Source: an uncultured Prevotellaceae bacterium
GTDB lineage: Bacteria; Bacteroidota; Bacteroidia; Bacteroidales; Muribaculaceae
Length of the DNA stretch: 64,000 bases
Reading direction: 5' to 3'
Assembly: GCA_900318065.1 (NCBI GenBank)
Contig: ONIY01000007.1
Coordinates: 27,197-91,196, forward strand
In this document: positions 1 through 64,000 of the stretch, piece after piece
Layout of the letters: every line of letters starts with the position of its first letter
How positions within the stretch are numbered: the stretch's first letter is position 1
Notes under the pieces: generated by a model
What the model saw: only the letters and a program-made list of their open reading frames with translations
What the model was told of the DNA's origin: nothing
Databases searched by the model: none
Translations under genes and position numbers: made by a program

Positions 1-427
1 TGTATCCATCATAAACTCTGAACCTCTGGAATTGATATCCAACTCCCACAAAAAGCCAAGGGACAAACTGATAGCCGTGTGTTGTCGAAATACTAAAAAT
101 ATGACGATCAGTGGCAAAACACATACCTCCATCAATAAAACCACGATATCCATGTTGTGGACCTTGATCGATAAAGCCACCCATGAAGGCAATCTTGTCT
201 TGCCTATGGGTTCTCTTAATCATCTTCACCTCATTAGTGTTATACCTTAGCACATCACCATCATCGGTGTATATTACCAGATAATTCTCAGGGACATATT
301 CGGTAATTGTACCTTTTATTTCTTTTCCATTGTTAAGTTTCACCGAATAGTATTTGCCATTTTCATCCTGAGCAATGGAACTCAAAGCAAATAGAACAAA
401 ACCAATTATCAGTAAAATATGTTTCAT
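1..427 (-). CDS. Secreted hypothetical protein, 3' end outside the window
   Basis: The reading frame opens at an ATG at 425-427 and stays open to the window edge (about 142 codons seen). It begins with a clear signal peptide (MKHILLIIGFVLFALSSIAQ), so the product is exported. The next part, around residues 24-70, has a short beta-rich stretch (VKLNNGKEIKGTITEYVP) of the kind found in small Bacteroidetes envelope proteins. The last visible part (FVPWLFVGVGYQFQRF) reads like the start of an outer-membrane beta-barrel strand, so the whole may be a small barrel protein. That assignment is inference. A good Bacteroidetes promoter lies directly upstream at 456-487. No family is recognised with certainty. 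Confidence 0.65.
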   Translation of the reverse strand, partial: MKHILLIIGFVLFALSSIAQDENGKYYSVKLNNGKEIKGTITEYVPENYLVIYTDDGDVLRYNTNEVKMIKRTHRQDKIAFMGGFIDQGPQHGYRGFIDGGMCFATDRHIFSISTTHGYQFVPWLFVGVGYQFQRFRVYDGY

Positions 428-455
428 GTATATAATGATTATTTTTTATATACTG

Positions 456-487
456 CAAAACTAGCACATTTTTTTAAATAATCAAAA
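456..487 (-). promoter_or_regulatory. Bacteroidetes-type promoter of the partial gene at 1-427
   Basis: On the minus strand TTTTG is followed after 19 bases by TAGTTTTG, which fits the Bacteroidetes -33 (TTG) and -7 (TAnnTTTG) consensus. The -7 element lies about 30 bases upstream of the ATG. Confidence 0.55.
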
Positions 488-558
488 TCTAAAAATATTT
501 TCTAAAACATTTTTGTGCATTAAACACCTAACTCCACTTATGAATTAATAGGAAAAGA

Positions 559-586
559 GGATACGACACTATGAAATGTCGCATCC
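559..586 (-). terminator. Hairpin terminator after the TonB-receptor-like gene
   Basis: GGATACGACA and TGTCGCATCC pair with one mismatch around an 8-base loop. Read on the minus strand the hairpin is followed by CTCTTTTCC. It lies about 45 bases past the stop codon at 629 and so can end that transcript. Confidence 0.5.
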
Positions 587-628
587 AAGAAAGAAAAAAA
601 TAGTATTATGAAGCTGGTAAAATGACTG

Positions 629-2941
629 TCACTTGCCCAGGCGGGCTTTCTCGTCGCTGCCGGCACCGCTGCCTCGCCACTTACTGCTGGCGGCGTTGAA
701 CTTGTAGCGCACGGTCACCTGTAGCTCGCGCGAGTCGCGGTGTTGCGCCTGGCACATGTTGCGCAAGCCATAGCGCAGCTGCACCTTTTCTTGTGCGTCG
801 AGCAGGTTTCGCCCGGCAATTTTCACACTCAAGCGGTCGTTGAGGAATGTCTTGGTCAGGCTCAAGTAGAGGTTGAAAAGGGCTCGGGTGAGCGACACGT
901 TCTCCATGTCGCCCCGGGTGGTGATGTCGAGACTGGCATTAGCTGTGAGTGTGGGCAGTATCTTGATGTTGTTGTTGAACTGGATAATGAAGAGTGGATT
1001 CTTGGGGCTGATGGTGCCAACAGGCGTGGGAATCCTTGTCCAGTCCTTGATCATGCCCAGCGAGAGTTGTGGCTCGTAGATGCCAAACTTAGGGTTAAGG
1101 TTGAGCATCAAGCGCATCTTGTGGCTGTGGTCGAGGTTCTCACGGGTGAGAAGAGTGGTGGCCTCGCTGCCGGGCACCTCATGCGCCACGTTGATGATGT
1201 GGTCGCTCACGTGCTTGTATTCGGCCATGAGGCTCATCCATCGCCACATCACCATGAGTCCAAGCTGGTTGTTGATTGATGGCTTGAGGGTGGGATTGCC
1301 GCTCTCCCAGGTGAAGCGGTTGGCATAGGTCACGCTGCTGGTGAGCTGCCAGTAGTAGGGACGCTGAATCTTCATGCTATAGTTGAGCATGAGCTGCACT
1401 GCGCCGGCACGTGCTTGCAAGCCCACTGTGGGGAACAGGTGATGATAGGTGCGGCTCTGCTCGGGCACCAACTCGCCCATGCTGTAGTAGTCGCTTGACA
1501 CATTCTCGTTGCGCAGGCCCAGGCGCATTGAGCCAAAGGGCAACGGGCGGCTGTATTCCACGAAGAAGGCATAGTTGTTCTCGCGCTGCTCGTTGCACGA
1601 CGATGGCACAATCTGCTCAAGGTTAAGGTACTCGTCGTTGCGGCGGGTATTGCTCAGCTCGGTGCCTGCTTGCAGGTTGCCACCCAGCACTGGCCATGAG
1701 AGCACAAGTTTTCCTGCCAGTAGCTGGCTGCGTGCCATGCTCTGCGCGGTGACGATGCGGCTGTCCTGCTCCTGACTCACCTCGTTGTTATACTGGTACT
1801 TGCGGTCCTTGCTGAACATGTAGTCAAGGTTCACATCAATGCCCAGCTTGCCCACCCGGCCGTTGTAGTAGGCATTGAGGGTGTGGGGCATGTTATAGGT
1901 TGAGTGATAATCGGCAGTGTTCTCAACGTGGTCGTAGAATTGGCCATCGGCAATCACGTCGGCAATCATCGTGCCGTGGCCTTTGCTCTTGAAGTACCAC
2001 TTGGTATCGTAGCGCATGCCCATTGAGTGGTTGTCGCCCAGCACATAGTTCACTCCCACCGAGCTGTAGAGCGCCTGGCTGTGGCTCTTGTCCCTGAGAT
2101 GCTGGTCGAGGAGCCAAGTGGTGTCGGCCTGCACGTCAAACTTTATCAAATCGTTGTTCTCCCAGCGGTCGTCGTTGTACCACACGGCACCAAACACGTC
2201 CATCCCTCCCTTGCGGTAGTTCCAGTTGATGCCGGTTGCTAGGTCCATGTTCTTTCCTTGATAGTAGTTGGCCTCGGCATCAAACGAGAATCCCTCGCCT
2301 TGCGGACGCTTGGTCTTGATGAGGATTACACTCTCCACATCGGCCTTGTACTTGGCGCCTGGGTTGGTGATGAGCTCCACGCTCGCGATGTCATCGCTCT
2401 TGATCATCTCAAGCTCGCTCTTGTTGCGCAACTCGCGACCGTTCACATAGATGAGCGGAGTGCCCTTGCCAAATACCTCGATGTCCTTATCTTTCTTCTG
2501 CACGCCAGGCAGGTTGCCGAGCACATCGCTGGCGCTGCCCACACGGCTCAGCAGCGTTCCGTCGACGTCGGTCTTGAGGCCCTCGGTGGTGAGTTTGAAC
2601 GTGGGGCGTGTGCCTTTCACCACCACCTCGCCCAGCATGGTGGCTTCGGGCTTCAACTGGACTGTTCCCAGCGATGTCCCGCTGGCGTTGATATATTTTG
2701 TCTCGTAACCAATGTAGCTGAACTTCACCACTGGCGACTGGCATGAGCAGTCGATGGAAAAACTGCCGTCGAGCCCTGTGGTAGCGCCTGCGATATAAGT
2801 GCTGTCGCCAGGGTTAAGAAGAACAACATTGGCAAACGCAAAAGGCTCATTGTTCTCGTCAATCACTTTACCTGTTAAGGTTGTTGCCATCGCGGTGATG
2901 GCTGTGAGGAATGAAATTAGCAATAGTGTAGTACGTCTCAT
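629..2941 (-). CDS. TonB-dependent-receptor-like outer-membrane beta-barrel protein
   Basis: The 770-residue product begins with a signal peptide (MRRTTLLLISFLTAITAMA). A carboxypeptidase-regulatory-like domain follows at about residues 20-105 (LTGKVIDENNEPFAFANVVL, TTGLDGSFSI). Next is a plug-like segment at about 105-190 (SASDVLGNLPGVQKKD, PLIYVNGRELRN), and the rest is aromatic-rich beta-strand sequence typical of the Bacteroidetes OMP_b-brl_3 family. Its likely role is import or surface handling of a substrate at the outer membrane; the substrate cannot be told. No SusD partner, anti-sigma factor or ECF sigma gene sits beside it, which argues against a typical polysaccharide utilisation locus. 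The ATG at 2941 is chosen because the signal peptide starts there. Confidence 0.85.
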   Translation of the reverse strand: MRRTTLLLISFLTAITAMATTLTGKVIDENNEPFAFANVVLLNPGDSTYIAGATTGLDGSFSIDCSCQSPVVKFSYIGYETKYINASGTSLGTVQLKPEATMLGEVVVKGTRPTFKLTTEGLKTDVDGTLLSRVGSASDVLGNLPGVQKKDKDIEVFGKGTPLIYVNGRELRNKSELEMIKSDDIASVELITNPGAKYKADVESVILIKTKRPQGEGFSFDAEANYYQGKNMDLATGINWNYRKGGMDVFGAVWYNDDRWENNDLIKFDVQADTTWLLDQHLRDKSHSQALYSSVGVNYVLGDNHSMGMRYDTKWYFKSKGHGTMIADVIADGQFYDHVENTADYHSTYNMPHTLNAYYNGRVGKLGIDVNLDYMFSKDRKYQYNNEVSQEQDSRIVTAQSMARSQLLAGKLVLSWPVLGGNLQAGTELSNTRRNDEYLNLEQIVPSSCNEQRENNYAFFVEYSRPLPFGSMRLGLRNENVSSDYYSMGELVPEQSRTYHHLFPTVGLQARAGAVQLMLNYSMKIQRPYYWQLTSSVTYANRFTWESGNPTLKPSINNQLGLMVMWRWMSLMAEYKHVSDHIINVAHEVPGSEATTLLTRENLDHSHKMRLMLNLNPKFGIYEPQLSLGMIKDWTRIPTPVGTISPKNPLFIIQFNNNIKILPTLTANASLDITTRGDMENVSLTRALFNLYLSLTKTFLNDRLSVKIAGRNLLDAQEKVQLRYGLRNMCQAQHRDSRELQVTVRYKFNAASSKWRGSGAGSDEKARLGK

Positions 2942-3087
2942 AATTGTGTCAAGTTTTTTGTCAAATCGCCGCCCAATGTGGCGGTTTCATGACTTTGACG
3001 TAAACACATGGGCTAAATGTTTCACTCCGCCACCACTTTTTTCAAAAATCTTGATTTAGGTCAAGGTTTTAAAAAAAAGCAGCCAGC

Positions 3088-3209
3088 GCCACGGCTGTGC
3101 CAGGTCCTCTGTGCCACGGCTCGGCCAGGTCCTCTGTGCCACGGCTGTGCCAGGTCCTCTGTGCCACGGCTCGGCCAGGTCCTCTGTGCCACGACTGTGC
3201 CGTGGCGTC
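3088..3209. repeat. Array of 25-bp direct repeats, left flank of the RAYT gene
   Basis: Four full 25-bp units start at 3088, 3113, 3138 and 3163 with no spacers. They alternate between a GCCACGGCTGTGCCAGG and a GCCACGGCTCGGCCAGG form. A fifth unit at 3188 turns into an inverted repeat (GCCACGAC-TGT-GCCGTGGC, one mismatch). The rest of 2942-3263 holds the 5' region of the gene at 2941 and a TATCTTTG promoter-like box at about 3250 just before the transposase start. Confidence 0.9.
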
Positions 3210-3263
3210 ATTTTTCCCTTTCTTTTTCTTGTCTATTTTTCTCGTGATGGCTATCTTTGTGAT

Positions 3264-4268
3264 ATGAATTGGGAGCAATATAAAAAGAGAAAACAATGGG
3301 CTGGCGAGTTAAAACCATCAATGAAACGCCGCCGCATCGGGCACGACTATAAGTCACGGTGCATCTACATGATAACGCTCGCGGTTGAAGGTAGAAGACC
3401 ACTATTCGGCACGATAACTGGTGATGGGCAGTTGCAGCCAGCAACGATGATTTGCAATCAACTGGGTAATGCCGTTGTAAAAGCGCTCTTAAACATTCCC
3501 CATTTCTACCCTGCTGTAGAGATATGGTCACCCCAAATCATGCCCGACCATCTCCATGCCATCATCTTTGTCAAGGAAGTAATTCCTGTGCATCTGGGCA
3601 CTATAATCAATGGATTTAAAGTGGCATGCAACCGCGAGTACCGCTCCCTAAAAGCGGCAGGTGTCATTAAAAGTGACCTGGATGCACTCTGGGAACATGG
3701 ATATAACGACATGATTCTTGACCATAAAGGGCAATTGCAGCGCATGAAAGATTATATCCACGACAACCCTCGCCGCTATGCCATAAAAAGGTGTCACCCT
3801 GAGTATTTCAAGGTGAGACATAACATTAAAATTGAAGACTACACTTTTGCCGCTCAAGGAAATGTATTTTTACTCAACACTCCCTATCTTTTACAGGTGC
3901 AATGCTCACAAAAGCTTAACGATGAGCAAATAAAAAAACTATGCCAAGAGTTTCTTGTCAAAGCCAGCAACGGGGCTGTCCTTGTATCACCGAGCATAAG
4001 TCCAGGCGAGAAAGCAATCATGAGGGCGGCTTTCAATAATGGGTTCCCTGTCATCATTTTGCAAGAAAACGGCTTTGCGCCACTTGCCAAACCTGGAGGA
4101 AAGAGATTTGATGCCTGCGCCCAAGGGAAGCTTTTAATGCTTGCCCCGTGGCAGCACCACAACGACAAGAGAAAAATAAAAAGGTTCCAGTGCCTTGCGC
4201 TTAACGAAATGGCGAGAGTGATTTGTGACCATAACCGCGGCCAAGCCGCGATACAGGGAACCAAATAA
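3264..4268 (+). CDS. REP-associated tyrosine transposase (RAYT) with extra C-terminal domain
   Basis: The 334-residue product starts at MNWEQYKKRK. An upstream in-frame extension would translate the repeat array and is rejected. Residues 1-185 form a Y1/IS200-like HUH nuclease of the RAYT kind: HLH metal-binding motif at 96-98 (MPDHLHAI), the W..GYND segment near 143-149, and a probable catalytic Tyr164 in DYIHDNPRR. RAYTs are single-copy domesticated transposases that cut and spread REP hairpins. Residues from about 195 to 322 are not part of the usual RAYT. They look like an alpha/beta Rossmann-like domain (GAVLVSPSISPGEKAIM, FPVIILQENG, KLLMLAPW) that recalls the DprA/SLOG fold; that is my inference. 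The gene is bracketed by direct 25-bp repeat arrays. Confidence 0.8.
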   Translation: MNWEQYKKRKQWAGELKPSMKRRRIGHDYKSRCIYMITLAVEGRRPLFGTITGDGQLQPATMICNQLGNAVVKALLNIPHFYPAVEIWSPQIMPDHLHAIIFVKEVIPVHLGTIINGFKVACNREYRSLKAAGVIKSDLDALWEHGYNDMILDHKGQLQRMKDYIHDNPRRYAIKRCHPEYFKVRHNIKIEDYTFAAQGNVFLLNTPYLLQVQCSQKLNDEQIKKLCQEFLVKASNGAVLVSPSISPGEKAIMRAAFNNGFPVIILQENGFAPLAKPGGKRFDACAQGKLLMLAPWQHHNDKRKIKRFQCLALNEMARVICDHNRGQAAIQGTK

Positions 4269-4316
4269 CCACCACCGTGAGCAATCCTAGAAGCTCCTTG
4301 AGAGTGGGTCCCCCGT

Positions 4317-4462
4317 GCCACGGCTCGGCAGGTCCCCCGTGCCACGGCTCGGCCAGGTCCTCTGTGCCACGGCTGTGCCAGGTCTTCTGTGCCACGGCTG
4401 TGCCAGGTCCTCTGTGCCACGGCTGTGCCAGGTCCTCTGTGCCACGGCTGTGCCGTGGCGTC
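4317..4462. repeat. Array of 25-bp direct repeats, right flank of the RAYT gene
   Basis: Units start at 4317 (24 bp, variant), 4341, 4366, 4391 and 4416. The last, at 4441, becomes a perfect hairpin GCCACGGC-TGT-GCCGTGGC followed by GTC. The array has the same orientation and the same terminal hairpin plus GTC as the left array at 3088-3209. It fills most of the 273-bp gap between the transposase and the next gene. Confidence 0.9.
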
Positions 4463-4475
4463 AAGAGAAAAACAA

Positions 4476-4505
4476 GCGGCAGCCTCATTGTGTTGAGACT
4501 GCCGC
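4476..4505 (-). terminator. Terminator of the secreted repeat protein gene 4542-7670
   Basis: GCGGCAG and CTGCCGC pair, with an inner CTCA/TGAG stem and a small loop. On the minus strand the hairpin is followed by TTGTTTTTC. It lies 36 bases after the stop codon. Confidence 0.65.
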
Positions 4506-4541
4506 CTGCCAGAATTGCGGCGATAGAGCCGTTACAAGTGA

Positions 4542-7500
4542 TTACTTGACAATAGCCTTGGTTGTCACCTTAGAGCCGTCGTTCATTTCCTTGACGATGA
4601 TGTTCACGCCTGGGAATGGAACATTGCTCTCGAGGCCAGCGGCATTGAAGTAGCGCACGCTCTTCACGCCCTGCTCGGCGAGGATGTCATCGATGGCAGT
4701 CGAGGCTGGATGCTCGGTAACATCAAGAACAAGCAGCTTGTAGTTCTGGAATGGATAGTTGTAGTCTTGTGGAGCAATTCCATCAACCTTAGCATTCCAG
4801 GGCTCCTTGATGTTGATAACGCCAAGCACGGTGTACTGGCGGCCATCCTTGAAGTTGTAGTCAAAGAGGCTGGTGTCTACTGTGAGGCTCTGGCCCTGAG
4901 TGGGACCAGGTGAATAGGCGCGCAAGGTGTTCTCGCTTGCCTTGTAGTAGGCCTTGCTCACTGTGATAACCTCATCAACCTTGGGACTGAAAGCATCGGC
5001 AAGCGAATAAACCTCGGGCTCAATAGCGGTTGCGTCCTCGGCCTCCTCGGGAGCCACAGTGAGAGTGAGATATGGGTTCAGGTTCTTGTCGCTGAACACA
5101 CCACTCACGTGACCACCCTTCATTGCCTCGATAAGAGCAGCGTCGGCATAGAAGTCACCGCCCTTGAGGGTAATCCAGTTGTTGTTGCCGTCGCTGGTGA
5201 AGAACTGAGCGGTTCCATCGTGCTTCTCAACAACAACGAGGTCGTTGATAACGGTGTAGTCAACACCCTCAACACCACTCTCAAGGATATAGCTCAGCTG
5301 AGTACCACCAGTGATGGTGAGCTTCATGTTCTCGAGGTCGAGAGTCAAAGTGTACTCACCGGCTGGGATCTTCATTGAGGCGTCATTCTTGTAGACCAGA
5401 CCCAGTTCCTTGTTCATCATTGGACCACTAACGAGGAAGTCTCCCTCACTCTCGGCCATGAAGCGATGAGCGTTAAGGGTAGTCCAGTCATTGGCATTAG
5501 TGCCAAGCATGTGGCTCATTGCAAAGAAGCTATAACCAGCGTTGAAGTCAGACACAGTGATAGATGCAGTATAGATCTTGCCATCCTCACTTGTCATCTT
5601 CACGCCTTCGTTGGCAGCAATAGTTCCATCAAAGATACCCCATACATATACGTCGGCCTGGCCATCAACGGTGTAAGTAACCTCGCCAGTCTCGGGATTG
5701 AAGGTAACGGTAACGGTGTAAGTGCCTGGTTTCAGGCCTTCAATGCTCATGTTTGGTCCACTTGGATAAGAAGGATTTGACCAAGAGTGATCGGTTACAA
5801 CCTTAAACTCAATAACTTCTTCACCAGTCAGGTAAGTGGGTTCCGAAGTCCAAGTGTAATTGCCGTTGGCACCAAGGGTCATGTCGCCGTTGGTGTTGTT
5901 AGGATCCCAGGCACTTTCCGAACCAAAGAGCCCTGCTGGCTCACCAGTAACTGAGTAGATGTGCTCAATCTTCTTGAACGTAGCCGATACTACCACATTG
6001 CCGGCAGGCATTGTGAAGGTGTTGTCGGCTGTAACAGTCACTGGAGTCTCGCCCATCATCACGGTGAGTGTCTCAAGCTCGTAGCCCTCGGCAGGTGTTA
6101 CGGTGAGGGTAATCACGTCGCCCTCGGCTGCCTCAGTCTTGCTGGGTGTTACAGTACCGTTATCCGAAGGATTGACAGTAATAGTGTAGGTAGTAACAGG
6201 AATCTTTACTGCAACGTTGGTGTTGACACCTGTCACTGTAACGCTCTCAAGCTCGTAGCCCTCGGCGGGAGTGATGGTGAGAGTGATCTCGTCGCCCATG
6301 TTGCCACTGGTTGGATTGGCAACAACAGTACCATTCTCTGATGGGTTGACGGTAACAGTATAGGTGCTCTTCTTGAAAGTGGCGGTAACGGTAACATTGT
6401 CGGCTGGCATTGTGAACTTGCCGTCGGTAACGGTTACTGCAACGTTGGTGTTGACACCTGTCACTGTAACGCTCTCAAGCTCGTAGCCCTCGGCAGGAGT
6501 GATGGTGAGAGTGATCTCGTCGCCCATGTTGCCACTGGTTGGATTGGCAACAACAGTACCATTCTCCACAGGGTTAACGGTAACGGTGTAAGTGCTCTTC
6601 TTGAAGGTGGCGCTTACTGTCACGTCGTCGGCTGGCATTGTGAACTTGCCGTCGGTAACGGTTACTGCAACGTTGGTGTTGACACCTGTCACTGTAACAC
6701 TCTCAAGCTCGTAGCCCTCGGCAGGAGTGATGGTGAGAGTGATCTCGTCGCCCATGTTGCCACTGGTTGGGTTGGCAACAACAGTACCATTCTCCACTGG
6801 GTTAACGGTAACAGTATAGGTGCTCTTCTTGAAAGTGGCGGTAACGGTAACATTGTCGGCTGGCATTGTGAAAGTGCAGTCGGCATTTACAGTAACAGCC
6901 AGGTTCAATGTCTCGCAAGCTACATTGTAAGCGTCAAGCTCATAGCCTGCGGCAGGAGTGGCTGTAATGGTCACTGTCTCGCCCATGGTGGCGGCCTGCT
7001 TGTCGGTAGTCACGCTACCATTATCGCAGGCGCCAGCAGTAACGGTGTAGCTCTTGAGTTTGAAGGTAGCTCCAACCACTACATCGCTGCCTGGCATGTC
7101 GAATGTGTTGCCAGTGAGGGTCACGGTGTTGCCACCAGCCTTGTAGTAATAAGTATCTACCTCATAGCCCTGGGCAGGAGTGGCAGTGATGGTCACTGTC
7201 TCGCCCTCTACAGCTGTGGTCTTGTCGACTGTAACATTACCATTCTCAATAGCGTCATCCACAGTAATGTTAAACTCGGTCATGCCAGTGAACTTGGCAG
7301 TGATGAGCACATTATATGGCTCGGCGGGCATTGTGAAGGTGTAGGTGCGCTCGTCGTTGAGGTTGGCGGGGTCATCGCCCACCAGGTCAATCTTCATGCC
7401 CACGCCAGGTCCTGCCTCCATAAGAGCTGGAGCCTGAGCGTTTCCTGGGTCGATAGTTGCCACAACCTCGATGTCGCTCTTGGCAATCTGGTAACGGTCG

Positions 7501-7670
7501 GCAGGAGTGACGGTAACTGTCACTGTAGCGCCTGCGGTGGGTGCTGCATTGTCGACAGCCACAGTGCAGTTGGTTGTGGGAGCCACCACCACCTTTTGTG
7601 CTGCCCAAGTGGTAGCGACACCACACAGCAGCATAGCCAGCAGTAGTAATAATCTGTTCTTTATTCTCAT
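4542..7670 (-). CDS. Large secreted protein with tandem InlB-B-like repeats
   Basis: The product is 1042 residues. The start at 7670 is preferred because MRIKNRLLLLLAMLLCGVATTWA is a signal peptide; an upstream in-frame ATG only adds an unlikely leader. The N-terminal two thirds consists of about eight 70-80 residue modules of the divergent InlB B-repeat type (YTVTVNPVENGTVVANP, TLTITPAEGYELESVTV, FTMPADDVTVSATF). The C-terminal third holds beta-sandwich segments (YVWGIFDGTIAANEGVKM, GEYTLTLDLENMKLTITGG). The last 30 residues (VRYFNAAGLESN, GVNIIVKEMNDGSKVTTKAIVK in part) resemble Bacteroidetes Por/T9SS-type sorting tails. It is probably a cell-surface or secreted adhesin-like protein; the ligand is unknown. 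It heads a row of three similar genes on the same strand. Confidence 0.75.
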   Translation of the reverse strand: MRIKNRLLLLLAMLLCGVATTWAAQKVVVAPTTNCTVAVDNAAPTAGATVTVTVTPADRYQIAKSDIEVVATIDPGNAQAPALMEAGPGVGMKIDLVGDDPANLNDERTYTFTMPAEPYNVLITAKFTGMTEFNITVDDAIENGNVTVDKTTAVEGETVTITATPAQGYEVDTYYYKAGGNTVTLTGNTFDMPGSDVVVGATFKLKSYTVTAGACDNGSVTTDKQAATMGETVTITATPAAGYELDAYNVACETLNLAVTVNADCTFTMPADNVTVTATFKKSTYTVTVNPVENGTVVANPTSGNMGDEITLTITPAEGYELESVTVTGVNTNVAVTVTDGKFTMPADDVTVSATFKKSTYTVTVNPVENGTVVANPTSGNMGDEITLTITPAEGYELESVTVTGVNTNVAVTVTDGKFTMPADNVTVTATFKKSTYTVTVNPSENGTVVANPTSGNMGDEITLTITPAEGYELESVTVTGVNTNVAVKIPVTTYTITVNPSDNGTVTPSKTEAAEGDVITLTVTPAEGYELETLTVMMGETPVTVTADNTFTMPAGNVVVSATFKKIEHIYSVTGEPAGLFGSESAWDPNNTNGDMTLGANGNYTWTSEPTYLTGEEVIEFKVVTDHSWSNPSYPSGPNMSIEGLKPGTYTVTVTFNPETGEVTYTVDGQADVYVWGIFDGTIAANEGVKMTSEDGKIYTASITVSDFNAGYSFFAMSHMLGTNANDWTTLNAHRFMAESEGDFLVSGPMMNKELGLVYKNDASMKIPAGEYTLTLDLENMKLTITGGTQLSYILESGVEGVDYTVINDLVVVEKHDGTAQFFTSDGNNNWITLKGGDFYADAALIEAMKGGHVSGVFSDKNLNPYLTLTVAPEEAEDATAIEPEVYSLADAFSPKVDEVITVSKAYYKASENTLRAYSPGPTQGQSLTVDTSLFDYNFKDGRQYTVLGVINIKEPWNAKVDGIAPQDYNYPFQNYKLLVLDVTEHPASTAIDDILAEQGVKSVRYFNAAGLESNVPFPGVNIIVKEMNDGSKVTTKAIVK
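6207..6830. repeat. 228-bp coding tandem repeat inside the gene at 4542-7670
   Basis: Three nearly identical units of 228 bp (76 codons) can be aligned at 6369, 6597 and 6825. The copy nearest 6207 is cut short: after NTNVAV the sequence jumps into KIPVTTYTITVNPSDNG. This is what unequal recombination within the array would leave. Confidence 0.85.
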
Positions 7671-7691
7671 AGTTATTATAAGCTTTAAATA

Positions 7692-7730
7692 AAGGTGGGT
7701 TCTAATGAGTTCCACAAGAGAACCCACCTT
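7692..7730 (-). terminator. Terminator of the secreted repeat protein gene 7743-11387
   Basis: A perfect 12-bp stem (AAGGTGGGTTCT / AGAACCCACCTT) encloses a 15-base loop, 12 bases past the stop codon. On the minus strand it is followed by TTATTTAAAG. It also lies just upstream of the gene starting at 7670, so readthrough could feed that gene. Confidence 0.7.
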
Positions 7731-7742
7731 AAAAAACCATGA

Positions 7743-10700
7743 TTACTTCACCAGTTTGATAGTGCGAGTAGTGCCATCGGTGAATGTAACAACAGCGATG
7801 TTCACGCCATTGAATGGCTGGTCGCTGGTCATGCCACTGAGGTTCACATACTTAACAGCGGCAACGTTGCCCTCGGCAATGAGTGTCTCGATAGCCGATA
7901 CTGTGCCGTTTTGACCAATCTTGAGGGTGCGTGGAGCGCCCATGGTGGTCTGAACTGGCAGATAGCAACGGTGAGCGGCTACTGTGCCACCCTCACTCAG
8001 GATGAAGTAGTTGTTGTAGAGCACATAACCTGCGCCAGCAGCAATCTCTTGAGCCTCATTGCTGCCCACAAGCTTGGTGGTATAGGTGTCGGTCTCGCCA
8101 GTGTAGGCAACGGTAGTGAAGTTCTCACCTGCTGTCTCGCTGTATAGCAGAACGCCCACACCTGCTGGGATGTAAGGAATCTCGGTGATTTCGGTAGCAT
8201 CGCCATTGATAGCATCAACAACATAGGCCTTCATGCCCAGTGGCAGAGCAAGGTCGCGCTCGTTGTAATAGGTAGCCCAGTGACGCTCGGTGGTGAAGGC
8301 AACGCCCTCAAGCTCATAAGTGATAGCCTTGAAGGTAACTGTTACGGTCACATCGCTTGCAGGCATTGTGAACTTGTAGTCGCTGTCAAGCTCTACCTCG
8401 TCCTCGCCAGCCATTACGGTCACCTCGTCAATCTCATAGCCAGTGGCAGGAGTGATAGTGAGAGTGATCTCGTCACCCATGTTGGCAGTAGTTACGCTTG
8501 GCACAACAGCACCATTCTGAGGCTCGGTAACGGTGATTGTGTACTCAGTCTTCTTGAAGGTAACAACTACCTCGGCATCCTTGGCCATGTCGAAGCCATA
8601 AGTGCCAAAGCCTGCTGAGATGCCGCCTGGGAAGTCTTTGAGTGCTGGAGCACCAAACTCGCCACCAGTCTCGTCATCATCAATAGTGAGCAATGGCGTG
8701 CCATTAACCTTAACCGACTCAACCTCGTAGCCCTGGGCGGGACTTGGAGTGATAGTGATGTGGGTGCCAGCGGCAACTTGTGCTGGAGATGTGGTAAGAA
8801 CTGTTTCACCAGCCTTAATCTCTACAGTACCACCCTCGGCAGGAGTAACGCTCCAAGTGAGGTTGTAGTTAACAATCGACTCCTTGAAGGTAGCGGTGAT
8901 GGTAACATCGCCAGCAGGCATCACAAAGGTGTTGTTGGTTACCTCAACAGCAGTCTCGCCGTTCATCACGGTAAGGGTCTCGAGCTCATAGCCCTCGGCG
9001 GGGGTAATGGTGAGTGTAACTGTCTCGCCAGCAGCAGCCTCGGTCTTGTCGGGAACTACTGTACCGTGCTCAATACCCTCGGCAACGGTGATAGTGTACT
9101 TCTCGGGCTCTATTTCGCCTGTAACAACGAGAATATTGGTCACTGGATCGTAGCTGAAGCTATAGGTGCCAGCCTTCGACAGAGTGATGTTGGGAGTTTC
9201 CTCGGCAAGGCCCTCAATGGTAGCAGGAAGTTCTGTGACTTGATATTCTTTACCTAACCATGTCTCGCTTGACAATGTCTCGCCATCGCGAACGCTCTTA
9301 TAAACCTTGAACTGAGAAGTAGCGGTCATCTCTGTTGCCTGGGTAGAAATCCACTTGCCATCGGCGCCCTTGGTCATGCCAATCTCGTTAACTGTTGACC
9401 AGTTGTCGCCCTCGCCCCACTTAATAGAGTAGGTCACCTCAAGTGCGCGGAAGGTGGCGGTAACAGTAACGTTGCTTGCTGGCATGGTGAACTTGTTGTT
9501 CTCAACAGTGACAGGATTGCCTTCGGCATCGGTCACTGTGTAACTAACGAATACATAGTCCTCTTTGGGAGTATTGGTCAGTGTCACAACCTCGCCCACA
9601 TGAGCAGTAGTCTTGTCGGCAGCGATAGTACCATTCTCGCCTTGAGTGACGGTGATGGTGTAGTCAATTGCCTTGAAGGTAACGGTAACGGTAACGTCAC
9701 CGGCAGGCATTGTGAACTGGTTGTTCTCAACGGCAACATTTTCCTCGCCGTTCTTAACAGTGATTTGATCTACCTCATAGCCAGTAGCGGGTTCGATTGC
9801 CAGTGCAACTGTCTCGCCAGCCTTGGCTTGAGTTGGGTTAGCTGTAACGGTACCATTCTGAGCCTCATTTACGGTAACATTGTAAATAAATTCACTTGTT
9901 ACTGTAAGCTTCATTGTTACTGGATCGAAGCTGAAACTGAAGGTGCCTGGGCGACCAATGTGAATATTGGGACCGTCGCCCACGGTGATTACTTGAGTGG
10001 GCTCGGTAACGGTAGCACTTGCGCCATACCATGTCTCCACAACATTATCACCATTAGTAACGTCCTTAACAACCTTGAACTGATTAGCGGCAGTCATAGC
10101 GGTGCCTGCGTCAGTTGACCACTTGCCATCGGCGCCCTTGGTCATGCCAATCTCGTTAACACTCTCACCCCAGTTAGCACCCTCACCCCACTTAATCTTA
10201 TAGGCAACCTCAAGTGCGCTGAAGGTGGCGGTAACAGTCACGTTGCTTGCTGGCATGGTGAACTTGTTGTTCTCAACAGTGATAGGATTGCCTTCGGCAT
10301 CGGTCACTGTGTAGCTAACGAATACACAGTCCTCATTGGGATTGTTGGTCAGTGTCACAACATCGCCCACATGAGCAGTAGTCTTGTCGGCCTCGATAGT
10401 ACCATTCTCGCCTTGAGTGACGGTGATGGTGTAGTCAATAGCCTTAAAGGTAACAGTAACGGTAACGTCACCAGCAGGCATTGTGAACTGGTTGTTCTCA
10501 ACGGCAACATTTTCCTCGCCGTTCTTAACAGTGATTTGATCTACTTCATAGCCAGAAGCGGGCTCGATTGCCAGTGCAACTGTCTCGCCAGCCTTGGCCT
10601 GAGCTGGGTTAGCTGTAACAGTACCATTCTGAGCCTCATTTACGGTAACATTGTAAATAAATTCACTTGTTACTGTAAGCTTCATTGTTTCTGGGTCGAA

Positions 10701-11387
10701 GCTGAAGCTGAAGGTGCCGGGGCGACCAATGTGGATATTGGAACCCTCACCCACGGTGATATCTTGAGTGGGCTGGTTGACGGTAGTAGCATCGGCGCCA
10801 TACCATTCCTCGCCTAGCAAAGTAGTGCCATCGCTAACGCTCTTATAAACCTTGAACTGATTAGCGGCAGTCATGTCGGTGCCATCGGCAGTAGCCCACT
10901 TGCCGTCGGCGCCCTTGGTCATGGCAATCTCGTTAACTGTTGGCCAGTTGTCGCCCTCGCCCCACTTGATAAAATAGGTTACAGTGCATGCCTTAAACTC
11001 AGCACTTACCTGGACTCCGTAGGGATCTTCGGGCATCACAAAGGTGTAGGTGTTAACCTTGTCAACGGTATTAGTTGGGTCTCCGCTAACAGTAACAGGG
11101 GAACCCACACCAGGGCCGTCGACCTTCAGGCCAGGAGCCTGAGCCGAGCCGCCGCCAATGGTCTTCTCTGCCTTGATGAGGTCTTTAGTAGTGTAAAAAC
11201 CTTCATTAGGCGTTACGGTAATGGTAACTGTCTCGCCAGCTGCAGCGTTAGGCTTGTCAACAGCAACGGTACCATTGGCCGATTGCTTTACTGTGACAAC
11301 TCCCGCATGAGCCGACAGCGACGTTGCCATCATCAGCATCATCAGTGCGATGAAGCCGAACATACGTTTAGTCATGTTTTTTACCAT
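7743..11387 (-). CDS. Very large secreted protein with duplicated InlB-B-like and carbohydrate-binding-like modules
   Basis: The product is 1214 residues; the true start may be MTKRMFGFIAL four codons in (11375), which begins the signal peptide. A roughly 257-residue block is present twice almost unchanged, plus a partial third copy. Each block has a domain of about 110 residues (IKWGEGDNW, NEIGMTKGADGKW, GPNIHIGRPGTFSFSFDP), similar in style to SusE/SusF-like or CBM beta-sandwiches, and two B-repeats. Further B-repeats follow. The last 150 residues (WATYYNERDLALPLGMKAYV, IPAGVGVLLYS, AAHRCYLPV) form a module also found in the genes at 11497-15452 and 48842-50683. A sorting-like tail (GVNIAVVTFTDGTTRTIKLV) ends the protein. 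Likely surface-exposed; ligand unknown. Confidence 0.75.
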   Translation of the reverse strand: MVKNMTKRMFGFIALMMLMMATSLSAHAGVVTVKQSANGTVAVDKPNAAAGETVTITVTPNEGFYTTKDLIKAEKTIGGGSAQAPGLKVDGPGVGSPVTVSGDPTNTVDKVNTYTFVMPEDPYGVQVSAEFKACTVTYFIKWGEGDNWPTVNEIAMTKGADGKWATADGTDMTAANQFKVYKSVSDGTTLLGEEWYGADATTVNQPTQDITVGEGSNIHIGRPGTFSFSFDPETMKLTVTSEFIYNVTVNEAQNGTVTANPAQAKAGETVALAIEPASGYEVDQITVKNGEENVAVENNQFTMPAGDVTVTVTFKAIDYTITVTQGENGTIEADKTTAHVGDVVTLTNNPNEDCVFVSYTVTDAEGNPITVENNKFTMPASNVTVTATFSALEVAYKIKWGEGANWGESVNEIGMTKGADGKWSTDAGTAMTAANQFKVVKDVTNGDNVVETWYGASATVTEPTQVITVGDGPNIHIGRPGTFSFSFDPVTMKLTVTSEFIYNVTVNEAQNGTVTANPTQAKAGETVALAIEPATGYEVDQITVKNGEENVAVENNQFTMPAGDVTVTVTFKAIDYTITVTQGENGTIAADKTTAHVGEVVTLTNTPKEDYVFVSYTVTDAEGNPVTVENNKFTMPASNVTVTATFRALEVTYSIKWGEGDNWSTVNEIGMTKGADGKWISTQATEMTATSQFKVYKSVRDGETLSSETWLGKEYQVTELPATIEGLAEETPNITLSKAGTYSFSYDPVTNILVVTGEIEPEKYTITVAEGIEHGTVVPDKTEAAAGETVTLTITPAEGYELETLTVMNGETAVEVTNNTFVMPAGDVTITATFKESIVNYNLTWSVTPAEGGTVEIKAGETVLTTSPAQVAAGTHITITPSPAQGYEVESVKVNGTPLLTIDDDETGGEFGAPALKDFPGGISAGFGTYGFDMAKDAEVVVTFKKTEYTITVTEPQNGAVVPSVTTANMGDEITLTITPATGYEIDEVTVMAGEDEVELDSDYKFTMPASDVTVTVTFKAITYELEGVAFTTERHWATYYNERDLALPLGMKAYVVDAINGDATEITEIPYIPAGVGVLLYSETAGENFTTVAYTGETDTYTTKLVGSNEAQEIAAGAGYVLYNNYFILSEGGTVAAHRCYLPVQTTMGAPRTLKIGQNGTVSAIETLIAEGNVAAVKYVNLSGMTSDQPFNGVNIAVVTFTDGTTRTIKLVK
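9438..10979. repeat. 771-bp direct repeat inside the gene at 7743-11387
   Basis: The sequence from about 9438 to 10208 recurs at about 10209 to 10979 with few changes (for example CAAGTGCGC at 9439 and at 10210). The period of about 771 bp equals 257 codons, so the reading frame is kept. The near identity points to a recent duplication. Confidence 0.8.
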
Positions 11388-11428
11388 AATGTTAATAAAG
11401 TTAAATTTATCTTTGAGCTTTTCAAACT

Positions 11429-11473
11429 CTCGAATATTCGAGCATCTGAGCAGTCAAAACACCCGAATATTCG
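11429..11473. promoter_or_regulatory. Paired CGAATATTCG palindromes upstream of the gene at 7743-11387
   Basis: CTCGAATATTCGAG at 11429-11442 is a perfect 14-bp palindrome. CGAATATTCG recurs at 11464-11473. The centres are 33 bp apart, close to three helical turns, and both lie in the 109-bp gap upstream of the minus-strand start at 11387. This is the geometry of a two-site operator; no regulator is known. Confidence 0.5.
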
Positions 11474-11496
11474 AGAATTGTGCATTGTGTGCATTA

Positions 11497-11895
11497 TCAG
11501 CGCACCACCTTCTTGCCGTCGCTGGTGATGAAGATGCCGCGCTTGCCGTTGAGCGAGGTGCCCACGTAGCGGCCGCTCAGGTCGTAGTACTTAACGCCGC
11601 TATTGCCGTCGGTTACCAGGGCGTCGATGCCAGTGACTGTGCCGGCAGCAGCAATCCTGAGCACGCGAGGTGCGCCGGCAGCGTTGCCGCCTGCTTGCAG
11701 ATAGCAACGGTGAGCAGCAACCTGGGTGCCATCCTGAATGAGGACGAGCTCATTGTTATAGAGCACATAGGCATTGCTCACTTCCTGAGCCTGGGCAACG
11801 CCCACGAGCAGGTTGCCAGTAACTGTGGCAGGAGCATCGGGCTCGTAAGGCATAGCCTCAACAGTCTCGTCAGCAGTCTCGCTGTAGAGCAGCAC
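11497..11895 (-). pseudogene. Out-of-frame 3' end of the secreted protein gene 11778-15452
   Basis: This frame encodes LLYSETADETVEAMPYEP and on to VAAHRCYLQAGG and a sorting-like tail (GKRGIFITSDGKKVVR). It matches the C-terminal module of the two paralogues in this window (7743-11387 and 48842-50683), where the same sequence follows IPAGVGV in frame. Here it is in a different frame from the upstream 1224-codon gene. It has no signal peptide or start of its own and is best read as the detached C-terminus of that gene. Confidence 0.8.
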
Positions 11896-14800
11896 ACACC
11901 AACATTGGCTGGGATGTAGCTGAGAGGCTCTACAGTAGCCTTGTCGCCACTGATGCCTGTTACGACATAGGCAGTAACACCCTCGGGCAATGCCAAGTCT
12001 TGGTCACCATACCAGGTAGCCCAGTTACGACCATCGGCAAATACCACACCCTCGAGGAGGACGGGATCTACATGAACCTTATAGTCAGTTGGGTAAAGTT
12101 GAACTGTGCCATTGTACTCAGCAACTACGCATGTGATGTCATAATTCACGGTGAAATCGGTGGGATGGGTTACATTGGTGAAGTTTGTGCGACCTGTAAT
12201 AGTATTCTCATCTGCATCGGTGATAGTGAAGTTCTTATTTTCAGGTTCGCCTATGGCGACGTTCTTAACTATAATATACTCATTTTCATTTTCAGTAGAG
12301 ATAGCATTCAATTGCATCTCGGCTGGAACCACTTCGACAGTTTCATTGGTAGCAACAAGATTGGCTGGTGTCTCAGCCTCCAGGAGACCATTGTAGTTCT
12401 TGGTCTTTGCTGTCCAGTTAGGAGCAAGAACTTGACCCTGAGTGAACTCAAACTCTGTACCAGTATCTCCATAGATAAGAGCCGAACCTGTCTCGTCCTT
12501 CACATAGAGATAACGACCGTTAACATAGGTGACAGTCACATTACCAGTGAAACCAAACTCAGTGCCTGCGGCAAGTTCCTTATACTCGGCAATTGTGGCA
12601 ACATTGGTCATCATCACAAACTCCTTGCTTGCGATAGTACTGATGTTTCCATCTTTTACAGCAATAGCCTTAACCGTTGCTTGAGCGCTCAATGTAATTG
12701 GACTCTCATAAAGAGTTGATTCAGCAGTTGGCTCGCTACCGTCTAATGTATAATGAATCTCGGCACCCACTGTTTCACAAGTCATTGTCACTTGTGTAGT
12801 TGGGAAGAATGGAGTAACACCTTCAATAATAGGAGCAAGTACCTGATCGGCAGGAATCTCAGCATAGCTAACATTCATTGTCTTTATTTGAGTGTTACTT
12901 ACAATAGTAAAGATTACCGTAGAAGCTTCTCCTGTCCAAGTGCGAGTTCCTTCAGAACCACTTATCTTTCCTGTATTGGGAGTTAAGTTGAAATTCGAAC
13001 TGTGATTAGTGAAATCAATTTGAGTCAAAATGCATCCTTCAGGGGCTTCAACAGTAATTGTACCTGAGTATACTCGCAGGCGAGGTGATGCACTCCAAAT
13101 GCGATTGTTAATATTGCCACTCGTTTTTGGCGAAACTGTCAAATAAACGCCATCAACAGTTGCAGTAAGTGGTTCTGTGATATCTCCTGCAGTACTTGAA
13201 CTAGATGAAGTTCCTCCTTCAAGTGTTGGGAATAATGTTGCATAGTCTTCATCGAAATTGAACATCGCCTCAAGTTTCTCAACAAATGTAGCCGAAACAA
13301 CGACAGCGGCATCAGGCATGATGAAGGTGTTATCTTCAGCAACTTCAACAGGAGTCTCGCCATTCATAACGGTAAGAGTTCCCAGCTCATAGCCGTTGGC
13401 GGGGGTGACTGTGAGAGTCACTGTCTCGCCTGCGGTAGCAGTCTCTTTATTAGCGGTTACTGTACCATTTTCAATGTTTGGATCAATTGTGATACTGTGA
13501 GGTTCCTTAATGAGGGTCACCACCATTATAGTCTTGGTAATATCAATCTCAAATTTCCATTTGCCTGCTGGAATGCTGCAATTTGTTCCATCATCGGCTT
13601 TGAGAGTAATGGTAGTTCCGTCGCCAGAAACGCTTGATGGAGTTCCTGGGTACCAGGCATCATTACCATCATAAATCTTAAATTCGGATTCAATTTTTAT
13701 TTCTTTTTCTGCAAGAGTGAAGGAACCATCCTCGTTGCGAGTGAACTTATCGCCATCGGTCCAACCACCAAACGAGCCCTTGAGATAGAGGTCGCTCACT
13801 TGTGGAACAAAGAGCTTTGCAATTCCGTTATCATCAATCTTGATTATGAAATTATAATTGCCAGCATCACGCATCTTGAAGTTTTGCTCTTTATCGGCCT
13901 CAAGTGGCAGGTCGCGGAACCACCCTTTATGCACCTCATATGGTGAGTTTCCATCTTGTCCACCGAGTCTATTACCATTCTTATCCATAATTTTAAACTC
14001 AATGCCAGCCTCAGTAAATGGAACACCATCATCACCTGGGTACAACTCACGGCACACATACATCTTGTCGTTCACCTTTGTAAAGTTCACCGACTGCCAG
14101 AATGGAACTCCGGTATTGCCAAATCTCTTAATAATCAATGTATAGTCAGGAAGCTCCTGAGCCTCAATCGGCAAGAATTGTATCTTATTATTATACTTGA
14201 AACAAATACCTGTAATATCATAGGTAGAACCATCGGTAAGTGTTCCATTAAAAATACTATTATAAATATAGTAAGCGACTGATTCCTCGCCTGCAGAAAG
14301 AGTTTTAGAAGATGTATTGACTTTTACGCCTCTAAGAACTGCATAACGTCCAAAATTGTTTGCTACTTCAGATATCGTAATTTCTATTGGTGTGGGAACA
14401 ACATTACTTTCTGAAGTTTCCAAACCAGTGAGATTCGTCATTTCAACAGTGCCATTGTATGTTGTCTTGGTTCCATAGAATCCAGCAGGGATATTGTCTC
14501 CAAGTTTATACATTTGACCATTGAAAGATTCGCTGTTATCAAACATCAACACGCCATTATTAGCATCTTGAGCAAACAGATTCTTGCCTGATTGTCCTAA
14601 CGCCACAAGATCTGTGCCAGTATATTTGAATTCTGCACCATCTTGGAGAGCATTTAAATCAGCGATGCTTGATACGTTAACTATAGTTTTTTTGGTAAAT
14701 ACCTTTTCTACAATACCACTCACATCATTACCAAGTACTGCTATAGCCTTTACTGTTGTTGTTTCTGTGATAGTGAATGGAGCGCTATAAGGTGTACTTG

Positions 14801-15452
14801 AAGTTGTGGGGGCATTACCATCTGTTGTATAATAAATTGAAGCGCCCGTTGTCCCACAACTTATTGAGACTTGAGTGCTTCCTTCAAATGGTGTTGTGCC
14901 GCTGATTACGGGAGCGGAAACAGATGGAACGGTATTTTCATATGTAACAACCACATCCCATATACGAACTGCTCCACTTGCTGTGATATAACCAGTATTC
15001 AAGTTTAGTGAAGAACAATCTATTGTTACTGAATTTGCACCAGTACCTGATGCAACTCCAGCACCTGCAGCTGATGTGGAATTCGAACCGCTAAAGAATA
15101 ATGTAGCTGAATTGCTTCCACCATCCATCGGTTTGTTGGTGGAAGAAACGGTCATCGTAATTCCAGTAATCTTAAATCCCAATTCTGGCACTTGGATGTA
15201 GTAAGCAACTTTACTTGCATATTTTTTTATTTGCAAGAAATGATACTGGCTCGTGGCGTTACTATGCTGATTCTTTATAGCAAAAGCTTTCCACACATTT
15301 CCGCCTCCATCTTTCAGATTAGTCCATTCAGCGTAGCCATCAGCCGCATCTCCAGCAGCCACGATATTGGCGTTTGATAGAGTTACAGTCTCGGCCCACC
15401 CCACGCCTATGGCCAGGATGGACGCCATTAAAAATGTTAGTAATTTTTTCAT
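11778..15452 (-). CDS. Large secreted multidomain protein, C-terminus frameshifted
   Basis: The frame gives 1224 residues and starts with a signal peptide (MKKLLTFLMASILAIGVGWA). Visible parts are an N-terminal beta domain at about 20-170, two chitobiase/FN3-like modules (ISCGTTGASIYYTTDGNAPT; MTCETVGAEIHYTLDGSEPT), each followed by an OB-fold-like segment (IADLNALQDGAEFKYTGTDL; IAEYKELAAGTEFGFTGNVT), a SusE/F-like region and one InlB-B-like repeat. The paralogous C-terminal module begins (WATWYGDQDLALPEGVTAYV, SYIPANVGV) and then changes to unrelated sequence (CCSTARLLTRLLR). Minus-strand bases around 11890-11900 read GGTGTGTGCTGCTC, where an in-frame gene would read GGTGTGCTGCTC. A gain of one TG in a short GT run explains the break. 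The promoter is at 15544-15574. Confidence 0.75.
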   Translation of the reverse strand: MKKLLTFLMASILAIGVGWAETVTLSNANIVAAGDAADGYAEWTNLKDGGGNVWKAFAIKNQHSNATSQYHFLQIKKYASKVAYYIQVPELGFKITGITMTVSSTNKPMDGGSNSATLFFSGSNSTSAAGAGVASGTGANSVTIDCSSLNLNTGYITASGAVRIWDVVVTYENTVPSVSAPVISGTTPFEGSTQVSISCGTTGASIYYTTDGNAPTTSSTPYSAPFTITETTTVKAIAVLGNDVSGIVEKVFTKKTIVNVSSIADLNALQDGAEFKYTGTDLVALGQSGKNLFAQDANNGVLMFDNSESFNGQMYKLGDNIPAGFYGTKTTYNGTVEMTNLTGLETSESNVVPTPIEITISEVANNFGRYAVLRGVKVNTSSKTLSAGEESVAYYIYNSIFNGTLTDGSTYDITGICFKYNNKIQFLPIEAQELPDYTLIIKRFGNTGVPFWQSVNFTKVNDKMYVCRELYPGDDGVPFTEAGIEFKIMDKNGNRLGGQDGNSPYEVHKGWFRDLPLEADKEQNFKMRDAGNYNFIIKIDDNGIAKLFVPQVSDLYLKGSFGGWTDGDKFTRNEDGSFTLAEKEIKIESEFKIYDGNDAWYPGTPSSVSGDGTTITLKADDGTNCSIPAGKWKFEIDITKTIMVVTLIKEPHSITIDPNIENGTVTANKETATAGETVTLTVTPANGYELGTLTVMNGETPVEVAEDNTFIMPDAAVVVSATFVEKLEAMFNFDEDYATLFPTLEGGTSSSSSTAGDITEPLTATVDGVYLTVSPKTSGNINNRIWSASPRLRVYSGTITVEAPEGCILTQIDFTNHSSNFNLTPNTGKISGSEGTRTWTGEASTVIFTIVSNTQIKTMNVSYAEIPADQVLAPIIEGVTPFFPTTQVTMTCETVGAEIHYTLDGSEPTAESTLYESPITLSAQATVKAIAVKDGNISTIASKEFVMMTNVATIAEYKELAAGTEFGFTGNVTVTYVNGRYLYVKDETGSALIYGDTGTEFEFTQGQVLAPNWTAKTKNYNGLLEAETPANLVATNETVEVVPAEMQLNAISTENENEYIIVKNVAIGEPENKNFTITDADENTITGRTNFTNVTHPTDFTVNYDITCVVAEYNGTVQLYPTDYKVHVDPVLLEGVVFADGRNWATWYGDQDLALPEGVTAYVVTGISGDKATVEPLSYIPANVGVCCSTARLLTRLLRLCLTSPMLLPQLLATCSWALPRLRK

Positions 15453-15543
15453 GTTTAATAATTTTATAGTTAACTATTTAATAAATTTCTTTTCTAATAA
15501 TCTGATACTCTTTTAGTTTGCCTGAATGCTTAGAATAATTGGG

Positions 15544-15574
15544 CAAAAATAGCAAAAAATAATCTAATAGTCAA
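15544..15574 (-). promoter_or_regulatory. Bacteroidetes-type promoter of the gene at 11778-15452
   Basis: On the minus strand TTG is followed after 20 bases by TATTTTTG, an exact fit to the Bacteroidetes -33/-7 pattern. It leaves a 5' leader of roughly 85 bases. Confidence 0.65.
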
Positions 15575-15650
15575 CACAAAACGGTCATTTTTTTCTTGGG
15601 TGTTGAAAACTTTTTCCGTCACAAAACTTGCACAAGTTGTCTAATTTTGT

Positions 15651-15658
15651 TATATTTG
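15651..15658 (+). promoter_or_regulatory. -7 element of the GH53 gene
   Basis: TATATTTG matches TAnnTTTG. A TTG lies 20 bases upstream (15628-15630), and the ATG of the galactanase gene follows at 15680. Confidence 0.6.
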
Positions 15659-15679
15659 TGTCAAGAAATAATTATGATT

Positions 15680-16678
15680 ATGAAAAAGAGCATCTTAACC
15701 CTGCTTTTTTGCCTTCTCGGCATGGCCGCGTGGGCACAGGAATTCTGGCTCGGTGCCGACATCAGCGGCACGAGTGAACTCGAGCGCCGCGGCGTGAAGC
15801 TGTATAACCAGGCTGGCGAGGAGCGCGACAACATCACCCTCATGAGAGAGCTGGGCCTCAACGCGGCGCGATTCCGCGTGTGGGTAAACCCCAAGGACGG
15901 CCTGTGCGACATGCACGACGTGCTTGCCATGGCTCGCCGCGCCCAGGACCAGGGCATGGCGATAATGATCGACTTCCACTACAGCGACTGGTGGGCCGAC
16001 CCAGGCAAGCAGAACATCCCCGCCAAGTGGAAAAACTACAACTACCGCCAGATGAAACGCGCCCTGGCACGCCACACCACCCGCACCCTCAAGCTGCTCA
16101 AGGCGGGAGGCATCGACGTGAAGTGGATACAGATAGGAAACGAGACCACCAACGGCTTCCTGTGGCCCATGGCGCACACGCCCGAGAACATGCGCCAGTA
16201 TGCCGGCCTCACCCAGGCAGGCTATCGCGCCGCCAAGCGGGTGTACCCCAATGCCACCTGCATCGTCCACCTCGACGCTGCCTGCGACATCGACCGCTAC
16301 CACACCATCTTCAACGGCCTCAAGAAATACCATGCGCAATATGACATGATAGGCGTGAGCGTCTACCCCTACTGGGACATGGAGGCGGGCCTCACCAAGA
16401 GCGAGGACGAGACCCTCGAGCGCGTGATAGAGAACATAAACACCCTGGCCCGGGAATACCGTTGCCCAGTGATGATAGTGGAGACAGGCTATGAGGCACG
16501 CCGCCCCGAGGCAGGCAAAGCCTTCATGACCAAGCTCATAGACGCCGCACGCAACCGCACCGGCGGCAACTGCCCCGGCGTGTTCTACTGGGCACCCGAA
16601 GCCGAAGGCCACTACCCACTGGGAGCCTTCCAAAACCACCGCCCCACCGTGATAATGGAGGCGTTTAGAGCAAAATAA
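15680..16678 (+). CDS. Glycoside hydrolase family 53 arabinogalactan endo-beta-1,4-galactanase
   Basis: The 332-residue product is a secreted GH53 enzyme that cuts beta-1,4-galactan side chains of pectin. MKKSILTLLFCLLGMAAWAQ is the signal peptide; an ATG two codons upstream at 15674 is also possible. Family marks are GADISGTSELERRGVKLYN near the N-terminus, the LRVRVWVNP-like segment (RFRVWVNPKDGLCD), DFHYSDWWADPGKQ, the acid/base Glu155 in IQIGNETTNGFLWP and the nucleophile Glu268 in MIVETGYEARRP. Length fits a single-domain GH53 with no binding module. No SusC/SusD or other galactan genes lie next to it, so it acts alone here. It is divergent from the large secreted protein gene ending at 15452. 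Confidence 0.93.
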   Translation: MKKSILTLLFCLLGMAAWAQEFWLGADISGTSELERRGVKLYNQAGEERDNITLMRELGLNAARFRVWVNPKDGLCDMHDVLAMARRAQDQGMAIMIDFHYSDWWADPGKQNIPAKWKNYNYRQMKRALARHTTRTLKLLKAGGIDVKWIQIGNETTNGFLWPMAHTPENMRQYAGLTQAGYRAAKRVYPNATCIVHLDAACDIDRYHTIFNGLKKYHAQYDMIGVSVYPYWDMEAGLTKSEDETLERVIENINTLAREYRCPVMIVETGYEARRPEAGKAFMTKLIDAARNRTGGNCPGVFYWAPEAEGHYPLGAFQNHRPTVIMEAFRAK

Positions 16679-16815
16679 GGACAAAGGACAAAGCTCGCCT
16701 CCGAACTCTCCCGGATGCCCCGGATACCCCGGAACTTCCGGAACCTCAGGACAACCCGGATACCCCGGAAAAACGGACTACTGATTACAGATAACTGATA
16801 ACTGATACAACTAAA
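16676..16815. repeat. Composite intergenic module: GGACAAA heptads, 9-mers, ACTGATA heptads
   Basis: After the GH53 stop come two GGACAAA-type 7-bp units (16676-16692). Next are six 9-bp units of GGAnnnCCC type at 16713-16766, then ACTGATA-type heptads at about 16780-16812, ending directly before the sbcD start. The same three parts in the same order occur at 54314-54585. Confidence 0.8.
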
Positions 16816-16816
16816 A

Positions 16817-17980
16817 ATGAAGATTTTACACACTAGTGACTGGCATCTGGGGCATGTGCTTTATGGCTATGACCGCAGCGAGGAGCAGATGTCGATGCTC
16901 AGTCAGATTGAGAGAATTATCAAGGACACACAGCCCGACCTGATGGTGCTCAGTGGCGACGTGTACCACACCTCACAGCCCAGCGCAGCGGTGCAGACTA
17001 TGTTTGCCAACGCCATCGTGGCGATGCACCAGGCATGCCCCAAGATGACCATCGTGGTCACCGCAGGCAACCATGACAGCGGCTCCAGGCACGAGATCTA
17101 CCAAGCGCCCTGGCTTGCCCACAATGTGCATGTGATAGGAAACATCGACAAGGAACACCCCGAGAACCACATCATCGAGGTGCCTGGCAAGGGATGGGTG
17201 GTGGCAGTGCCCTACGCCTATGAGCGCATCATCCCCGAGGGATTCTTCCAGCAACTGCTCGACCTGGTGAGCGAGCGCAACACCCAGGGACTGCCCGTGG
17301 TGATGATGGCACACACCACCGTGAGCGGCTGCAGCTACAAGGGCCATGACGACGGCAGCGAGAAGACAGTGGGAGGCATCGACAGCATGCCTCACGAGGC
17401 GCTGGGCACAGGCTACGACTACCTGGCACTGGGACACATACACCATGCGCAGTTCATTCACGACACCGGTCACCGCATGCGCTACAGCGGCACACCACTG
17501 GCAGTGAGCTTCGACGAGACCTATGAGCACACTATCTCGATTGTCGACATTGACCACCACGGCGACGAGCCACAGGTAGAGCCCCTAGCCATCAACAATC
17601 CCCATCCACTCGTCAACCTCCCCACCCAGGGCACCGCAACATGGGATGAGGTGAAAGAATTGCTCGAGAAGTTCCCCAACGACAATCCAGCCTACGTGCG
17701 CCTGAATGTGATGGTTGAAGACACTCTGCCTCATGGCGCACTTGACGAGGCACGCGCTCTCGCTGCCGACAAGCAATGCCGGCTGTGCCACATCAACACC
17801 AAGCGGCCTGAGCGCGAGCGCGAGCAGTCGCAAGCCCTCACGGTACAGGAACTTCAGGAAATCAAGCCCATCGACATCGCCAAGCGCTATGCCGCCTATA
17901 CTGGCACCCCCTTCGACAGCACAATGGAGGAAATGTTTAACGAAGTGCTCCAGGCACTGCAACAAGAAGAAAGGATATGA
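16817..17980 (+). CDS. sbcD: SbcD nuclease subunit of the SbcCD (Mre11-Rad50-type) complex
   Basis: The 387-residue protein carries the calcineurin-like phosphoesterase motifs of SbcD/Mre11: HTSDWHLGH at 5-13, SGDVYHTSQPS with the metal-binding Asp, TAGNHDSGSRHE, MAHTTVSG and LGHIHHAQ. With SbcC it forms the ATP-dependent exo/endonuclease that opens hairpins and protein-blocked DNA ends. Its last four bases (ATGA) overlap the start of sbcC, so the two are translationally coupled. The start follows a heptad repeat array almost without gap. Confidence 0.96.
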   Translation: MKILHTSDWHLGHVLYGYDRSEEQMSMLSQIERIIKDTQPDLMVLSGDVYHTSQPSAAVQTMFANAIVAMHQACPKMTIVVTAGNHDSGSRHEIYQAPWLAHNVHVIGNIDKEHPENHIIEVPGKGWVVAVPYAYERIIPEGFFQQLLDLVSERNTQGLPVVMMAHTTVSGCSYKGHDDGSEKTVGGIDSMPHEALGTGYDYLALGHIHHAQFIHDTGHRMRYSGTPLAVSFDETYEHTISIVDIDHHGDEPQVEPLAINNPHPLVNLPTQGTATWDEVKELLEKFPNDNPAYVRLNVMVEDTLPHGALDEARALAADKQCRLCHINTKRPEREREQSQALTVQELQEIKPIDIAKRYAAYTGTPFDSTMEEMFNEVLQALQQEERI

Positions 17981-20900
17981 AGATACTCAAACTCAACATC
18001 CACAACATAGCATCGATAGAGGATGCCGAGATAAACTTTGAGGAGCAGCCTCTTGCCCAGAGCGAGGTGTTTCTGATTGCAGGAAAGACGGGGTCGGGAA
18101 AATCGACCATCCTCGACGCCATCTGCCTGGCACTCTTTGACAACACTCCCAGGCTGAACAACACAAATATCGAGGGCAAAGACCCAAACGATAAAGACAT
18201 CTCCACCTCAAGCCAACTCCAACTGCTGCGACGCAACACCGCCGAGGGATGGGTAAAACTGTGGTTCCTGGGCAGCAACGGCAAGCATTACGAGTCGTTC
18301 TGGACCGTCGCCAGAGCCTACAAGAAAGTAACTGGAGCGTTGAATCTGCGAAGCAGAAAGTGGTTCCTCACCATTGTTGAAGACAACAAGCAACTCAACA
18401 AGATAGACGAAATCAAAGAAGAAATCAGCAAAGCCATCGGCCTTGATTTCAGCCAGTTCTGCCGCACCACAATGCTGGCACAAGGTGAGTTCACCAAGTT
18501 CCTCAACAGCAAGGACGATGACAAGTGTGCCATCCTTGAGAAAATCACTGGCATTGACATCTATTCCAAAATTGGCGCCAAGGTGTTTGAAATCACCAAA
18601 ACAAAAAAAGACGATTACGACAAAGCCCTGGAGCGCGTCAACCAGATGGAAATCTTGAGCGACGAGAAAATAGCCGAAATACAGGGCAATATCAGCAAGC
18701 TCAATGCCGAGAACGCAAAGCTGGTCAAGCGTCAGAAGGAGGTTAATGACAAGAAAACATGGCTCGAGGAGTTGACCAAGAAGACCACCGAGGCCACCAC
18801 CGCCGCAACGCAGCTAAGCGAAGCACAAGAGATGGTACAGAGCGACGAGTTCAAGCAGCAAGAGTCGCTTGTAAATGACTGGAACGCCACCATCGAGGCA
18901 AGATCCTGGCTCAAAGATCGCAACACTCAGGCACAGACACTCAAAACGCTTGAGGAAGAAATGCGGCACCACCTCGACACTTTCGCCACCTACAAGCAGG
19001 GCGAGCGTGCCATGTCGCAAAACATCGACAGGTGTCGCGACACCCTCAGCCAGCAACAGGCCATGATTGACGAGCAAAACGACAAGAAGAACATTTTCGA
19101 CCAGCAGCTTGCCATCAACGAGAAACTCAACACTCTGCACAACTGCAACCAAGCGATTGCCAGGGAGAACGAAGCCATTGATAGAGCCAACGCCCTGCTC
19201 TCGGGCAAACTGAAAACCGCCAAGGAAAAAGCCGAGAGAGAGCACAAAGCCAAAGACGATGTCCACAAGACATTGCACGACTCTCACGCCAGTCTTGTGA
19301 AAGAGCTTGAGGAATGCCACATCGCTCAACTGCGTAATAGAGCCAATGAGGTCAACGACACCCTTCACAACATAGAAACTGCCAAACTCGTGCTTGAAAA
19401 CCGCGACACGGGCAGGCAACAGGTGGAGCAAAAGCGTGATGCTCTCAACGACATTGACGAGATTATCAATGACCTCAGAGCAAAGCTTGAGAAATTCAAG
19501 CAGGCAAAGCAAGAAGCGACCATCGCGCTGAACTCTAAACGAGAAACCTATGACAAGTTGCGCGAGAGCGTTGAGCAGTGGGCCAAGGACATCCGTTCCA
19601 AGCTCAAAATTGGCGACAAGTGCCCCGTGTGCCAGCGAGAGATAACCCACGCCCTGCCACATGAGGACGAGATAAACAGATTCTTCATCGCTGCCGACAA
19701 CGATCTCAAGCAAGCGCAAGATGCACTCGACGAAGCAACAAACAACTACAATCATTGCGATGCCAACATCAAGGCACAAGAACACCAAAAGGCACAAGTT
19801 CTGAAAGAGCTCAACACCGCAAAGACCTACCTCGAAAATCAGGAAAAACAGCTTGTTAAGGCATGCGCACAGTGCGGCATAACAACGGTTAATGACAACA
19901 CCCTTCAACTGCTTGAAGACAAAAAGCAGAAATTCGATGCCGAGAATGCCGAGCTGCAGACAAAACTCGCCCATGCCGAGGATCTCGAAAGAAAAGCGGG
20001 AACGGCTCTGCAAGACCGCGATAACGCACGCAAAGAACTTGACAAGGCCAAGCAGGACCTTGACAAAGCAAGCGAAGCTATCACCAAGTGCACAAACGAC
20101 ATCGACAAGAGCCGCCGTGTGATTAGCGAGAATGACAAGCAAGTCAAGGACCTGAGCGAGAATATCTCCAGCATGCTCGGCGACACCACCTGGCAGCACA
20201 ACTGGAAGACCGAAACTCAGGAGTTTGCACTTGAGCTGGAGAAATTGGCAACAGACTACAAGTCGCTGGTTGAGAAACATAAAAACCTGCAGATTACACT
20301 CTACAATCTCAAGCAAGAACATGAGAATGTCAAGGAGTCACTCAACGCGATTGTTGGCCTTGTGCCATCTTTCAAAGAAGCTCAAGACCTTCCTGCGCGA
20401 GAGATTGCCAACCTGCTCTCCAAGGCTGGCACACTGCGCTCGCAAGTGGCTGCCACTCAGCAACAAATCGATAGCACTACCAACACCCACAAGAAACTTG
20501 GCGACAATCTCGCACAGTTTGTCGAGCAGCATCCGTCCTATACCACCGAGCGCCTTACCCAGCTCGCCGTACACAGCCGGCAAGACATCGCACAACTGCA
20601 GCAGCAGCTCCAGAGAGACAAGGACAGAGTGGTTGCCTGCGAGGCTGCTGTCAAGCTTAAAAAGAATGAACTGGAAACTCATCGCATCAACAAGCCAGAA
20701 CTCGACGAGAACGATACCATTGAGTCGCTGACAGCAAAACTTAATGAAATCAATGGTGAGATTCTTGAATTAGGCGAGAAAGTTGGCGGCCTGAACTTCC
20801 TGCTCAAGAACGATGCCACCAACAAGGAGAAGCAGCATGAACTCATAGTCGAGAGCGACCGCCGGAAGGGAATATACCAGCAATGGGAACGTCTCAACAA

Positions 20901-21384
20901 CCTCATTGGCGACCGAACGGGCAAGAATTTTCGCACCATCGCTCTGAGTTACATCCTCGAGAACCTTATCCAGTCGGCAAATTACTACATGCACACCCTC
21001 TCCGACCGGTATACCCTCAACATACAACCAGGCTCGGCGGTCATCAATGTCGTCGATGCCTATCAGGGATATGCCCTGCGAGCCACCAGCACCATCTCGG
21101 GTGGCGAGAGCTTCCTCGTGTCGCTGGCGCTGGCGCTGGCACTGAGCGACATTGCCCAGCAACTTCGGGTAGACATGCTCTTCATTGACGAGGGATTTGG
21201 TTCGCTGAGTGGAGAACCGCTGCAGAAGGCGATCAACACCTTGCGCACACTGCACAATGCCACTGGCCGCCAGGTGGGCATTATCAGCCATATTGAGGAA
21301 CTCAAAGAGAGAATCCCCGTGCAGATTCAGGTGAACCAGGAAGGCAACTCCTCAAGCAGCACCGTCAAGGTAGTGAGCTTGTAA
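17977..21384 (+). CDS. sbcC: SbcC ATPase subunit of the SbcCD nuclease
   Basis: The 1135-residue product is the Rad50-like ABC ATPase partner of SbcD. The Walker A motif GKTGSGKST lies near residue 40. Long coiled-coil arms, rich in E, K, Q and A heptads, run from about 190 to 930. They meet at a zinc hook C549-P-V-C552 (KCPVCQREITH). The C-terminal lobe has the ABC signature (TISGGESFLVSLALALALS) and Walker B (MLFIDEGFGSLS). It overlaps sbcD by four bases. It is a separate gene from the SMC-like JetC at 29818, which lacks the hook and has a diverged signature. Confidence 0.96.
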   Translation: MKILKLNIHNIASIEDAEINFEEQPLAQSEVFLIAGKTGSGKSTILDAICLALFDNTPRLNNTNIEGKDPNDKDISTSSQLQLLRRNTAEGWVKLWFLGSNGKHYESFWTVARAYKKVTGALNLRSRKWFLTIVEDNKQLNKIDEIKEEISKAIGLDFSQFCRTTMLAQGEFTKFLNSKDDDKCAILEKITGIDIYSKIGAKVFEITKTKKDDYDKALERVNQMEILSDEKIAEIQGNISKLNAENAKLVKRQKEVNDKKTWLEELTKKTTEATTAATQLSEAQEMVQSDEFKQQESLVNDWNATIEARSWLKDRNTQAQTLKTLEEEMRHHLDTFATYKQGERAMSQNIDRCRDTLSQQQAMIDEQNDKKNIFDQQLAINEKLNTLHNCNQAIARENEAIDRANALLSGKLKTAKEKAEREHKAKDDVHKTLHDSHASLVKELEECHIAQLRNRANEVNDTLHNIETAKLVLENRDTGRQQVEQKRDALNDIDEIINDLRAKLEKFKQAKQEATIALNSKRETYDKLRESVEQWAKDIRSKLKIGDKCPVCQREITHALPHEDEINRFFIAADNDLKQAQDALDEATNNYNHCDANIKAQEHQKAQVLKELNTAKTYLENQEKQLVKACAQCGITTVNDNTLQLLEDKKQKFDAENAELQTKLAHAEDLERKAGTALQDRDNARKELDKAKQDLDKASEAITKCTNDIDKSRRVISENDKQVKDLSENISSMLGDTTWQHNWKTETQEFALELEKLATDYKSLVEKHKNLQITLYNLKQEHENVKESLNAIVGLVPSFKEAQDLPAREIANLLSKAGTLRSQVAATQQQIDSTTNTHKKLGDNLAQFVEQHPSYTTERLTQLAVHSRQDIAQLQQQLQRDKDRVVACEAAVKLKKNELETHRINKPELDENDTIESLTAKLNEINGEILELGEKVGGLNFLLKNDATNKEKQHELIVESDRRKGIYQQWERLNNLIGDRTGKNFRTIALSYILENLIQSANYYMHTLSDRYTLNIQPGSAVINVVDAYQGYALRATSTISGGESFLVSLALALALSDIAQQLRVDMLFIDEGFGSLSGEPLQKAINTLRTLHNATGRQVGIISHIEELKERIPVQIQVNQEGNSSSSTVKVVSL

Positions 21385-21406
21385 TCAATATCCTATTCAC
21401 TATTAG

Positions 21407-21456
21407 CAATTCCTACCCATTCCTCTCCATTCCTATCCATTCCTATCCACTCCTAT
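21407..21456. repeat. 10-bp tandem repeat between sbcC and the SpoU methyltransferase
   Basis: Units of CCATTCCTAT type repeat five times with small changes in the 58-bp gap between two convergent genes, running into the last codons of the gene at 21443. A similar 10-bp array lies at 57375-57425. Confidence 0.75.
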
Positions 21457-22252
21457 CACGTCGCAGTTGCCAGAATGCCACTGCCGAGGCGGCTGCGACG
21501 TTGAGAGAGTCAACGCCGTGGCTCATGGGGATGCGCACCACATAGTCGGTGCTGGCAATGGTCTCCTGTGGCAGGCCGTCGCCCTCGGTGCCCATCACTA
21601 TAGCCAGTCGTGGCTCAGTGGCGAGAACAGGGGCGTCGAGAGGGATGGACTTATCGGTCAGCGCCATCGCCACAGTCTTGAAGCCCAGCGAGTTGAGACT
21701 CTGCAATGGTGAGGTGAGCCAAGTCCAAGGAACAAGGAACACCGAGCCCATCGACACCCTCACGGCGCGGCGGTTCAACGGGTCGCACGAGGTGGGCGTG
21801 AGCAACACGGCATCGATGCCCAAGGCTGCCGCCGAGCGAAAGATGGCGCCAATGTTGGTAGTGTCGGTAACACCGTCAATCACCACTACACGGCTGGCAT
21901 CGCGGCACACTTGCTCAACCGTCTTGGGCAATGGGCGCCGCATGGCACACAACACGCCGCGAGTGAGCACATAGCCCGTGAGCTGCGACAGCAGTTGGCG
22001 CTCACCAGTATAGATGGGAATATCGCCACACCGCTCAATGATGGCTGCCGCGTCACCCTCGATGTGACGTCGCTCGCACAGCAGCGCAAGAGGCTCATAG
22101 CCAGCCCTAAGCGCCACGTCAATCACCTTGGGACTCTCGGCAATAAAAATGCCCTTTTCGGGCTCGAGGCGGTTGCGCAACTGCGCCTCGGTCAAAGTGC
22201 CAAACACCTCCACCCCACTCTGCTCCAGCGATGTTATCTCGATTATTGCCAT
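21443..22252 (-). CDS. TrmH/SpoU-family RNA 2'-O-methyltransferase
   Basis: The 269-residue product has the SPOUT knot motifs: motif 1 NIGAIFRSAAALGIDAV, motif 2 IVMGTEGDGLPQE and motif 3 VDSLNVAAASAVAFW. An N-terminal L30e-like substrate-binding domain precedes them (residues about 1-110). It methylates ribose in rRNA or tRNA using S-adenosylmethionine; whether it is RlmB-like or TrmH-like cannot be told. The start MAIIEITSLEQSG at 22252 is chosen over a longer upstream frame because the leader there is AT-rich noncoding sequence. It is convergent with sbcC and divergent from the gene at 22381. Confidence 0.88.
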   Translation of the reverse strand: MAIIEITSLEQSGVEVFGTLTEAQLRNRLEPEKGIFIAESPKVIDVALRAGYEPLALLCERRHIEGDAAAIIERCGDIPIYTGERQLLSQLTGYVLTRGVLCAMRRPLPKTVEQVCRDASRVVVIDGVTDTTNIGAIFRSAAALGIDAVLLTPTSCDPLNRRAVRVSMGSVFLVPWTWLTSPLQSLNSLGFKTVAMALTDKSIPLDAPVLATEPRLAIVMGTEGDGLPQETIASTDYVVRIPMSHGVDSLNVAAASAVAFWQLRRDRSG

Positions 22253-22380
22253 AGGTACTAATAATTTTTTTGACCACAAAATTACAAAATACGTGCACTT
22301 ATGCGCAAAAAACATTGTCTTTTTTGGTAAATTCGATAAAATCCTCTACCTTTACGCATTATTTTAGCAAAACCACAACT

Positions 22381-22566
22381 ATGGCATATCCCTGCGAGAA
22401 CTGCAAATTCCGGGCTCACTACGACAAGAAGCCCAAGTCGGCGCTAGGCCGCTTCTGGCGCTGGCACATCAACTTTTGCCCAGGCTGGAAAGCCTATTTC
22501 ACCAGTCTGAGCCAAGAGAAGAAAACCGAGTTTAGAAACAAGTATAATTTCACCAAGTACCAATGA
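22381..22566 (+). CDS. Small conserved protein with Cys/His motif
   Basis: A 61-residue protein (MAYPCENCKFRAHYDKKP, then RFWRWHINFCPGWKAYF) with CENC near the N-terminus and H-x3-C about 25 residues on. This could bind a metal but is not a known finger. I know it only as a small protein of Bacteroidales genomes without assigned function. A TACCTTTA -7-like box lies about 35 bases upstream. Its stop overlaps the start of the thioredoxin-like gene by four bases, so the two are translated together, which hints at a shared redox or export role (inference). Confidence 0.7.
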   Translation: MAYPCENCKFRAHYDKKPKSALGRFWRWHINFCPGWKAYFTSLSQEKKTEFRNKYNFTKYQ

Positions 22567-23063
22567 AACGATTAACCTTCATAGCATTTATCCTCGCATT
22601 GCTCACACTGAGCAACGCTGCTCATGCCCAGTTGAAGAAAGTGTATAACGACGACATCGACCCCATGGAGCAAATCGACAAAGCGATTGCCCAGGCCAAT
22701 GAGCAGGGCAAGTATGTGATTTGCCAGGTGGGTGGCAACTGGTGCCCATGGTGCCTGAAGTTTGCACAGTTCATCACCGACGATGAAGAGATCAACCAAT
22801 ACATCAACCAGAACTACGTCTACATCCACGTGAGTTACAACCCGCACCAGTCGAAGGACGAGGCGCGCGACAAGGCCATGCTTAAGCGACTGGGCAACCC
22901 CGGCAGGTTTGGATACCCAGTCTTTGTAGTGCTCGACGAGAAAGGCAATGTGATTCACATCCAGGACTCCAGCTATCTCGAGGAAGGCAAGAGCTACCAC
23001 AAGGACAAAGTGCTGCAATTCTTCATCAACTGGACACCAAAAGCCGTGAGAGGCGAGAAATAG
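22563..23063 (+). CDS. Exported thioredoxin-like protein with CPWC active site
   Basis: The 166-residue protein has a signal peptide (MKRLTFIAFILALLTLSNAAHA) and a thioredoxin fold with C-P-W-C in GGNWCPWCLKFAQF. A Pro-containing loop follows further on (RFGYPVFVVLDEKGNV), as in thiol-disulphide enzymes of the DUF255/thioredoxin_7 kind. It likely acts on disulphides in the periplasm. It overlaps the gene before it and abuts the gene after it (TAG then ATG), so it sits in the middle of an operon. Confidence 0.85.
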   Translation: MKRLTFIAFILALLTLSNAAHAQLKKVYNDDIDPMEQIDKAIAQANEQGKYVICQVGGNWCPWCLKFAQFITDDEEINQYINQNYVYIHVSYNPHQSKDEARDKAMLKRLGNPGRFGYPVFVVLDEKGNVIHIQDSSYLEEGKSYHKDKVLQFFINWTPKAVRGEK

Positions 23064-23492
23064 ATGAGTCCTTTTGACGCAATCGACCGCCTCCACACAC
23101 TGCCTTACTGTATTATCGACATCTTGCCCAAGCAGGTGCCAGCAGACGGTGAGGGACAGTACTTCAAGATTGAACAGTACTTCTTGAGCGAACCGCAACG
23201 CGGGATTATTGACCGCAGATTTGCAAACGTGCTGCTCAAGCTCAACTGCTATAAGGACCTGACAGTGTGCCTGGCAGCAACCGACAAACACCTCGACAAC
23301 CCCACCCCCCAAGAACTTGAGGAAATGGTGATGTCGAGACAACCACTAAGCATCTTGCTTGATGGCTCACAATCGTTGATCGACATCACTGGCGATGACC
23401 ATTACATGACCTTTTATGGTCACAACGAAGAGACACTGAACCTAATAAACTCTATTGCAACTGCCGAGGGACTACACTTGTGGAAACCTTGA
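23064..23492 (+). CDS. Conserved hypothetical protein
   Basis: A 142-residue soluble protein with no signal peptide or membrane segment. It starts at the base after the stop of the thioredoxin-like gene. Visible parts are LPYCIIDILPKQVPADGEGQ near the start and a more hydrophilic C-terminal half (DITGDDHYMTFYGHNEETL). I recognise no catalytic motif. Proteins of this kind occur next to acyl-ACP thioesterase and GNAT genes in Bacteroidales, but no function is known to me. Confidence 0.7.
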   Translation: MSPFDAIDRLHTLPYCIIDILPKQVPADGEGQYFKIEQYFLSEPQRGIIDRRFANVLLKLNCYKDLTVCLAATDKHLDNPTPQELEEMVMSRQPLSILLDGSQSLIDITGDDHYMTFYGHNEETLNLINSIATAEGLHLWKP

Positions 23493-23514
23493 TACAATAA
23501 TTATTTTTTATTTA

Positions 23515-24219
23515 ATGTACAGCCTAAAATATAAAGTCACCACCAGCACTTGCGACAGCAATGGGAGGCTCAAACTGTTCTCGGCACTGCAGATGATGCA
23601 AGACTGCTCCGAGATGTGGATTGACAGCGAGCCCACGGTGAAGCACTACTTCGCCCAGCAAAACATGACCCAGCTGCTTGCCACGCGACAAGTAGAGGTG
23701 GTGAGACTACCCGAGTTTAAAGAAGACCTCACGGTGACAACATCGGTCTATGAGGTGAAGCCTATGTTTGGCTTCCGCAACACGTTCATCTACGACGCTC
23801 AAGGCGAGCCTTGCTTCAAGACGTGGAGCATGGGAGCCTTTGTCGACCTGGCTACTGGCAAACTCAAGCGCATTGATGATGCCACTATTGCGTCAATCGC
23901 CATCGACCCACAGCAGGAGATGCACTACCGCGACCGCCGCATCATCGTGCCTAAGGAAAGCGCCGTAGCTCACCCACCAGTGCCGGTGATGCGCGCCGAC
24001 ATCGACTACAATAAGCACATGAACAATGCCTGCTACGTGCGCATCGCTATGGAACTGCTGCCCAGCGACTTCGTGGTCAAGGGCATGAGGATGGAATATC
24101 GCGTTCCCGCCAAGCTGGGCGACGAGCTAACGCCCACAGTTTATGACAACGGCGACACAATAATTGTTTCGCTACTAACCGGCACCGAGACGAGCGCTAT
24201 AATTGAGTTCAGCCGATAA
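23515..24219 (+). CDS. Acyl-ACP thioesterase (double hotdog)
   Basis: The 234-residue product matches bacterial FatA-like acyl-[acyl carrier protein] thioesterases, which release fatty acids from ACP. It has two hotdog halves; the second carries ADIDYNKHMNNACYVRIA, with the N-x-H-x-N-N pattern typical of this family. The first half starts MYSLKYKVTTSTCDSNGR and contains MMQDCSEMW. The start at 23515 is used because the longer frame would overlap the previous gene. It lies 22 bases after that gene. Confidence 0.88.
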   Translation: MYSLKYKVTTSTCDSNGRLKLFSALQMMQDCSEMWIDSEPTVKHYFAQQNMTQLLATRQVEVVRLPEFKEDLTVTTSVYEVKPMFGFRNTFIYDAQGEPCFKTWSMGAFVDLATGKLKRIDDATIASIAIDPQQEMHYRDRRIIVPKESAVAHPPVPVMRADIDYNKHMNNACYVRIAMELLPSDFVVKGMRMEYRVPAKLGDELTPTVYDNGDTIIVSLLTGTETSAIIEFSR

Positions 24220-24231
24220 AAGCAAGCAAGA

Positions 24232-24780
24232 ATGATTATCGAGAAACCAATAAATAAAACCAATGCCACCGAGCAGTTGCGACGGCTTTATGAGACAGCA
24301 TTCCCCCAGGAAGAACAGATTCCCTGGGACGACCTGATGCAACTGATTGACACTATGCCACTTGACTTTACCGCCTACTACGACGGCGATGCGCTGATGG
24401 GTTTTACTATCGTCTATCCGCGCAAGTCGTTTAACTGGTTCTGGTACTTTGCCGTGCCCGAACCACTGCGCGGCAAGGGCGTGGGGCAAACAATTCTCTC
24501 ACAGCTCATTGCGAAATATAAGCAGTGCAACAACATCCTCGACATGGAAGACCCCGAGCAGGCTTGTGAAAACCAGGCTGTGCGTCGTCGCCGCCACGAT
24601 TTCTACTCGCGCAACGGCTTTAGCGACACCGGCGTGGGCCGCTCGTTTGGAGGCATCGACTTCACCATCATGAAAATGGGCGACAGGCAATTCACCATGC
24701 AGGACTATGACGACATCATCGCCGAGTTGCACTCCTACTGGGACAACATGCCCAAGCCACAAGAGCAAAGACTTAACTAA
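24232..24780 (+). CDS. GNAT-family N-acetyltransferase
   Basis: The 182-residue protein has the acetyl-CoA binding motif of GNAT enzymes, VPEPLRGKGVGQTILSQLI, at about residues 75-93, preceded by a central beta strand (FNWFWYFAV). A later segment RRRRHDFYSRNGFSDTGV is typical of the end of motif B. The acceptor is unknown. It starts 12 bases after the thioesterase gene and is probably in the same transcript. Confidence 0.85.
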   Translation: MIIEKPINKTNATEQLRRLYETAFPQEEQIPWDDLMQLIDTMPLDFTAYYDGDALMGFTIVYPRKSFNWFWYFAVPEPLRGKGVGQTILSQLIAKYKQCNNILDMEDPEQACENQAVRRRRHDFYSRNGFSDTGVGRSFGGIDFTIMKMGDRQFTMQDYDDIIAELHSYWDNMPKPQEQRLN

Positions 24781-24821
24781 TTAATCCACAATAATTTTCA
24801 CTCTATAATCGTTTACAAATC

Positions 24822-25466
24822 ATGAAAAAAATTATAGTTATTGACGGAGGGCCACGCAAGACCTTCAACACAGCATCGATGCTCCAGAAGTTTGCCGAGG
24901 GAGCCTCGTCGGTGAGCAGCGAGATTGAGGTGAAAACCGTGCGCCTCTACGGCCTTGACTACAAGGGCTGCATGTCGTGCATGGCATGCAAAATCAAGGG
25001 CAAGGCGTCCAACGTTTGCAAGTTCAAGGACGCCCTCTCTCCTGTGCTCGAAGAGATTGCCCAAGCCGACGGGCTCGTGCTGGGCTCGCCCATCTACTTT
25101 GGCGACGTGACGGGCCAGATGCGCACCTTCCTGGAGCGACTGGCATTCCCCTGGCTGTCCTACAACGACTACAGCATGACAGCCCCCAAGAAGATGCCCG
25201 TGCTGCTCATCGAGACCATGAATGGCACCAGCGAGCGCAACAACAGCCAGGGCTACGGCTCGATGCAGTATTGCATCGCAGCGGCACTGGGTGAGCCTGA
25301 GCACCTCATTGCCTACAACACCTACCAAGTGAAGAATTACGACCGCTACGAGCTCGCAGGATTCTCTGAAGAAGCCAAGCGGCAATACCGCGACGCCCAC
25401 TGGGAAGACGACCTCCAGAAGGCCTACAACGCCGGCCGCCACATGGCCCAGGAAATCCTCAAGTAA
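24822..25466 (+). CDS. Flavodoxin-fold NAD(P)H-dependent oxidoreductase
   Basis: The 214-residue protein has the FMN-binding flavodoxin-like fold: IIVIDGGPRKTFNTASML at the N-terminus for the phosphate loop and LGSPIYFGDVTGQMRTFLERL for the isoalloxazine side. A Cys-rich segment (GCMSCMACKIKGKASNVCKF) is like those of iron-sulphur flavoproteins and NADPH-dependent FMN reductases, so an Fe-S cluster is possible. The substrate is unknown. A hairpin followed by TTTATT at 25489 ends the transcript. Confidence 0.85.
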   Translation: MKKIIVIDGGPRKTFNTASMLQKFAEGASSVSSEIEVKTVRLYGLDYKGCMSCMACKIKGKASNVCKFKDALSPVLEEIAQADGLVLGSPIYFGDVTGQMRTFLERLAFPWLSYNDYSMTAPKKMPVLLIETMNGTSERNNSQGYGSMQYCIAAALGEPEHLIAYNTYQVKNYDRYELAGFSEEAKRQYRDAHWEDDLQKAYNAGRHMAQEILK

Positions 25467-25488
25467 CGTGAGTTGAACTGAAACAAAT

Positions 25489-25509
25489 TGCTGAGAATCA
25501 GCATTTATT
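25489..25509 (+). terminator. Hairpin terminator after the flavodoxin-fold gene
   Basis: TGCTGA-GAA-TCAGCA forms a 6-bp stem followed by TTTATT, 23 bases past the stop codon. It separates the housekeeping run from the HipA remnant. Confidence 0.5.
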
Positions 25510-25559
25510 CTGACTGAAGAGTAAAAATCCCGCGCATCTTGCCAGATGAATCTATCACG

Positions 25560-26378
25560 ATGCAGTCGTTATTAACAGTAGTCACCTCTGCCGGAGGCCG
25601 TCAACCCAAAGCCATCATTGCCATTAACCGCAATAATGGCGAGATAAGGAGTGGCCAAATCTCTGGATTAAAAGACTATGACTATTATCTGTTGAAGTTC
25701 GGTAACACCAAATACAGCTCTGCAGAACTGGAGATGACCTATTATGAATTGGCCATTAAGGCAGGCATTCAAATGATGCCTTCTGAACTGTACACAGTTG
25801 ATGGCAACAACCATTTCATCACTAAGCGTTTTGACCGTTATGGTGAAAAGAAAATACACACTCAGACATTAGCTGCCATCTACCCTGATGCAGCAAGCTA
25901 TGAGCGGTTGATAGCAGTGTGCCGTAAACTCCACCTCCCCGAAGCCGACTGTCAAGAGGTGTTCAGAAGAATGGTCTTCAACATTCTTGCCAACAACACC
26001 GACGACCACAACAAGAACTTCTCGTTTATGATGAGCGAAGATGGCACTTGGCGTTTGGCGCCAGCCTACGACATCACATATATCATTGACACAGGTGGCT
26101 ACCTTCCAAATGAAGATCATTGCATGTATATCAGGACAAAACTGCGCAACACCACTCGCAATGACGTAATTCAGTTTGCCCGCGACAACGGCATACGCCG
26201 CCCAGATCCCATCATCAATGACGTTGTTGAGTCGTTGAAACAATTCCGCAGCATCGCACTAAAGTACGGTGTCTCAAAAGAATGTACTGGAAGGGTTGAG
26301 ACAACTATCATCGACAACCTGAAGGCATGGGGAGAATGGAAAGAAGAAACCAGCATGCCACAAACGACTATAAACTGA
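25560..26378 (+). CDS. HipA-like kinase, N-terminally truncated
   Basis: The frame of about 272 residues covers the kinase core of a HipA-type Ser/Thr kinase, toxins that phosphorylate aminoacyl-tRNA synthetases or related targets. Visible are SAGGRQPKAIIAI (nucleotide loop region), FITKRFDRYG, RMVFNILANNTDDHNKNFSF (catalytic Asp and Asn) and RLAPAYDITY (metal-binding Asp). Full HipA is about 410-440 residues; the N-terminal domain of about 130-150 residues is missing, and no HipB or HipS gene precedes it. A TTG at 25539 could extend the start by seven codons. It is probably a decayed toxin or a HipT-like short form without its partner. Confidence 0.7.
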   Translation: MQSLLTVVTSAGGRQPKAIIAINRNNGEIRSGQISGLKDYDYYLLKFGNTKYSSAELEMTYYELAIKAGIQMMPSELYTVDGNNHFITKRFDRYGEKKIHTQTLAAIYPDAASYERLIAVCRKLHLPEADCQEVFRRMVFNILANNTDDHNKNFSFMMSEDGTWRLAPAYDITYIIDTGGYLPNEDHCMYIRTKLRNTTRNDVIQFARDNGIRRPDPIINDVVESLKQFRSIALKYGVSKECTGRVETTIIDNLKAWGEWKEETSMPQTTIN

Positions 26379-26573
26379 CATTCCGTTTCCAATATACGTG
26401 TTGAGCAGGCCTACAACGAGAACTACCACCTTTTTGCCACCATCGACGGCAAAGATAGCAAGTACATCATAGGCAAGAACAAAGAAGCCTTCTCCTTGAT
26501 AGAAAAGACAGGCATTGCCAATCTCACCGCCGAGCAACTCACCTCGCTCGCCAAGACCTGTTTCAAGCTATAG
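26379..26573 (+). pseudogene. Open in-frame extension after the HipA stop codon
   Basis: Directly after the TGA at 26376-26378 the same frame stays open for 64 codons to TAG at 26571. It has protein-like composition (YHLFATIDGKDSKYIIGKNK, TAEQLTSLAKTCFKL). It has no start of its own. I cannot name the family. It may be the tail of the ancestral HipA-like protein cut off by a point mutation, or a fragment of another gene fused there. Confidence 0.4.
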
Positions 26574-26662
26574 GTGTCGTTATAGTGGACCTTAGGGAAA
26601 CTTTTCTTCAGAAAGTGTATAAAGCAAGGCAAATAGCAAAAACACAACTTTATAGTTGAAAA

Positions 26663-26695
26663 TTTTGCATATTTCAGCTTAATTTTATATTTTTG
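26663..26695 (+). promoter_or_regulatory. Promoter of the toxin-antitoxin/Wadjet operon
   Basis: TTTTG at 26663-26667 is followed after 20 bases by TATTTTTG at 26688-26695, an ideal Bacteroidetes promoter. The toxin ATG lies at 26717, so the leader is only about 15 bases. No other promoter-sized gap exists in the next 7.6 kb. Confidence 0.7.
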
Positions 26696-26716
26696 CAACT
26701 GAAAAACAAGAAAGAA

Positions 26717-27076
26717 ATGATTACAAAAGAAGAAGTTCAAAAATTTTTGAATCAGTTTCACGAGAAAACGAGAGTCTTTGGCATCATCTATCGAGATGAT
26801 CGAGGGAAGAACCAAAAGGCACTCGAAGAGCTTGAAATCGTCCCATCCTACAGAAGGGTGGTAATTGAAAACCTTATTGTTGAGGATTATGTACAAGGAC
26901 CAGTTGTGGATGAATTGAACAAACTCGGAGAAATGTGGGTCTTTGGCAAAGATATAAAAGGACGTGAAGTATATATCAAAATAATGTTAGGAGGTGTTGG
27001 ATGCCAAACAATCTGCATTTCATTCCATTTGGCAGAACGTCCATTGATATACCCGTTTAAAGTTGAGGAGGAATAA
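26717..27076 (+). CDS. MqsR-family-like toxin
   Basis: The 119-residue protein shares the pattern of MqsR ribonuclease toxins: a helical N-terminus, a segment VVIENLIVEDYVQGP, then MWVFGKDIKGREVYIKI and a final beta strand TICISFHLAERPL. In E. coli MqsR the matching parts are IWQDVYRP...GQDVYLKI and LIVSF. The start at 26717 is chosen over an ATG eight codons upstream because the upstream one overlaps the -7 promoter element. It lies two bases before the MqsA/SocA-like gene, the usual order for MqsRA. The family call rests on motif pattern only; a different RelE-like toxin is possible. Confidence 0.7.
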   Translation: MITKEEVQKFLNQFHEKTRVFGIIYRDDRGKNQKALEELEIVPSYRRVVIENLIVEDYVQGPVVDELNKLGEMWVFGKDIKGREVYIKIMLGGVGCQTICISFHLAERPLIYPFKVEEE

Positions 27077-27078
27077 AC

Positions 27079-28068
27079 ATGAAGAGTCCATTTACAGGTA
27101 AAGAGATGAAACGAGTGTACGAGAAACGTACATGGAACTTCCGTGGAGAACAGTATAAATATGAGCACATCTCATGGCTTTGTGAAGATTCTGGCGAACA
27201 GTTTACCGACGATGAGAGTGATACTGCTGGATTCATTCAGATAACCAATCAATATCGGGCAAAATATGGAATTCCATACACCGACGAGATTATTGCTGCA
27301 CGACAACGATATGGGATCAGTGCCGCCAAGATGTCACTGATTCTTGGCATTGGCATTAATCAATATCGCTTGTATGAGCAAGGAGAGGTGCCTAATGTAT
27401 CTAATGGCAGAATGATACGCTCTATTATGAATCCTAAAGTGATGCTAGAGATGGTGGAAAGCTCCAAAAACGAATTATCGGTGCCTGAATACGAGAAAAT
27501 CATCAGCAAGGTGAAAACCATTATTTCCAACAGGGTGTCTTACAAAATGGAACAGTATGAGGCGAGAAGAATTTTCAGCACCCTTCGTGGAGCCGACAAT
27601 GGTTATGCACAACTATCATTGAACAGGCTCAAGAACATTATGCTATATGTATTAAACAGGTGCAAGGACGTGTGGTGTACTAAAATGAACAAATTGTTGT
27701 TTTATATAGATTTTGTATCATACAGAGAACGTGGCATGGCCATGACAGGCCTATCTTATCGCGCCATAGACTTTGGACCAGTGCCAGAAAGATGGGAAAG
27801 AGTTTATAGCGAATTCCAAGAGGTTAGGCAAGAACTGTGTCAGGCAGGAGACTTCGTTGGTAGTGTGCTAATTGCGTCTAACGAACCCGACATAACCATG
27901 TTCACCGAGGCCGAACTAAATGTACTGGACACCATATGCAACAATTTGGGGTCAAAGACATCGCGAGAACTCTCACAACTGAGCCATGAAGAAAAGGCAT
28001 GGATTGACCACTATGAGAACCACGAGATAATACCTTTCAATGAGGCATTCTTCATAAAAGCCATTTAA
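27079..28068 (+). CDS. MqsA-like HTH antitoxin fused to a SocA/Panacea (DUF4065) domain
   Basis: The 329-residue product has three parts. Residues 1-50 resemble the MqsA/YgiT zinc ribbon (SPFTGKEM, WLCEDSGEQF), but most of the zinc cysteines are gone (SPFT in place of CPxC; CEDS in place of CxxC). Residues about 70-120 are the MqsA-type HTH (RQRYGISAAKMSLILGIG, YRLYEQGEVPN). Residues about 170-329 match the SocA-like DUF4065/Panacea domain (YVLNRCKDVWCTKMNKLLFY, MTGLSYRAIDFGPVPERW). It should neutralise the toxin before it and repress the shared promoter. It is followed after 19 bases by the first Wadjet gene. Confidence 0.82.
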   Translation: MKSPFTGKEMKRVYEKRTWNFRGEQYKYEHISWLCEDSGEQFTDDESDTAGFIQITNQYRAKYGIPYTDEIIAARQRYGISAAKMSLILGIGINQYRLYEQGEVPNVSNGRMIRSIMNPKVMLEMVESSKNELSVPEYEKIISKVKTIISNRVSYKMEQYEARRIFSTLRGADNGYAQLSLNRLKNIMLYVLNRCKDVWCTKMNKLLFYIDFVSYRERGMAMTGLSYRAIDFGPVPERWERVYSEFQEVRQELCQAGDFVGSVLIASNEPDITMFTEAELNVLDTICNNLGSKTSRELSQLSHEEKAWIDHYENHEIIPFNEAFFIKAI

Positions 28069-28087
28069 AACACTATATAGCGACGCC

Positions 28088-29287
28088 ATGGATGTACTGA
28101 AACATTTTAGGACAATTGAAGAAGTAACCAAGACTCTCTCAGGCGAGCACAGATTGCTAAGTGAGATGTTTGAGAAGCGAAAACTAATGAAGTTTCCGCA
28201 AGCACTGGCATTGGATTTCGTGGGTGGAAATGAAGCACGGCTCAGAAAACTTGTGGACTATGGTGTGCTAGTTGCAACAGATAATTCACTAGAGATTGAA
28301 AGTGACTATTTGAATTTCTTTGAAGAGATTCTAAATGTAAACGAACAAATCAGTGTACTAAGTGTCCAGGAATGCATTGACACACTAAAAGAAAATATAG
28401 GATATTTCCTACAAGAGACTAATGTCAATCGAAAAGCCAGATATCAAGACAGAGTTCGGTTGCTACTGAAGAAGACAGGTTTTAGAACACTAAAGAATGT
28501 TGTGGACTTGAAACGCAACATGGACAATACTTACAAGCAAGAACCCAACTACATCATCAAAAAGAAGAAACTACAGAATCTTGATGAGAAGAGTCACAGC
28601 ATTCGTGAAATGATACGCGAATGCGAGAAACTGATGGATAATGAACAAGCCTTCTTTCTCATGGCAAACGACCCTCACATGGCCCAAACATGCAGTGATG
28701 TGAGGCATGACTTTGTGGAAGCTTATCATGCTCTGATGGAAATAGACAGGCAGATAATAACTTACATCAATCAGATTGATCAGCAGAATCAACTCTTTAA
28801 GAAAATCAGAAAATTGAAATATCTACAGGACCAACTTCTCATCAAGACTGATACAAATATTATTCAAGTATTGGAAGAAAGAAATCCTCTATGGATGGAA
28901 TCTCGCCAATACAATAAAGTCCGGCTCTCTTTAGAAATGCTGAGAGAGAACGACCAAATAGTTCAGGTTCTAAGACGAATAGCTCAACGAAATGGCATAC
29001 AGAAAACAGCTAGGGCCGAAGCAGAACCCTTAACAGATGAGGACTTACAAGACCATGTTGGACAACTTGAGCAGATAGATCCCACAGAAGTGTGGAATGC
29101 TTTTGCTGCATCAAGTTATAATCTATTCGAATTCATACTTAGGTATAATTATAATAGCAAGCGTAACATAGAAGATCATGCTGCCCTTTTCTGCCAGTTA
29201 GTCACCTTGCATCCCGACGAATGTAGATTTACCAAAGAATATTCAACTTATAAAAACATCGAATACCCCATCATTTATGCGAAATAA
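28088..29287 (+). CDS. jetA: Wadjet JetA-like (kleisin-type) subunit
   Basis: The 399-residue protein lies first in a four-gene set whose third and fourth members are an SMC-like ATPase and a Toprim nuclease. It has a winged-helix-like N-terminus (KLMKFPQALALDFVGGNEAR, LVDYGVLVAT), a long helical middle (about 110-270) and a C-terminal winged-helix-like region (SSYNLFEFILRYNYN). This is the plan of MksF/JetA kleisins, which bridge the SMC heads. It is a Wadjet part by context and architecture; the sequence alone is diverged. It overlaps the next gene by 11 bases. Confidence 0.75.
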   Translation: MDVLKHFRTIEEVTKTLSGEHRLLSEMFEKRKLMKFPQALALDFVGGNEARLRKLVDYGVLVATDNSLEIESDYLNFFEEILNVNEQISVLSVQECIDTLKENIGYFLQETNVNRKARYQDRVRLLLKKTGFRTLKNVVDLKRNMDNTYKQEPNYIIKKKKLQNLDEKSHSIREMIRECEKLMDNEQAFFLMANDPHMAQTCSDVRHDFVEAYHALMEIDRQIITYINQIDQQNQLFKKIRKLKYLQDQLLIKTDTNIIQVLEERNPLWMESRQYNKVRLSLEMLRENDQIVQVLRRIAQRNGIQKTARAEAEPLTDEDLQDHVGQLEQIDPTEVWNAFAASSYNLFEFILRYNYNSKRNIEDHAALFCQLVTLHPDECRFTKEYSTYKNIEYPIIYAK

Positions 29288-29834
29288 CACTCAAATAATA
29301 TACGAGCGATTGAGCCGCGGAGAATTTCTCTCGGTTGATAGTGCAGATTCTTCAATCCGCCATTTGTATGAGGACATTGAAGAGAATTTGGATGATTATA
29401 CTCTCTATTTCAAGGAGATAGGTCTACAGTTGGAGACTGGCAACGGTTATTTCTATTTCTCACGAATTGGGGAAGGGAAACAGTCAATAGAGCAAAAGTT
29501 GGAGAGTTTTTCCAAATGGCTCGACTATCTAGACTTCTTGAAGTGCTATAATCAGTCATTTACAGCAGGCTATCAGTTCCGAAAGAGCCATCTGATAGAA
29601 CAAATTAGCCTAGACATAGAACTTAAAGAGAAAGCAAGTCATCTATACAAGAAATATGGTACTGGTTCCAATACTGAGATTGTGAATAAACTGCTTCAAG
29701 AGATGCAAAGCATGAAATTTGCCGAGTGCATCAACGATCAGGACGAGACATATAAAATCACTTCGGCATTCCGATATGTCGAGGAATTAGTGAACATGAT
29801 TCAAATAGCCAACGAAAATGAAATACCTGAATAA
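29277..29834 (+). CDS. jetB: Wadjet JetB-like (KITE/MksE-type) subunit
   Basis: The 185-residue protein has size and place of JetB/MksE (DUF4194-like). It reads as two winged-helix halves: LSRGEFLSVDSADSSIRHLY and YFKEIGLQLETGNGYFYFSR in the first, YRKYGTGSNTEIVNKLLQEM-like (KKYGTGSNTEIVNKLL) and YKITSAFRYVEELVNMIQ in the second. In Wadjet, JetB dimers bind the kleisin JetA. It overlaps jetA by 11 and jetC by 17 bases, which implies tight translational coupling and fixed stoichiometry. Confidence 0.78.
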   Translation: MRNNTQIIYERLSRGEFLSVDSADSSIRHLYEDIEENLDDYTLYFKEIGLQLETGNGYFYFSRIGEGKQSIEQKLESFSKWLDYLDFLKCYNQSFTAGYQFRKSHLIEQISLDIELKEKASHLYKKYGTGSNTEIVNKLLQEMQSMKFAECINDQDETYKITSAFRYVEELVNMIQIANENEIPE

Positions 29835-32800
29835 AATTATCTTTCTCAATAGTGCCAATATTTCACGCGCTGAGATTTCCCTGGATGGCAATGTGCATTT
29901 TACTGGGAACCAGGGTGTTGGCAAAAGCACCATACTGAGAGCATTGCTGTTTTTCTATAATGCTAACAAGCTTCACCTGGGTCTTCAATCAGGGCAAAAG
30001 TCTTTTGATGAATTCTACTTTCGCCACTCCAACTCTCACATCCTCTATGAGGTAATGCGAGATAATAGCGCTTATACAATATTGGTTAGCCGATACCAGG
30101 GACGCGCATCATGGCGTTTCATTGATGCGCCATATCATCAAGAATGGCTTATCGACGACAACAATCAGGTATTGAGCGACTGGATAAAGATACGTGAACG
30201 CATCGGCAAGAATGTGGCTGTGTCGGCACGAATAGATTCTGGAGTCATGTTCAAAGATATTATCTTCGGCAATACTCGTGATCATAAATACACGCGCTAT
30301 GCACTAGTACAGAGCACCAACTATCAAAATATCCCAAGAAGCATTCAGAATGTGTTCCTTAACACCAAACTAGACGCCGACTTTGTGAAGAACACAATCA
30401 TACAATCCATGGCCGATGAAGATTTGCCAATAGACCTTCAAAGCTATAGGCGACTGGTAACAAATTTTGAACGCGAATATGACGAGATAGACTGCTGGTT
30501 CCGACAAACACGCGAGGGCATTTTCCCTGTACGCCAACAAGCTTTGAAGATTGCCGAGCAGGGAAGAAAGGTTGTTGCGCTGAATCAGCAGTTGCAAGAT
30601 ATATGGCGAATGCTGAACCATGCTGTTGCCGAAAGTGAGAAAAAGATACCATTACTGGATGCCGAAGCCACCGAAATGAAAATGAGTATTGAGAAGGAGC
30701 AGCAACGTGAGGACAAAATCTCTGCCGAATATGAGAAAGAAAAAGACTCTCTCAATCAAGACCTCGGAGCAAAGAAAAGTAAACTTAGAGAGATATCATC
30801 AGCAAGAAAGAGATTTAGCTCTATTGACATTGAAGAAAAACTCGCACTTGCCAATCGTGAGGTTGCCATCAAGAATGAAAGAGCCAACAAACAGACCCTT
30901 TTGGATGGCCTGTTGGCAACACATAAGTCAATCGAGGAAAAATACAATCTAGCTAAAGGAAAACTGGAGAATGCTCGCCAGGCATTTGAGAACTCACAAA
31001 AAGAGGCTTTCAACAAGAAACAAGAAACCCTGCAACATGAGCGCTCGATACTGGAAACAAAACGCACCAAAGACCGTGACCTTATTATGAAAGAATTCAT
31101 TAACTGGCGACACGAGTCAGATGAGCGCTTACAGGCGTTGATGATTCAACAGCATCATGCCGAAAGTGCATTGAAGGACCTGCAGCGGTGGCATCCTAAG
31201 GCTAATGATATCAAAAAACTTATAGAACAACTGCAGCAGTTGGATGTAGCAGAAAAAGAGAATGCGGCAAAGCAGGAAGCAATAAAAAGCCAAATCGATC
31301 AGGTAACCGCCGAATATGAGATGAAAGAGGACGGCCTAAGACAAGCATCCCAACGAGAGCAGAAACGTCTTAATGATGAACGTGAACAATGCCAAAAAAA
31401 GATTGCCAAAATCAATGAAATATTGTCACATCTTGACGGCTCTCTTTATCAGTGGCTTTGTGAGAATGCCCATAATTGGGAAAACACAATAGGAAAGGTG
31501 GTTGACGAAGAGAGAATTCTGTATGCCGAAGGATTGGAACCACAATTGGATGCAGTATCTGGCAGTCTGTTTGGTGTAAGAATAAATTTAGATAATGTCG
31601 ACTCAACGCATCGCACACCCGACGAGTATAGAGCTGAAAAGAAAATATTGGAAGAAAGCCTGCAACAGATTAATCGCCAACTCACACAATTGCCAATTTC
31701 TCTTCAGGATTCGATATCGACATTGAGCAAGAAGTATTCGGCAAAGCTTAACCCGCTTCGTCAGAAAGCGACATCATTGAAAGTTGAGGAAGAACAGATT
31801 CCCAACAAACGGCAGGATATACAGAACAAGCAGCATAAACTAGAGATGGATGAGCTGGAACTTATTAAAAAGGAAAAAGATATTCGCAAACGTGCATTCA
31901 ATGAAGCACTATTAAAAGTGGAATCAGAAAAAGAAACTCGCAAGAAAAAAGAAGCCAAGAATAATAGGGATCTCAAAGAGCTGAATACTTCTTTCAACAA
32001 ATCATCAAAAGCTCTTGACGAACAATTAATCGCATTCCAAGAAACATTGAATTCAGAAACTTTTATTAAAAATAGAGAGTTTTATGACCAAATAGCCCAA
32101 CTTGAAGAACAACAGAAAGCAGAGCTAGCGGGCAAAAATATTAATGTGAACCTGCTAGAACAATACCGCAAAGCATTGAAGGAATTGTCGGCTCAGCTAA
32201 CAAAGATTGACGAAGAGCGTTCAATTGTTGTCGAGTATTGCAATGCAGAACAAAATCTTTTTGCTAAGGAACCTGACATAAAGAATGCCATCAATATCAT
32301 TGAGGGAAAACTCACCACATCTAGCCAACGTTATAAAGACAAACAAGAACGAATAGAGAATAAACGCAAGGAATTGGAGAAACGCCACAACGAAGTCATT
32401 AGGGAGTTGACACACAAGCGAGAAGGCCTCAGTCTTTATCATCAAATGGTGGAAAACGAGCATCTGATGCCAGATTCTTTTCTTTCAGACGACAAGACAA
32501 TAGAGACAAACCAGGATTGCCAGCAGCTGTTGAGCCTTCTGAGAGGAACAGTTAATCAGAAGCGTGAAACAATAGACACACTAAAAGGCACAGTTGTTAA
32601 TTTCAATCGCAACTTTAAACCTCAGAATGCGTTCCATTTTAATACCATGCCTGTAACAGACAATGATTATTTGCAGATTGCTGTTGATTTGCAGGACTTT
32701 ATGGACAACAACAAAATCGAAGAGTTCCGCAGCCGCACTAGTGAACATTATAAGGACATCTTAGGGCGCATCTCTTCTGAAGTTGGCGCACTGGTAAAAC

Positions 32801-33468
32801 GCAAGTCGGATGTGGATGGGGTAATACAAGATATCAATCGTGACTTTGTAGAGAAAAACTTTGTTGGAGTTATCAAGAGCATTGAGTTAAGAGTAAATGA
32901 ATCGTCCGACAGACTCATGCAGTTACTCATGTCTATCCATGATTATACTGCCGATAATGCTCTTTCTATTGGACAACTCAATCTTTTCTCTAGCGACAAT
33001 CACAATGAGGTGAACCGAAAGGTAGTGGACTACCTGAAGAGCCTTTCTCGACAGTTGCAAAATGAGCTCAATCGTGCAACTGTTTCGCTTGGAGACACTT
33101 TCCGCTTGCAGTTCCGTGTGAAGGAAAATGACAACGACACCAACTGGGTAGAGCGTATAAACAACGTTGGCTCTGATGGTACTGATATTCTCGTAAAAGC
33201 AATGGTCAACATCATGCTCATCAATGTATTCAAGAAAAAAGCCTCTAAAAAGAGCGGTGATTTCATTGTACATTGCATGATGGACGAGATAGGACGATTG
33301 CATCCTAGCAATATTAAGGGAATCTTGCAGTTTGCTAATTCTCGCAACATATATCTCATCAACAGTTCACCAGTGTCTTACAATCCATATGATTATAGAT
33401 ACACCTACCTTCTTGCCAAGAAGGGAGTGAAGACAGTAGTAGAGAAGTTGATGAAAACAATCAAATAA
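29818..33468 (+). CDS. jetC: Wadjet JetC-like SMC ATPase
   Basis: The 1216-residue SMC-like protein has Walker A G30-NQGVGKST near the N-terminus (HFTGNQGVGKSTILRAL). Long coiled-coil arms run from about 260 to 1000, around a globular hinge-like part near 540-600 (LDGSLYQWLCENAHNWENTI). The C-terminal head has a diverged signature NVGSDGTDILVKAM near 1116 and Walker B FIVHCMMDEIG with Asp-Glu at about 1156-1157. It is the motor of the Wadjet loop-extrusion complex that detects circular plasmid DNA (known of the family). The DEIGRLHP ending and the SDGTD signature match COG4913/MksB-like ATPases rather than SbcC. Confidence 0.88.
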   Translation: MKYLNKIIFLNSANISRAEISLDGNVHFTGNQGVGKSTILRALLFFYNANKLHLGLQSGQKSFDEFYFRHSNSHILYEVMRDNSAYTILVSRYQGRASWRFIDAPYHQEWLIDDNNQVLSDWIKIRERIGKNVAVSARIDSGVMFKDIIFGNTRDHKYTRYALVQSTNYQNIPRSIQNVFLNTKLDADFVKNTIIQSMADEDLPIDLQSYRRLVTNFEREYDEIDCWFRQTREGIFPVRQQALKIAEQGRKVVALNQQLQDIWRMLNHAVAESEKKIPLLDAEATEMKMSIEKEQQREDKISAEYEKEKDSLNQDLGAKKSKLREISSARKRFSSIDIEEKLALANREVAIKNERANKQTLLDGLLATHKSIEEKYNLAKGKLENARQAFENSQKEAFNKKQETLQHERSILETKRTKDRDLIMKEFINWRHESDERLQALMIQQHHAESALKDLQRWHPKANDIKKLIEQLQQLDVAEKENAAKQEAIKSQIDQVTAEYEMKEDGLRQASQREQKRLNDEREQCQKKIAKINEILSHLDGSLYQWLCENAHNWENTIGKVVDEERILYAEGLEPQLDAVSGSLFGVRINLDNVDSTHRTPDEYRAEKKILEESLQQINRQLTQLPISLQDSISTLSKKYSAKLNPLRQKATSLKVEEEQIPNKRQDIQNKQHKLEMDELELIKKEKDIRKRAFNEALLKVESEKETRKKKEAKNNRDLKELNTSFNKSSKALDEQLIAFQETLNSETFIKNREFYDQIAQLEEQQKAELAGKNINVNLLEQYRKALKELSAQLTKIDEERSIVVEYCNAEQNLFAKEPDIKNAINIIEGKLTTSSQRYKDKQERIENKRKELEKRHNEVIRELTHKREGLSLYHQMVENEHLMPDSFLSDDKTIETNQDCQQLLSLLRGTVNQKRETIDTLKGTVVNFNRNFKPQNAFHFNTMPVTDNDYLQIAVDLQDFMDNNKIEEFRSRTSEHYKDILGRISSEVGALVKRKSDVDGVIQDINRDFVEKNFVGVIKSIELRVNESSDRLMQLLMSIHDYTADNALSIGQLNLFSSDNHNEVNRKVVDYLKSLSRQLQNELNRATVSLGDTFRLQFRVKENDNDTNWVERINNVGSDGTDILVKAMVNIMLINVFKKKASKKSGDFIVHCMMDEIGRLHPSNIKGILQFANSRNIYLINSSPVSYNPYDYRYTYLLAKKGVKTVVEKLMKTIK

Positions 33469-33477
33469 GCATTATCT

Positions 33478-34323
33478 ATGGCAATAACAGTATCGTTACA
33501 AGCATTGTTGGAAGGAAAGCAAGTTGCCAGTTCAAAGTTGAGCAGCAAATTGGTCGATGAACTCATGACAGAGGGGTTACTTATAGTCGATGCTCACGGC
33601 TCCAAGAAATCATACCGTGCTCGCAACATCGAGGCCCTGCAGCAATATCTTATGGATAAAGACGAAAGCTATCGCGTGTTGGAAGTCAATTCCGCAAGTT
33701 CTCGCGCTTCGATGGCAACAAAAACGGGCAATTCCAAGTTAGTAACAGTTCGTTCATGCCCTGGGTTCCCCGTGAATAGTTATGAACCTATTGAGTGCCA
33801 ATTGGACAACGAGCCATTTTCGGTAAATCCCATGAAAGGATGTTTCCTTTTTGTTACTGAATGGGAGAAGTTTACAATTCCTAATGACATCACTGTCATA
33901 GGCATTGAGAATATGGAGAACTTCAGAATGATTCGCCAAACGAGAGAGTTCATCGAAAAATACCTGCGAGCTCATGGATTACCAATAAAAGCGCTTTTCG
34001 TATCCAGATATCCGCAATCTACTGACCTCCGAAAATGGCTAACGTCGATTCCAAATCATTATCTTCACTTTGGAGATTTCGATTTGGCAGGAATTCATAT
34101 ATTTCTGTCGGAGTTTCAGCAGTATCTAGGCAGCAGTCATTCTTCATTTCTTATACCCGAAGACATTGCTTCTCGTTTAAAATTTGGGTCTAGCAAACGA
34201 TTTAATGAACAGTATAACCGCTATAATGGTATCTCATCAGACATTCCTGAGCTTCAAGAGTTGATAAATCTCATCATGCATTATCGAAAAGGATATGACC
34301 AAGAAGGATATATAAATCTCTAA
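33478..34323 (+). CDS. jetD: Wadjet JetD-like Toprim nuclease
   Basis: The 281-residue protein is the nuclease of the system. Residues 1-70 form a winged-helix-like part (LLEGKQVASSKLSSKLVDEL). The C-terminal half is a Toprim domain of the DUF2220 kind: Glu144 in VIGIENMENF and the D-x-D pair D200/D202 in HFGDFDLAGIHIF, related to topoisomerase VI A subunits. In Wadjet this subunit cuts circular plasmids after the SMC complex has extruded them. It is clearly shorter than the best-known JetD proteins (close to 400 residues), so it is a compact variant. It starts nine bases after jetC and ends the operon, convergent with mnmE. Confidence 0.85.
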   Translation: MAITVSLQALLEGKQVASSKLSSKLVDELMTEGLLIVDAHGSKKSYRARNIEALQQYLMDKDESYRVLEVNSASSRASMATKTGNSKLVTVRSCPGFPVNSYEPIECQLDNEPFSVNPMKGCFLFVTEWEKFTIPNDITVIGIENMENFRMIRQTREFIEKYLRAHGLPIKALFVSRYPQSTDLRKWLTSIPNHYLHFGDFDLAGIHIFLSEFQQYLGSSHSSFLIPEDIASRLKFGSSKRFNEQYNRYNGISSDIPELQELINLIMHYRKGYDQEGYINL

Positions 34324-34361
34324 TATTAATACCTGCTCCTGCTAAAAACGATAGGAATATA

Positions 34362-35738
34362 TCACTTGCCGATGCAGAAGTGGGCGAAGATCTCGCCTAG
34401 GATGTCGTCGGTGGAGATTTCGCCGGTGATTTCTCCCAGGTAGTGCATGCACTCGCGAATGTCCTGGCTCAGGAGGTCGCCGCTGAGGCCACTCTCAAGG
34501 CCTTGCAGGGTGCGATTGAGCGCCTGGCTAGCGCGCACAAGGGCATGATAGTGGCGGGCGTTGGTGACAATCACTGCGTTGTCGTCACTCACTTGTGGCA
34601 GTGCTGTGGCTTCAATTATTTCCTGCTTAAGACGCTCTATTCCAGAGCCTTCGCGTGCCGACACCTGAATGGTCATGATGCCGTGGTTGAGCTTGCGCAA
34701 CACCCTCTCAACGCCAAAGGCGCTTGCCGCATCTACCTTGTTGACAACAGCAATCACCGCCTTGTCGCGGCAATGCGGCTGAATCTGAACATAAAACTCC
34801 TCTACCTCATCGACCGGTGCCGACGCGTCGACCACCCACAGCACAATGCGCGCCTCGTCCATCTTCTTGAACGAGCGCTCGATGCCCATGCTCTCTATCA
34901 CGTCGGTAGCCTGGCGAATGCCTGCCGTGTCGATGAATCGAATGAGTGTGCCACCCATCACGATGGTGTCTTCAATCACGTCGCGAGTCGTGCCCTTGAT
35001 GTCGCTCACCAGGGCGCGGTCGTCGCCCAGCAAAGTGTTGAGCAAGGTAGACTTACCGGCATTGGTGGGTCCCACAATTGCCACTGGCAGGCCGTTCTTG
35101 ATGGCATTTCCTGCCTGATAGGACTGTGCGAGAGAATCGATAACGTTTTTAATGTCGGTGGCCAGCGTTGTGAGGCGAGAGCGGTCGGCAAAGGTCACGT
35201 CCTCCTCACTAAAGTCTAGCTCCAGTTCAATAAGCGACACAAACTGCAACAGCTGCGAGCGCAGAGTGCTGAGCTGGCGGCTGAATGCGCCTCGCATCTG
35301 GTTCATCGCCACATGGTGCGAGGCTCGCGACTGCGAGGCAATCACGTCGGCAATCGCCTCGGCTTGCGAGAGGTCCATCTTGCCATTAGCAAAAGCGCGC
35401 TGGGTGAACTCCCCGCCCGTGGCGGCACGACAACCGGCGTCGATGAGCGTGGCAACCACCTGCTGCTGAATCCACATCGAACCGTGGCACGAGAGTTCCA
35501 CCACGTCTTCGCCAGTGAACGAGTGGGGAGCGCGGAACAGCGTGAGCACCGCCTCGTCGAGGATTTCGCCCCGCGAGTCAATGATGTGCCCCAGGTGGGC
35601 CGTGTGGCTCGCCATCTGGCTCAACGGCTTGCCTTGCCACCGCTGTTGCACAATGGCCAGAGCGTCATCGCCACTCACTCTAATCACTGCTATGCCCCCC
35701 ATGCCGTGGGGAGTAGAAACCGCGCAAATTGTATCCAT
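34362..35738 (-). CDS. mnmE: tRNA uridine-5-carboxymethylaminomethyl(34) synthesis GTPase MnmE
   Basis: The 458-residue protein works with MnmG to modify U34 of certain tRNAs. It has the N-terminal tetrahydrofolate-binding domain (DTICAVSTPHGMGGIAVIR), the helical domain with a nested G domain, with G1 GPTNAGKST, G2 DIKGTTRD, G3 DTAGIR and G4 NKVD, and the C-terminal C-I-G-K tail with the conserved Cys. Length is normal. It marks the chromosomal side of the right border of the defence island. A 9-bp palindrome (GCTGCGACT-G-AGTCGCAGC) lies at 35774-35792, 36 bases upstream of the start. Confidence 0.96.
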   Translation of the reverse strand: MDTICAVSTPHGMGGIAVIRVSGDDALAIVQQRWQGKPLSQMASHTAHLGHIIDSRGEILDEAVLTLFRAPHSFTGEDVVELSCHGSMWIQQQVVATLIDAGCRAATGGEFTQRAFANGKMDLSQAEAIADVIASQSRASHHVAMNQMRGAFSRQLSTLRSQLLQFVSLIELELDFSEEDVTFADRSRLTTLATDIKNVIDSLAQSYQAGNAIKNGLPVAIVGPTNAGKSTLLNTLLGDDRALVSDIKGTTRDVIEDTIVMGGTLIRFIDTAGIRQATDVIESMGIERSFKKMDEARIVLWVVDASAPVDEVEEFYVQIQPHCRDKAVIAVVNKVDAASAFGVERVLRKLNHGIMTIQVSAREGSGIERLKQEIIEATALPQVSDDNAVIVTNARHYHALVRASQALNRTLQGLESGLSGDLLSQDIRECMHYLGEITGEISTDDILGEIFAHFCIGK

Positions 35739-35773
35739 CTCGATGTTAAGTGTAAAGTTTTAATTTTTAAATG

Positions 35774-35792
35774 GCTGCGACTGAGTCGCAGC
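35774..35792. promoter_or_regulatory. Palindrome upstream of mnmE
   Basis: GCTGCGACT and AGTCGCAGC are perfect 9-bp inverted arms around one base. The site lies between the mnmE start and a heptad repeat array; it could be an operator, a leader hairpin, or part of a repeat element. Confidence 0.35.
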
Positions 35793-35812
35793 ACGGGGGA
35801 CCGCTTTGAATC

Positions 35813-35923
35813 CTTGATCCTTGATCCCCGACCTTCGATCCTCGACCTTCGATCCTCGATCCCCGATCCTCGACCCTCAATCCTCGACCCTCAATCCTCG
35901 ATCCTCGACCCTCAATCCTCGAG
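35813..35923. repeat. Heptanucleotide array, GATCCTC/GACCTTC type
   Basis: Fifteen 7-bp units in strict phase run from 35813 to 35917, built on CTCGATC, CTCGACC, TTCGATC and CTCAATC, with a partial last unit to 35923. The array fills most of the 198-bp gap between mnmE and the nuclease gene. Confidence 0.9.
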
Positions 35924-35936
35924 CTGAGCGTGGCGC

Positions 35937-36956
35937 TCAGTTCCACTGGTTGAAGTTGAAGGTGCTCTCGATGGCTTGCTCCAAGTTGTCGGGGAGGGCG
36001 CTGAAGAAGTCGTGGCCAGTGATGCGCTCCACCTCGTCGACCGAGCATGCGTGGCGTGCGACACCTCCACCACCCTCGTGATTGGCATAGACAAAGCCAA
36101 TAGCCCGATTGCGGCTTGGGTCGAGCACCACCTTGAAAAATCCTGCTGGCACCACTATGTCGCCATTGTTGCCAATGCGCCTGCTTGTGCCATTGAAGAT
36201 AGGCCCTGTTGCCACAACAATCTTGCCCTGGGTACGTGCCCAGTCGTGGATTTTGAGTTCCAGTTTATTCCAACTGCCTCCATTGAGGTCGTGGTCTTGC
36301 GGGCAGATGTTGGTCATCAAGAAGCAGTCGCTCATCGACTGACGGCTCCAGCGCATATCGTTGGCAGGCGCCATGTGTCCACGGTCATAGCCACTACCCT
36401 TGTACTCATACCATTCAGGGCATCCACGCACCGACGGGTCGGCAAAGAACTTGTAGTTACGGCGGTTCTCGGCGTTAGGCCCGTTGGTAACAGCTACCAT
36501 GTCGCTTGTGAGCACATAACTCACGCAGTTGGGCACCCGATAGGCCGAGTTGAAGTTCACCGTCATAGCCGCGTAACGCTTAGTCACATTATTATAGCGA
36601 GAATTAATCTTCACCTCGGTGAGACTGGTGCTCTCCACTCTCACGCCACTACTGTTGCTGTTATAGCGGTTGTCACGGCTGTCGTTATAGTTGTTGTAGA
36701 AGCCACTTCGATAGCCGTCGCTTCTCTCATTGTCCTTATTGCGTTTTTTGTTGCGTTTCTTGTCTTTCCTCGACTTGTTCCAGTCGCTGCTCGAGCGATA
36801 GAAGTCGTTATAGTTCACCCACTCGCTGCGGTAACTGGCGCGCTGCTTTTTCTTCTTGTTCTTGGCTTCGACACACAGCGAGATTGCCAGCGTAACGACA
36901 ATCACGGTCACGCACACCCATCCAAATTTTCCAAACCTCTTAATCATTTTCACCAT
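35937..36956 (-). CDS. Exported DNA/RNA non-specific endonuclease (DRGHM type)
   Basis: The 339-residue product has an N-terminal signal anchor (KFGWVCVTVIVVTLAISLCV) followed by a low-complexity Lys/Arg/Asn/Ser-rich stretch at about 33-105. The beta-beta-alpha-Me nuclease domain follows: catalytic His in YDRGHMAPANDMRW, metal-binding Asn region in FLMTNICPQDHDLNGGSWNKLE, and VATGPIF. This family (NUC1/EndoG/Serratia nuclease) digests DNA and RNA outside the cytoplasm. A second ATG lies three codons in (36947). The gene at 37005 is a paralogue on the same strand, 48 bases away. Confidence 0.9.
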   Translation of the reverse strand: MVKMIKRFGKFGWVCVTVIVVTLAISLCVEAKNKKKKQRASYRSEWVNYNDFYRSSSDWNKSRKDKKRNKKRNKDNERSDGYRSGFYNNYNDSRDNRYNSNSSGVRVESTSLTEVKINSRYNNVTKRYAAMTVNFNSAYRVPNCVSYVLTSDMVAVTNGPNAENRRNYKFFADPSVRGCPEWYEYKGSGYDRGHMAPANDMRWSRQSMSDCFLMTNICPQDHDLNGGSWNKLELKIHDWARTQGKIVVATGPIFNGTSRRIGNNGDIVVPAGFFKVVLDPSRNRAIGFVYANHEGGGGVARHACSVDEVERITGHDFFSALPDNLEQAIESTFNFNQWN

Positions 36957-37004
36957 TTTTTAGTTAATATCATGACAATATCAGCAAAAATGATGCCAAA
37001 CAAT

Positions 37005-37868
37005 TTATCGGTTCATCCACTGGTTGAAATTGCATGTCGCCTCGATGGTGTTTTCCACATCATCGGGCAGAGCATTGAAGAAGTTGATGCCCGTGCGCTT
37101 CTCCACCTCGTCGACACTCACGGCATAACTCTTGAGCGTGCCGCCACACACGCGGTTGGGGCAGATGAAGCCTATCGCCTTCATGGGAGTGGTATTGGGC
37201 GAGAGGATCACCTTGAAGAACGCGTCGGGGACAGCGATATCCATGTCTTGACCAATGGTCTCATATTTCTTGTCGATGATGGGTCCAGTAATCACCACGA
37301 GCGACTTGTCGCGACGCGCCCACTCCCGCACCTTCATCTCGATGTCGTTCCACACGCCAGCATTGAGAGCAGCATCCTGAGGGCACACATTGGTGAGGTA
37401 GAACGTCTCGTTCATCGCCTGCTCGTCCCATTTCATATCGCCAGCAGGTGCCATGTGTCCACGGTCGTAGCCCGAGTCGCGGTAGTCCCACCAGTTGGGG
37501 CATCCAGCCACACTCTCGTCGCGTTCAAAATTGCCGTTGCGATCACGCTTGCCACGTGCCTCACTGGCAGTTATCTCATAGGTCACGCAGTTGGGGATGT
37601 GCAGTTCCTTATTAAAATGAGCCGTGTAGCCTTTATACTTCACCACCCTGTCGCTCATGCCACGAGGCAAGAGCACAGTCTCATAGTTCACGCTGGCCGT
37701 AGTGCTTTGATTGTCGTATTCAGGCATCATCACCTGCGCCTGCTCGGTATCCTGAGACTGCGACTCGTCGCCGGCGCCGTTTTTCACATAATAGCCTGCC
37801 AGCAGCGCTATCACCACAACCCATGCTGCCCACTGCAGCCATCGCTTTATTTTGTTCTTCTCTATCAT
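37005..37868 (-). CDS. Second membrane-anchored DRGHM-type non-specific endonuclease
   Basis: The 287-residue protein starts at MIEKNKIKRWLQWAAWVV, a signal anchor; the longer upstream frame includes the promoter and is rejected. After a linker of about 50 residues the NUC domain has GYDRGHMAPAGDMKW, FYLTNVCPQDAALNAGVW and VVITGPIID, matching the neighbour closely through to the shared end (FNFNQW / CNFNQWMNR). The pair looks like an old tandem duplication. A TATATTTG -7 box lies at 37888-37895 on the minus strand. Confidence 0.9.
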   Translation of the reverse strand: MIEKNKIKRWLQWAAWVVVIALLAGYYVKNGAGDESQSQDTEQAQVMMPEYDNQSTTASVNYETVLLPRGMSDRVVKYKGYTAHFNKELHIPNCVTYEITASEARGKRDRNGNFERDESVAGCPNWWDYRDSGYDRGHMAPAGDMKWDEQAMNETFYLTNVCPQDAALNAGVWNDIEMKVREWARRDKSLVVITGPIIDKKYETIGQDMDIAVPDAFFKVILSPNTTPMKAIGFICPNRVCGGTLKSYAVSVDEVEKRTGINFFNALPDDVENTIEATCNFNQWMNR

Positions 37869-37887
37869 CGGAATAATTATTATTGTG

Positions 37888-37895
37888 CAAATATA
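37888..37895 (-). promoter_or_regulatory. -7 element for the nuclease genes
   Basis: TATATTTG on the minus strand, 20 bases upstream of the ATG at 37868. No clear TTG at the expected -33 distance was found. Confidence 0.45.
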
Positions 37896-37949
37896 CACAA
37901 AAATATCAACAATAGCCCTCAAAAGTGCTCACAGAACAAAAAAAATGGT

Positions 37950-37957
37950 TATATTTG
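37950..37957 (+). promoter_or_regulatory. -7 element for ligA
   Basis: TATATTTG on the plus strand, 33 bases before the ligA start. It is divergent from the nuclease promoter about 55 bases away. Confidence 0.45.
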
Positions 37958-37990
37958 CAAGAATCTCTATAATGACAACCAACAACAATT

Positions 37991-40114
37991 ATGGACCTAC
38001 AGCGCAGTTTATTTGACGATTTTGAGAACAACGATAATGTGGCAGAGCAGTCTGCTTCAAAAGCACAGCAACCAGACACCAAGGCACAGCAGCCAGAGGC
38101 TAAGGCACAGCCCACGGGCGATGAGGCTCGCATACTGGAGCTTCGTGAGACCCTTAACCGCCACAACCACAGCTACTATGTGCTTAACCAGCCCACCATC
38201 AGCGACCAGGAGTTTGACCACCTGATGCGCGAGTTGCAAGACCTTGAGGCACAGCACCCTGAGTTTGCCGACCCACTATCGCCCACCCAGCGCGTGGGCA
38301 GCGACCTGAGCCAGGGCTTCCAGCAGGTGACCCACGAGCGCCCCATGATGTCGCTTGGCAACAGCTACAGCATTGCCGAGGTGCAGGACTTCCTGCGACG
38401 TGCCAAGGATGGCCTGGGCGGCGAACCCGTGGAGATTGTGGGCGAGATGAAATATGACGGCACGAGCATCTCGGTGACCTACGAGAACGGTCGCCTGGTG
38501 CGTGCCGTGACCCGTGGCGACGGAGTGCGTGGCGACGATGTCACCGCCAACGTCATCACCATACGCAGCATACCACTGGAACTGCCCAAAGACATGGACT
38601 ACCCCACCCGATTTGAGGTGCGCGGCGAGATACTCATGCCCTGGGCAAGTTTCGAGCGCTTGAACAAGGAGCGCGCCTTCAACGAAGAGCCTCTCTTTGC
38701 CAATCCCCGCAACGCTGCTGCCGGCACCCTCAAGATGCAGAACAGCGCCGAGGTGGCACGTCGCGGTCTGGACGCCTATTTCTACTTCCTGCTGGGCGAC
38801 AATTTGCCCTACAAGACCCATACCGAAGCGATGGAGGCAGTGCGCTCATGGGGATTCAAAGTGGCTCATACCGAGGTGCTTGAGTCGATTGATGCCGTGA
38901 GCGACTTCATAGAGCGCTGGGACCAGGACCGCAAGACCTTGCCAGTGGCTACCGACGGCCTAGTATTCAAACTCAACTCGTTGCGCCAGTGGCTCAACCT
39001 GGGCGCCACCGCCAAGTCGCCACGCTGGGCTATTGCCTATAAGTTTGCCCCCGAGCGCGAGTGCACCAAGCTCAAGTTTGTGAGCTTTGAGGTGGGCCGC
39101 ACCGGTGTAATCACTCCTGTCGCCAACCTCGACCCCGTGCTGCTTAGCGGCACCATCGTCAAGCGCGCATCACTGCACAACGAAGACATCATACGCCAAC
39201 TCGACATCCACGACGGCGACATGGTCTACGTGGAGAAAGGCGGTGAGATAATCCCGAAAATCGTGGGCGTTGACACCAAGCAGCGGCAGCCCGATGCCCA
39301 GCCGGTGAAGTTTGTAACCCATTGCCCAGTGTGTGGCACAGCGCTGCAGCGCATCGAGGGCGAAGCGGCATGGGTGTGCCCCAACAAATGGGAGTGCAAG
39401 CCACAAATCACAGGCCGCATCGAGCACTTCGTCGCCCGCCATGCGATGAACATCGACGGCATAGGCGAGGAAGTGGCTGCCCAACTGCATGAGAGCGGCC
39501 TCGTCGACAACATCGCCGACCTCTACGACCTTACCATCGACCGCCTTGTTGCCCTCGACCGCTTCCAACTCAAGAGCGCCCAACGCATCATGCGCGGCAT
39601 CGAGCAGTCGAAGCAGGTGCCTTTTGAGAGAGTGATATTTGCGCTGTCAATCCAGTTTGTGGGCGAGACCACTGCCAAGGTGCTGGCGCGCAACGTTCAC
39701 AACATCGACCGGCTCATGGCGATGAGTGCCGACGAACTCGCCGCCATCCCCGAGATAGGTCCCAAGATAGCGCAAAGCATAGTGGAATTCTTTGCCGTCG
39801 ACAGCAACCGCGACATCGTGGAGCGACTGCGATGGGCAGGGTTGCAGATGGCACTCAGCGAGCAAGAACTAGCCAGCCGCACCACCAAGCTCGAAGGCAA
39901 GAAAATAGTGATTAGCGGCGTGTTCCAGCATCACTCGCGCGAGGAGTACAAAGCGATTATTGAGCAGAACGGTGGCAAGAACGTGAGCAGCATCAGCAAG
40001 GCCACGTCGTTCATCCTCGCTGGCGACAACATGGGTCCTGCCAAGCTCGAGAAAGCACAGAAACTGGGCATCGACATTATCAACGAAGACCAGTTCCTGA
40101 TGATGATTGAATAA
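37991..40114 (+). CDS. ligA: NAD-dependent DNA ligase LigA
   Basis: The 707-residue ligase joins nicks using NAD. The adenylation lysine is K154 in [10 protein letters not shown]. Other marks are the NAD-binding Ia region ([21 protein letters not shown]), the OB fold, the zinc finger ([18 protein letters not shown]), helix-hairpin-helix repeats and a C-terminal BRCT domain ([20 protein letters not shown]). The first about 45 residues are an extension not found in typical LigA, with an acidic DDFENND patch and a repetitive A-Q-Q-P-rich stretch; it may be a partner-binding peptide (inference). Confidence 0.97.
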
Positions 40115-40125
40115 GCATAACGCAG

Positions 40126-40485
40126 CTACCGTTTCTTCTTGCTATACTTCGCCTTCACGATATTGTAGGAATTCTGCACCAGCTCATAGGCAAAGCTGGT
40201 GCTAACCACCTGTGCGTCAAGCCCCACCCAGTGGCGGGGGCTCATGTTGTAGGGGTCGACGACACCCACCTCGCCGCCTGCCAGCAGCTGCTCGATGCGC
40301 TCGGGCTGGCATTTCACTGTCACGACCGAGAAATGTGCCAGGTCGTAGTAGCAGAACATGTGCCCGCACACATAGAACACCAGCACCTCGCTGGCGCTGT
40401 GAAATTTGGAGAACGGCATTTTCTCCTCCACATCATCGCCCAGGGAGAGACAAAAATCCCTTAATTCTTCAACATTCAGTTTCAT
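40126..40485 (-). CDS. MmcQ/YjbR-family DNA-binding-fold protein
   Basis: The 119-residue protein starts at MKLNVEELRDFCLSLGDDVE; the longer upstream frame overlaps the rlmN promoter and is rejected. It fits the YjbR/CyaY-like fold: EKMPFSKFHSASEVLVFY, DLAHFSVVTVKCQPERIEQL and the closing YNMSPRHWVGLD, AYELVQNSYNIV. The family has a DNA-binding-like fold but no firm function. It is convergent with ligA. Confidence 0.85.
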   Translation of the reverse strand: MKLNVEELRDFCLSLGDDVEEKMPFSKFHSASEVLVFYVCGHMFCYYDLAHFSVVTVKCQPERIEQLLAGGEVGVVDPYNMSPRHWVGLDAQVVSTSFAYELVQNSYNIVKAKYSKKKR

Positions 40486-40529
40486 AACTGCAAAAATAGT
40501 CATCTCAAGCCAAATAATCAAAAAAATAT

Positions 40530-40539
40530 GACTAACTTT
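40530..40539 (+). promoter_or_regulatory. -7 element for rlmN
   Basis: TAACTTTG within GACTAACTTTGCAAAA matches TAnnTTTG. It falls inside the longest open frame of rlmN and so argues for the downstream ATG at 40567. Confidence 0.5.
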
Positions 40540-40566
40540 GCAAAATTAACAGCCACAATCAACGAT

Positions 40567-41652
40567 ATGGAAACCAAAAATAGAAAACTAAAGCCCTTAG
40601 CAGGCATGAACCTGAACGAACTGCGTGAAGTGACAGCAGGACTGGGAATGCCCAAGTTTGTAGCCACACAACTCGCCGAGTGGATCTATGCCAAGCGCGT
40701 GACCACATTTGACGAGATGCGCAACATCTCCAAGGCCAACAAAGAACTGCTTGCCAATCAGTACTGTGTGGGACTCTACGGTCCACAGAGTGCGCAGGCG
40801 AGCGAAGACGGAACAGTGAAATATCTCTTCGACGCCGGTGGCGACAAGGCCATTGAGAGCGTCTACATCCCCGAGGACGACCGCGCCACACTGTGCATCT
40901 CGTCGCAGAAGGGATGCCGCATGAACTGCTACTTCTGCATGACGGGCAGGCAGGGATTCCATGGCAACCTCACTGCCAACCAAATCATCAACCAGGTGCT
41001 GAGCGTGCCACAGACCCAGCAACTCACCAATGTCGTGTTCATGGGCATGGGAGAGCCTCTCGACAACCTCGACAACGTGCTCAAGGTGATTGAGATACTC
41101 ACCGCTCCCTGGGGACTGGCATGGAGCCCCAAGCGCATCACGGTGTCGACAGTGGGAGTGAAAAACGCCCTCAAAGTGCTGTGCGAGACCACCAGCGTGC
41201 ACATCGCCGTGAGCGTTCACAATGCCATTGAAGACGAGCGCAGCCAGCTCATGCCCATCGAGAACGCCTATCACATCAAGGAAGTGATGGACCTGCTGGG
41301 CAAGTATGACTTCGCCCACCAGCGCCGCCTCTCGGTGGAATACATCATGTGGCAATGGTTCAACGACGACATCAAGCACGCCGAGGCGCTGCGCGAGATA
41401 TTGCCCAACGAGCACGTGCGCGTCAACCTCATCCGCTACCACATGATACCTGGCGCTGCCAAGCTGCGCACCTCGAGCGATGAGCGCATGGCCTACTTCC
41501 GCGACTACCTCAACAGCAAGGGCATCACCTGCACCATTCGCCGCAGCCGTGGCGAGGACATCAGCGCCGCTTGTGGCATGCTCGCCGGCAAGGTGAAGGA
41601 TGCCGAGAAAGACGAAGACAAGAAAAACAAGAAGAAATCACAACAGCAATGA
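40567..41652 (+). CDS. rlmN: 23S rRNA (adenine2503-C2)/tRNA A37 methyltransferase RlmN
   Basis: The 361-residue radical-SAM enzyme methylates C2 of A2503 in 23S rRNA and A37 in some tRNAs. The C-x3-C-x2-C cluster motif is CRMNCYFCMTGRQG. GMGEPLDNLDNVLKV is the SAM-binding GGE-like part, and the C-terminal catalytic Cys is in DISAACGMLAGK. The start METKNRKLKPLAGMN is preferred over an ATG at 40528 because the latter overlaps a -7 promoter box. The stop overlaps the start of the next gene by four bases (ATGA). Confidence 0.95.
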   Translation: METKNRKLKPLAGMNLNELREVTAGLGMPKFVATQLAEWIYAKRVTTFDEMRNISKANKELLANQYCVGLYGPQSAQASEDGTVKYLFDAGGDKAIESVYIPEDDRATLCISSQKGCRMNCYFCMTGRQGFHGNLTANQIINQVLSVPQTQQLTNVVFMGMGEPLDNLDNVLKVIEILTAPWGLAWSPKRITVSTVGVKNALKVLCETTSVHIAVSVHNAIEDERSQLMPIENAYHIKEVMDLLGKYDFAHQRRLSVEYIMWQWFNDDIKHAEALREILPNEHVRVNLIRYHMIPGAAKLRTSSDERMAYFRDYLNSKGITCTIRRSRGEDISAACGMLAGKVKDAEKDEDKKNKKKSQQQ

Positions 41653-43145
41653 AAGCACGCAGCCTCATCCTTGCCATAGCAGCATCAATAGCATGCAGCA
41701 CCATGGCTCAGCCCATCATCCACCCCAAGGAGGGTACCACAGCCGCCTCGGCCGACGGGAAAGTGAAAATCACCCTCGTTGCCAAGAAGCAGAACTACAG
41801 CATGGCGATGAAAGACAGCCATGACCCAGACATCAACTCGCCCAAGTCGGTCAACGTGTCGCCCGACGGCAAGAAGTTCTATGTCAACTCGCTGGAGGGA
41901 GGCAAGACGGTGGTCTATGACATGGCGACATACCGTAAAATCAAGACCATCAGCCACAACTTCACCGACCAGGGCTCGCAACACCTGTGGGCAAAACCCA
42001 GCGGGTTCTACAAGTGGCACAAGCAATGGCCCACTCCTAACACCTTCATGGGCAAGCCAGTAGAGGCAACCTTCTCGCATGCAGGGCGTTACCTGTGGGT
42101 GCCCTACTACCGTCGCACCTACGACAACAACGCCGTGGAGCCCTCGGCAATGGCGATTATCGACACCCAAAAGGATGAGATCGTCAAACTCATGGAGACC
42201 GGCCCGCTGCCCAAGATGGTTGCCACCTCTCACGACGGCAAGACCCTTGCCGTGACCCACTGGGGCAACAACACCGTGGGCCTGATTGACATCTCCAGCA
42301 GCGACCCCGACCAGTGGCACTACACCAAACTGCTGGTGGTGGACTATGAGCTGCCTCTCAACTTTGGCAACCGCCATGTGAACCGCGACACCGAGAGTGG
42401 CTACTGCCTGCGTGGCACAGTGTTTACCCCCGACGACCAGTACCTCATCGTGTGCTGCATGGGCGGTGCTGGCGGCCTGGCAGTAATCGACGTGAAGAAC
42501 CAGAAGTACATGGGTCGCATGCTTGGCATGATGAACAACGTGCGCCACATTGTGCTCAACAACGGCTACCTCTACCTGAGCGTGAACAGCGCAGGCTATG
42601 TGCAGCGCATCAAGCTCGACGACTTCATGCGTGCCGCCAAGGCGATGACAGGCGAGAGAGGACGCATCGATGGCTGGGAGAACTGCAAGGTGGGTGCTGG
42701 AGCGAGAACCATCGAACTCTCGCCCAGCGGGAAATATGTCTTTGCCGCTTGCAACAACGCCAGCCGCCTGTGTGTGGTAGACACCCGCACCATGAAGATG
42801 ATTGCCGAGATTGCCGTCGACTCCTATCCCGTGGGGCTTGACATAAGCAACGACGGCAAGTATGTGCTCGTCACCTCACAGGGCCGCAAGAACGGTGGCG
42901 GCAATGCCGTGAACATCTACAGCATTGACTATGCCGAGCCCGAGCCTGTGATAAAAGAGCCCGAGCCTGCCCCGAGCGACAGCATTGCCGCTCAGGCAAC
43001 CGATGGTCAAAACACCAGTTCCACGCAAAACAACATCATGAGATGGCTCCAGAGCACCAACGGCAAGATCACCGCTGGTGCCCTGGCAGCAGTGCTCATC
43101 GCCGCCATCGCAGTGCCCGTGAGCATGAAACGCAGGAAGAAATAG
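41649..43145 (+). CDS. Exported YncE-like beta-propeller protein with C-terminal membrane anchor
   Basis: The 498-residue product has a signal peptide (MKARSLILAIAASIACSTMA) and a seven-bladed-propeller pattern: VNVSPDGKKFYVNSLEG, MVATSHDGKTLAVTHWGNN, GTVFTPDDQYLIVCCMGG, TIELSPSGKYVFAACNNASR, GLDISNDGKYVLVTSQG. After an acidic, Pro/Glu-rich linker (PEPVIKEPEPAPSD) there is a C-terminal transmembrane helix (ALAAVLIAAIAVPVSM) and a K-R-R-K-K tail, so the propeller would face the periplasm. Its ATG lies inside the rlmN stop (4-base overlap), an odd partner for an rRNA enzyme. Function unknown. A strong hairpin ends the transcript. Confidence 0.8.
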   Translation: MKARSLILAIAASIACSTMAQPIIHPKEGTTAASADGKVKITLVAKKQNYSMAMKDSHDPDINSPKSVNVSPDGKKFYVNSLEGGKTVVYDMATYRKIKTISHNFTDQGSQHLWAKPSGFYKWHKQWPTPNTFMGKPVEATFSHAGRYLWVPYYRRTYDNNAVEPSAMAIIDTQKDEIVKLMETGPLPKMVATSHDGKTLAVTHWGNNTVGLIDISSSDPDQWHYTKLLVVDYELPLNFGNRHVNRDTESGYCLRGTVFTPDDQYLIVCCMGGAGGLAVIDVKNQKYMGRMLGMMNNVRHIVLNNGYLYLSVNSAGYVQRIKLDDFMRAAKAMTGERGRIDGWENCKVGAGARTIELSPSGKYVFAACNNASRLCVVDTRTMKMIAEIAVDSYPVGLDISNDGKYVLVTSQGRKNGGGNAVNIYSIDYAEPEPVIKEPEPAPSDSIAAQATDGQNTSSTQNNIMRWLQSTNGKITAGALAAVLIAAIAVPVSMKRRKK

Positions 43146-43162
43146 GATCAAGACACACTACA

Positions 43163-43206
43163 AAATCAGCTCAAATGACACATTTTTATGTGATTTGAGC
43201 TGATTT
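43163..43206 (+). terminator. Strong hairpin after the propeller gene
   Basis: AAATCAGCTCAAAT pairs perfectly with ATTTGAGCTGATTT, with an inner CACAT/ATGTG stem around TTTT. It lies 17 bases after the stop. The U-tract is weak (CGTGTTTGTTT), so it may act in both directions. Confidence 0.6.
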
Positions 43207-43295
43207 CGTGTTTGTTTAGTTGAGAAGAGGAGATGAAGAGTTTTTCTAAAGATTCTAGAAATGCTAGATGTCTAGATTTTCAAAGCCGCGCGGGT

Positions 43296-43320
43296 GGACA
43301 CAGCAGGCTGTGTCCCTACA
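43296..43320. repeat. GTAG-footed REP-like hairpin
   Basis: GGACACAGC-AG-GCTGTGTCC is a perfect 9-bp hairpin followed by CTACA; on the minus strand it reads TGTAG plus hairpin. Related elements lie at 48649-48739 and 52977-53001. The 318-bp gap 43146-43463 also holds a terminator and a heptad array. Confidence 0.8.
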
Positions 43321-43329
43321 AGATTCTCC

Positions 43330-43455
43330 TTCTACGTTCCACCTTCTACGTTTAGCGCGCCGCAGGATTCGTTCCACCTTCTACGTTTCGCGTTCCACGT
43401 TCTACATTCCACGTTTCGCGTTCCACTTTCCACCTTCCGCGCGCCGCAGGCGCTA
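43330..43455. repeat. Heptanucleotide array, TTCTACG/TTCCACC type
   Basis: Eighteen 7-bp units in phase, mostly TTCTACG, TTCCACC, TTCCACG and TTTCGCG. A CGCCGCA-GG interruption recurs twice in heptad register. The array ends nine bases before the stop of the dehydratase gene. Confidence 0.85.
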
Positions 43456-43463
43456 CTTAGCCC

Positions 43464-45476
43464 TTACTTTCCTACTGGTGCTGTGGGGTTGAAGTAGTAG
43501 TTGTCTTGTTTGTTCTTGCTGGTGTCGCTTTCCAGTTCGTGGTCGATGTTCTCATACTCGCTGTGCATGCTCTTGTACTCAGGTACAAATCGCTTCATGC
43601 TCTTTACCATGTCGTGGATGTTTCCGGTTTGGGCGAGTTCGATGATATTGTCAATATTGTTGCACACGTCCAGGTAGTCATACTTGCGCACCTGTGCAAT
43701 CATAATCTTCTCATTGTCGGTCTTTAGAGTGTTCTCCTTGTCGTTGAGCAGCTCTTCATATAGTTTCTCGCCTGGGCGCAGACCAATCTCCTCAATCTTG
43801 ATGTCGATGTGCGGACGCAGGCCGGCGAGCGAAATCATGCGAGTTGCGAGGTCGTAGATGCGCACTGGCTGGCCCATATCGAAGATGTAAATCTCGCCAC
43901 CGTGGCCCATGCATCCCGCCTCGAGCACCAGCGAGCACGCCTCGGGGATAGTCATGAAGTAGCGGATGATGTCGCGATGAGTAACGGTTACAGGACCGCC
44001 ATTCTCTATCTGCTTGCGGAACAACGGAATCACCGAGCCGTTGCTGCCCAGCACGTTGCCAAAGCGGGTGGTGATGAACTGAGTGTTCATGCCACGCTTT
44101 TGAGCATCGAAGAAAAGCGACTGGCAGTAAATCTCGGCAAGACGCTTGGTGCATCCCATGATATTGCTGGGGTTCACCGCCTTGTCGGTCGACACCATAA
44201 CAAACTTGTAGACGCCATATTTCAGAGCCAGGTCGGCGATATTCCTTGTGCCTTCCACATTGGTGAGCACCGCCTCGGTGGGATTGAGCTCCATCATGGG
44301 CACATGCTTGTAGGCGGCAGCGTGGAACACATATTTGGGCTGGAACTTCTTGAACGCCTTCTCCATGCGCGCCTTGTTGTGCACGTCGCCCATGAAAAGC
44401 ACCACATTAGCCTCGGGGAAGTCCTTCTTCATCTCAAGACTCAGGTCGTGCATTGGCGTCTCGGCCTGGTCCACAAGTACAATCTGCCTTGCCTTGTAGC
44501 TTGCCACCTGTCGCACGATCTCACTGCCTATCGAGCCGCAGGCACCAGTGATGAGCACCACCGAGTCCTTGATGTGCGAGCGCACCAGCGTGTTGTTGAG
44601 GATAATGGGGTCGCGTCCCAGCAAGTCCTCAATCTGGACCTCCTTGATATAGGTTGAGATGTTGGAGCCTTCACGTTCGTCGTCAAGTTCAAACTCCTCA
44701 ACCTTGTTGATTGCCAGCAGGGCGATATTGTTCTCGATAAACGGGTCGGCAAAGCCGTTGCGCATGAGGCGGATGCTCGAGGAGTCGAAAATCAGGGCAT
44801 GAATGCCACCACCCACAAATATCCTCTTTATATCCTCGGGACGATATTTGTAGACCTTGAAACCGTTAATCTCGTCCTTATCCTTGCCACTCTTGATGCT
44901 CAGCAATCCCACCGGCTCATACTTGCCGTCGATCTCGCTCTTGAGGGCGTTGGCAAGGATTAGCGAGTCGAGCGAGGTGCCCAGCACCAGCACCTTCTTG
45001 CGCTTGCTGGCGCCAGCAGTGATGCGGGCATAGAGGTGCTTGATTACCAGTCGCTCAATGGTGAGCAGGGCAAACGACAGCACTCCCACATAGATTATTC
45101 CCCAGTAGCTGAACAGCACATGCTGTGTCACAGCCGAGTACACCAGGTTGAGGCCTATCAAAATGAGAGTTGACATGAAAACCACGACAAACTCGCGGTA
45201 CAAGTCCTCAATCACCGAAAGGCGAATGATACAAGTATAACTCTTTGACACATAGGTCACAAGGCCATATACAGCAACAATAATCACCAGGTTGCGAGCC
45301 ATCATCAGATAGCTGCCGCTCTCCTGTGGATTCAGGCTCGAAATAATGAAAATGGCATAACTACATGCCACAAGAAGCATGTCGATGAGAAGAATTACCC
45401 AGCGAGGAACTGTATTGGTCTTAAGTCGTTTAAACCACTTAATCTCAAAGAGTTGACGTATGACGTTATCTATCAT
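43464..45476 (-). CDS. Membrane nucleoside-diphosphate-sugar 4,6-dehydratase (CapD/WbpM-like)
   Basis: The 670-residue protein has four N-terminal membrane helices (residues about 20-150: WVILLIDMLLVACSYAIFII, LVIIVAVYGLVTYV, VVVFMSTLILIGLNLVYSAV, WGIIYVGVLSFALLTIERLV), a CoA-binding-like linker (KKVLVLGTSLDSLILANAL) and a C-terminal SDR dehydratase domain with the NAD motif ITGACGSIGSEIVRQ, STDKAVNPSNIMGCTKRLAE and RFGNVLGSNGSV. Such proteins make 4-keto-6-deoxy sugar nucleotides for capsule or O-glycans. The start at 45476 follows a fine promoter; upstream frame is noncoding. No glycosyltransferase cluster is adjacent. Confidence 0.9.
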   Translation of the reverse strand: MIDNVIRQLFEIKWFKRLKTNTVPRWVILLIDMLLVACSYAIFIISSLNPQESGSYLMMARNLVIIVAVYGLVTYVSKSYTCIIRLSVIEDLYREFVVVFMSTLILIGLNLVYSAVTQHVLFSYWGIIYVGVLSFALLTIERLVIKHLYARITAGASKRKKVLVLGTSLDSLILANALKSEIDGKYEPVGLLSIKSGKDKDEINGFKVYKYRPEDIKRIFVGGGIHALIFDSSSIRLMRNGFADPFIENNIALLAINKVEEFELDDEREGSNISTYIKEVQIEDLLGRDPIILNNTLVRSHIKDSVVLITGACGSIGSEIVRQVASYKARQIVLVDQAETPMHDLSLEMKKDFPEANVVLFMGDVHNKARMEKAFKKFQPKYVFHAAAYKHVPMMELNPTEAVLTNVEGTRNIADLALKYGVYKFVMVSTDKAVNPSNIMGCTKRLAEIYCQSLFFDAQKRGMNTQFITTRFGNVLGSNGSVIPLFRKQIENGGPVTVTHRDIIRYFMTIPEACSLVLEAGCMGHGGEIYIFDMGQPVRIYDLATRMISLAGLRPHIDIKIEEIGLRPGEKLYEELLNDKENTLKTDNEKIMIAQVRKYDYLDVCNNIDNIIELAQTGNIHDMVKSMKRFVPEYKSMHSEYENIDHELESDTSKNKQDNYYFNPTAPVGK

Positions 45477-45552
45477 TACACTTGCAAAAAGTTGGTTGAT
45501 AACAGGTGGCCACACAAAACCTGTAATATAGCCATCATAATTATTGCGGCGC

Positions 45553-45582
45553 AAATATACAATATTTATTTTACAAAACAAG
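45553..45582 (-). promoter_or_regulatory. Promoter of the dehydratase gene
   Basis: On the minus strand TTG, 19 bases, then TATATTTG (45553-45560) match the Bacteroidetes promoter. The ATG follows at 45476. Confidence 0.55.
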
Positions 45583-45654
45583 CAATAAACAACAAGGATT
45601 TTTCACAAACGCTTTTTTATTACCATTTTTTGCGTCCATGTCAAAAAAAAACAC

Positions 45655-45662
45655 TACCTTTG
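45655..45662 (+). promoter_or_regulatory. -7 element of the PCMD lipoprotein gene
   Basis: TACCTTTG matches TAnnTTTG, with TTTTTTG ending at 45632 upstream (spacing 22). The ATG is at 45716. Confidence 0.55.
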
Positions 45663-45715
45663 CAGTTTGAAAAATATATTTATTATATAATATTACGAAA
45701 CAACACGTTCTTGAA

Positions 45716-46885
45716 ATGAAATTAAAATTGAACAAAATAGTTGTATTAGTGGCAATTACAGCACTCAGCACCCTCATGAGCTCGTGCTTCAAGGAAGAAC
45801 CCCTCAATGCCGAGTGCGACATCGAGAAGGCATGGGTGCACGTGAGCAATGTTGACGCCTACTTCTACAGCCCCACCGACTCCCTGATTGAGGTCATCAG
45901 CACCGAAGACAAGATTGTCTTCAACATGCGTGACGGCGCCGACATCACGGCCCTGGCACCACAGTTTGTCATTACCGATGGCGCCACTATCACTCCTGCC
46001 AGTGGCACCGTGCATGACTTCAGCAACGGTCCCGTGACCTACACCGTGACCTCTCAGGACGGCAACTGGAGCCGCAAGTACACCGTGGAGTGCAACCGCG
46101 TGTCGCACTACACCACTGCGGTGTGGAACTTCGACTTCGAGCACTTTGAGCTTGACCCAAGCAACGAGTCGTCCTACTACATCTGGCACAACACTCTGCC
46201 CGACGGCAGCCTGGGCAACGACTGGGCGAGTGGCAACGCCGGCTTCAAGCTTAGCATGAAGTTTGCACTACCCAACGAGTACCCCACCAGCGTGCTTGAA
46301 GACAGCTATGATGGCCATGGCGTGCAGCTTGTCACCCGCAGCACGGGAGCCTTGGGCCAGATGAGCAAGAAGCCCATTGCCGCCGGCAACATGTTCCTGG
46401 GACGATTCAATGTCACCAAGGCGCTGACCAAGACCATGGAGGCCACCGAGTTTGGCATTCCATTCACCCAGAAGCCCTTGCGCCTCTCGGGCTACTACCA
46501 GTACAGTCCCAGCACTCCATTCATAGACAAGAACTTCAATGAGTACCCCGACCGCATCGACGCCGGCGACATCTACTCGGTGCTCTACATCAACCACGAC
46601 CGCAACGGCAATCCCGTGGTGCTCTACGGCGACAACGTGCTCTCGAGCGACCTCATTGTTGCTGTTGCCCGCGTTGCCAGTGTCAATGAGACCAACGGCG
46701 AGTGGGTTCACTTCGACATCGAGTATGAGTACAGGAAAGACATCGACGAGGAGTTGCTCAAGGAGCGTGGCTACAACCTCACCATCGTGTTCTCGTCGAG
46801 CATCGAGGGAGCCACCTTTGAGGGCGCCATTGGCAGCACGCTCAAGGTGGACAAGGTGAGACTCACTTGCGAGACTAAAGAGTAG
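45716..46885 (+). CDS. PCMD-domain lipoprotein
   Basis: The 389-residue product has a lipoprotein signal with lipobox LMSSC at about residues 20-24, then a BACON/Ig-like N-terminal region (VFNMRDGADITALAPQFVI, TYTVTSQDGNWSRKYTVEC). The C-terminal two thirds is a PCMD (putative carbohydrate metabolism) domain: WNFDFEHFEL, GAQLVTRSTG-like GVQLVTRSTGALGQMSKKP, LFLGRFNV-like MFLGRFNVTKAL, GYYQYSP and VDKVRLTC at the end. It is anchored in the outer or inner membrane and is thought to bind glycans. It is followed after 32 bases by a barrel protein gene, a common Bacteroidales pair. Confidence 0.88.
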   Translation: MKLKLNKIVVLVAITALSTLMSSCFKEEPLNAECDIEKAWVHVSNVDAYFYSPTDSLIEVISTEDKIVFNMRDGADITALAPQFVITDGATITPASGTVHDFSNGPVTYTVTSQDGNWSRKYTVECNRVSHYTTAVWNFDFEHFELDPSNESSYYIWHNTLPDGSLGNDWASGNAGFKLSMKFALPNEYPTSVLEDSYDGHGVQLVTRSTGALGQMSKKPIAAGNMFLGRFNVTKALTKTMEATEFGIPFTQKPLRLSGYYQYSPSTPFIDKNFNEYPDRIDAGDIYSVLYINHDRNGNPVVLYGDNVLSSDLIVAVARVASVNETNGEWVHFDIEYEYRKDIDEELLKERGYNLTIVFSSSIEGATFEGAIGSTLKVDKVRLTCETKE

Positions 46886-46917
46886 TTAGGCAGTTATCAC
46901 AATTCAGACTTCAAGAC

Positions 46918-47703
46918 ATGAAACGATATATCACATCAATATTAATCGCAACGATTGCAACAATGAGCGCGTGGGCAGCCACGCCCAACGATAACAACCG
47001 CAGCAATCTGCAAAAGTTCTTCCACAATGTGGAGGGCTATGGACGACTGGGCTACTCCATTGGTGGCACAGCCCCCATGGGCATGCCTGCCGAGATAAGG
47101 AAACTCAACAAGTTCATCCTCCAGCCCAATGTGTCGTTTGGCGCCGACCTCATCAAGCCCGCCAGCCAGCACTGGGGCGTGCTTGCCGGCATCCACTTCG
47201 AGAACAAGGCGATGCACATCGACGCCACCGTCAAGAACTACCACATGCAGATTACCCAGGGTGGCCAGACCCTCGAGGGCCGTTTCACCGGCAAGAACGA
47301 CAGCCACGCTGTGCAGTGGACTTTCACCATTCCAGTACAGGCGGTCTACAAGTTCAACGACAAGTGGAAATTGAAGTTTGGCCCCTACTTCTCCTATGTG
47401 ACCAGTTGCAACTTCGATGGCTTTGCCTACGACGGCTATCTGCGCGTTGACGACCCCACCGGTGCCAAAGTGCTGCTGGGCAACACCGACGAAGAACGCG
47501 GCAACTACGACTTCCGCGACGACGTGCGCAAGGTGCAGTGGGGCATGGGAGTGGGCGTAGACTACTTCTTCGCTCGCCGTTTTGGCATCTTTGCCGACCT
47601 CAACTGGGGCCTGAGCGGTTTCTTCAAGAGCAGTTTCAAGACCCTTGACCAGACCCTCTACCCCATCTACGGAACCCTGGGCATTGCCTACCGGTTTAAG
47701 TAG
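46918..47703 (+). CDS. Outer-membrane beta-barrel protein (PorT-like OMP_b-brl)
   Basis: The 261-residue protein has a signal peptide (MKRYITSILIATIATMSAWA) and alternating amphipathic strands ending in an aromatic terminal strand (LYPIYGTLGIAYRFK). It includes GVLAGIHFENKAMHIDATVK, WKLKFGPYFSYVTSC and FGIFADLNWGLSGFF. It fits the small eight-to-ten-strand barrel families of Bacteroidetes. It probably forms a unit with the PCMD lipoprotein gene just upstream. Confidence 0.85.
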   Translation: MKRYITSILIATIATMSAWAATPNDNNRSNLQKFFHNVEGYGRLGYSIGGTAPMGMPAEIRKLNKFILQPNVSFGADLIKPASQHWGVLAGIHFENKAMHIDATVKNYHMQITQGGQTLEGRFTGKNDSHAVQWTFTIPVQAVYKFNDKWKLKFGPYFSYVTSCNFDGFAYDGYLRVDDPTGAKVLLGNTDEERGNYDFRDDVRKVQWGMGVGVDYFFARRFGIFADLNWGLSGFFKSSFKTLDQTLYPIYGTLGIAYRFK

Positions 47704-47790
47704 TGTATATTAATATGTGTAAAAGACTAAATTAAAACATAACATTTTAAAGTTATCATGGCTGGACAAACGTCCAAATATCAGGCGACA

Positions 47791-47915
47791 GACTCCCCCT
47801 CTAAGATAGAGGGGGCGGGGGGGAGTATGATGCTATTGCCTGGAACTTTCCAAACAATTGCATCATCGCTTGGTGGTCATACTCCCCCTAACCCCCTCTA
47901 ACTTAGAGGGGGAAC
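47791..47915. repeat. Inverted-repeat (MITE-like) element of CCCCCTCTA hairpins
   Basis: ACTCCCCCTCTAAGATAGAG at the left and its near-reverse complement at the right (ending CTAACTTAGAGGGGGAAC) form imperfect terminal inverted repeats of about 38 bp around about 50 bp. Each end is itself a hairpin CCCCCTCTA-n3-TAGAGGGGG. Single ends of the same family lie at 52837 and 60576. It fills much of the gap 47704-47982. Confidence 0.8.
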
Positions 47916-47982
47916 ATACCCTTCCCTTAATTGTGACAAGACACTAAATTTAAAATCAAATAATCATTTAAACGTTTAAATC

Positions 47983-48528
47983 ATGAAGAAAATTTTTACT
48001 TTTGTAGCAGCTGCAGCTCTGAGCTTGGCAGCAATTGCCAACGACTATGCCGGCAACATTACAGTATTGATCAACAATGAAGGTACAACTCAAGAAACCA
48101 CCATCACCATCACTCAGAATGAAGATGAGACCTACTGCTTGAGCATCAAGAACTTCAAGCTCTCCAACGAAGAAACCACTATCGACGTGGGCAACATCGT
48201 GGTTGACAGCCTGAAGGGCTACACCATCAATGGCCTCACTACCGTGGTTGCCGACCAGGTAATCCAAATTCAGGAAGGTGACGACCCCAATGTTTCGACG
48301 TGGTATGGTCCATTTTTGGGTGATGTGCCCATTATAATGGCTGCTCAGTTTGACGACACCAAGGCTAAGGCCGACATCGATATCGACATGAGAACTATTC
48401 TGGAGCAATTCATCAACGTGAAGTTTGAGACTCCTGGCTACAGTGGCAAATATGGCGACGTGAACGGCGACGGCAATGTTACAGCCAACGACGTTACTGC
48501 TGTCTACAACGTAATCCTGGGTCAATAA
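47983..48528 (+). CDS. Secreted calycin-like protein with a dockerin-type end
   Basis: The 181-residue protein has a signal peptide (MKKIFTFVAAAALSLAAIA), then a calycin/lipocalin-like beta domain seen in Bacteroidales secreted proteins (YAGNITVLINNEGTTQETTI, NEDETYCLSIKNFKL, VVADQVIQIQEGDD). It ends with one dockerin-like calcium motif (GDVNGDGNVTANDVTAVYNV). The calycin domain probably binds a small hydrophobic ligand. The tail equals half of a type I dockerin; a similar but double motif is at 63703. The gene at 48842 starts with a related beta domain. Confidence 0.78.
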   Translation: MKKIFTFVAAAALSLAAIANDYAGNITVLINNEGTTQETTITITQNEDETYCLSIKNFKLSNEETTIDVGNIVVDSLKGYTINGLTTVVADQVIQIQEGDDPNVSTWYGPFLGDVPIIMAAQFDDTKAKADIDIDMRTILEQFINVKFETPGYSGKYGDVNGDGNVTANDVTAVYNVILGQ

Positions 48529-48648
48529 CCCTTGCACACTACCCAACCCACATTCAATTAGATGCAGAATGGGGGTTACTGACCTTACTGGGCGTAAGAG
48601 ATATTATGGAATAACTGTGGGTGTTGCAAAAGGTTGAACAAGTGTCAC

Positions 48649-48739
48649 TGTAGGGACAACGCGTGCGTTGTCCGTTAACAGCAAACCTGTTGATGACCAA
48701 ATCTCTACCAAAGCGGACAAGGCACGCCTTGTCCCTACA
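48649..48739. repeat. Pair of GTAG-footed REP hairpins in inverted orientation
   Basis: TGTAG followed by GGACAACGC-GT-GCGTTGTCC opens the element. GGACAAGGC-AC-GCCTTGTCC followed by CTACA closes it, so the whole 91-bp unit has inverted ends TGTAGGGACAA / TTGTCCCTACA, like a BIME. The remainder of the gap 48529-48841 shows nothing else clear. Confidence 0.85.
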
Positions 48740-48841
48740 AAATGAGAATTCAGGAGTTTTTACAACACCCACGACTTACCCCCAGAATACTCAAGTTACA
48801 TTAAGAAACTTACATCAGGTAATATTAATTATCTATCAACA

Positions 48842-50683
48842 ATGAAGAAATTTTTATCAACAATGCTCGCAGCAGTGGTTGCCATGGCAGCCGGGGCTAC
48901 CGATTATACCGGCACGCTCACCGTCGACGGCACAGCATCGCAGGCCACCGTGCATGTGACCAATAGCGGTAGCAACTACACCGTTGCTATCAGCAATGTG
49001 TCATCGGTCGGCAACATTACCATCACTGCTCCTGGCACTACCGAAAGCGGACTCACTCGCGTTGTTACCAGCCAAGAGATTGAGGCAGGACAAGCCAACC
49101 TCGTGCTGGTTTTCAACCAATATGCGATGGGCTTCAACCTTGACATCGTTTCAGACCAAGGAAACACAACAAACGTGAAATTCGCTCAAGACGGCGAGAC
49201 CACTGGCTACCAAATCAAGAACAGCGGCTTCGAGAACTTCGTAGAAAGTAGTGGTGAGCCCTTTGCTTGGCACGGATTTAAGAGCGCTACGGGGACTTTT
49301 GCCGGAGCAGCGCAAGGGAAATTAGGTTCAAGTACAGATAAAAGACCAGGCTCTACTGGTTCAAAAAGTGCTGTGATAACATCAGGTAAATTTATGGTAA
49401 TCAACAACGGCACAATGACAACAGGTCGCCTGAATGCGGGCAGCATGTCTGCTACCAATACCGCCAACCACAGCGAAATGAACATGGGTTCTGCAGAAAC
49501 TGATGCAAATGGTGACCCATTCTACACCATTATGCACGGTCGCCCCGATGCCATCAAGTTCTGGATTAAGTTCTCACAAGGCACGCATAACAACAGTTAT
49601 CCTAATGCAACCATGAGTGCCATCATCACCGATGGCACCTACTATCAGGATCCTGAAGATAAGGCTTACACCAACAAACTCGCTACTGCCAAGAACAACA
49701 CTATAGCAGAATGCGATTGGACCGAGATGAATGTACCTTTCTCTTATGATTATGATAATGAAAATGTTGATGGGAAGGCTCTACTTGTAACCTTCTCGAC
49801 CAACGCAACTCCTGGCAAGGGCAGTGATGGCGACAAGGTGTGGATTGACGATATCGCTATGGTCTACAACGCTGCTATCACTGGCATAACCGTTAATGGG
49901 CAGGCGCTTAAGGGCTTCTCGCAGGATGTGTATGAGTACAACTTCCGCCTTGCCGATGGTGAGACTATCAGCGAGAGCGACATCAACGCCACCTTCGAGA
50001 GCTCTCACGCTTATCTCGTGAAGAAAGTGGTTGACACCGACCTTGCCACTAAGGTTTTCGTTGCTGTGGTGAGCAATGACCTCAACACAATCAAGGTATA
50101 CACTATCAACTACCTCAAGCCAATGACCCTCACCGATGTGATGTTCACACGCGAGCGCCAGTGGGCCACTTGGTATGGCGACATGAACCTTGAACTGCCC
50201 GCCAACGTTACCGCAAGCGTGGTGACAGGCATCAAGGGCAACACTGTCGTACTTCAAAGCATTGGCTACATTCCCGCTGGTGTGGGCGTGCTGCTCAACA
50301 GCAACACAATCGCCAATACTGTGAAAGCCTATCAGTATTCTGGTGCCACAACAAGCGCCAGCAGCTTGCTCGTGGGCTCCAACGGCAAGGCCGAAGTGAG
50401 CAACGCCTACCTGCTCTACAACAACCAGTTCATTCTTGCTCAGGAGAACACTACAGTGCCAGCCCACCGCTGCTATCTGCCCGTTCCCAGCGACATGCAG
50501 AATGCACCACACGTGCTCATGATAGGCAACCAAGGCACTGTGACCGCTATCGACGACATCAGCACCAGTGACCGCAAGATTGACGCTATCTACAACGCCC
50601 AAGGTCAGCGAGTGAACGAGAATGCAACCGGCATCCTCATCATCCGCTACACCGACGGCACCACCACAAAGGTGATTAGATAA
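48842..50683 (+). CDS. Secreted PCMD-domain protein with shared C-terminal module
   Basis: The 613-residue protein has a signal peptide (MKKFLSTMLAAVVAMAAGA), a short calycin-like N-terminal domain (DYTGTLTVDGTASQATVHV), a PCMD domain at about 115-335 (NSGFENFVESSGEPFAWHGF, RPDAIKFWIKFSQG, KVWIDDIAMVYN), an Ig-like linker and, from about 430, the module WATWYGDMNLELPANVTASV, YIPAGVGVLLNS, VPAHRCYLPVPSDMQ. This module is shared with the repeat proteins at 7743 and 11497-15452. A sorting-like tail follows (YNAQGQRVNENATGILIIRY). Likely surface-exposed; may bind glycan. A terminator follows at 50708. Confidence 0.78.
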   Translation: MKKFLSTMLAAVVAMAAGATDYTGTLTVDGTASQATVHVTNSGSNYTVAISNVSSVGNITITAPGTTESGLTRVVTSQEIEAGQANLVLVFNQYAMGFNLDIVSDQGNTTNVKFAQDGETTGYQIKNSGFENFVESSGEPFAWHGFKSATGTFAGAAQGKLGSSTDKRPGSTGSKSAVITSGKFMVINNGTMTTGRLNAGSMSATNTANHSEMNMGSAETDANGDPFYTIMHGRPDAIKFWIKFSQGTHNNSYPNATMSAIITDGTYYQDPEDKAYTNKLATAKNNTIAECDWTEMNVPFSYDYDNENVDGKALLVTFSTNATPGKGSDGDKVWIDDIAMVYNAAITGITVNGQALKGFSQDVYEYNFRLADGETISESDINATFESSHAYLVKKVVDTDLATKVFVAVVSNDLNTIKVYTINYLKPMTLTDVMFTRERQWATWYGDMNLELPANVTASVVTGIKGNTVVLQSIGYIPAGVGVLLNSNTIANTVKAYQYSGATTSASSLLVGSNGKAEVSNAYLLYNNQFILAQENTTVPAHRCYLPVPSDMQNAPHVLMIGNQGTVTAIDDISTSDRKIDAIYNAQGQRVNENATGILIIRYTDGTTTKVIR

Positions 50684-50707
50684 CGACACCCCTATCGATA
50701 ATATAAA

Positions 50708-50746
50708 GAAACAGCCATTACCCTCGAGGATAGTGGCTGTTTCTTT
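50708..50746. terminator. Terminator between convergent genes
   Basis: GAAACAGCCATTA and TAGTGGCTGTTTC form a stem with one mismatch. It is followed by TTTATG on the plus strand and preceded by TATAAAGAAA, so it can serve both strands. Confidence 0.65.
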
Positions 50747-50774
50747 ATGCTGCTAATTGACGGCGACCAGCCGT

Positions 50775-51740
50775 TTACTTGGGATTGTTCACCACATTGA
50801 TGGGGTGACCTTCCATGAACGATTTCACGTTGTCGACCACCACATCCATCAGGCGCTGGCGGGCTTCGGCGCTCGTCCAGCCAATGTGTGGTGTGAAGTA
50901 GCAGTTGTCGAGGGCGAGCAGTGGATTATCGGGCGCAGGAGGCTCCTGACACAGCACGTCGACAGCGGCGGCAGCTATCACGCCGTTGCGCAGAGCGTGG
51001 GCGAGGTCTTCCTCCACGATGAGCGGCCCGCGGCTGGTGTTGATGAGCATTGCGGTGGGCTTCATGAGCGCCAGACGGCGAGCGTCGACCATGCCGCGAG
51101 TGCCATCGGTCAACGGGCAGTGCAGACTCACAGCGTCGCTCTCGCTGAACACCTGGTCGAGGGACTGGGCGCGCGTGATATAGGCAGGCAGCACCTCTTG
51201 TGGCTTGCTGGTGAATGCGAGCACCTTCATGCCAAAGGCTGCTGCAATCCTTGCCACTGTGCTGCCAATGTTACCAAGCCCCACCACTCCCATCGTCTTG
51301 CCATCGAGCTCGATGAACGGTGCGCTGCAGTATGTGTAGTCGATGCTCTGGCTCCACACCCCTGCGCGAGCCTCGCGCGTGTAGTGCTCGGCATGAGTTG
51401 TCATGTTGAGCAGGTGGGCTATCGCCACCTGTGCCACCGATGCGGTGCTGTAGGCAGGCACATTGGTGACAACGATGCCGCGCTCGTTGGCCGCCTCCAG
51501 GTCCACGATGTTGAACCCCGTGGCAATCACGCCAATGCACTTGAGGTTAGGCAGCGCCTCGATGAGCTTGCGGTCAAAGACCACTTTGTTGGTCAAGAGC
51601 ACGTCGGCCGGCAGTGCTCGCTCGATGATTTCCTCGGGCTTGCTGCGCGGATACACCGTCACGTCGCCCAGCCTCTCCAGTGGTTCCCACGACAAGTCGC
51701 CAGGGTTGCCCACATATCCGTCAAGAACGATAATTTTCAT
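50775..51740 (-). CDS. D-2-hydroxyacid dehydrogenase (hydroxypyruvate/glycerate type)
   Basis: The 321-residue NAD-dependent oxidoreductase interconverts 2-oxo and D-2-hydroxy acids. The Rossmann motif is VVGLGNIGSTVARIAAAFGM. Catalytic parts are Arg in LINTSRGPLIVEEDL, Glu in AVDVLCQEPPAPDNPL and His in NCYFTPHIGWTSAEARQRL. The catalytic pattern and length match hydroxypyruvate/glycerate dehydrogenases; the substrate is not certain. It stands alone between convergent and divergent neighbours. Confidence 0.9.
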   Translation of the reverse strand: MKIIVLDGYVGNPGDLSWEPLERLGDVTVYPRSKPEEIIERALPADVLLTNKVVFDRKLIEALPNLKCIGVIATGFNIVDLEAANERGIVVTNVPAYSTASVAQVAIAHLLNMTTHAEHYTREARAGVWSQSIDYTYCSAPFIELDGKTMGVVGLGNIGSTVARIAAAFGMKVLAFTSKPQEVLPAYITRAQSLDQVFSESDAVSLHCPLTDGTRGMVDARRLALMKPTAMLINTSRGPLIVEEDLAHALRNGVIAAAAVDVLCQEPPAPDNPLLALDNCYFTPHIGWTSAEARQRLMDVVVDNVKSFMEGHPINVVNNPK

Positions 51741-51854
51741 GATTAGTTTTTGTTTTAAAAAGAATTATAGTGCAAAAATAGTAAATCTTATCAAATAAAA
51801 CAACCATCCCAGGATTTTCCTGAGATGGCTTGACTCATATATCTGTCACAATTC

Positions 51855-52604
51855 TTATTTCTGGCGGGTGAAGCGTTGCTTGTTGAAGATGCTGTCCCAG
51901 CGCAGTTTTATTACTCCAAATAGCGCCTCGCTGAAGATGCCGCCGCTCATCTTGCTCGTGCCCAGCACGCGGTTGATGAACACGATGGGCACCTCCTTGA
52001 TGCGGAATCCCATCTTGTAGGCAGTGAACTTCATCTCAATCTGGAAGGCGTAGCCCTTAAACTCGATGGCGTCGAGGTTGATAGCCTCAAGCACCTGGCG
52101 ACGGTAGCACACGAATCCCGCAGTGGTGTCGCGCACGTTCATGCCAGTGACAATGCGCACATAGGCCGACGCATAATAGCTCATGAGCACCCTGCCCATG
52201 GGCCAGTTCACCACGTTGACGCCACTAATGTATCGCGAGCCCACCGAGAGGTCGGCGCCTTCCTGTGAGCATGCGCGCTGCAACGGGATCAGGTCCTCAG
52301 GACGGTGAGAGAAGTCGGCATCCATCTCAATGATGTAGTCATAGCCCTTCTCGAGCGCCCACTTGAATCCGGCGATATAGGCAGTGCCAAGACCGAGTTT
52401 GCCGCTGCGCTTGACGATGTTGATGCGGTCGGGGATCTCGGTCATTAGCCTCTCCACAATGGCTGCGGTGCCATCGGGACTGTTGTCGTCGATGACCAGC
52501 ACGTCGAAGCGGTGCTGCTCCTCAAGCGCGAGAACCGCCTTGATGATAGCCTCTATGTTCTCTTTCTCGTTGTAGGTGGGGATGATAACTACACTGTCGC
52601 TCAT
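51855..52604 (-). CDS. Dolichol-phosphate-mannose-synthase-like GT2 glycosyltransferase
   Basis: The 249-residue GT-A enzyme has VVIIPTYNEKENIEAII, VIDDNSPDGTAAIVE, IEMDADFSHRPEDLIPL (the metal-binding D-x-D) and VGSRYISGV. Like bacterial polyprenol-monophosphomannose synthases it is short and lacks C-terminal membrane helices. It likely transfers a hexose from a nucleotide sugar to a polyprenyl phosphate at the inner membrane, giving a donor for envelope glycosylation. Confidence 0.9.
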   Translation of the reverse strand: MSDSVVIIPTYNEKENIEAIIKAVLALEEQHRFDVLVIDDNSPDGTAAIVERLMTEIPDRINIVKRSGKLGLGTAYIAGFKWALEKGYDYIIEMDADFSHRPEDLIPLQRACSQEGADLSVGSRYISGVNVVNWPMGRVLMSYYASAYVRIVTGMNVRDTTAGFVCYRRQVLEAINLDAIEFKGYAFQIEMKFTAYKMGFRIKEVPIVFINRVLGTSKMSGGIFSEALFGVIKLRWDSIFNKQRFTRQK

Positions 52605-52836
52605 TACTTTATCTTACCTTTTCTTCTTAATTATTAATGACAGTAACTTTAAAACCGCTACTTTTCAAGTTACAAAAGTAATAATAAATTCACTAACCAA
52701 ATATTTTATCCACATTTTTTTAATATAAAAATCATTAATGCAGCAACAAATGTGCGATTTCAGGAGTGAAAAAGGTGGAAATCGTGTAACTGTGGATGTG
52801 TTATAATTCATGTTTAGTGCGCTTTGTTGTCCTCGC

Positions 52837-52859
52837 AACTCCCCCTCTAAGATAGAGGG
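52837..52859. repeat. CCCCCTCTA-type hairpin
   Basis: AACTCCCCCTCTAAGATAGA forms the same hairpin as at 47791 and, in reverse orientation, 60591. The 598-bp gap 52605-53202 is built largely of repeats: this hairpin, the 66-bp repeat and a REP hairpin. The remainder shows no gene. Confidence 0.75.
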
Positions 52860-52874
52860 TCGACCCTCTTGCAT

Positions 52875-52940
52875 GGTGTTACTAATGAATAGCTTCTTCG
52901 AAGCATTTGACCTCTACGAGGTCATATCTCGGAGTTTTGC
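52875..52940. repeat. 66-bp interspersed repeat, copy 1
   Basis: GGTGTTACTAATGAATAGCT through GTTTTGC recurs in reverse complement at 60410-60475 with only a few changes. It contains palindromic GACCTCTACGAGGTC-type and CTTCGAAG segments. Confidence 0.85.
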
Positions 52941-52976
52941 GAAACTTCGAATACAGCGAAACAACTTGCCTCAAGC

Positions 52977-53001
52977 GGACAAGGCACGCCTTGTCCCTAC
53001 A
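52977..53001. repeat. GTAG-footed REP hairpin
   Basis: GGACAAGGC-AC-GCCTTGTCC followed by CTACA, with flanks (AATGAGAATTCA downstream) identical to those of the right half of the element at 48649-48739. Confidence 0.8.
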
Positions 53002-53202
53002 TAATGAGAATTCATGGGTTACAGCAACAGTCGCAAAGCCATGATTGAATGCGGTGGAAAAACCGGCAAAATGCTAAAATCGGCTCCCACCTATTGCCAG
53101 TTTCGCAAAAAAGCAGTAATTTTACCGACTTAATTAAAATGGCGTGCTATGCACCTATAGTGAGCGCGCCATGCAACATTATAGTTAACACATTAATACA
53201 CA

Positions 53203-54315
53203 ATGAGCAACGAACGAAAAATACGCATAGGAATCACCCATGGCGACACTAACGGAGTGGGCTATGAGGTTATTATGAAATGCTTCACCAGCAACGATAT
53301 TCTCGACTTGTGTGTACCCGTGATCTATGGGTCGAGCAAGATTTTCAACTACCACAAGAAAGCACTGGGAATTACCACCACCCAAATCAACACCACCCGC
53401 AACGCTGGCTACATCAAGGAAAACGCCGTCAACCTGGTTGAGGTGATCCATGATGAGGTGAAGATAGAGCTGGGACAGAACAGCAAGATTGCCGGCAAGG
53501 CGGCTTTCACAGCCCTCGAGGCAGCAGTCGCCGACCTCAAGAAAGGCGTCATCGACGTGCTCGTCACCGCTCCCATCAACAAAGACAACATCCACAGCGA
53601 GGAGTTCTCGTTCCCTGGCCACACCGAGTATCTCGAGGCCAGCTTGGGCGACGGCGACAAGGCGCTCATGATCATGTGCAGCGACGTGATTCGCGTGGCG
53701 CTGGCAACAACCCACATCCCCGTAGCGAAAATCGCCCAATCCATTTCTAAGGAAATGCTGGTAGAGAAGCTGCGCATCTTCAACCGCTCGCTGCAGTATG
53801 ACTTCAACGTGCAGAAACCCCGCATCGCCGTGCTGGGCCTCAACCCCCACTGTGGCGACAACGGTCTGCTGGGCAACGAGGAGAAAGAGATTATCGAGCC
53901 AGCCATTCAAGAGGCCAACGAGAACCAGATCCTGTGCTTTGGCCCCTATGCCGCCGACGGTTTCTTTGGCAGCAACCAGTACCGCCGCTTTGACGGTGTG
54001 CTTGCCATGTATCACGACCAGGGCCTCACGCCGTTCAAGACCATCTCGATGGACGAGGGCGTGAACGTTACTGCCGGCCTGCCCATCGTGCGCACCAGCC
54101 CCGACCACGGCACAGGCTACGACATTGCCGGCCAGGGCATTGCCAGCGAGAAGTCGATGCGCAACGCCATCTTCATGGCTATCGACATCCTGCGCAACCG
54201 CCGCCGCTGGGACGAGATGTACCAGAACCCACTCAAGAAGCAGTTCTTCGACAAGGGCAAGGACAACGTAGTCCTCGACCTCACCAAGATTGAAGACGAA
54301 GAGACGCTTGGGTAA
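53203..54315 (+). CDS. pdxA: 4-hydroxythreonine-4-phosphate dehydrogenase PdxA
   Basis: The 370-residue enzyme oxidises 4-phosphohydroxy-L-threonine in the DXP-dependent pyridoxal phosphate pathway. Marks are ITHGDTNGVGYEV near the start, VTAPINKDNIH, FPGHTEYLEA, LNPHCGDNGLLG, AMYHDQGLTPFK (metal-binding His/Asp) and VRTSPDHGTGYDIAG. Length is slightly above that of E. coli PdxA. It stands between two repeat-filled gaps. Confidence 0.95.
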   Translation: MSNERKIRIGITHGDTNGVGYEVIMKCFTSNDILDLCVPVIYGSSKIFNYHKKALGITTTQINTTRNAGYIKENAVNLVEVIHDEVKIELGQNSKIAGKAAFTALEAAVADLKKGVIDVLVTAPINKDNIHSEEFSFPGHTEYLEASLGDGDKALMIMCSDVIRVALATTHIPVAKIAQSISKEMLVEKLRIFNRSLQYDFNVQKPRIAVLGLNPHCGDNGLLGNEEKEIIEPAIQEANENQILCFGPYAADGFFGSNQYRRFDGVLAMYHDQGLTPFKTISMDEGVNVTAGLPIVRTSPDHGTGYDIAGQGIASEKSMRNAIFMAIDILRNRRRWDEMYQNPLKKQFFDKGKDNVVLDLTKIEDEETLG

Positions 54316-54585
54316 AGGACAAGGGACAAAGGACGAAGAACAAAGGACGAAGGACAAAGGACTAAGGACTAAGGACGAAGGACAAAGGACGAAGGACAAA
54401 GGACGAAGGACGAAGGACGAAGGACAAAGGACAAAGGACAAAGGACAAAGGACGAAGGACGAAGGACGAAGTCCTGGAAAGCCCGGAAAGCCCGGATAAT
54501 CCGGAAGTCCCGGAAGTCCTAGAAAGCCCGGAAAACTGACAACTGATAACTGACTACTGATAACTGACTACTGATAACTGATATA
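54314..54585. repeat. Composite module: GGACRAA heptads, 9-mers, ACTGATA heptads
   Basis: Twenty-two 7-bp units (AAAGGAC, GAAGGAC and variants) run from 54314 to 54467 in exact phase. Six 9-bp units of GGAAAGCCC / GGAAGTCCC type follow at 54476-54529. ACTGATA/ACTGACT heptads then run from about 54537 to the ATG of the next gene. Order and placement match 16676-16815. Confidence 0.92.
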
Positions 54586-55286
54586 TGCACTACGCGATTA
54601 TAGCTGCTGGCGAGGGGTCTCGTCTTGCTCAAGAAGGGGTTGCGAAACCCAAGCCGCTGGTAGAACTTAGCGGCGAGCCCATGATAATGAGGCTCATGAA
54701 CATATTCCAGCGTTGCAATGCCGAGAGCATCTCGGTCATTATCAACGACTTCATGCCCGAGGTAAGGCAATATCTCGAGAGCATCAGCCTTGACATGCCA
54801 CTCAACGTGGTGGTGAAGTCCACGCCCAGCTCCATGCACAGCTTCTGGGAACTGAGCAAGGTGATGAAACCTGGCAAGTTCTGCCTCACCACCGTCGACA
54901 CCATCTTCCGCGAGGAGGACTTCGCTCGCTACGTCGCAGCCTTTGAGGCCGACGACAAGCACGACGGGCTGTGGGCGGTCACACCGTTTATCGAAGACGA
55001 GAAGCCACTCTACGTCGACGTAGACCGCAGGATGAACATCAAGGCGTTCTGCGACCAGGCGTTCGATGGCGCCAAGTACGTCTCGGGAGGCGTGTATGCC
55101 ATGACCGACAAGGCCTTCCCCGTGCTCAACGAGTGCATCGACAAGGGCATCTCGCGCATGCGCAACTTCCAGCGCGCGCTCATCGAAGCTGGCATGAAAC
55201 TTAAGGCCTTCAGCATCGACAAGATCATCGATGTGGACCACGCCAGCGACATAGAGGTGGCACAGAACTTTATCAACGAGAAATAA
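54585..55286 (+). CDS. Nucleotidyltransferase (sugar/inositol-phosphate type) of the inositol-lipid locus
   Basis: The 233-residue protein has the NTP-transferase signature AIIAAGEGSRLAQEG followed by KPKPLVELSGEPMI, then CLTTVDTIF for the metal-binding Asp. Such enzymes activate a phosphorylated sugar or alcohol with CTP, UTP or GTP. It is followed by an ATP-grasp gene, a CDP-alcohol phosphatidyltransferase and, further on, inositol-phosphate synthase. In archaea a nucleotidyltransferase (IPCT) and a CDP-alcohol transferase work together to make inositol phosphodiesters through CDP-inositol. A CTP:inositol-phosphate cytidylyltransferase role is therefore plausible here (inference). Confidence 0.8.
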   Translation: MHYAIIAAGEGSRLAQEGVAKPKPLVELSGEPMIMRLMNIFQRCNAESISVIINDFMPEVRQYLESISLDMPLNVVVKSTPSSMHSFWELSKVMKPGKFCLTTVDTIFREEDFARYVAAFEADDKHDGLWAVTPFIEDEKPLYVDVDRRMNIKAFCDQAFDGAKYVSGGVYAMTDKAFPVLNECIDKGISRMRNFQRALIEAGMKLKAFSIDKIIDVDHASDIEVAQNFINEK

Positions 55287-55327
55287 TCTTACATTTTTTT
55301 GATTTATACACATTAAATATAATACTT

Positions 55328-56194
55328 ATGGCCGACATCAACATTGCAGGGGTAATGAGGGCCGGGGCCTACTCACCCAACCACATAGGCAACGACACCG
55401 CCATCTTCAACGCAGTGGCTGAGCAACTGCGCAAGCGCGGGTGCATCGTCAACACCTACAGCGAGGAGCAGTTCAACAAAAGCGACATCAGGGAGGACAT
55501 CATCGTGAACATGTGCCGCGAGCACAGCTCCATCATGAAACTGCAGAAGCTGGAAAACCAGGGCCGACTGGTGATAAACTCGGGCTTCGGCATTGAGAAC
55601 TGCACCCGCGAGCGCATGACACGCATCTTGCTGGGCAACGGTATCCCCTACCCCGAGAGCCTTATCGTCAACACCAACGAGGTGGTGAAAGACCGCCTTG
55701 AGCGCAGCGGCTTCGAGAGCTGCTGGATCAAGCGTGGCGACTTCCATGCCATGCACAAGGAGGACGTCTCCTATGTGCGCCACAGCGAGGAGGCGCAAGA
55801 GGTGCTGCAGGAATACTTCCTGCGTGGCATCAAGCGCGCCGTGATCAACGTTCACCTCGTGGGCGACCTCATCAAGTTCTACGGCGTGAGAGGCACCAAC
55901 TACTTCTTCTGGTTTTACCCCTTTGACAAAGGCCACAGCAAGTATGGCCACGAGGCCATCAACGGCAAGTCGCAAGGACTGAAGTTTGACCTGAAGTACC
56001 TCAAAGAGATTTGCAACCGAGCAGCCGACGAGCTCAACATAGAGATTTATGGCGGCGACTGCATCGTGGGCGAGGAAGGCGACGTGAAAATCATCGACTT
56101 CAACGACTGGCCCAGTTTCGCACCTTGCCGCAACGATGCTGCGCCCCACATCGCCAAGCGCATCATCAACATCATCAAGGACTGGAAATCGTGA
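55328..56194 (+). CDS. ATP-grasp protein of the inositol-lipid locus
   Basis: The 288-residue protein has an ATP-grasp pattern: a preATP-like N-terminal part (AGVMRAGAYSPNHIGNDTAI), an ATP-binding middle (CWIKRGDFHAM, AVINVHLVGDLIKFYGVRG) and the metal-binding end YGGDCIVGEEGDVKIIDFND followed by WPSFAPC. The D-x-N-D ending is like that of inositol trisphosphate kinases and RimK ligases. Substrate unknown; the place between a nucleotidyltransferase and a phosphatidyltransferase suggests headgroup kinase or ligase activity (inference). Confidence 0.75.
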   Translation: MADINIAGVMRAGAYSPNHIGNDTAIFNAVAEQLRKRGCIVNTYSEEQFNKSDIREDIIVNMCREHSSIMKLQKLENQGRLVINSGFGIENCTRERMTRILLGNGIPYPESLIVNTNEVVKDRLERSGFESCWIKRGDFHAMHKEDVSYVRHSEEAQEVLQEYFLRGIKRAVINVHLVGDLIKFYGVRGTNYFFWFYPFDKGHSKYGHEAINGKSQGLKFDLKYLKEICNRAADELNIEIYGGDCIVGEEGDVKIIDFNDWPSFAPCRNDAAPHIAKRIINIIKDWKS

Positions 56195-56254
56195 TTCCAC
56201 GGCAGGAGATCAGCAACACATTATACTATAAACGATAAACTTATCTACCCAATA

Positions 56255-57205
56255 ATGAATTTCAAAGAATTAAAACAACAATATAACCAATCGCTCAAGT
56301 CGATGGACACCGAGGAGCACATCGACCTGTGGTTTTACCGTCCACTGGGCTTTGCCTGGGCAACACTCTTTGCAAAACTTGGCATCTCGCCAAACGTTGT
56401 CACCATTGCATCCATCTTCCTGGGTGTGGGAGGTGGCATTCTGCTCTACTTTGGGGCACAGCCACTCATCTGGCTTAACTACCTGGGCATCTTCCTAATC
56501 ATATGGGCCAACACCTACGACAGCGCCGATGGACAGCTGGCGCGATTGACTAAGCAATATTCACAGATTGGGCGCATCCTCGACGGCGTGAGCGGCGACC
56601 TGTGGTTCTTTGCCATCTACTTTGCTCTCGTGTTCCGCGAGTTGCACTTTGGCGACGCGTGGCTGAAAGACTTTTTCATGCAGTCGCAAAACCACTGGAT
56701 CATCTGGACCATGGCGATTGCCGCCGGCGTGAGCCACGCACTGCAATGCGCTATGGCCGACTATTACCGCCAGTTCCACCTCTACTTCCTCAAGGGAGAG
56801 AGCGGCAGCGAGCTCGAGAGCACCAGCAAGCTCGACGAGCAAATCAAGCAGTCGCATGGCTTCAAGCGCATCACCATGTTCTTCTACCGCCAGTACACTG
56901 CCAACCAGGAGCGCCTCACCCCTGCCCTGCAGCGCCTGCGCCGCGAGCTCAAGAACCAGTATGGCAACGAGATGCCACCACAGCAGTTCCGTGACGACTT
57001 CCGCAAGCTGAGTCTGCCACTGATGAAGTACACCAACATGCTCACCTTCAATACTCGCACCATTGCCATGTTCATCTCGGTGATCATCGCCATTCCCTGG
57101 CTCTACTTCGCCTTTGAGCTCATCGTGCTCAACATCATGCTCGTCTACATGATTTGGCGCCACGAGACATTCTGCAAGAAACTAACAAGAGAGATAAAGG
57201 GGTAA
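56255..57205 (+). CDS. CDP-alcohol phosphatidyltransferase, probable phosphatidylinositol-phosphate synthase
   Basis: The 316-residue membrane enzyme carries the complete CDP-alcohol phosphatidyltransferase motif D-x2-D-G-x2-A-R-x8-G-x3-D-x3-D in YDSADGQLARLTKQY and IGRILDGVSGD. Membrane helices are at about 40-60, 65-90, 110-130, 145-165 and 265-295. It joins an alcohol phosphate (here likely inositol phosphate) to a CDP-activated lipid, or the reverse. Homologous Bacteroides clusters contain MIPS, a CDP-alcohol transferase and a HAD phosphatase that make phosphatidylinositol and inositol ceramides (known of the pathway). Its stop codon TAA is the first part of a TAAGTGT repeat array. Confidence 0.88.
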   Translation: MNFKELKQQYNQSLKSMDTEEHIDLWFYRPLGFAWATLFAKLGISPNVVTIASIFLGVGGGILLYFGAQPLIWLNYLGIFLIIWANTYDSADGQLARLTKQYSQIGRILDGVSGDLWFFAIYFALVFRELHFGDAWLKDFFMQSQNHWIIWTMAIAAGVSHALQCAMADYYRQFHLYFLKGESGSELESTSKLDEQIKQSHGFKRITMFFYRQYTANQERLTPALQRLRRELKNQYGNEMPPQQFRDDFRKLSLPLMKYTNMLTFNTRTIAMFISVIIAIPWLYFAFELIVLNIMLVYMIWRHETFCKKLTREIKG

Positions 57206-57259
57206 GTGTTAAGTGTTAAGTGTTAAGTGTTAAGTGTTAAGTTTTAAGTGTTAAGTTTT
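57203..57259. repeat. Heptanucleotide array, TAAGTGT type
   Basis: Eight 7-bp units of TAAGTGT/TAAGTTT in exact phase. The first unit includes the stop codon of the phosphatidyltransferase gene. It joins the next array at 57260 without a gap. Confidence 0.92.
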
Positions 57260-57371
57260 AAAGGACGAAGGACGAAGGACAAAGGACGAAGGACAAAGGA
57301 CGAAGGACAAAGCACGAAGGACGAAGGACGAAGGACAAAGGACGAAGGACAAAGGACAAAGGACGAAGGAC
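57260..57371. repeat. Heptanucleotide array, AAAGGAC/GAAGGAC type
   Basis: Sixteen 7-bp units of the same family as at 54314. It is followed directly by a 10-bp array. Confidence 0.92.
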
Positions 57372-57374
57372 AGT

Positions 57375-57425
57375 GGCCACTCCTACCCACTCCTATGCAC
57401 TCCTACCCATTCCTACCCACTCCTA
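57375..57425. repeat. 10-bp array, CCACTCCTAC type
   Basis: Five 10-bp units (CCACTCCTAC, GCACTCCTAC, CCATTCCTAC), similar to the array at 21407-21456. It ends 18 bases before the HAD gene start. Confidence 0.85.
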
Positions 57426-57443
57426 AAAAAACAAGAAAGAATA

Positions 57444-58148
57444 ATGATTAACGGCATCATCTTTGACTATGGCGGCACTATCGACAGCCGCGGCGTGCAC
57501 TGGAGCGAAGTGATTTGGGACGGCTACCAGGCAGCAGGTGTTCCCGTCACCAAGGAGCAGTTCCGCGACAGCTATGTTGTCGCCGAGCGCGAACTGGCAC
57601 GCGTGCGCCACATCCTCCCCAATGACAACTTCCACGACCTGCTGCTCAAGAAAATGCGCATCGAGCTCCAGGAACTTGTCGATAAGGGCAATCTGCAATG
57701 CGACAACATCGAGCCGCTCGCCGCTCAGGTGGCGCAATACTGCTATGATGCCGCACGCTCCTCGATCGAGGAGGCACGCCCTGTGCTCGAACTGCTGAGC
57801 CACCACTACCCCATGATGCTCGTGAGCAACTTCTATGGCAACGTAGACTCGGTGCTGCGCGACTTCGACCTACGCAAGTATTTCAAAGGCGTGATAGAGA
57901 GTGCCGTCGTTGGTGTGCGCAAGCCTAACCCAGTTATTTTCAAACTCGGTGTCGATGTCCTCGAGATGGAGCCTGGCGAGGTGCTCGTCGTGGGCGACAG
58001 CCTCAAGAAAGATATCCTTCCAGCCGAGTCCATTGGCTGCCACACCCTGTGGCTCAAAGGCAAGGGTTGGACCGCCGATGAAGATGCACAGACCCACCCC
58101 GGCATCATAAAAACACTGAGCGAGGTGCCCAAAGCCCTAAAACTCTAA
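57444..58148 (+). CDS. HAD-superfamily phosphatase, probable phosphatidylinositol-phosphate phosphatase
   Basis: The 234-residue protein is a class I HAD enzyme: motif I FDYGGTID with nucleophile Asp8, motif II MLVSNF, motif III Lys in VGVRKPNPVIF, motif IV VVGDSLKKD. The usual second Asp of motif I (D+2) is Gly here, as in several HAD subfamilies. Its place between a CDP-alcohol phosphatidyltransferase and inositol-phosphate synthase fits the phosphatase that removes phosphate from phosphatidylinositol phosphate in Bacteroides (inference from context). Confidence 0.8.
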   Translation: MINGIIFDYGGTIDSRGVHWSEVIWDGYQAAGVPVTKEQFRDSYVVAERELARVRHILPNDNFHDLLLKKMRIELQELVDKGNLQCDNIEPLAAQVAQYCYDAARSSIEEARPVLELLSHHYPMMLVSNFYGNVDSVLRDFDLRKYFKGVIESAVVGVRKPNPVIFKLGVDVLEMEPGEVLVVGDSLKKDILPAESIGCHTLWLKGKGWTADEDAQTHPGIIKTLSEVPKALKL

Positions 58149-58175
58149 ACTCTACATATTTCTAAAACAACACAC

Positions 58176-58211
58176 CAAGTGCTGTGATTGCACCCCCAAT
58201 CACAGCACTTG
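58176..58211 (+). terminator. Strong hairpin after the HAD phosphatase gene
   Basis: A perfect 15-bp stem (CAAGTGCTGTGATTG / CAATCACAGCACTTG) around a 6-base loop lies 27 bases past the stop. There is no immediate U-run; CGCCTTTTTTT follows 18 bases later. The remaining gap to 58608 is AT-rich and holds the promoter of the next gene. Confidence 0.6.
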
Positions 58212-58507
58212 ATGTGTATCATTATCGCCTTTTTTTAAGTTTACTGGACACTGATATTAAACCTTCACAGTTGTGCTACGTCTAAGAGCATATTGCAATA
58301 CACAAGAAAAAAGAGTAAAACAATTCAATCGATTGACGAGGCATTCACCCCAATTGTGGTCAAAAAAACAGCTTTTTGCTGGAAAAAACTTTGAGGTAGC
58401 ATTATATTCTATTAACCAAAAACAACTGTTTATCCGTTAAAATTAAGTTTCCTTCACCAAAACACTGCATCGTTGTGCATATTTAACGATTAAAGTTTCT
58501 TAAATCG

Positions 58508-58560
58508 TTTTGTGGTTTAGAAAAAGGTAGTACCTTTACACCGCTTTTTTGATAAAAGCG
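58508..58560 (+). promoter_or_regulatory. Promoter and leader hairpin of inositol-phosphate synthase
   Basis: TTTTG (58508-58512), 18 bases, then TACCTTTA (58531-58538) resemble the Bacteroidetes promoter. A hairpin CGCTTTT-TTGAT-AAAAGCG at about 58542-58560 would sit at the very 5' end of the transcript, which has a leader of about 65 bases. Confidence 0.5.
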
Positions 58561-58608
58561 CAAAAACGAGAATATTAACTAAACAGAAAGATAACAAAAT
58601 TATTTACT

Positions 58609-59916
58609 ATGAGTAATCCAAATGTAAAACCAGCTACCGGCAAATTAGGTATTATGGTAGTAGGTCTGGGTGCTGTGAGCACCACATTCATGACTGGTGT
58701 CATGATGGCACGCAAGGGTCTGGCTAAGCCTGTTGGCTCAATGACTCAGTACGACAAAATCCGCGTTGGTCGCGGCGAGAACAAGAAATATCTACATTAC
58801 AAAGATATCGTGCCCCTGGCAACGCTCGACGACATCGTGTTTGCTGCTTGGGACGTATATCCCGCTAATGCCTACGAGAGCGCTATCAACGCCGAGGTGC
58901 TCAAGGAGAAAGACATCGAGCCCGTTAAGGACGAGTTGCTGAAGATCAAGCCCCTCAAGGCCGCTTTTGACAAGAACTACGCTAAGCGCCTCGACGGTGA
59001 CAACGTGAAGCAATGCAAGGATCGCTGGGACATGATGGAGCAAGTGCGCGAAGACATCCGCAACTTCAAGAAAGAGACTGGCGTGAGCCGCGTGGTAGTG
59101 CTCTGGGCCGCTTCGACCGAGATCTATGTCGCTCCTGACAAGAACGTACACTACACCCTCGACCAGCTCGAGGCAGCCATGAAGGCCAACGATGTAGACC
59201 ACATCGCACCCTCTATGTGCTACGCCTATGCAGCACTCAAGGAAGACTGCCCATTCATCATGGGTGCTCCTAACACCACCGTCGACATCCCCGCTATGTG
59301 GCAACTGAGCGAGGAGACTAAGTTGCCCATCGCTGGTAAGGACTTCAAGACTGGCCAAACACTCGTTAAGAGTGGTTTCGCTCCCATCATTGGTGCCCGC
59401 ATGCTCGGCATGAGCGGTTGGTTCTCGACCAACATCCTGGGTAACCGCGACGGTCTCGTACTCGACGAGCCAGCCAACTTCCGCACCAAGGAGGTGAGCA
59501 AGCTCTCTACCCTCGAGTCGATTCTCGTGGCCGACGAACAGCCCGACCTCTACGGCGACATCTTCCACAAGGTGCGCATCAACTACTACCCACCACGCAA
59601 CGACAACAAGGAAGGCTGGGACAACATCGACATCTTTGGCTGGATGGGCTACCCAATGCAGATCAAGATCAACTTCCTGTGCCGCGACTCTATCCTCGCA
59701 GCACCCCTGTGCCTCGACCTGTGCTTGCTCATGGACCTCGCTCACCGCGCCGGCCGCTACGGCACTCAGCGCTTCCTGAGCTTCTTCCTCAAGAGCCCAA
59801 TACACGACTACACAGTTGACGAGGTTCCCGTTAACCACCTGTTCCAGCAGCACACAATGCTCAAGAACGCTATCCGCGAGATGGGTGGCTACGAGGCCGA
59901 CGAGGAGATCGACTAA
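58609..59916 (+). CDS. ino1: myo-Inositol-3-phosphate synthase
   Basis: The 435-residue enzyme turns glucose-6-phosphate into inositol phosphate with NAD. Marks are the NAD-binding start LGIMVVGLGAVSTTFMTG, VVVLWAASTEI, MCYAYAALKEDCPFIMGAPN, the catalytic-site region FKTGQTLVKSGFAPIIGARM, GWFSTNILGNRDGLVL and GYPMQIKINFLCRDSILAAP. It belongs to the shorter bacterial/archaeal MIPS type. It supplies the headgroup for the inositol-lipid genes upstream. It has its own promoter and a terminator at 59967-60006. Confidence 0.95.
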   Translation: MSNPNVKPATGKLGIMVVGLGAVSTTFMTGVMMARKGLAKPVGSMTQYDKIRVGRGENKKYLHYKDIVPLATLDDIVFAAWDVYPANAYESAINAEVLKEKDIEPVKDELLKIKPLKAAFDKNYAKRLDGDNVKQCKDRWDMMEQVREDIRNFKKETGVSRVVVLWAASTEIYVAPDKNVHYTLDQLEAAMKANDVDHIAPSMCYAYAALKEDCPFIMGAPNTTVDIPAMWQLSEETKLPIAGKDFKTGQTLVKSGFAPIIGARMLGMSGWFSTNILGNRDGLVLDEPANFRTKEVSKLSTLESILVADEQPDLYGDIFHKVRINYYPPRNDNKEGWDNIDIFGWMGYPMQIKINFLCRDSILAAPLCLDLCLLMDLAHRAGRYGTQRFLSFFLKSPIHDYTVDEVPVNHLFQQHTMLKNAIREMGGYEADEEID

Positions 59917-59966
59917 TCGCCCGTTAGCAACTATTTTTAGAACCTAACTAACTTACTAAATATTTG

Positions 59967-60006
59967 GGTGAGCCTCGCACTCCAGGGAGTGGGAGGCTCA
60001 CCTTTT
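59967..60006 (+). terminator. Rho-independent terminator of ino1
   Basis: GGTGAGCCTC pairs with GAGGCTCACC, with an inner CACTCC/GGAGTG stem, followed by TTTT. The structure ends 11 bases before the start of the TerB-like gene, so that gene depends on readthrough or its own promoter. Confidence 0.8.
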
Positions 60007-60017
60007 CAAAAAAAGAC

Positions 60018-60356
60018 ATGACTAACACCGAGTTCACCCAGCAGGAAAAAATCGCCATCGTGAGCCTGCTCATCGAGATGGCCAACGCCGACAGCCGCAT
60101 AGCCTACGAGGAGATGATAACGTTCAACCTCATCTGCCGCCGGCTCGAGATTGACCACAACTCCTTTGTCGTGGGTCACGGGCTCAAGTGCGAGCACGCT
60201 CTCGAGGTGCTCAAGACCATGAGCGACGACAAGAAACTCCAGCTCGCCAAGCTAATGGTAGAAATCATCGACAGCGACAACCAGGTAGACGACGCCGAGA
60301 TTGCACTGCTCAACCACGCCTGCAAGCAGATAGGGATAGACCAACTGCTCAAGTAA
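60018..60356 (+). CDS. TerB-like protein
   Basis: The 112-residue all-helical protein fits the TerB/tellurite-resistance-B-like fold: EKIAIVSLLIEMANADSRIA, EEMITFNLICRRLEID and KLQLAKLMVEIIDSDNQVDD followed by AEIALLNHAC, with the paired acidic motifs typical of metal-binding TerB. The start at 60018 is used because the longer frame would translate the terminator hairpin. No other ter genes are near. Its place beside the inositol-lipid genes may mean membrane-linked work, which is inference. Confidence 0.75.
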   Translation: MTNTEFTQQEKIAIVSLLIEMANADSRIAYEEMITFNLICRRLEIDHNSFVVGHGLKCEHALEVLKTMSDDKKLQLAKLMVEIIDSDNQVDDAEIALLNHACKQIGIDQLLK

Positions 60357-60357
60357 A

Positions 60358-60387
60358 TTCCACCTCGGCAGGCTGGCTGAGGTGGAA
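60358..60387. terminator. Hairpin after the TerB-like gene
   Basis: TTCCACCTC and GAGGTGGAA form a 9-bp stem directly after the stop codon, followed by seven A residues; a terminator for the minus strand or a bidirectional one. Confidence 0.4.
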
Positions 60388-60409
60388 AAAAATGTGACCA
60401 GAGGTTGTT

Positions 60410-60475
60410 GCAAAACTTCGAGTGATGACCTCGAAGAGGTCAAATGCTTCGAAGAAGCTATTCATTAGTAACACC
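60410..60475. repeat. 66-bp interspersed repeat, copy 2 (inverted relative to copy 1)
   Basis: It is the near-exact reverse complement of 52875-52940. Further palindromic GAACCTCGAAGAGGTTC follows at about 60482-60500. The gap 60357-60668 is mostly such repeat material and contains no gene. Confidence 0.85.
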
Positions 60476-60575
60476 AAGCAAGAACCTCGAAGAGGTTCGC
60501 AGCTTGGTGATATACAAAGGCTTATGGATGTGCCTCGGAGAGGAACTTCTGCAGAGACTGTTGCATTACCTCTTG

Positions 60576-60613
60576 TCATACTCCCCCCACCCCCTCTATC
60601 TTAGAGGGGGAGT
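60576..60613. repeat. CCCCCTCTA-type hairpin element
   Basis: TCATACTCCCCCCACCCCCT followed by CTATCTTAGAGGGGGAGTTG. It matches one end of the element at 47791-47915 and, reversed, the hairpin at 52837. Confidence 0.75.
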
Positions 60614-60668
60614 TGCGGGTACCTTCACTTTTTGTGACAGCCTCCAAAGAAGTGCCTTTATGTCAAGA

Positions 60669-61157
60669 CTATTGTGATGCTATAGAGTTATAATTGATTA
60701 TATACTCGATAAACTCCCGCACAGCCCCATCGCCTCCCTTACTGGGGCACACGAAGTGTGACAACTCCTTCACCTGCTGGCAAGCGTCGGCAGGACAGCC
60801 CACTAATGCGCTCTCGCGCATGCACTCGATGTCGAGAATGTCGTCGCCAATGTAGGCCACATTCTCTCGCGAGCAGCCATACTTGGCCATGAGTTCCTTC
60901 AATGTGCCGAGCTTCTCGTGCTTGCCCTGATGCAGCTCATCGATGTGCAGTTCCCGTGCCCGGTTCTCAACAATCGTCGAAGTCCTGCCAGTGATAATGG
61001 CTGGGATGATGCCGTGTTGCGGGAGCATCTCATTGATGCCATATCCGTCCTTGATATTAAACGCCTTGAACAACTCTCCCGATGGCGACATGTTGATTTT
61101 GCCGTCGGTTAGCGTGCCGTCAACGTCCATTACCAGTAGTCTAATTTTGCTTTTCAT
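60669..61157 (-). CDS. kdsC: 3-deoxy-D-manno-octulosonate-8-phosphate phosphatase KdsC
   Basis: The 162-residue HAD phosphatase without a cap domain has motif I VMDVDGTLTDGK, motif II IITGRTS, the conserved Lys region and motif IV YIGDDILDIECM. It removes phosphate from Kdo-8-phosphate to give Kdo for lipopolysaccharide. It is the last gene of the operon begun by kdsA and lies three bases after the epimerase-like gene. Confidence 0.92.
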   Translation of the reverse strand: MKSKIRLLVMDVDGTLTDGKINMSPSGELFKAFNIKDGYGINEMLPQHGIIPAIITGRTSTIVENRARELHIDELHQGKHEKLGTLKELMAKYGCSRENVAYIGDDILDIECMRESALVGCPADACQQVKELSHFVCPSKGGDGAVREFIEYIINYNSIASQ

Positions 61158-61160
61158 GGC

Positions 61161-61817
61161 TTATTGTGTTTCACACTCTTTCTTGATGTTGGTGATGATG
61201 TCACGGTAAGAGCCCATGTGACCAAACAGCGACGATGTGCCCAGCACAAAGCCGTCAACGCCCTGCTTGCCCCATCGCTTCATGCGCTCGATGGTGCATG
61301 CTCCATCCATGATTATCTCGAGATTGTACTTTTCTTTGAGCTCAATGAGCTGCCCTATTTTCTCTTCAACATAGGGCAGGTAGATGTGGCCTGCATTGCC
61401 CGGCTTGACACCCATGAGCAGCACGTTGTCGACAAGCTCGTAATATTCCTTCATGCTCTCGATAGTGGTCTCGGGGTTTATCACGATGCCTGGTTTGCGG
61501 CCCTCTTTCCTGATTTTCTTGATTACCTGGATGGGGTGACTGTCGGAGTCGGGATGGAAATAGATGATGTCGACACCAGCGTCGGCAAAGACCTTGATGT
61601 AACGGCTTGGTTCCATAATCATCATGTGTAGCTCGGTAACGAGCGATGTGTTGCGGCACACCGATTTCACGTCGCCAAGCCCCATGGCAAAATTGGGCAC
61701 ATAGCGTCCGTCCATCACGTCGAGATGCAGGCGTGTAGCGCCAGCAGCCTCCAGCGCAAAAGTCTCGGCCTTGAGGTTGTCGAAATTGGCGCACATTAAA
61801 GATGGTGAATATATCAT
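61161..61817 (-). CDS. Ribulose-phosphate 3-epimerase-family protein
   Basis: The 218-residue TIM-barrel protein has the RPE pattern: SPSLMCANFDNL, HLDVMDGRYVPNFAMG (metal-binding His and Asp), TELHMMIMEP, VLLMGVKPGNAGH and IIMDGACTIERM. RPE exchanges ribulose-5- and xylulose-5-phosphate; relatives act on allulose-6-phosphate. The sequence differs from housekeeping RPE (HPDSDSHP in place of HxE at the second His; MGVKPGN in place of MSVxPGF), so its substrate may be different. It overlaps the isomerase gene by four bases and lies inside a Kdo operon. Confidence 0.85.
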   Translation of the reverse strand: MIYSPSLMCANFDNLKAETFALEAAGATRLHLDVMDGRYVPNFAMGLGDVKSVCRNTSLVTELHMMIMEPSRYIKVFADAGVDIIYFHPDSDSHPIQVIKKIRKEGRKPGIVINPETTIESMKEYYELVDNVLLMGVKPGNAGHIYLPYVEEKIGQLIELKEKYNLEIIMDGACTIERMKRWGKQGVDGFVLGTSSLFGHMGSYRDIITNIKKECETQ

Positions 61818-62719
61818 GATTTATCCTCCTTGAATTTTGAAACGAAAGCAAGTTGCACCAGACTGGTGTCGTGAAGTTCCTCGCCTGGCCACAAGAGAAT
61901 GGTAGTGCCTGGTGGCACCATAATGCCGTCGCCATTGAGCTCACCCTTTACCAGGGTGAAGCATTCGATGGTGTCGCTCCCGTTGGTGTAAGACTTAATG
62001 TTGGTTATCAGTTTTGTTGTATAGGTTTTTTCTTCTATCTCCTTGTCGCAGTAGACCTTTGCGGTTGATTTCAAGTTGATGTCGAGGGCACTCATGGCTT
62101 TTTCCACATGAAGCTCACGCTTGTTGCCTTGGGCATCGGTGCGGTCGTAGTCATAGAATCGGTAGGTGAAGTCGGCGCCCTCCTCAATCTCATAGACCAG
62201 GCTGCCTGCAGTGATGGCATGCAGAGTGCCTGGCTCAACAAACACATAGTCGCCAGCTTTCACTGCCAGCGTGTCGGCCATCTCCAGGAATCGGCCCTCA
62301 CTAATCATCAGCTTCTCCTGCTCCTTGCTGCGGCATGTGCATCCGTTGATAATGGTGCCCGAGGTGGGGGCGTCGATAAAGTACCATGACTCCCTCTTGC
62401 CTCGTGCCTTCTTCTCCAGCATGCGTGCCATCTCATCGCCAGGATGCACCTGAATGCTCAGGTTGTCGTGGGCCTCGGTGAGTGCGAGAGTGAGAGGGAA
62501 AAACTCATATCGCGAGAGGTTGAACTCGTCTTTAAAGAGCGGGAACACGTCGTTGAGGCTTTTGCCACGCCACTTGCCATTGAGAATCTCGTTAGAGATT
62601 CCCTCGCGACAGTAGAGCGAGTAGAGGTGACCTATTTTGTCACCCTCCACACCTGCCAGCTGGCTTATCTTGGAACCGCCCCAAATGGTGTTGTGTATGA
62701 TTCTTTTGAGTATGAGCAT
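61814..62719 (-). CDS. Type I mannose-6-phosphate-isomerase-family protein
   Basis: The 301-residue cupin-fold metalloenzyme has the class I PMI pattern: IIHNTIWGGSKISQLAG at the start, LSIQVHPGDEMARML (metal-binding Gln/His), EPGTLHAITAGSLVYEIEEG and the basic catalytic region FYDYDRTDAQGNKRELHVEK. PMI interconverts fructose-6- and mannose-6-phosphate. Here it sits between kdsA and an RPE-like gene, so its true substrate could be a pentose phosphate of the Kdo route (inference). It lies 13 bases after kdsA. Confidence 0.85.
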   Translation of the reverse strand: MLILKRIIHNTIWGGSKISQLAGVEGDKIGHLYSLYCREGISNEILNGKWRGKSLNDVFPLFKDEFNLSRYEFFPLTLALTEAHDNLSIQVHPGDEMARMLEKKARGKRESWYFIDAPTSGTIINGCTCRSKEQEKLMISEGRFLEMADTLAVKAGDYVFVEPGTLHAITAGSLVYEIEEGADFTYRFYDYDRTDAQGNKRELHVEKAMSALDINLKSTAKVYCDKEIEEKTYTTKLITNIKSYTNGSDTIECFTLVKGELNGDGIMVPPGTTILLWPGEELHDTSLVQLAFVSKFKEDKS

Positions 62720-62732
62720 ATCCTTGAGGTTA

Positions 62733-63524
62733 TTATTCCACGACTATTTCCCTTATGCGCATGAGTTGAGCCAACAGGTGCTCCACCTTGTCGAGGCTAA
62801 GCATGCAGCTGCCGTCGCACAGAGCGCTCTCGGGGTCGTTGTGCACTTCCATAAACAGTCCCGACAGCACGCCGGTGGCTACCGCTGCCTTAGCCAGATA
62901 GGGCACGAACTCGCTCTTGCCGCTATTGCCGCGATCGAGTCCACCACCACTAATCTGAACACTGTGGGTGGCATCAAAAAGCACTGGATAACCCAGTCGT
63001 GACAGCCTCACCAGTCCTGTCATGTCGACAACAAGATTGTTGTAGCCAAAACAGTTGCCTCGCTCGCACAGCATGAAATCTTTGCAACCGAAATATTCCA
63101 TCTTGCTCACCACATTGCCCATTTCCTCGGGACTTGAGAACTGGGCTTTTTTTATGTTGATAGTCTTTCCTGTCTCGGCGGCAGCCTTGAGCAAGTCGGT
63201 CTGCCGGCACAGGAATGCTGGTATCTGAATGATATCGGCAACTTCAGCCACAGGCTCAGCTTGACTTGGCTCGTGAATGTCGGTAACAATTTTCACGCCC
63301 ACCTCATCCTTTGCTTTCTTGAGAATGCGCAGTCCTTCTTCCATGCCAGGTCCGCGATAGTTGGTAGCCTTGGTGCGGTTAGCCTTGTCCCACGAAGCCT
63401 TGAAATAGAAGTCAACATCATGCTTGCTTGCTATGTCCTTGAGTGCGCTGGCGAGCATCAGCACATTCTCCTCACTCTCAATCACGCAAGGCCCTGCAAG
63501 CAATTTGAACTTATCTCCTGTCAT
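62733..63524 (-). CDS. kdsA: 3-deoxy-8-phosphooctulonate synthase KdsA
   Basis: The 263-residue aldolase joins phosphoenolpyruvate and arabinose-5-phosphate to Kdo-8-phosphate. Marks are LLAGPCVIESEENVL, FYFKASWDKANRTK, GPGMEEGLRIL, TDIHEPSQAEPVAEVADIIQ in part, IPAFLCRQTDLL, LCERGNCFGYNNLVVDM and FDATHSVQ. Length is typical. The start at 63524 is used because the longer frame runs through the promoter. It leads the operon kdsA, PMI-like, RPE-like, kdsC. Confidence 0.95.
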   Translation of the reverse strand: MTGDKFKLLAGPCVIESEENVLMLASALKDIASKHDVDFYFKASWDKANRTKATNYRGPGMEEGLRILKKAKDEVGVKIVTDIHEPSQAEPVAEVADIIQIPAFLCRQTDLLKAAAETGKTINIKKAQFSSPEEMGNVVSKMEYFGCKDFMLCERGNCFGYNNLVVDMTGLVRLSRLGYPVLFDATHSVQISGGGLDRGNSGKSEFVPYLAKAAVATGVLSGLFMEVHNDPESALCDGSCMLSLDKVEHLLAQLMRIREIVVE

Positions 63525-63559
63525 TTTGATGGATATATTTTTCTTGTGTAAAAAGCAGG

Positions 63560-63567
63560 CAAATTTA
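63560..63567 (-). promoter_or_regulatory. -7 element of the kdsA operon
   Basis: TAAATTTG on the minus strand matches TAnnTTTG, 36 bases upstream of the kdsA start. A TTG at the expected distance is poor (17 bases). Confidence 0.45.
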
Positions 63568-63641
63568 ATAATAATTAATGACAACAACACTATTTCTCCC
63601 CCTTTTTTTGAGTTAGGCAATGTCAATTCTTATTAAAACTC

Positions 63642-63671
63642 AAGTGCCGCGGGGTATTCCCTGCGGCACTT
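63642..63671 (-). terminator. Terminator of the dockerin protein gene
   Basis: AAGTGCCGCGGGG and CCCTGCGGCACTT pair almost fully around TATT. On the minus strand it is followed by GAGTTTTAAT. It lies 31 bases after the stop at 63703. Confidence 0.7.
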
Positions 63672-63702
63672 TAATGGGTCTTATCTTAATATTTTATTCT
63701 TT

Positions 63703-64000
63703 TTAGTTTCCTAAAAGTATGTTGTAAATTACTGTAACGTCGGTGCTGGTGATGTAGCCGTCGCCGTCCACGTCGCATGTGTCAAGGAAGGTCTCATCGC
63801 CGTTAAGCAGGTAATTATAAATGCAGGTAACATCGGTACTGGTCACGTAGCCGTCACGGTTCACGTCACCCACTGCATAGCCTTCACCTTCGAGGACAAC
63901 AGTCTTGGCCTTGCTCCAAGGGCTCCAGGTGTCGTCGGTGTAATGGGCCTTCACGCGGAAGAAGAAGGTGCCGCCGGCTGTCAGGTTCTTAACTGTGTAG
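63703..64000 (-). CDS. Secreted protein with FN3-like end and type I dockerin (start outside window)
   Basis: The visible 98 residues are the C-terminus of a larger protein whose 5' part lies beyond 64000. YTVKNLTAGGTFFFRVKAHY reads as the last strands of a fibronectin type III domain. A type I dockerin follows with two calcium-binding repeats (GDVNRDGYVTSTDVTCIYNY and CDVDGDGYITSTDVTVIYNI). Dockerins bind cohesins or serve as C-terminal modules in Bacteroidales secreted proteins; no cohesin is in this window. The single motif in the protein at 47983 is of the same kind. Confidence 0.8.
   Translation of the reverse strand, partial: YTVKNLTAGGTFFFRVKAHYTDDTWSPWSKAKTVVLEGEGYAVGDVNRDGYVTSTDVTCIYNYLLNGDETFLDTCDVDGDGYITSTDVTVIYNILLGN

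Follow-up and report, generated by a model that had tools for sequence, protein, structure and literature searches.

The six genes analysed here, a toxin, its antitoxin and four jet genes, are best read as two independent modules joined end to end in the source lineage, with a join that is not a conserved system; we put the probability of this reading at about three in four. The first module would be a complete, autoregulated toxin-antitoxin (TA) cassette with operator, promoter, MqsR-like RNase and MqsA-Panacea antitoxin, and the second a complete, divergent Wadjet/MksBEFG operon, jetABCD. Since the relatives examined carry the modules apart, the arrangement appears to be no new joint system but a one-off join of two modules that are each already known. 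It is probably an accident in which two modules came together, with a possible regulatory effect.

Organization of the locus

At this locus of the window (the whole 64-kb stretch of DNA that was analysed), the ORF reading gave six intact ORFs, all on one strand (Table 1). In gene order, neighbours are separated by gaps of 2 and 19 bases, overlap by 11 and 17 bases, and are separated by a final gap of 9 bases. The tight array of intact, same-strand genes with at most 19 bases between neighbours, reported in a preliminary description of this DNA, was thus confirmed. For the toxin, the mechanical ORF opens at a TTG at 26693, and the ATG at 26717, chosen by homology, was used instead. The G+C content is 38-42% in the TA and jet modules, compared with 53% in the upstream and 55-58% in the downstream flank, and 46% in hipA. 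Elsewhere, TA cassettes showed 39-41% (eight other loci measured) and Jet operons 42-50% (nine loci measured). The region adjoining mnmE was variable among the same-genus loci examined, and therefore no empty site was readable at this locus.

Table 1. Features of the TA-jet locus, in window positions.
Feature	Position	Strand	Remarks
Operator-like palindrome CAACTTTATAGTTG	26645-26658		One mismatched pair; beside toxin promoter
Bacteroidetes-type promoter	26664-26695	+	TTTG 26664-26667, 20 bases, TAttTTTG 26688-26695; consensus match
Toxin, MqsR-like	26717-27076	+	119 aa; ATG picked by homology
Antitoxin/regulator	27079-28068	+	329 aa; MqsA-like N domain + HTH + Panacea (DUF4065)
Junction between antitoxin and jetA	28069-28087		19 bases
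JetA/MksF-like subunit	28088-29287	+	399 aa; named by position and conservation
JetB/MksE	29277-29834	+	185 aa; PF21980
JetC/MksB SMC ATPase	29818-33468	+	1216 aa; PF12128
JetD/MksG-like nuclease, short form	33478-34323	+	281 aa; DUF7281

The toxin-antitoxin module

The antitoxin matched PF13274 (1.4e-19), as well as PF15731 below the cut-off (3.7e-5) and TIGR03830 just below it (1.3e-15). In an hhalign profile comparison, 115 columns of its MqsA-like N-terminal region, with an MqsA-type HTH, aligned with E. coli MqsA (E 1.3e-6). The identity of the regulator as MqsA-Panacea, judged from these profiles, is secure. Of the four aligned E. coli MqsA cysteines, which we take to be zinc ligands, it keeps one in an alignment judged by eye. 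The toxin is weakly MqsR-like. PF15723 (MqsR) was matched by 15 of 20 toxin family members at E<=0.1 (best 1.7e-4) and not by the window toxin itself; the hhalign comparison of the toxin with E. coli MqsR was weak (E 0.026, probability 1.9%), and a PDB sequence search with the toxin profile returned no match. Tyr86 was invariant across 42 sequences and may have a catalytic role. Homologues of toxin and antitoxin occurred together in all 38 loci of one set and, among the 80 best of 458 loci with a toxin homologue, in 78. Two toxin fragments were found in the viral collection.

The site before the toxin follows what we take to be the Bacteroidetes promoter consensus. It was the sole + strand match to TTG-N18-22-TAnnTTTG within 26000-34500, in agreement with the single canonical promoter that the preliminary description had placed there; shuffling of 27079-34323 gave a mean of 0.26 matches. 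A relaxed pattern had a further match at 30240, within jetC, which counts against exclusivity. The neighbouring palindrome occurs as a single copy in the window at <=1 mismatch to CAACYTTANRGTTG. Upstream of related pairs, 49 of 106 distinct stretches (11 identical ones removed) carried a similar palindrome, compared with 83 of 10,600 random stretches, which may themselves contain true operator sites. It was absent at <=1 mismatch from 57 of the 106 and at <=2 from 31, and the stretches lacking it include those of the same-genus cassettes L100-L102 and L104. Because an MqsA-like palindrome adjoins the promoter and recurs before related pairs, we infer, with good support, MqsA-type autorepression of the toxin promoter via this candidate operator. 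The antitoxin would bind the toxin and, via its HTH, the promoter-side palindrome, as homology and operator conservation suggest. The self-repression proposed earlier is thus upheld as far as the HTH region and the palindrome go, the operator being a putative one. These results add a recurrent MqsA-type candidate operator for Bacteroidales MqsR-PanA pairs.

The Jet module

JetB matched PF21980 (MksE; 5.6e-38) and JetC matched PF12128 (DUF3584; 6.2e-57), and on these profile matches both family assignments are secure. The Walker A (G30..K36) and Walker B (D1156-E1157) residues of JetC were invariant in 17 sequences, and the ATPase motifs are thus intact. JetD matched DUF7281 (6.1e-7) and the PADLOC JetD1 model (1.3e-5), and its E144, D200 and D202, invariant in 21 sequences, may be TOPRIM-like residues. 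The JetD1 model was matched by 16 of the 21 JetD members, DUF7281 was found in 20, and JetD_C reached E<=0.01 in four (0.041 for the window JetD); at the level of such profiles, the naming of JetD is supported. JetA was conserved in an 18-sequence alignment. The window JetA had no Pfam or PADLOC match, and its 18 aligned relatives shared no profile, with no PADLOC family and scattered weak Pfam matches of single members. PADLOC recognised JetC and JetD alone among the window jet genes, and weakly. In PDB sequence searches, JetC alone had no match, JetD alone one unrelated weak match and the JetD profile none, while the JetC profile had 11 coiled-coil matches, one of which was an Smc chain at E 0.0024. 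No JetD relative was found in the viral collection. The gene order jetA-B-C-D, as in Wadjet/MksBEFG, was found in the window and in relatives. Judged by families, residues and order, the Jet genes are a divergent version of Wadjet/MksBEFG, adding a Bacteroidota form that PADLOC barely recognises. In studied Wadjet systems, JetABC extrudes DNA loops and JetD cuts small circular DNA (PMC10586767), and by homology the window proteins would act likewise.

Occurrence of the modules in relatives

The preliminary description had suggested a linked MqsRA/Panacea-Wadjet unit, against which jet genes with their own promoter and no pair beside them would speak. The pair stood in front of jetA in none of 25 related Jet operons, and seven of these had their own TTG-N18-22-TAnnTTTG match <=300 bases from jetA. 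The 25 loci were those with a usable jetA start and upstream DNA among the 31 of 41 non-own JetD places for which larger DNA was covered; three (L074, L075 and L088) had <900 bases upstream. Conversely, among the 80 best of 458 toxin loci (78 with both genes, 50 with at least 5,000 bases past the antitoxin), 74 had 300 bases or more of downstream DNA, and in none of these did jet genes directly follow the pair. The TA-jet junction was found in one of 101 same-genus genomes, the source genome itself, in a DNA search that may miss diverged relatives: it did not pick up G309, in which the Jet operon was recognised at the protein level. In an order sample of 295 genomes, JetD occurred in 15, the toxin in 16 and both in the source genome alone. 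The six-gene order, which was to be sought in other genomes, was likewise found only there among the loci and genomes compared, and a conserved six-gene unit was rejected, the modules being apart in the relatives examined.

Some observations count against the two-module reading. In a family sample of 397 genomes, JetD occurred in 26, the toxin in 40 and both in seven, more than the 2.6 that these frequencies would predict by simple arithmetic; in favour of separate modules, however, they lay on different contigs in the six besides the source genome. In the TA locus L201, a JetA-like fragment is present at the contig end, 3.5 kb downstream of the pair and with several ORFs between, and the lack of the palindrome in 57 of 106 upstream stretches points in the same direction.

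In other genomes, the pair stands alone or beside different genes; in L131, for example, a third gene comes next, with restriction-modification-like genes beyond it, and in L094 the neighbours are SbcCD-like genes. Jet operons, too, abut other genes elsewhere, which favours the two-module reading: in four of the 25 Jet loci, an ORF of 40 aa or more on the strand of jetA ended <=25 bases from it, and a PDC-S27 gene and a type IV restriction gene are among these. The ORFs and starts of relatives are mechanical, and small gaps there depend on the choice of start codon. Some genomes are present twice (e.g. L091/L163), and the 102 compared loci are not all independent.

The junction and its possible consequences

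In favour of two joined modules, the homology edges coincide with gene boundaries. By blastn, a TA block starting at 26631-26641 and ending at 28070 is common to L129, L131 and L133, and in two pieces to L098; among ten TA loci, homology reached 28070 in four and ended earlier in the other six. In the best-matching cassettes, it ceases 2 bases past the antitoxin stop. Jet homology begins at the jetA ATG in three of four Jet loci, the fourth being cut by a contig end, and a block of 28088-34313 is common to L060-L062. The low G+C of both modules also fits arrival as one pre-joined unit, which speaks against the two-module reading. A contig that fuses two unrelated fragments would produce such a junction as well, and the source assembly is a draft of 97 contigs whose junction was found in no other genome among the 101. 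However, it lies precisely where one gene has stopped and the next, in the same orientation, starts, with similarly low G+C on both sides, and since random misjoins would rarely fall so exactly, we regard misassembly as very improbable.

Before jetA, the source locus has no second consensus promoter and no operator copy. The 120 bases that follow the antitoxin gene (28069-28188) showed no terminator-like hairpin in a test that detects few: it found one <=120 bases after the antitoxin stop in 12 of 92 TA cassettes, compared with 102 of 1,840 random stretches, and thus discriminates poorly between cassette ends and random stretches. Since neither a consensus promoter nor a terminator-like site lies between the modules, jet is probably read from the TA promoter by readthrough in the source genome. 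With jetABCD expressed from that promoter, the antitoxin level would tune the Wadjet dose. Of the antitoxin control of the Wadjet operon advanced in the preliminary description, the HTH, the palindrome and likely readthrough in the source genome thus hold, and the linked unit does not.

Alternatively, the modules may have no functional link: jet would be transcribed from a weak promoter of its own that lies within the antitoxin gene, and TA transcripts would end before jet. An E. coli sigma-70-like site (TTGACC-16-GATAAT, 10/12) lies at 28004-28031, and jet promoters can be non-consensus, because in 18 of the 25 relatives no match to the full Bacteroidetes consensus precedes jetA. However, Bacteroidetes promoters follow another consensus than sigma-70, and such sites are as frequent in the region (19) as in shuffled sequence (mean 19.4). 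The stretch after the antitoxin also carries no terminator-like hairpin, a weak point in view of the 12 of 92 cassettes detected. We consider the absence of any link unlikely.

A dedicated regulation, in which MqsA-Panacea controls jet and invasion destabilises the antitoxin, freeing the toxin and raising Wadjet together, would fit the one promoter, the one operator copy, the 19-base gap and the lack of a terminator-like site in the 120 bases past the antitoxin. Repressor-headed defence operons are known (PMC9122601), and Panacea is a hypothesised sensor domain (PMC10440598). However, the arrangement was not found in the 25 Jet loci, the 74 TA loci (of the best 80 of 458) and the other 100 same-genus genomes, and TA cassettes without Jet keep operator and promoter, making this alternative rather doubtful.

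The preliminary description had also proposed that the toxin guards against Wadjet loss. Such a role would resemble that of CreTA for CRISPR-Cas. Physical linkage alone favours this. In CreTA, it is the defence effector that holds the toxin repressed (PMC9458426), whereas here the partner of the toxin is the adjacent antitoxin protein and no Wadjet product, and the linkage is not conserved in the loci and genomes compared. A guard role, hardly credible on these grounds, was rejected.

The accidental join may nevertheless have consequences. As this locus shows, a compact array of TA and defence genes behind one promoter does not have to be a system: it can arise when two portable modules are joined end to end. 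If readthrough were shown to matter, such a join would offer a simple route to stress- or invasion-linked control of a defence operon. It is conceivable, and we advance it with much reserve, that MqsR-PanA cassettes are portable self-repressed promoter heads that impose antitoxin control on landing before a defence operon; if so, antitoxin loss would free the toxin and raise the defence together, in the Wadjet case as in L131 and L094.

Comparison with known systems

MqsR:MqsA-Panacea pairs are of a kind known and validated before. In the MqsR:PanA pair of Bacillus fungorum, the antitoxin consists of ZBD, HTH and Panacea, and its N domain does the neutralisation (PMC10440598). Both antitoxins have an MqsA-type N domain, HTH and Panacea. 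The toxin partner is an MqsR in B. fungorum and a weakly MqsR-like protein in the window, where the antitoxin retains one of four zinc cysteines and a Jet operon lies downstream. With E. coli mqsRA, the window pair shares the toxin-first order, while E. coli MqsA has 131 aa without the Panacea part, in contrast to 329 aa with it. In E. coli, MqsA has AACCT-N3-AGGTT as its operator and AACCT TA AGGTT as its csgD site (PMC4894380); the window has a palindrome of the same AAC-T / A-GTT type near the promoter, with half sites differing at 1-2 positions.

Dedicated regulation would resemble BrxR/CapW-type repressors heading other defence operons. In BrxR-headed BREX islands, a repressor gene, operator and promoter likewise head a defence operon, but BrxR is a WYL-domain protein recurrent beside defence systems, whereas the window pair is an autonomous TA cassette (PMC9122601). 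Finally, MksBEFG of C. glutamicum (Wadjet type I) has the same F-E-B-G = jetA-B-C-D order and has the MksE and SMC ATPase families and TOPRIM-type acidic nuclease residues in common with the window operon, whereas the window JetD, of 281 aa, has DUF7281 instead of the DUF3322 + DUF2220 (JetD_C) layout, and the window JetA is profile-less (PMC10123090).

Organization and identity of the genes

Six intact ORFs follow one another on the same strand at spacings of 2, 19, −11, −17 and 9 bases (minus for overlap), as closely packed as the preliminary description had them, in a draft Bacteroidales genome of 2.99 Mb in 97 contigs. Upstream of the toxin lies an element that we take to be a Bacteroidetes promoter, the sole full match to this consensus on that strand in a pattern scan of 26000-34500. 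The preliminary description's single visible canonical promoter is borne out for full matches; a relaxed pattern matches again at 30240 within jetC. E. coli-type sites occurred at chance frequency, one of them at 28004-28031.

Features of the window and of two related toxin-antitoxin (TA) loci, L129 and L131 (window positions unless a locus is named)
Feature	Position	Strand	Remark
HipA_C kinase-like gene	25539-26378		PF07804, 1.5e-44
Open frame	26379-26572		without own start; ends shortly before TA cassette
Palindrome CAACTTTATAGTTG	26645-26658	none	inside conserved region upstream of TA pair
Promoter TTTG-N20-TAttTTTG	26664-26695	+	pattern match, 5′ of toxin
Toxin	26717-27076	+	
Antitoxin	27079-28068	+	
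jetA	28088-29287	+	
jetB	29277-29834	+	
jetC	29818-33468	+	
jetD	33478-34323	+	
7-base tandem repeat arrays	35810-35922, 43370-43438, 54314-54471, 57203-57371		units differ
Third gene, ~245 aa	L129:2524-3264, L131:5309-6043		common to these among closest cassettes

The antitoxin is a regulator of MqsA-like type whose C-terminal part is a Panacea domain; of the four zinc cysteines present in E. coli MqsA it retains one. The toxin is the usual partner of this antitoxin, as homologues of both were co-located in 38 of 38 loci and in 78 of the best 80 of 458 toxin loci. Its match to MqsR is weak, and this identity is plausible. The remaining proteins read as a divergent Wadjet/MksBEFG set: JetB strongly matches MksE, JetC strongly matches DUF3584, and JetD is short (281 aa) and of DUF7281 type, with E144, D200 and D202 invariant. 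PADLOC on the window matched JetC and JetD weakly and gave no match for JetA or JetB.

No HipB or N-terminal partner beside the HipA_C gene was evident in the ORF list. The open frame that follows resembles a protein's tail and is perhaps a remnant.

A recurrent palindrome near the promoter

The palindrome lies 5 bases 5′ of the TTTG element, in a conserved region where homology begins at 26631-26641 in the closest loci; the window holds no second copy. Within 120 bases 5′ of related toxins, CAACYTTANRGTTG was found at up to one mismatch in 49 of 106 distinct upstream stretches versus 83 of 10,600 drawn at random from these loci, and at up to two mismatches in 75 versus 180. It was absent at this latter threshold from 31 of the 106, including the same-genus loci L100-L102 and L104. 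Therefore, the site recurs without being universal. Among the relatives, L123 and L125 carry exactly AACCTTAAGGTT, which is the csgD site bound by E. coli MqsA (PMC4894380). Repression by the antitoxin of its own promoter, 5′ of the toxin, is therefore a well-supported inference.

Linkage of the TA pair and the jet genes

The two modules had been proposed to form a linked unit. The arrangement is not conserved in the samples searched: the pair preceded jet in 0 of 25 Jet loci with upstream DNA, jet directly followed the pair in 0 of 74 loci with at least 300 bases downstream (from the best 80 of 458 toxin loci), and of 101 same-genus genomes the window's own was the one in which the junction was found, with G555 matching the jetA part alone. 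One TA locus (L201) has a JetA-like fragment 3.5 kb from the pair. Among 295 genomes of the order, 15 carried JetD, 16 the toxin and one, the window's own, both. Among 397 of the family, the counts were 26, 40 and 7, with the two genes on separate contigs in the six other co-carriers. These 7 are more than the 2.6 that the two frequencies predict, an excess that may stem from genomes rich in defence genes. In relatives, 7 of 25 jetA genes have a full consensus promoter match of their own within 300 bases 5′.

The modules also have distinct edges. When the window was compared by blastn with ten TA and four Jet loci, TA homology extended to 28070, 2 bases past the antitoxin stop, in L129, L131, L133 and L098, and fell short of this point in the remaining six. 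Homology to the Jet loci started at the jetA ATG (28088) in L060, L061 and L062; the fourth Jet locus ends with its contig. G+C is low in both modules, at 39.8% for the TA cassette and 38-41% for the jet genes; the DNA upstream has 52.8%, mnmE 58.5% and the DNA beyond it 54.7%, while hipA has 45.7%. Elsewhere it is 38.9-41.4% in TA cassettes (8 other loci) and 42.5-49.8% in Jet operons (9 loci). These data fit joint as well as separate arrival.

In the window's genome, jetABCD would be transcribed by readthrough from the TA promoter, and its products would restrict small circular DNA. Such regulatory coupling may be present here as a by-product; the genome comparisons show no sign that it has been selected for.

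Neighbours of related modules

In 21 of 102 TA loci (each with at least 400 bases downstream, some from a genome counted twice), the first following ORF that reached 70 aa was same-strand and started within 30 bases; none of the 21 was jet. The third gene of L129 (247 aa) lies 12 bases behind the cassette; its family member in L131 overlaps the cassette by 4 bases and is followed after ~330 bases by a cytosine methyltransferase and, behind that, an ATPase that weakly matches a restriction enzyme. The third gene had no Pfam or PADLOC match. A conserved 136-aa protein lies 3-15 bases behind MqsR-PanA pairs in L100-L104, L156, L158, L160, L161, L167 and L169, some representing one genome twice and some from the window's genus. 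It is a possible third component of the pair; its L100 copy had no Pfam or PADLOC match. In L094, from ~2838 onward, SbcD/SbcC-like genes (named by eye) lie same-strand behind another such pair, ~110 bases from it to their probable ATG, an SMC-type ATPase and nuclease as in the Jet case.

Genes 5′ of jetA in relatives are varied, including a PDC-S27 ATPase (L066, gap 12 bases), a type IV restriction gene (L078, 9 bases), a PDC-S41 helicase (L062) and yet others. Schlafen/AlbA_2-like proteins, ~100-140 bases upstream in 3 of 25 Jet loci (L076 by Pfam; L082 and L085 by eye), are possibly recurrent neighbours. In Parabacteroides distasonis (L243; NZ_OY725754.1, 42127-57711), a JetC-like gene is preceded by two hypothetical genes and followed, instead of JetD, by NAD synthase on the other strand. 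Its neighbours are housekeeping genes, though the sequence is labelled plasmid, and the locus may be a nuclease-free Mks condensin.

Comparison with known systems

Among the papers searched, none mentions DUF4065 together with Wadjet. Panacea, antitoxin and Wadjet occur together in a single one, a Weizmannia genome survey, and MqsR alongside Wadjet likewise in one, on triclosan resistance. Repressor-headed defence operons are already known (PMC9122601), as are toxin domains close to or fused with defence-type genes, such as an SMC-HicA fusion (PMC10865869). In Bacillus fungorum, MqsR and a ZBD-HTH-Panacea antitoxin form a validated pair (PMC10440598), and the window pair is therefore of a known kind.
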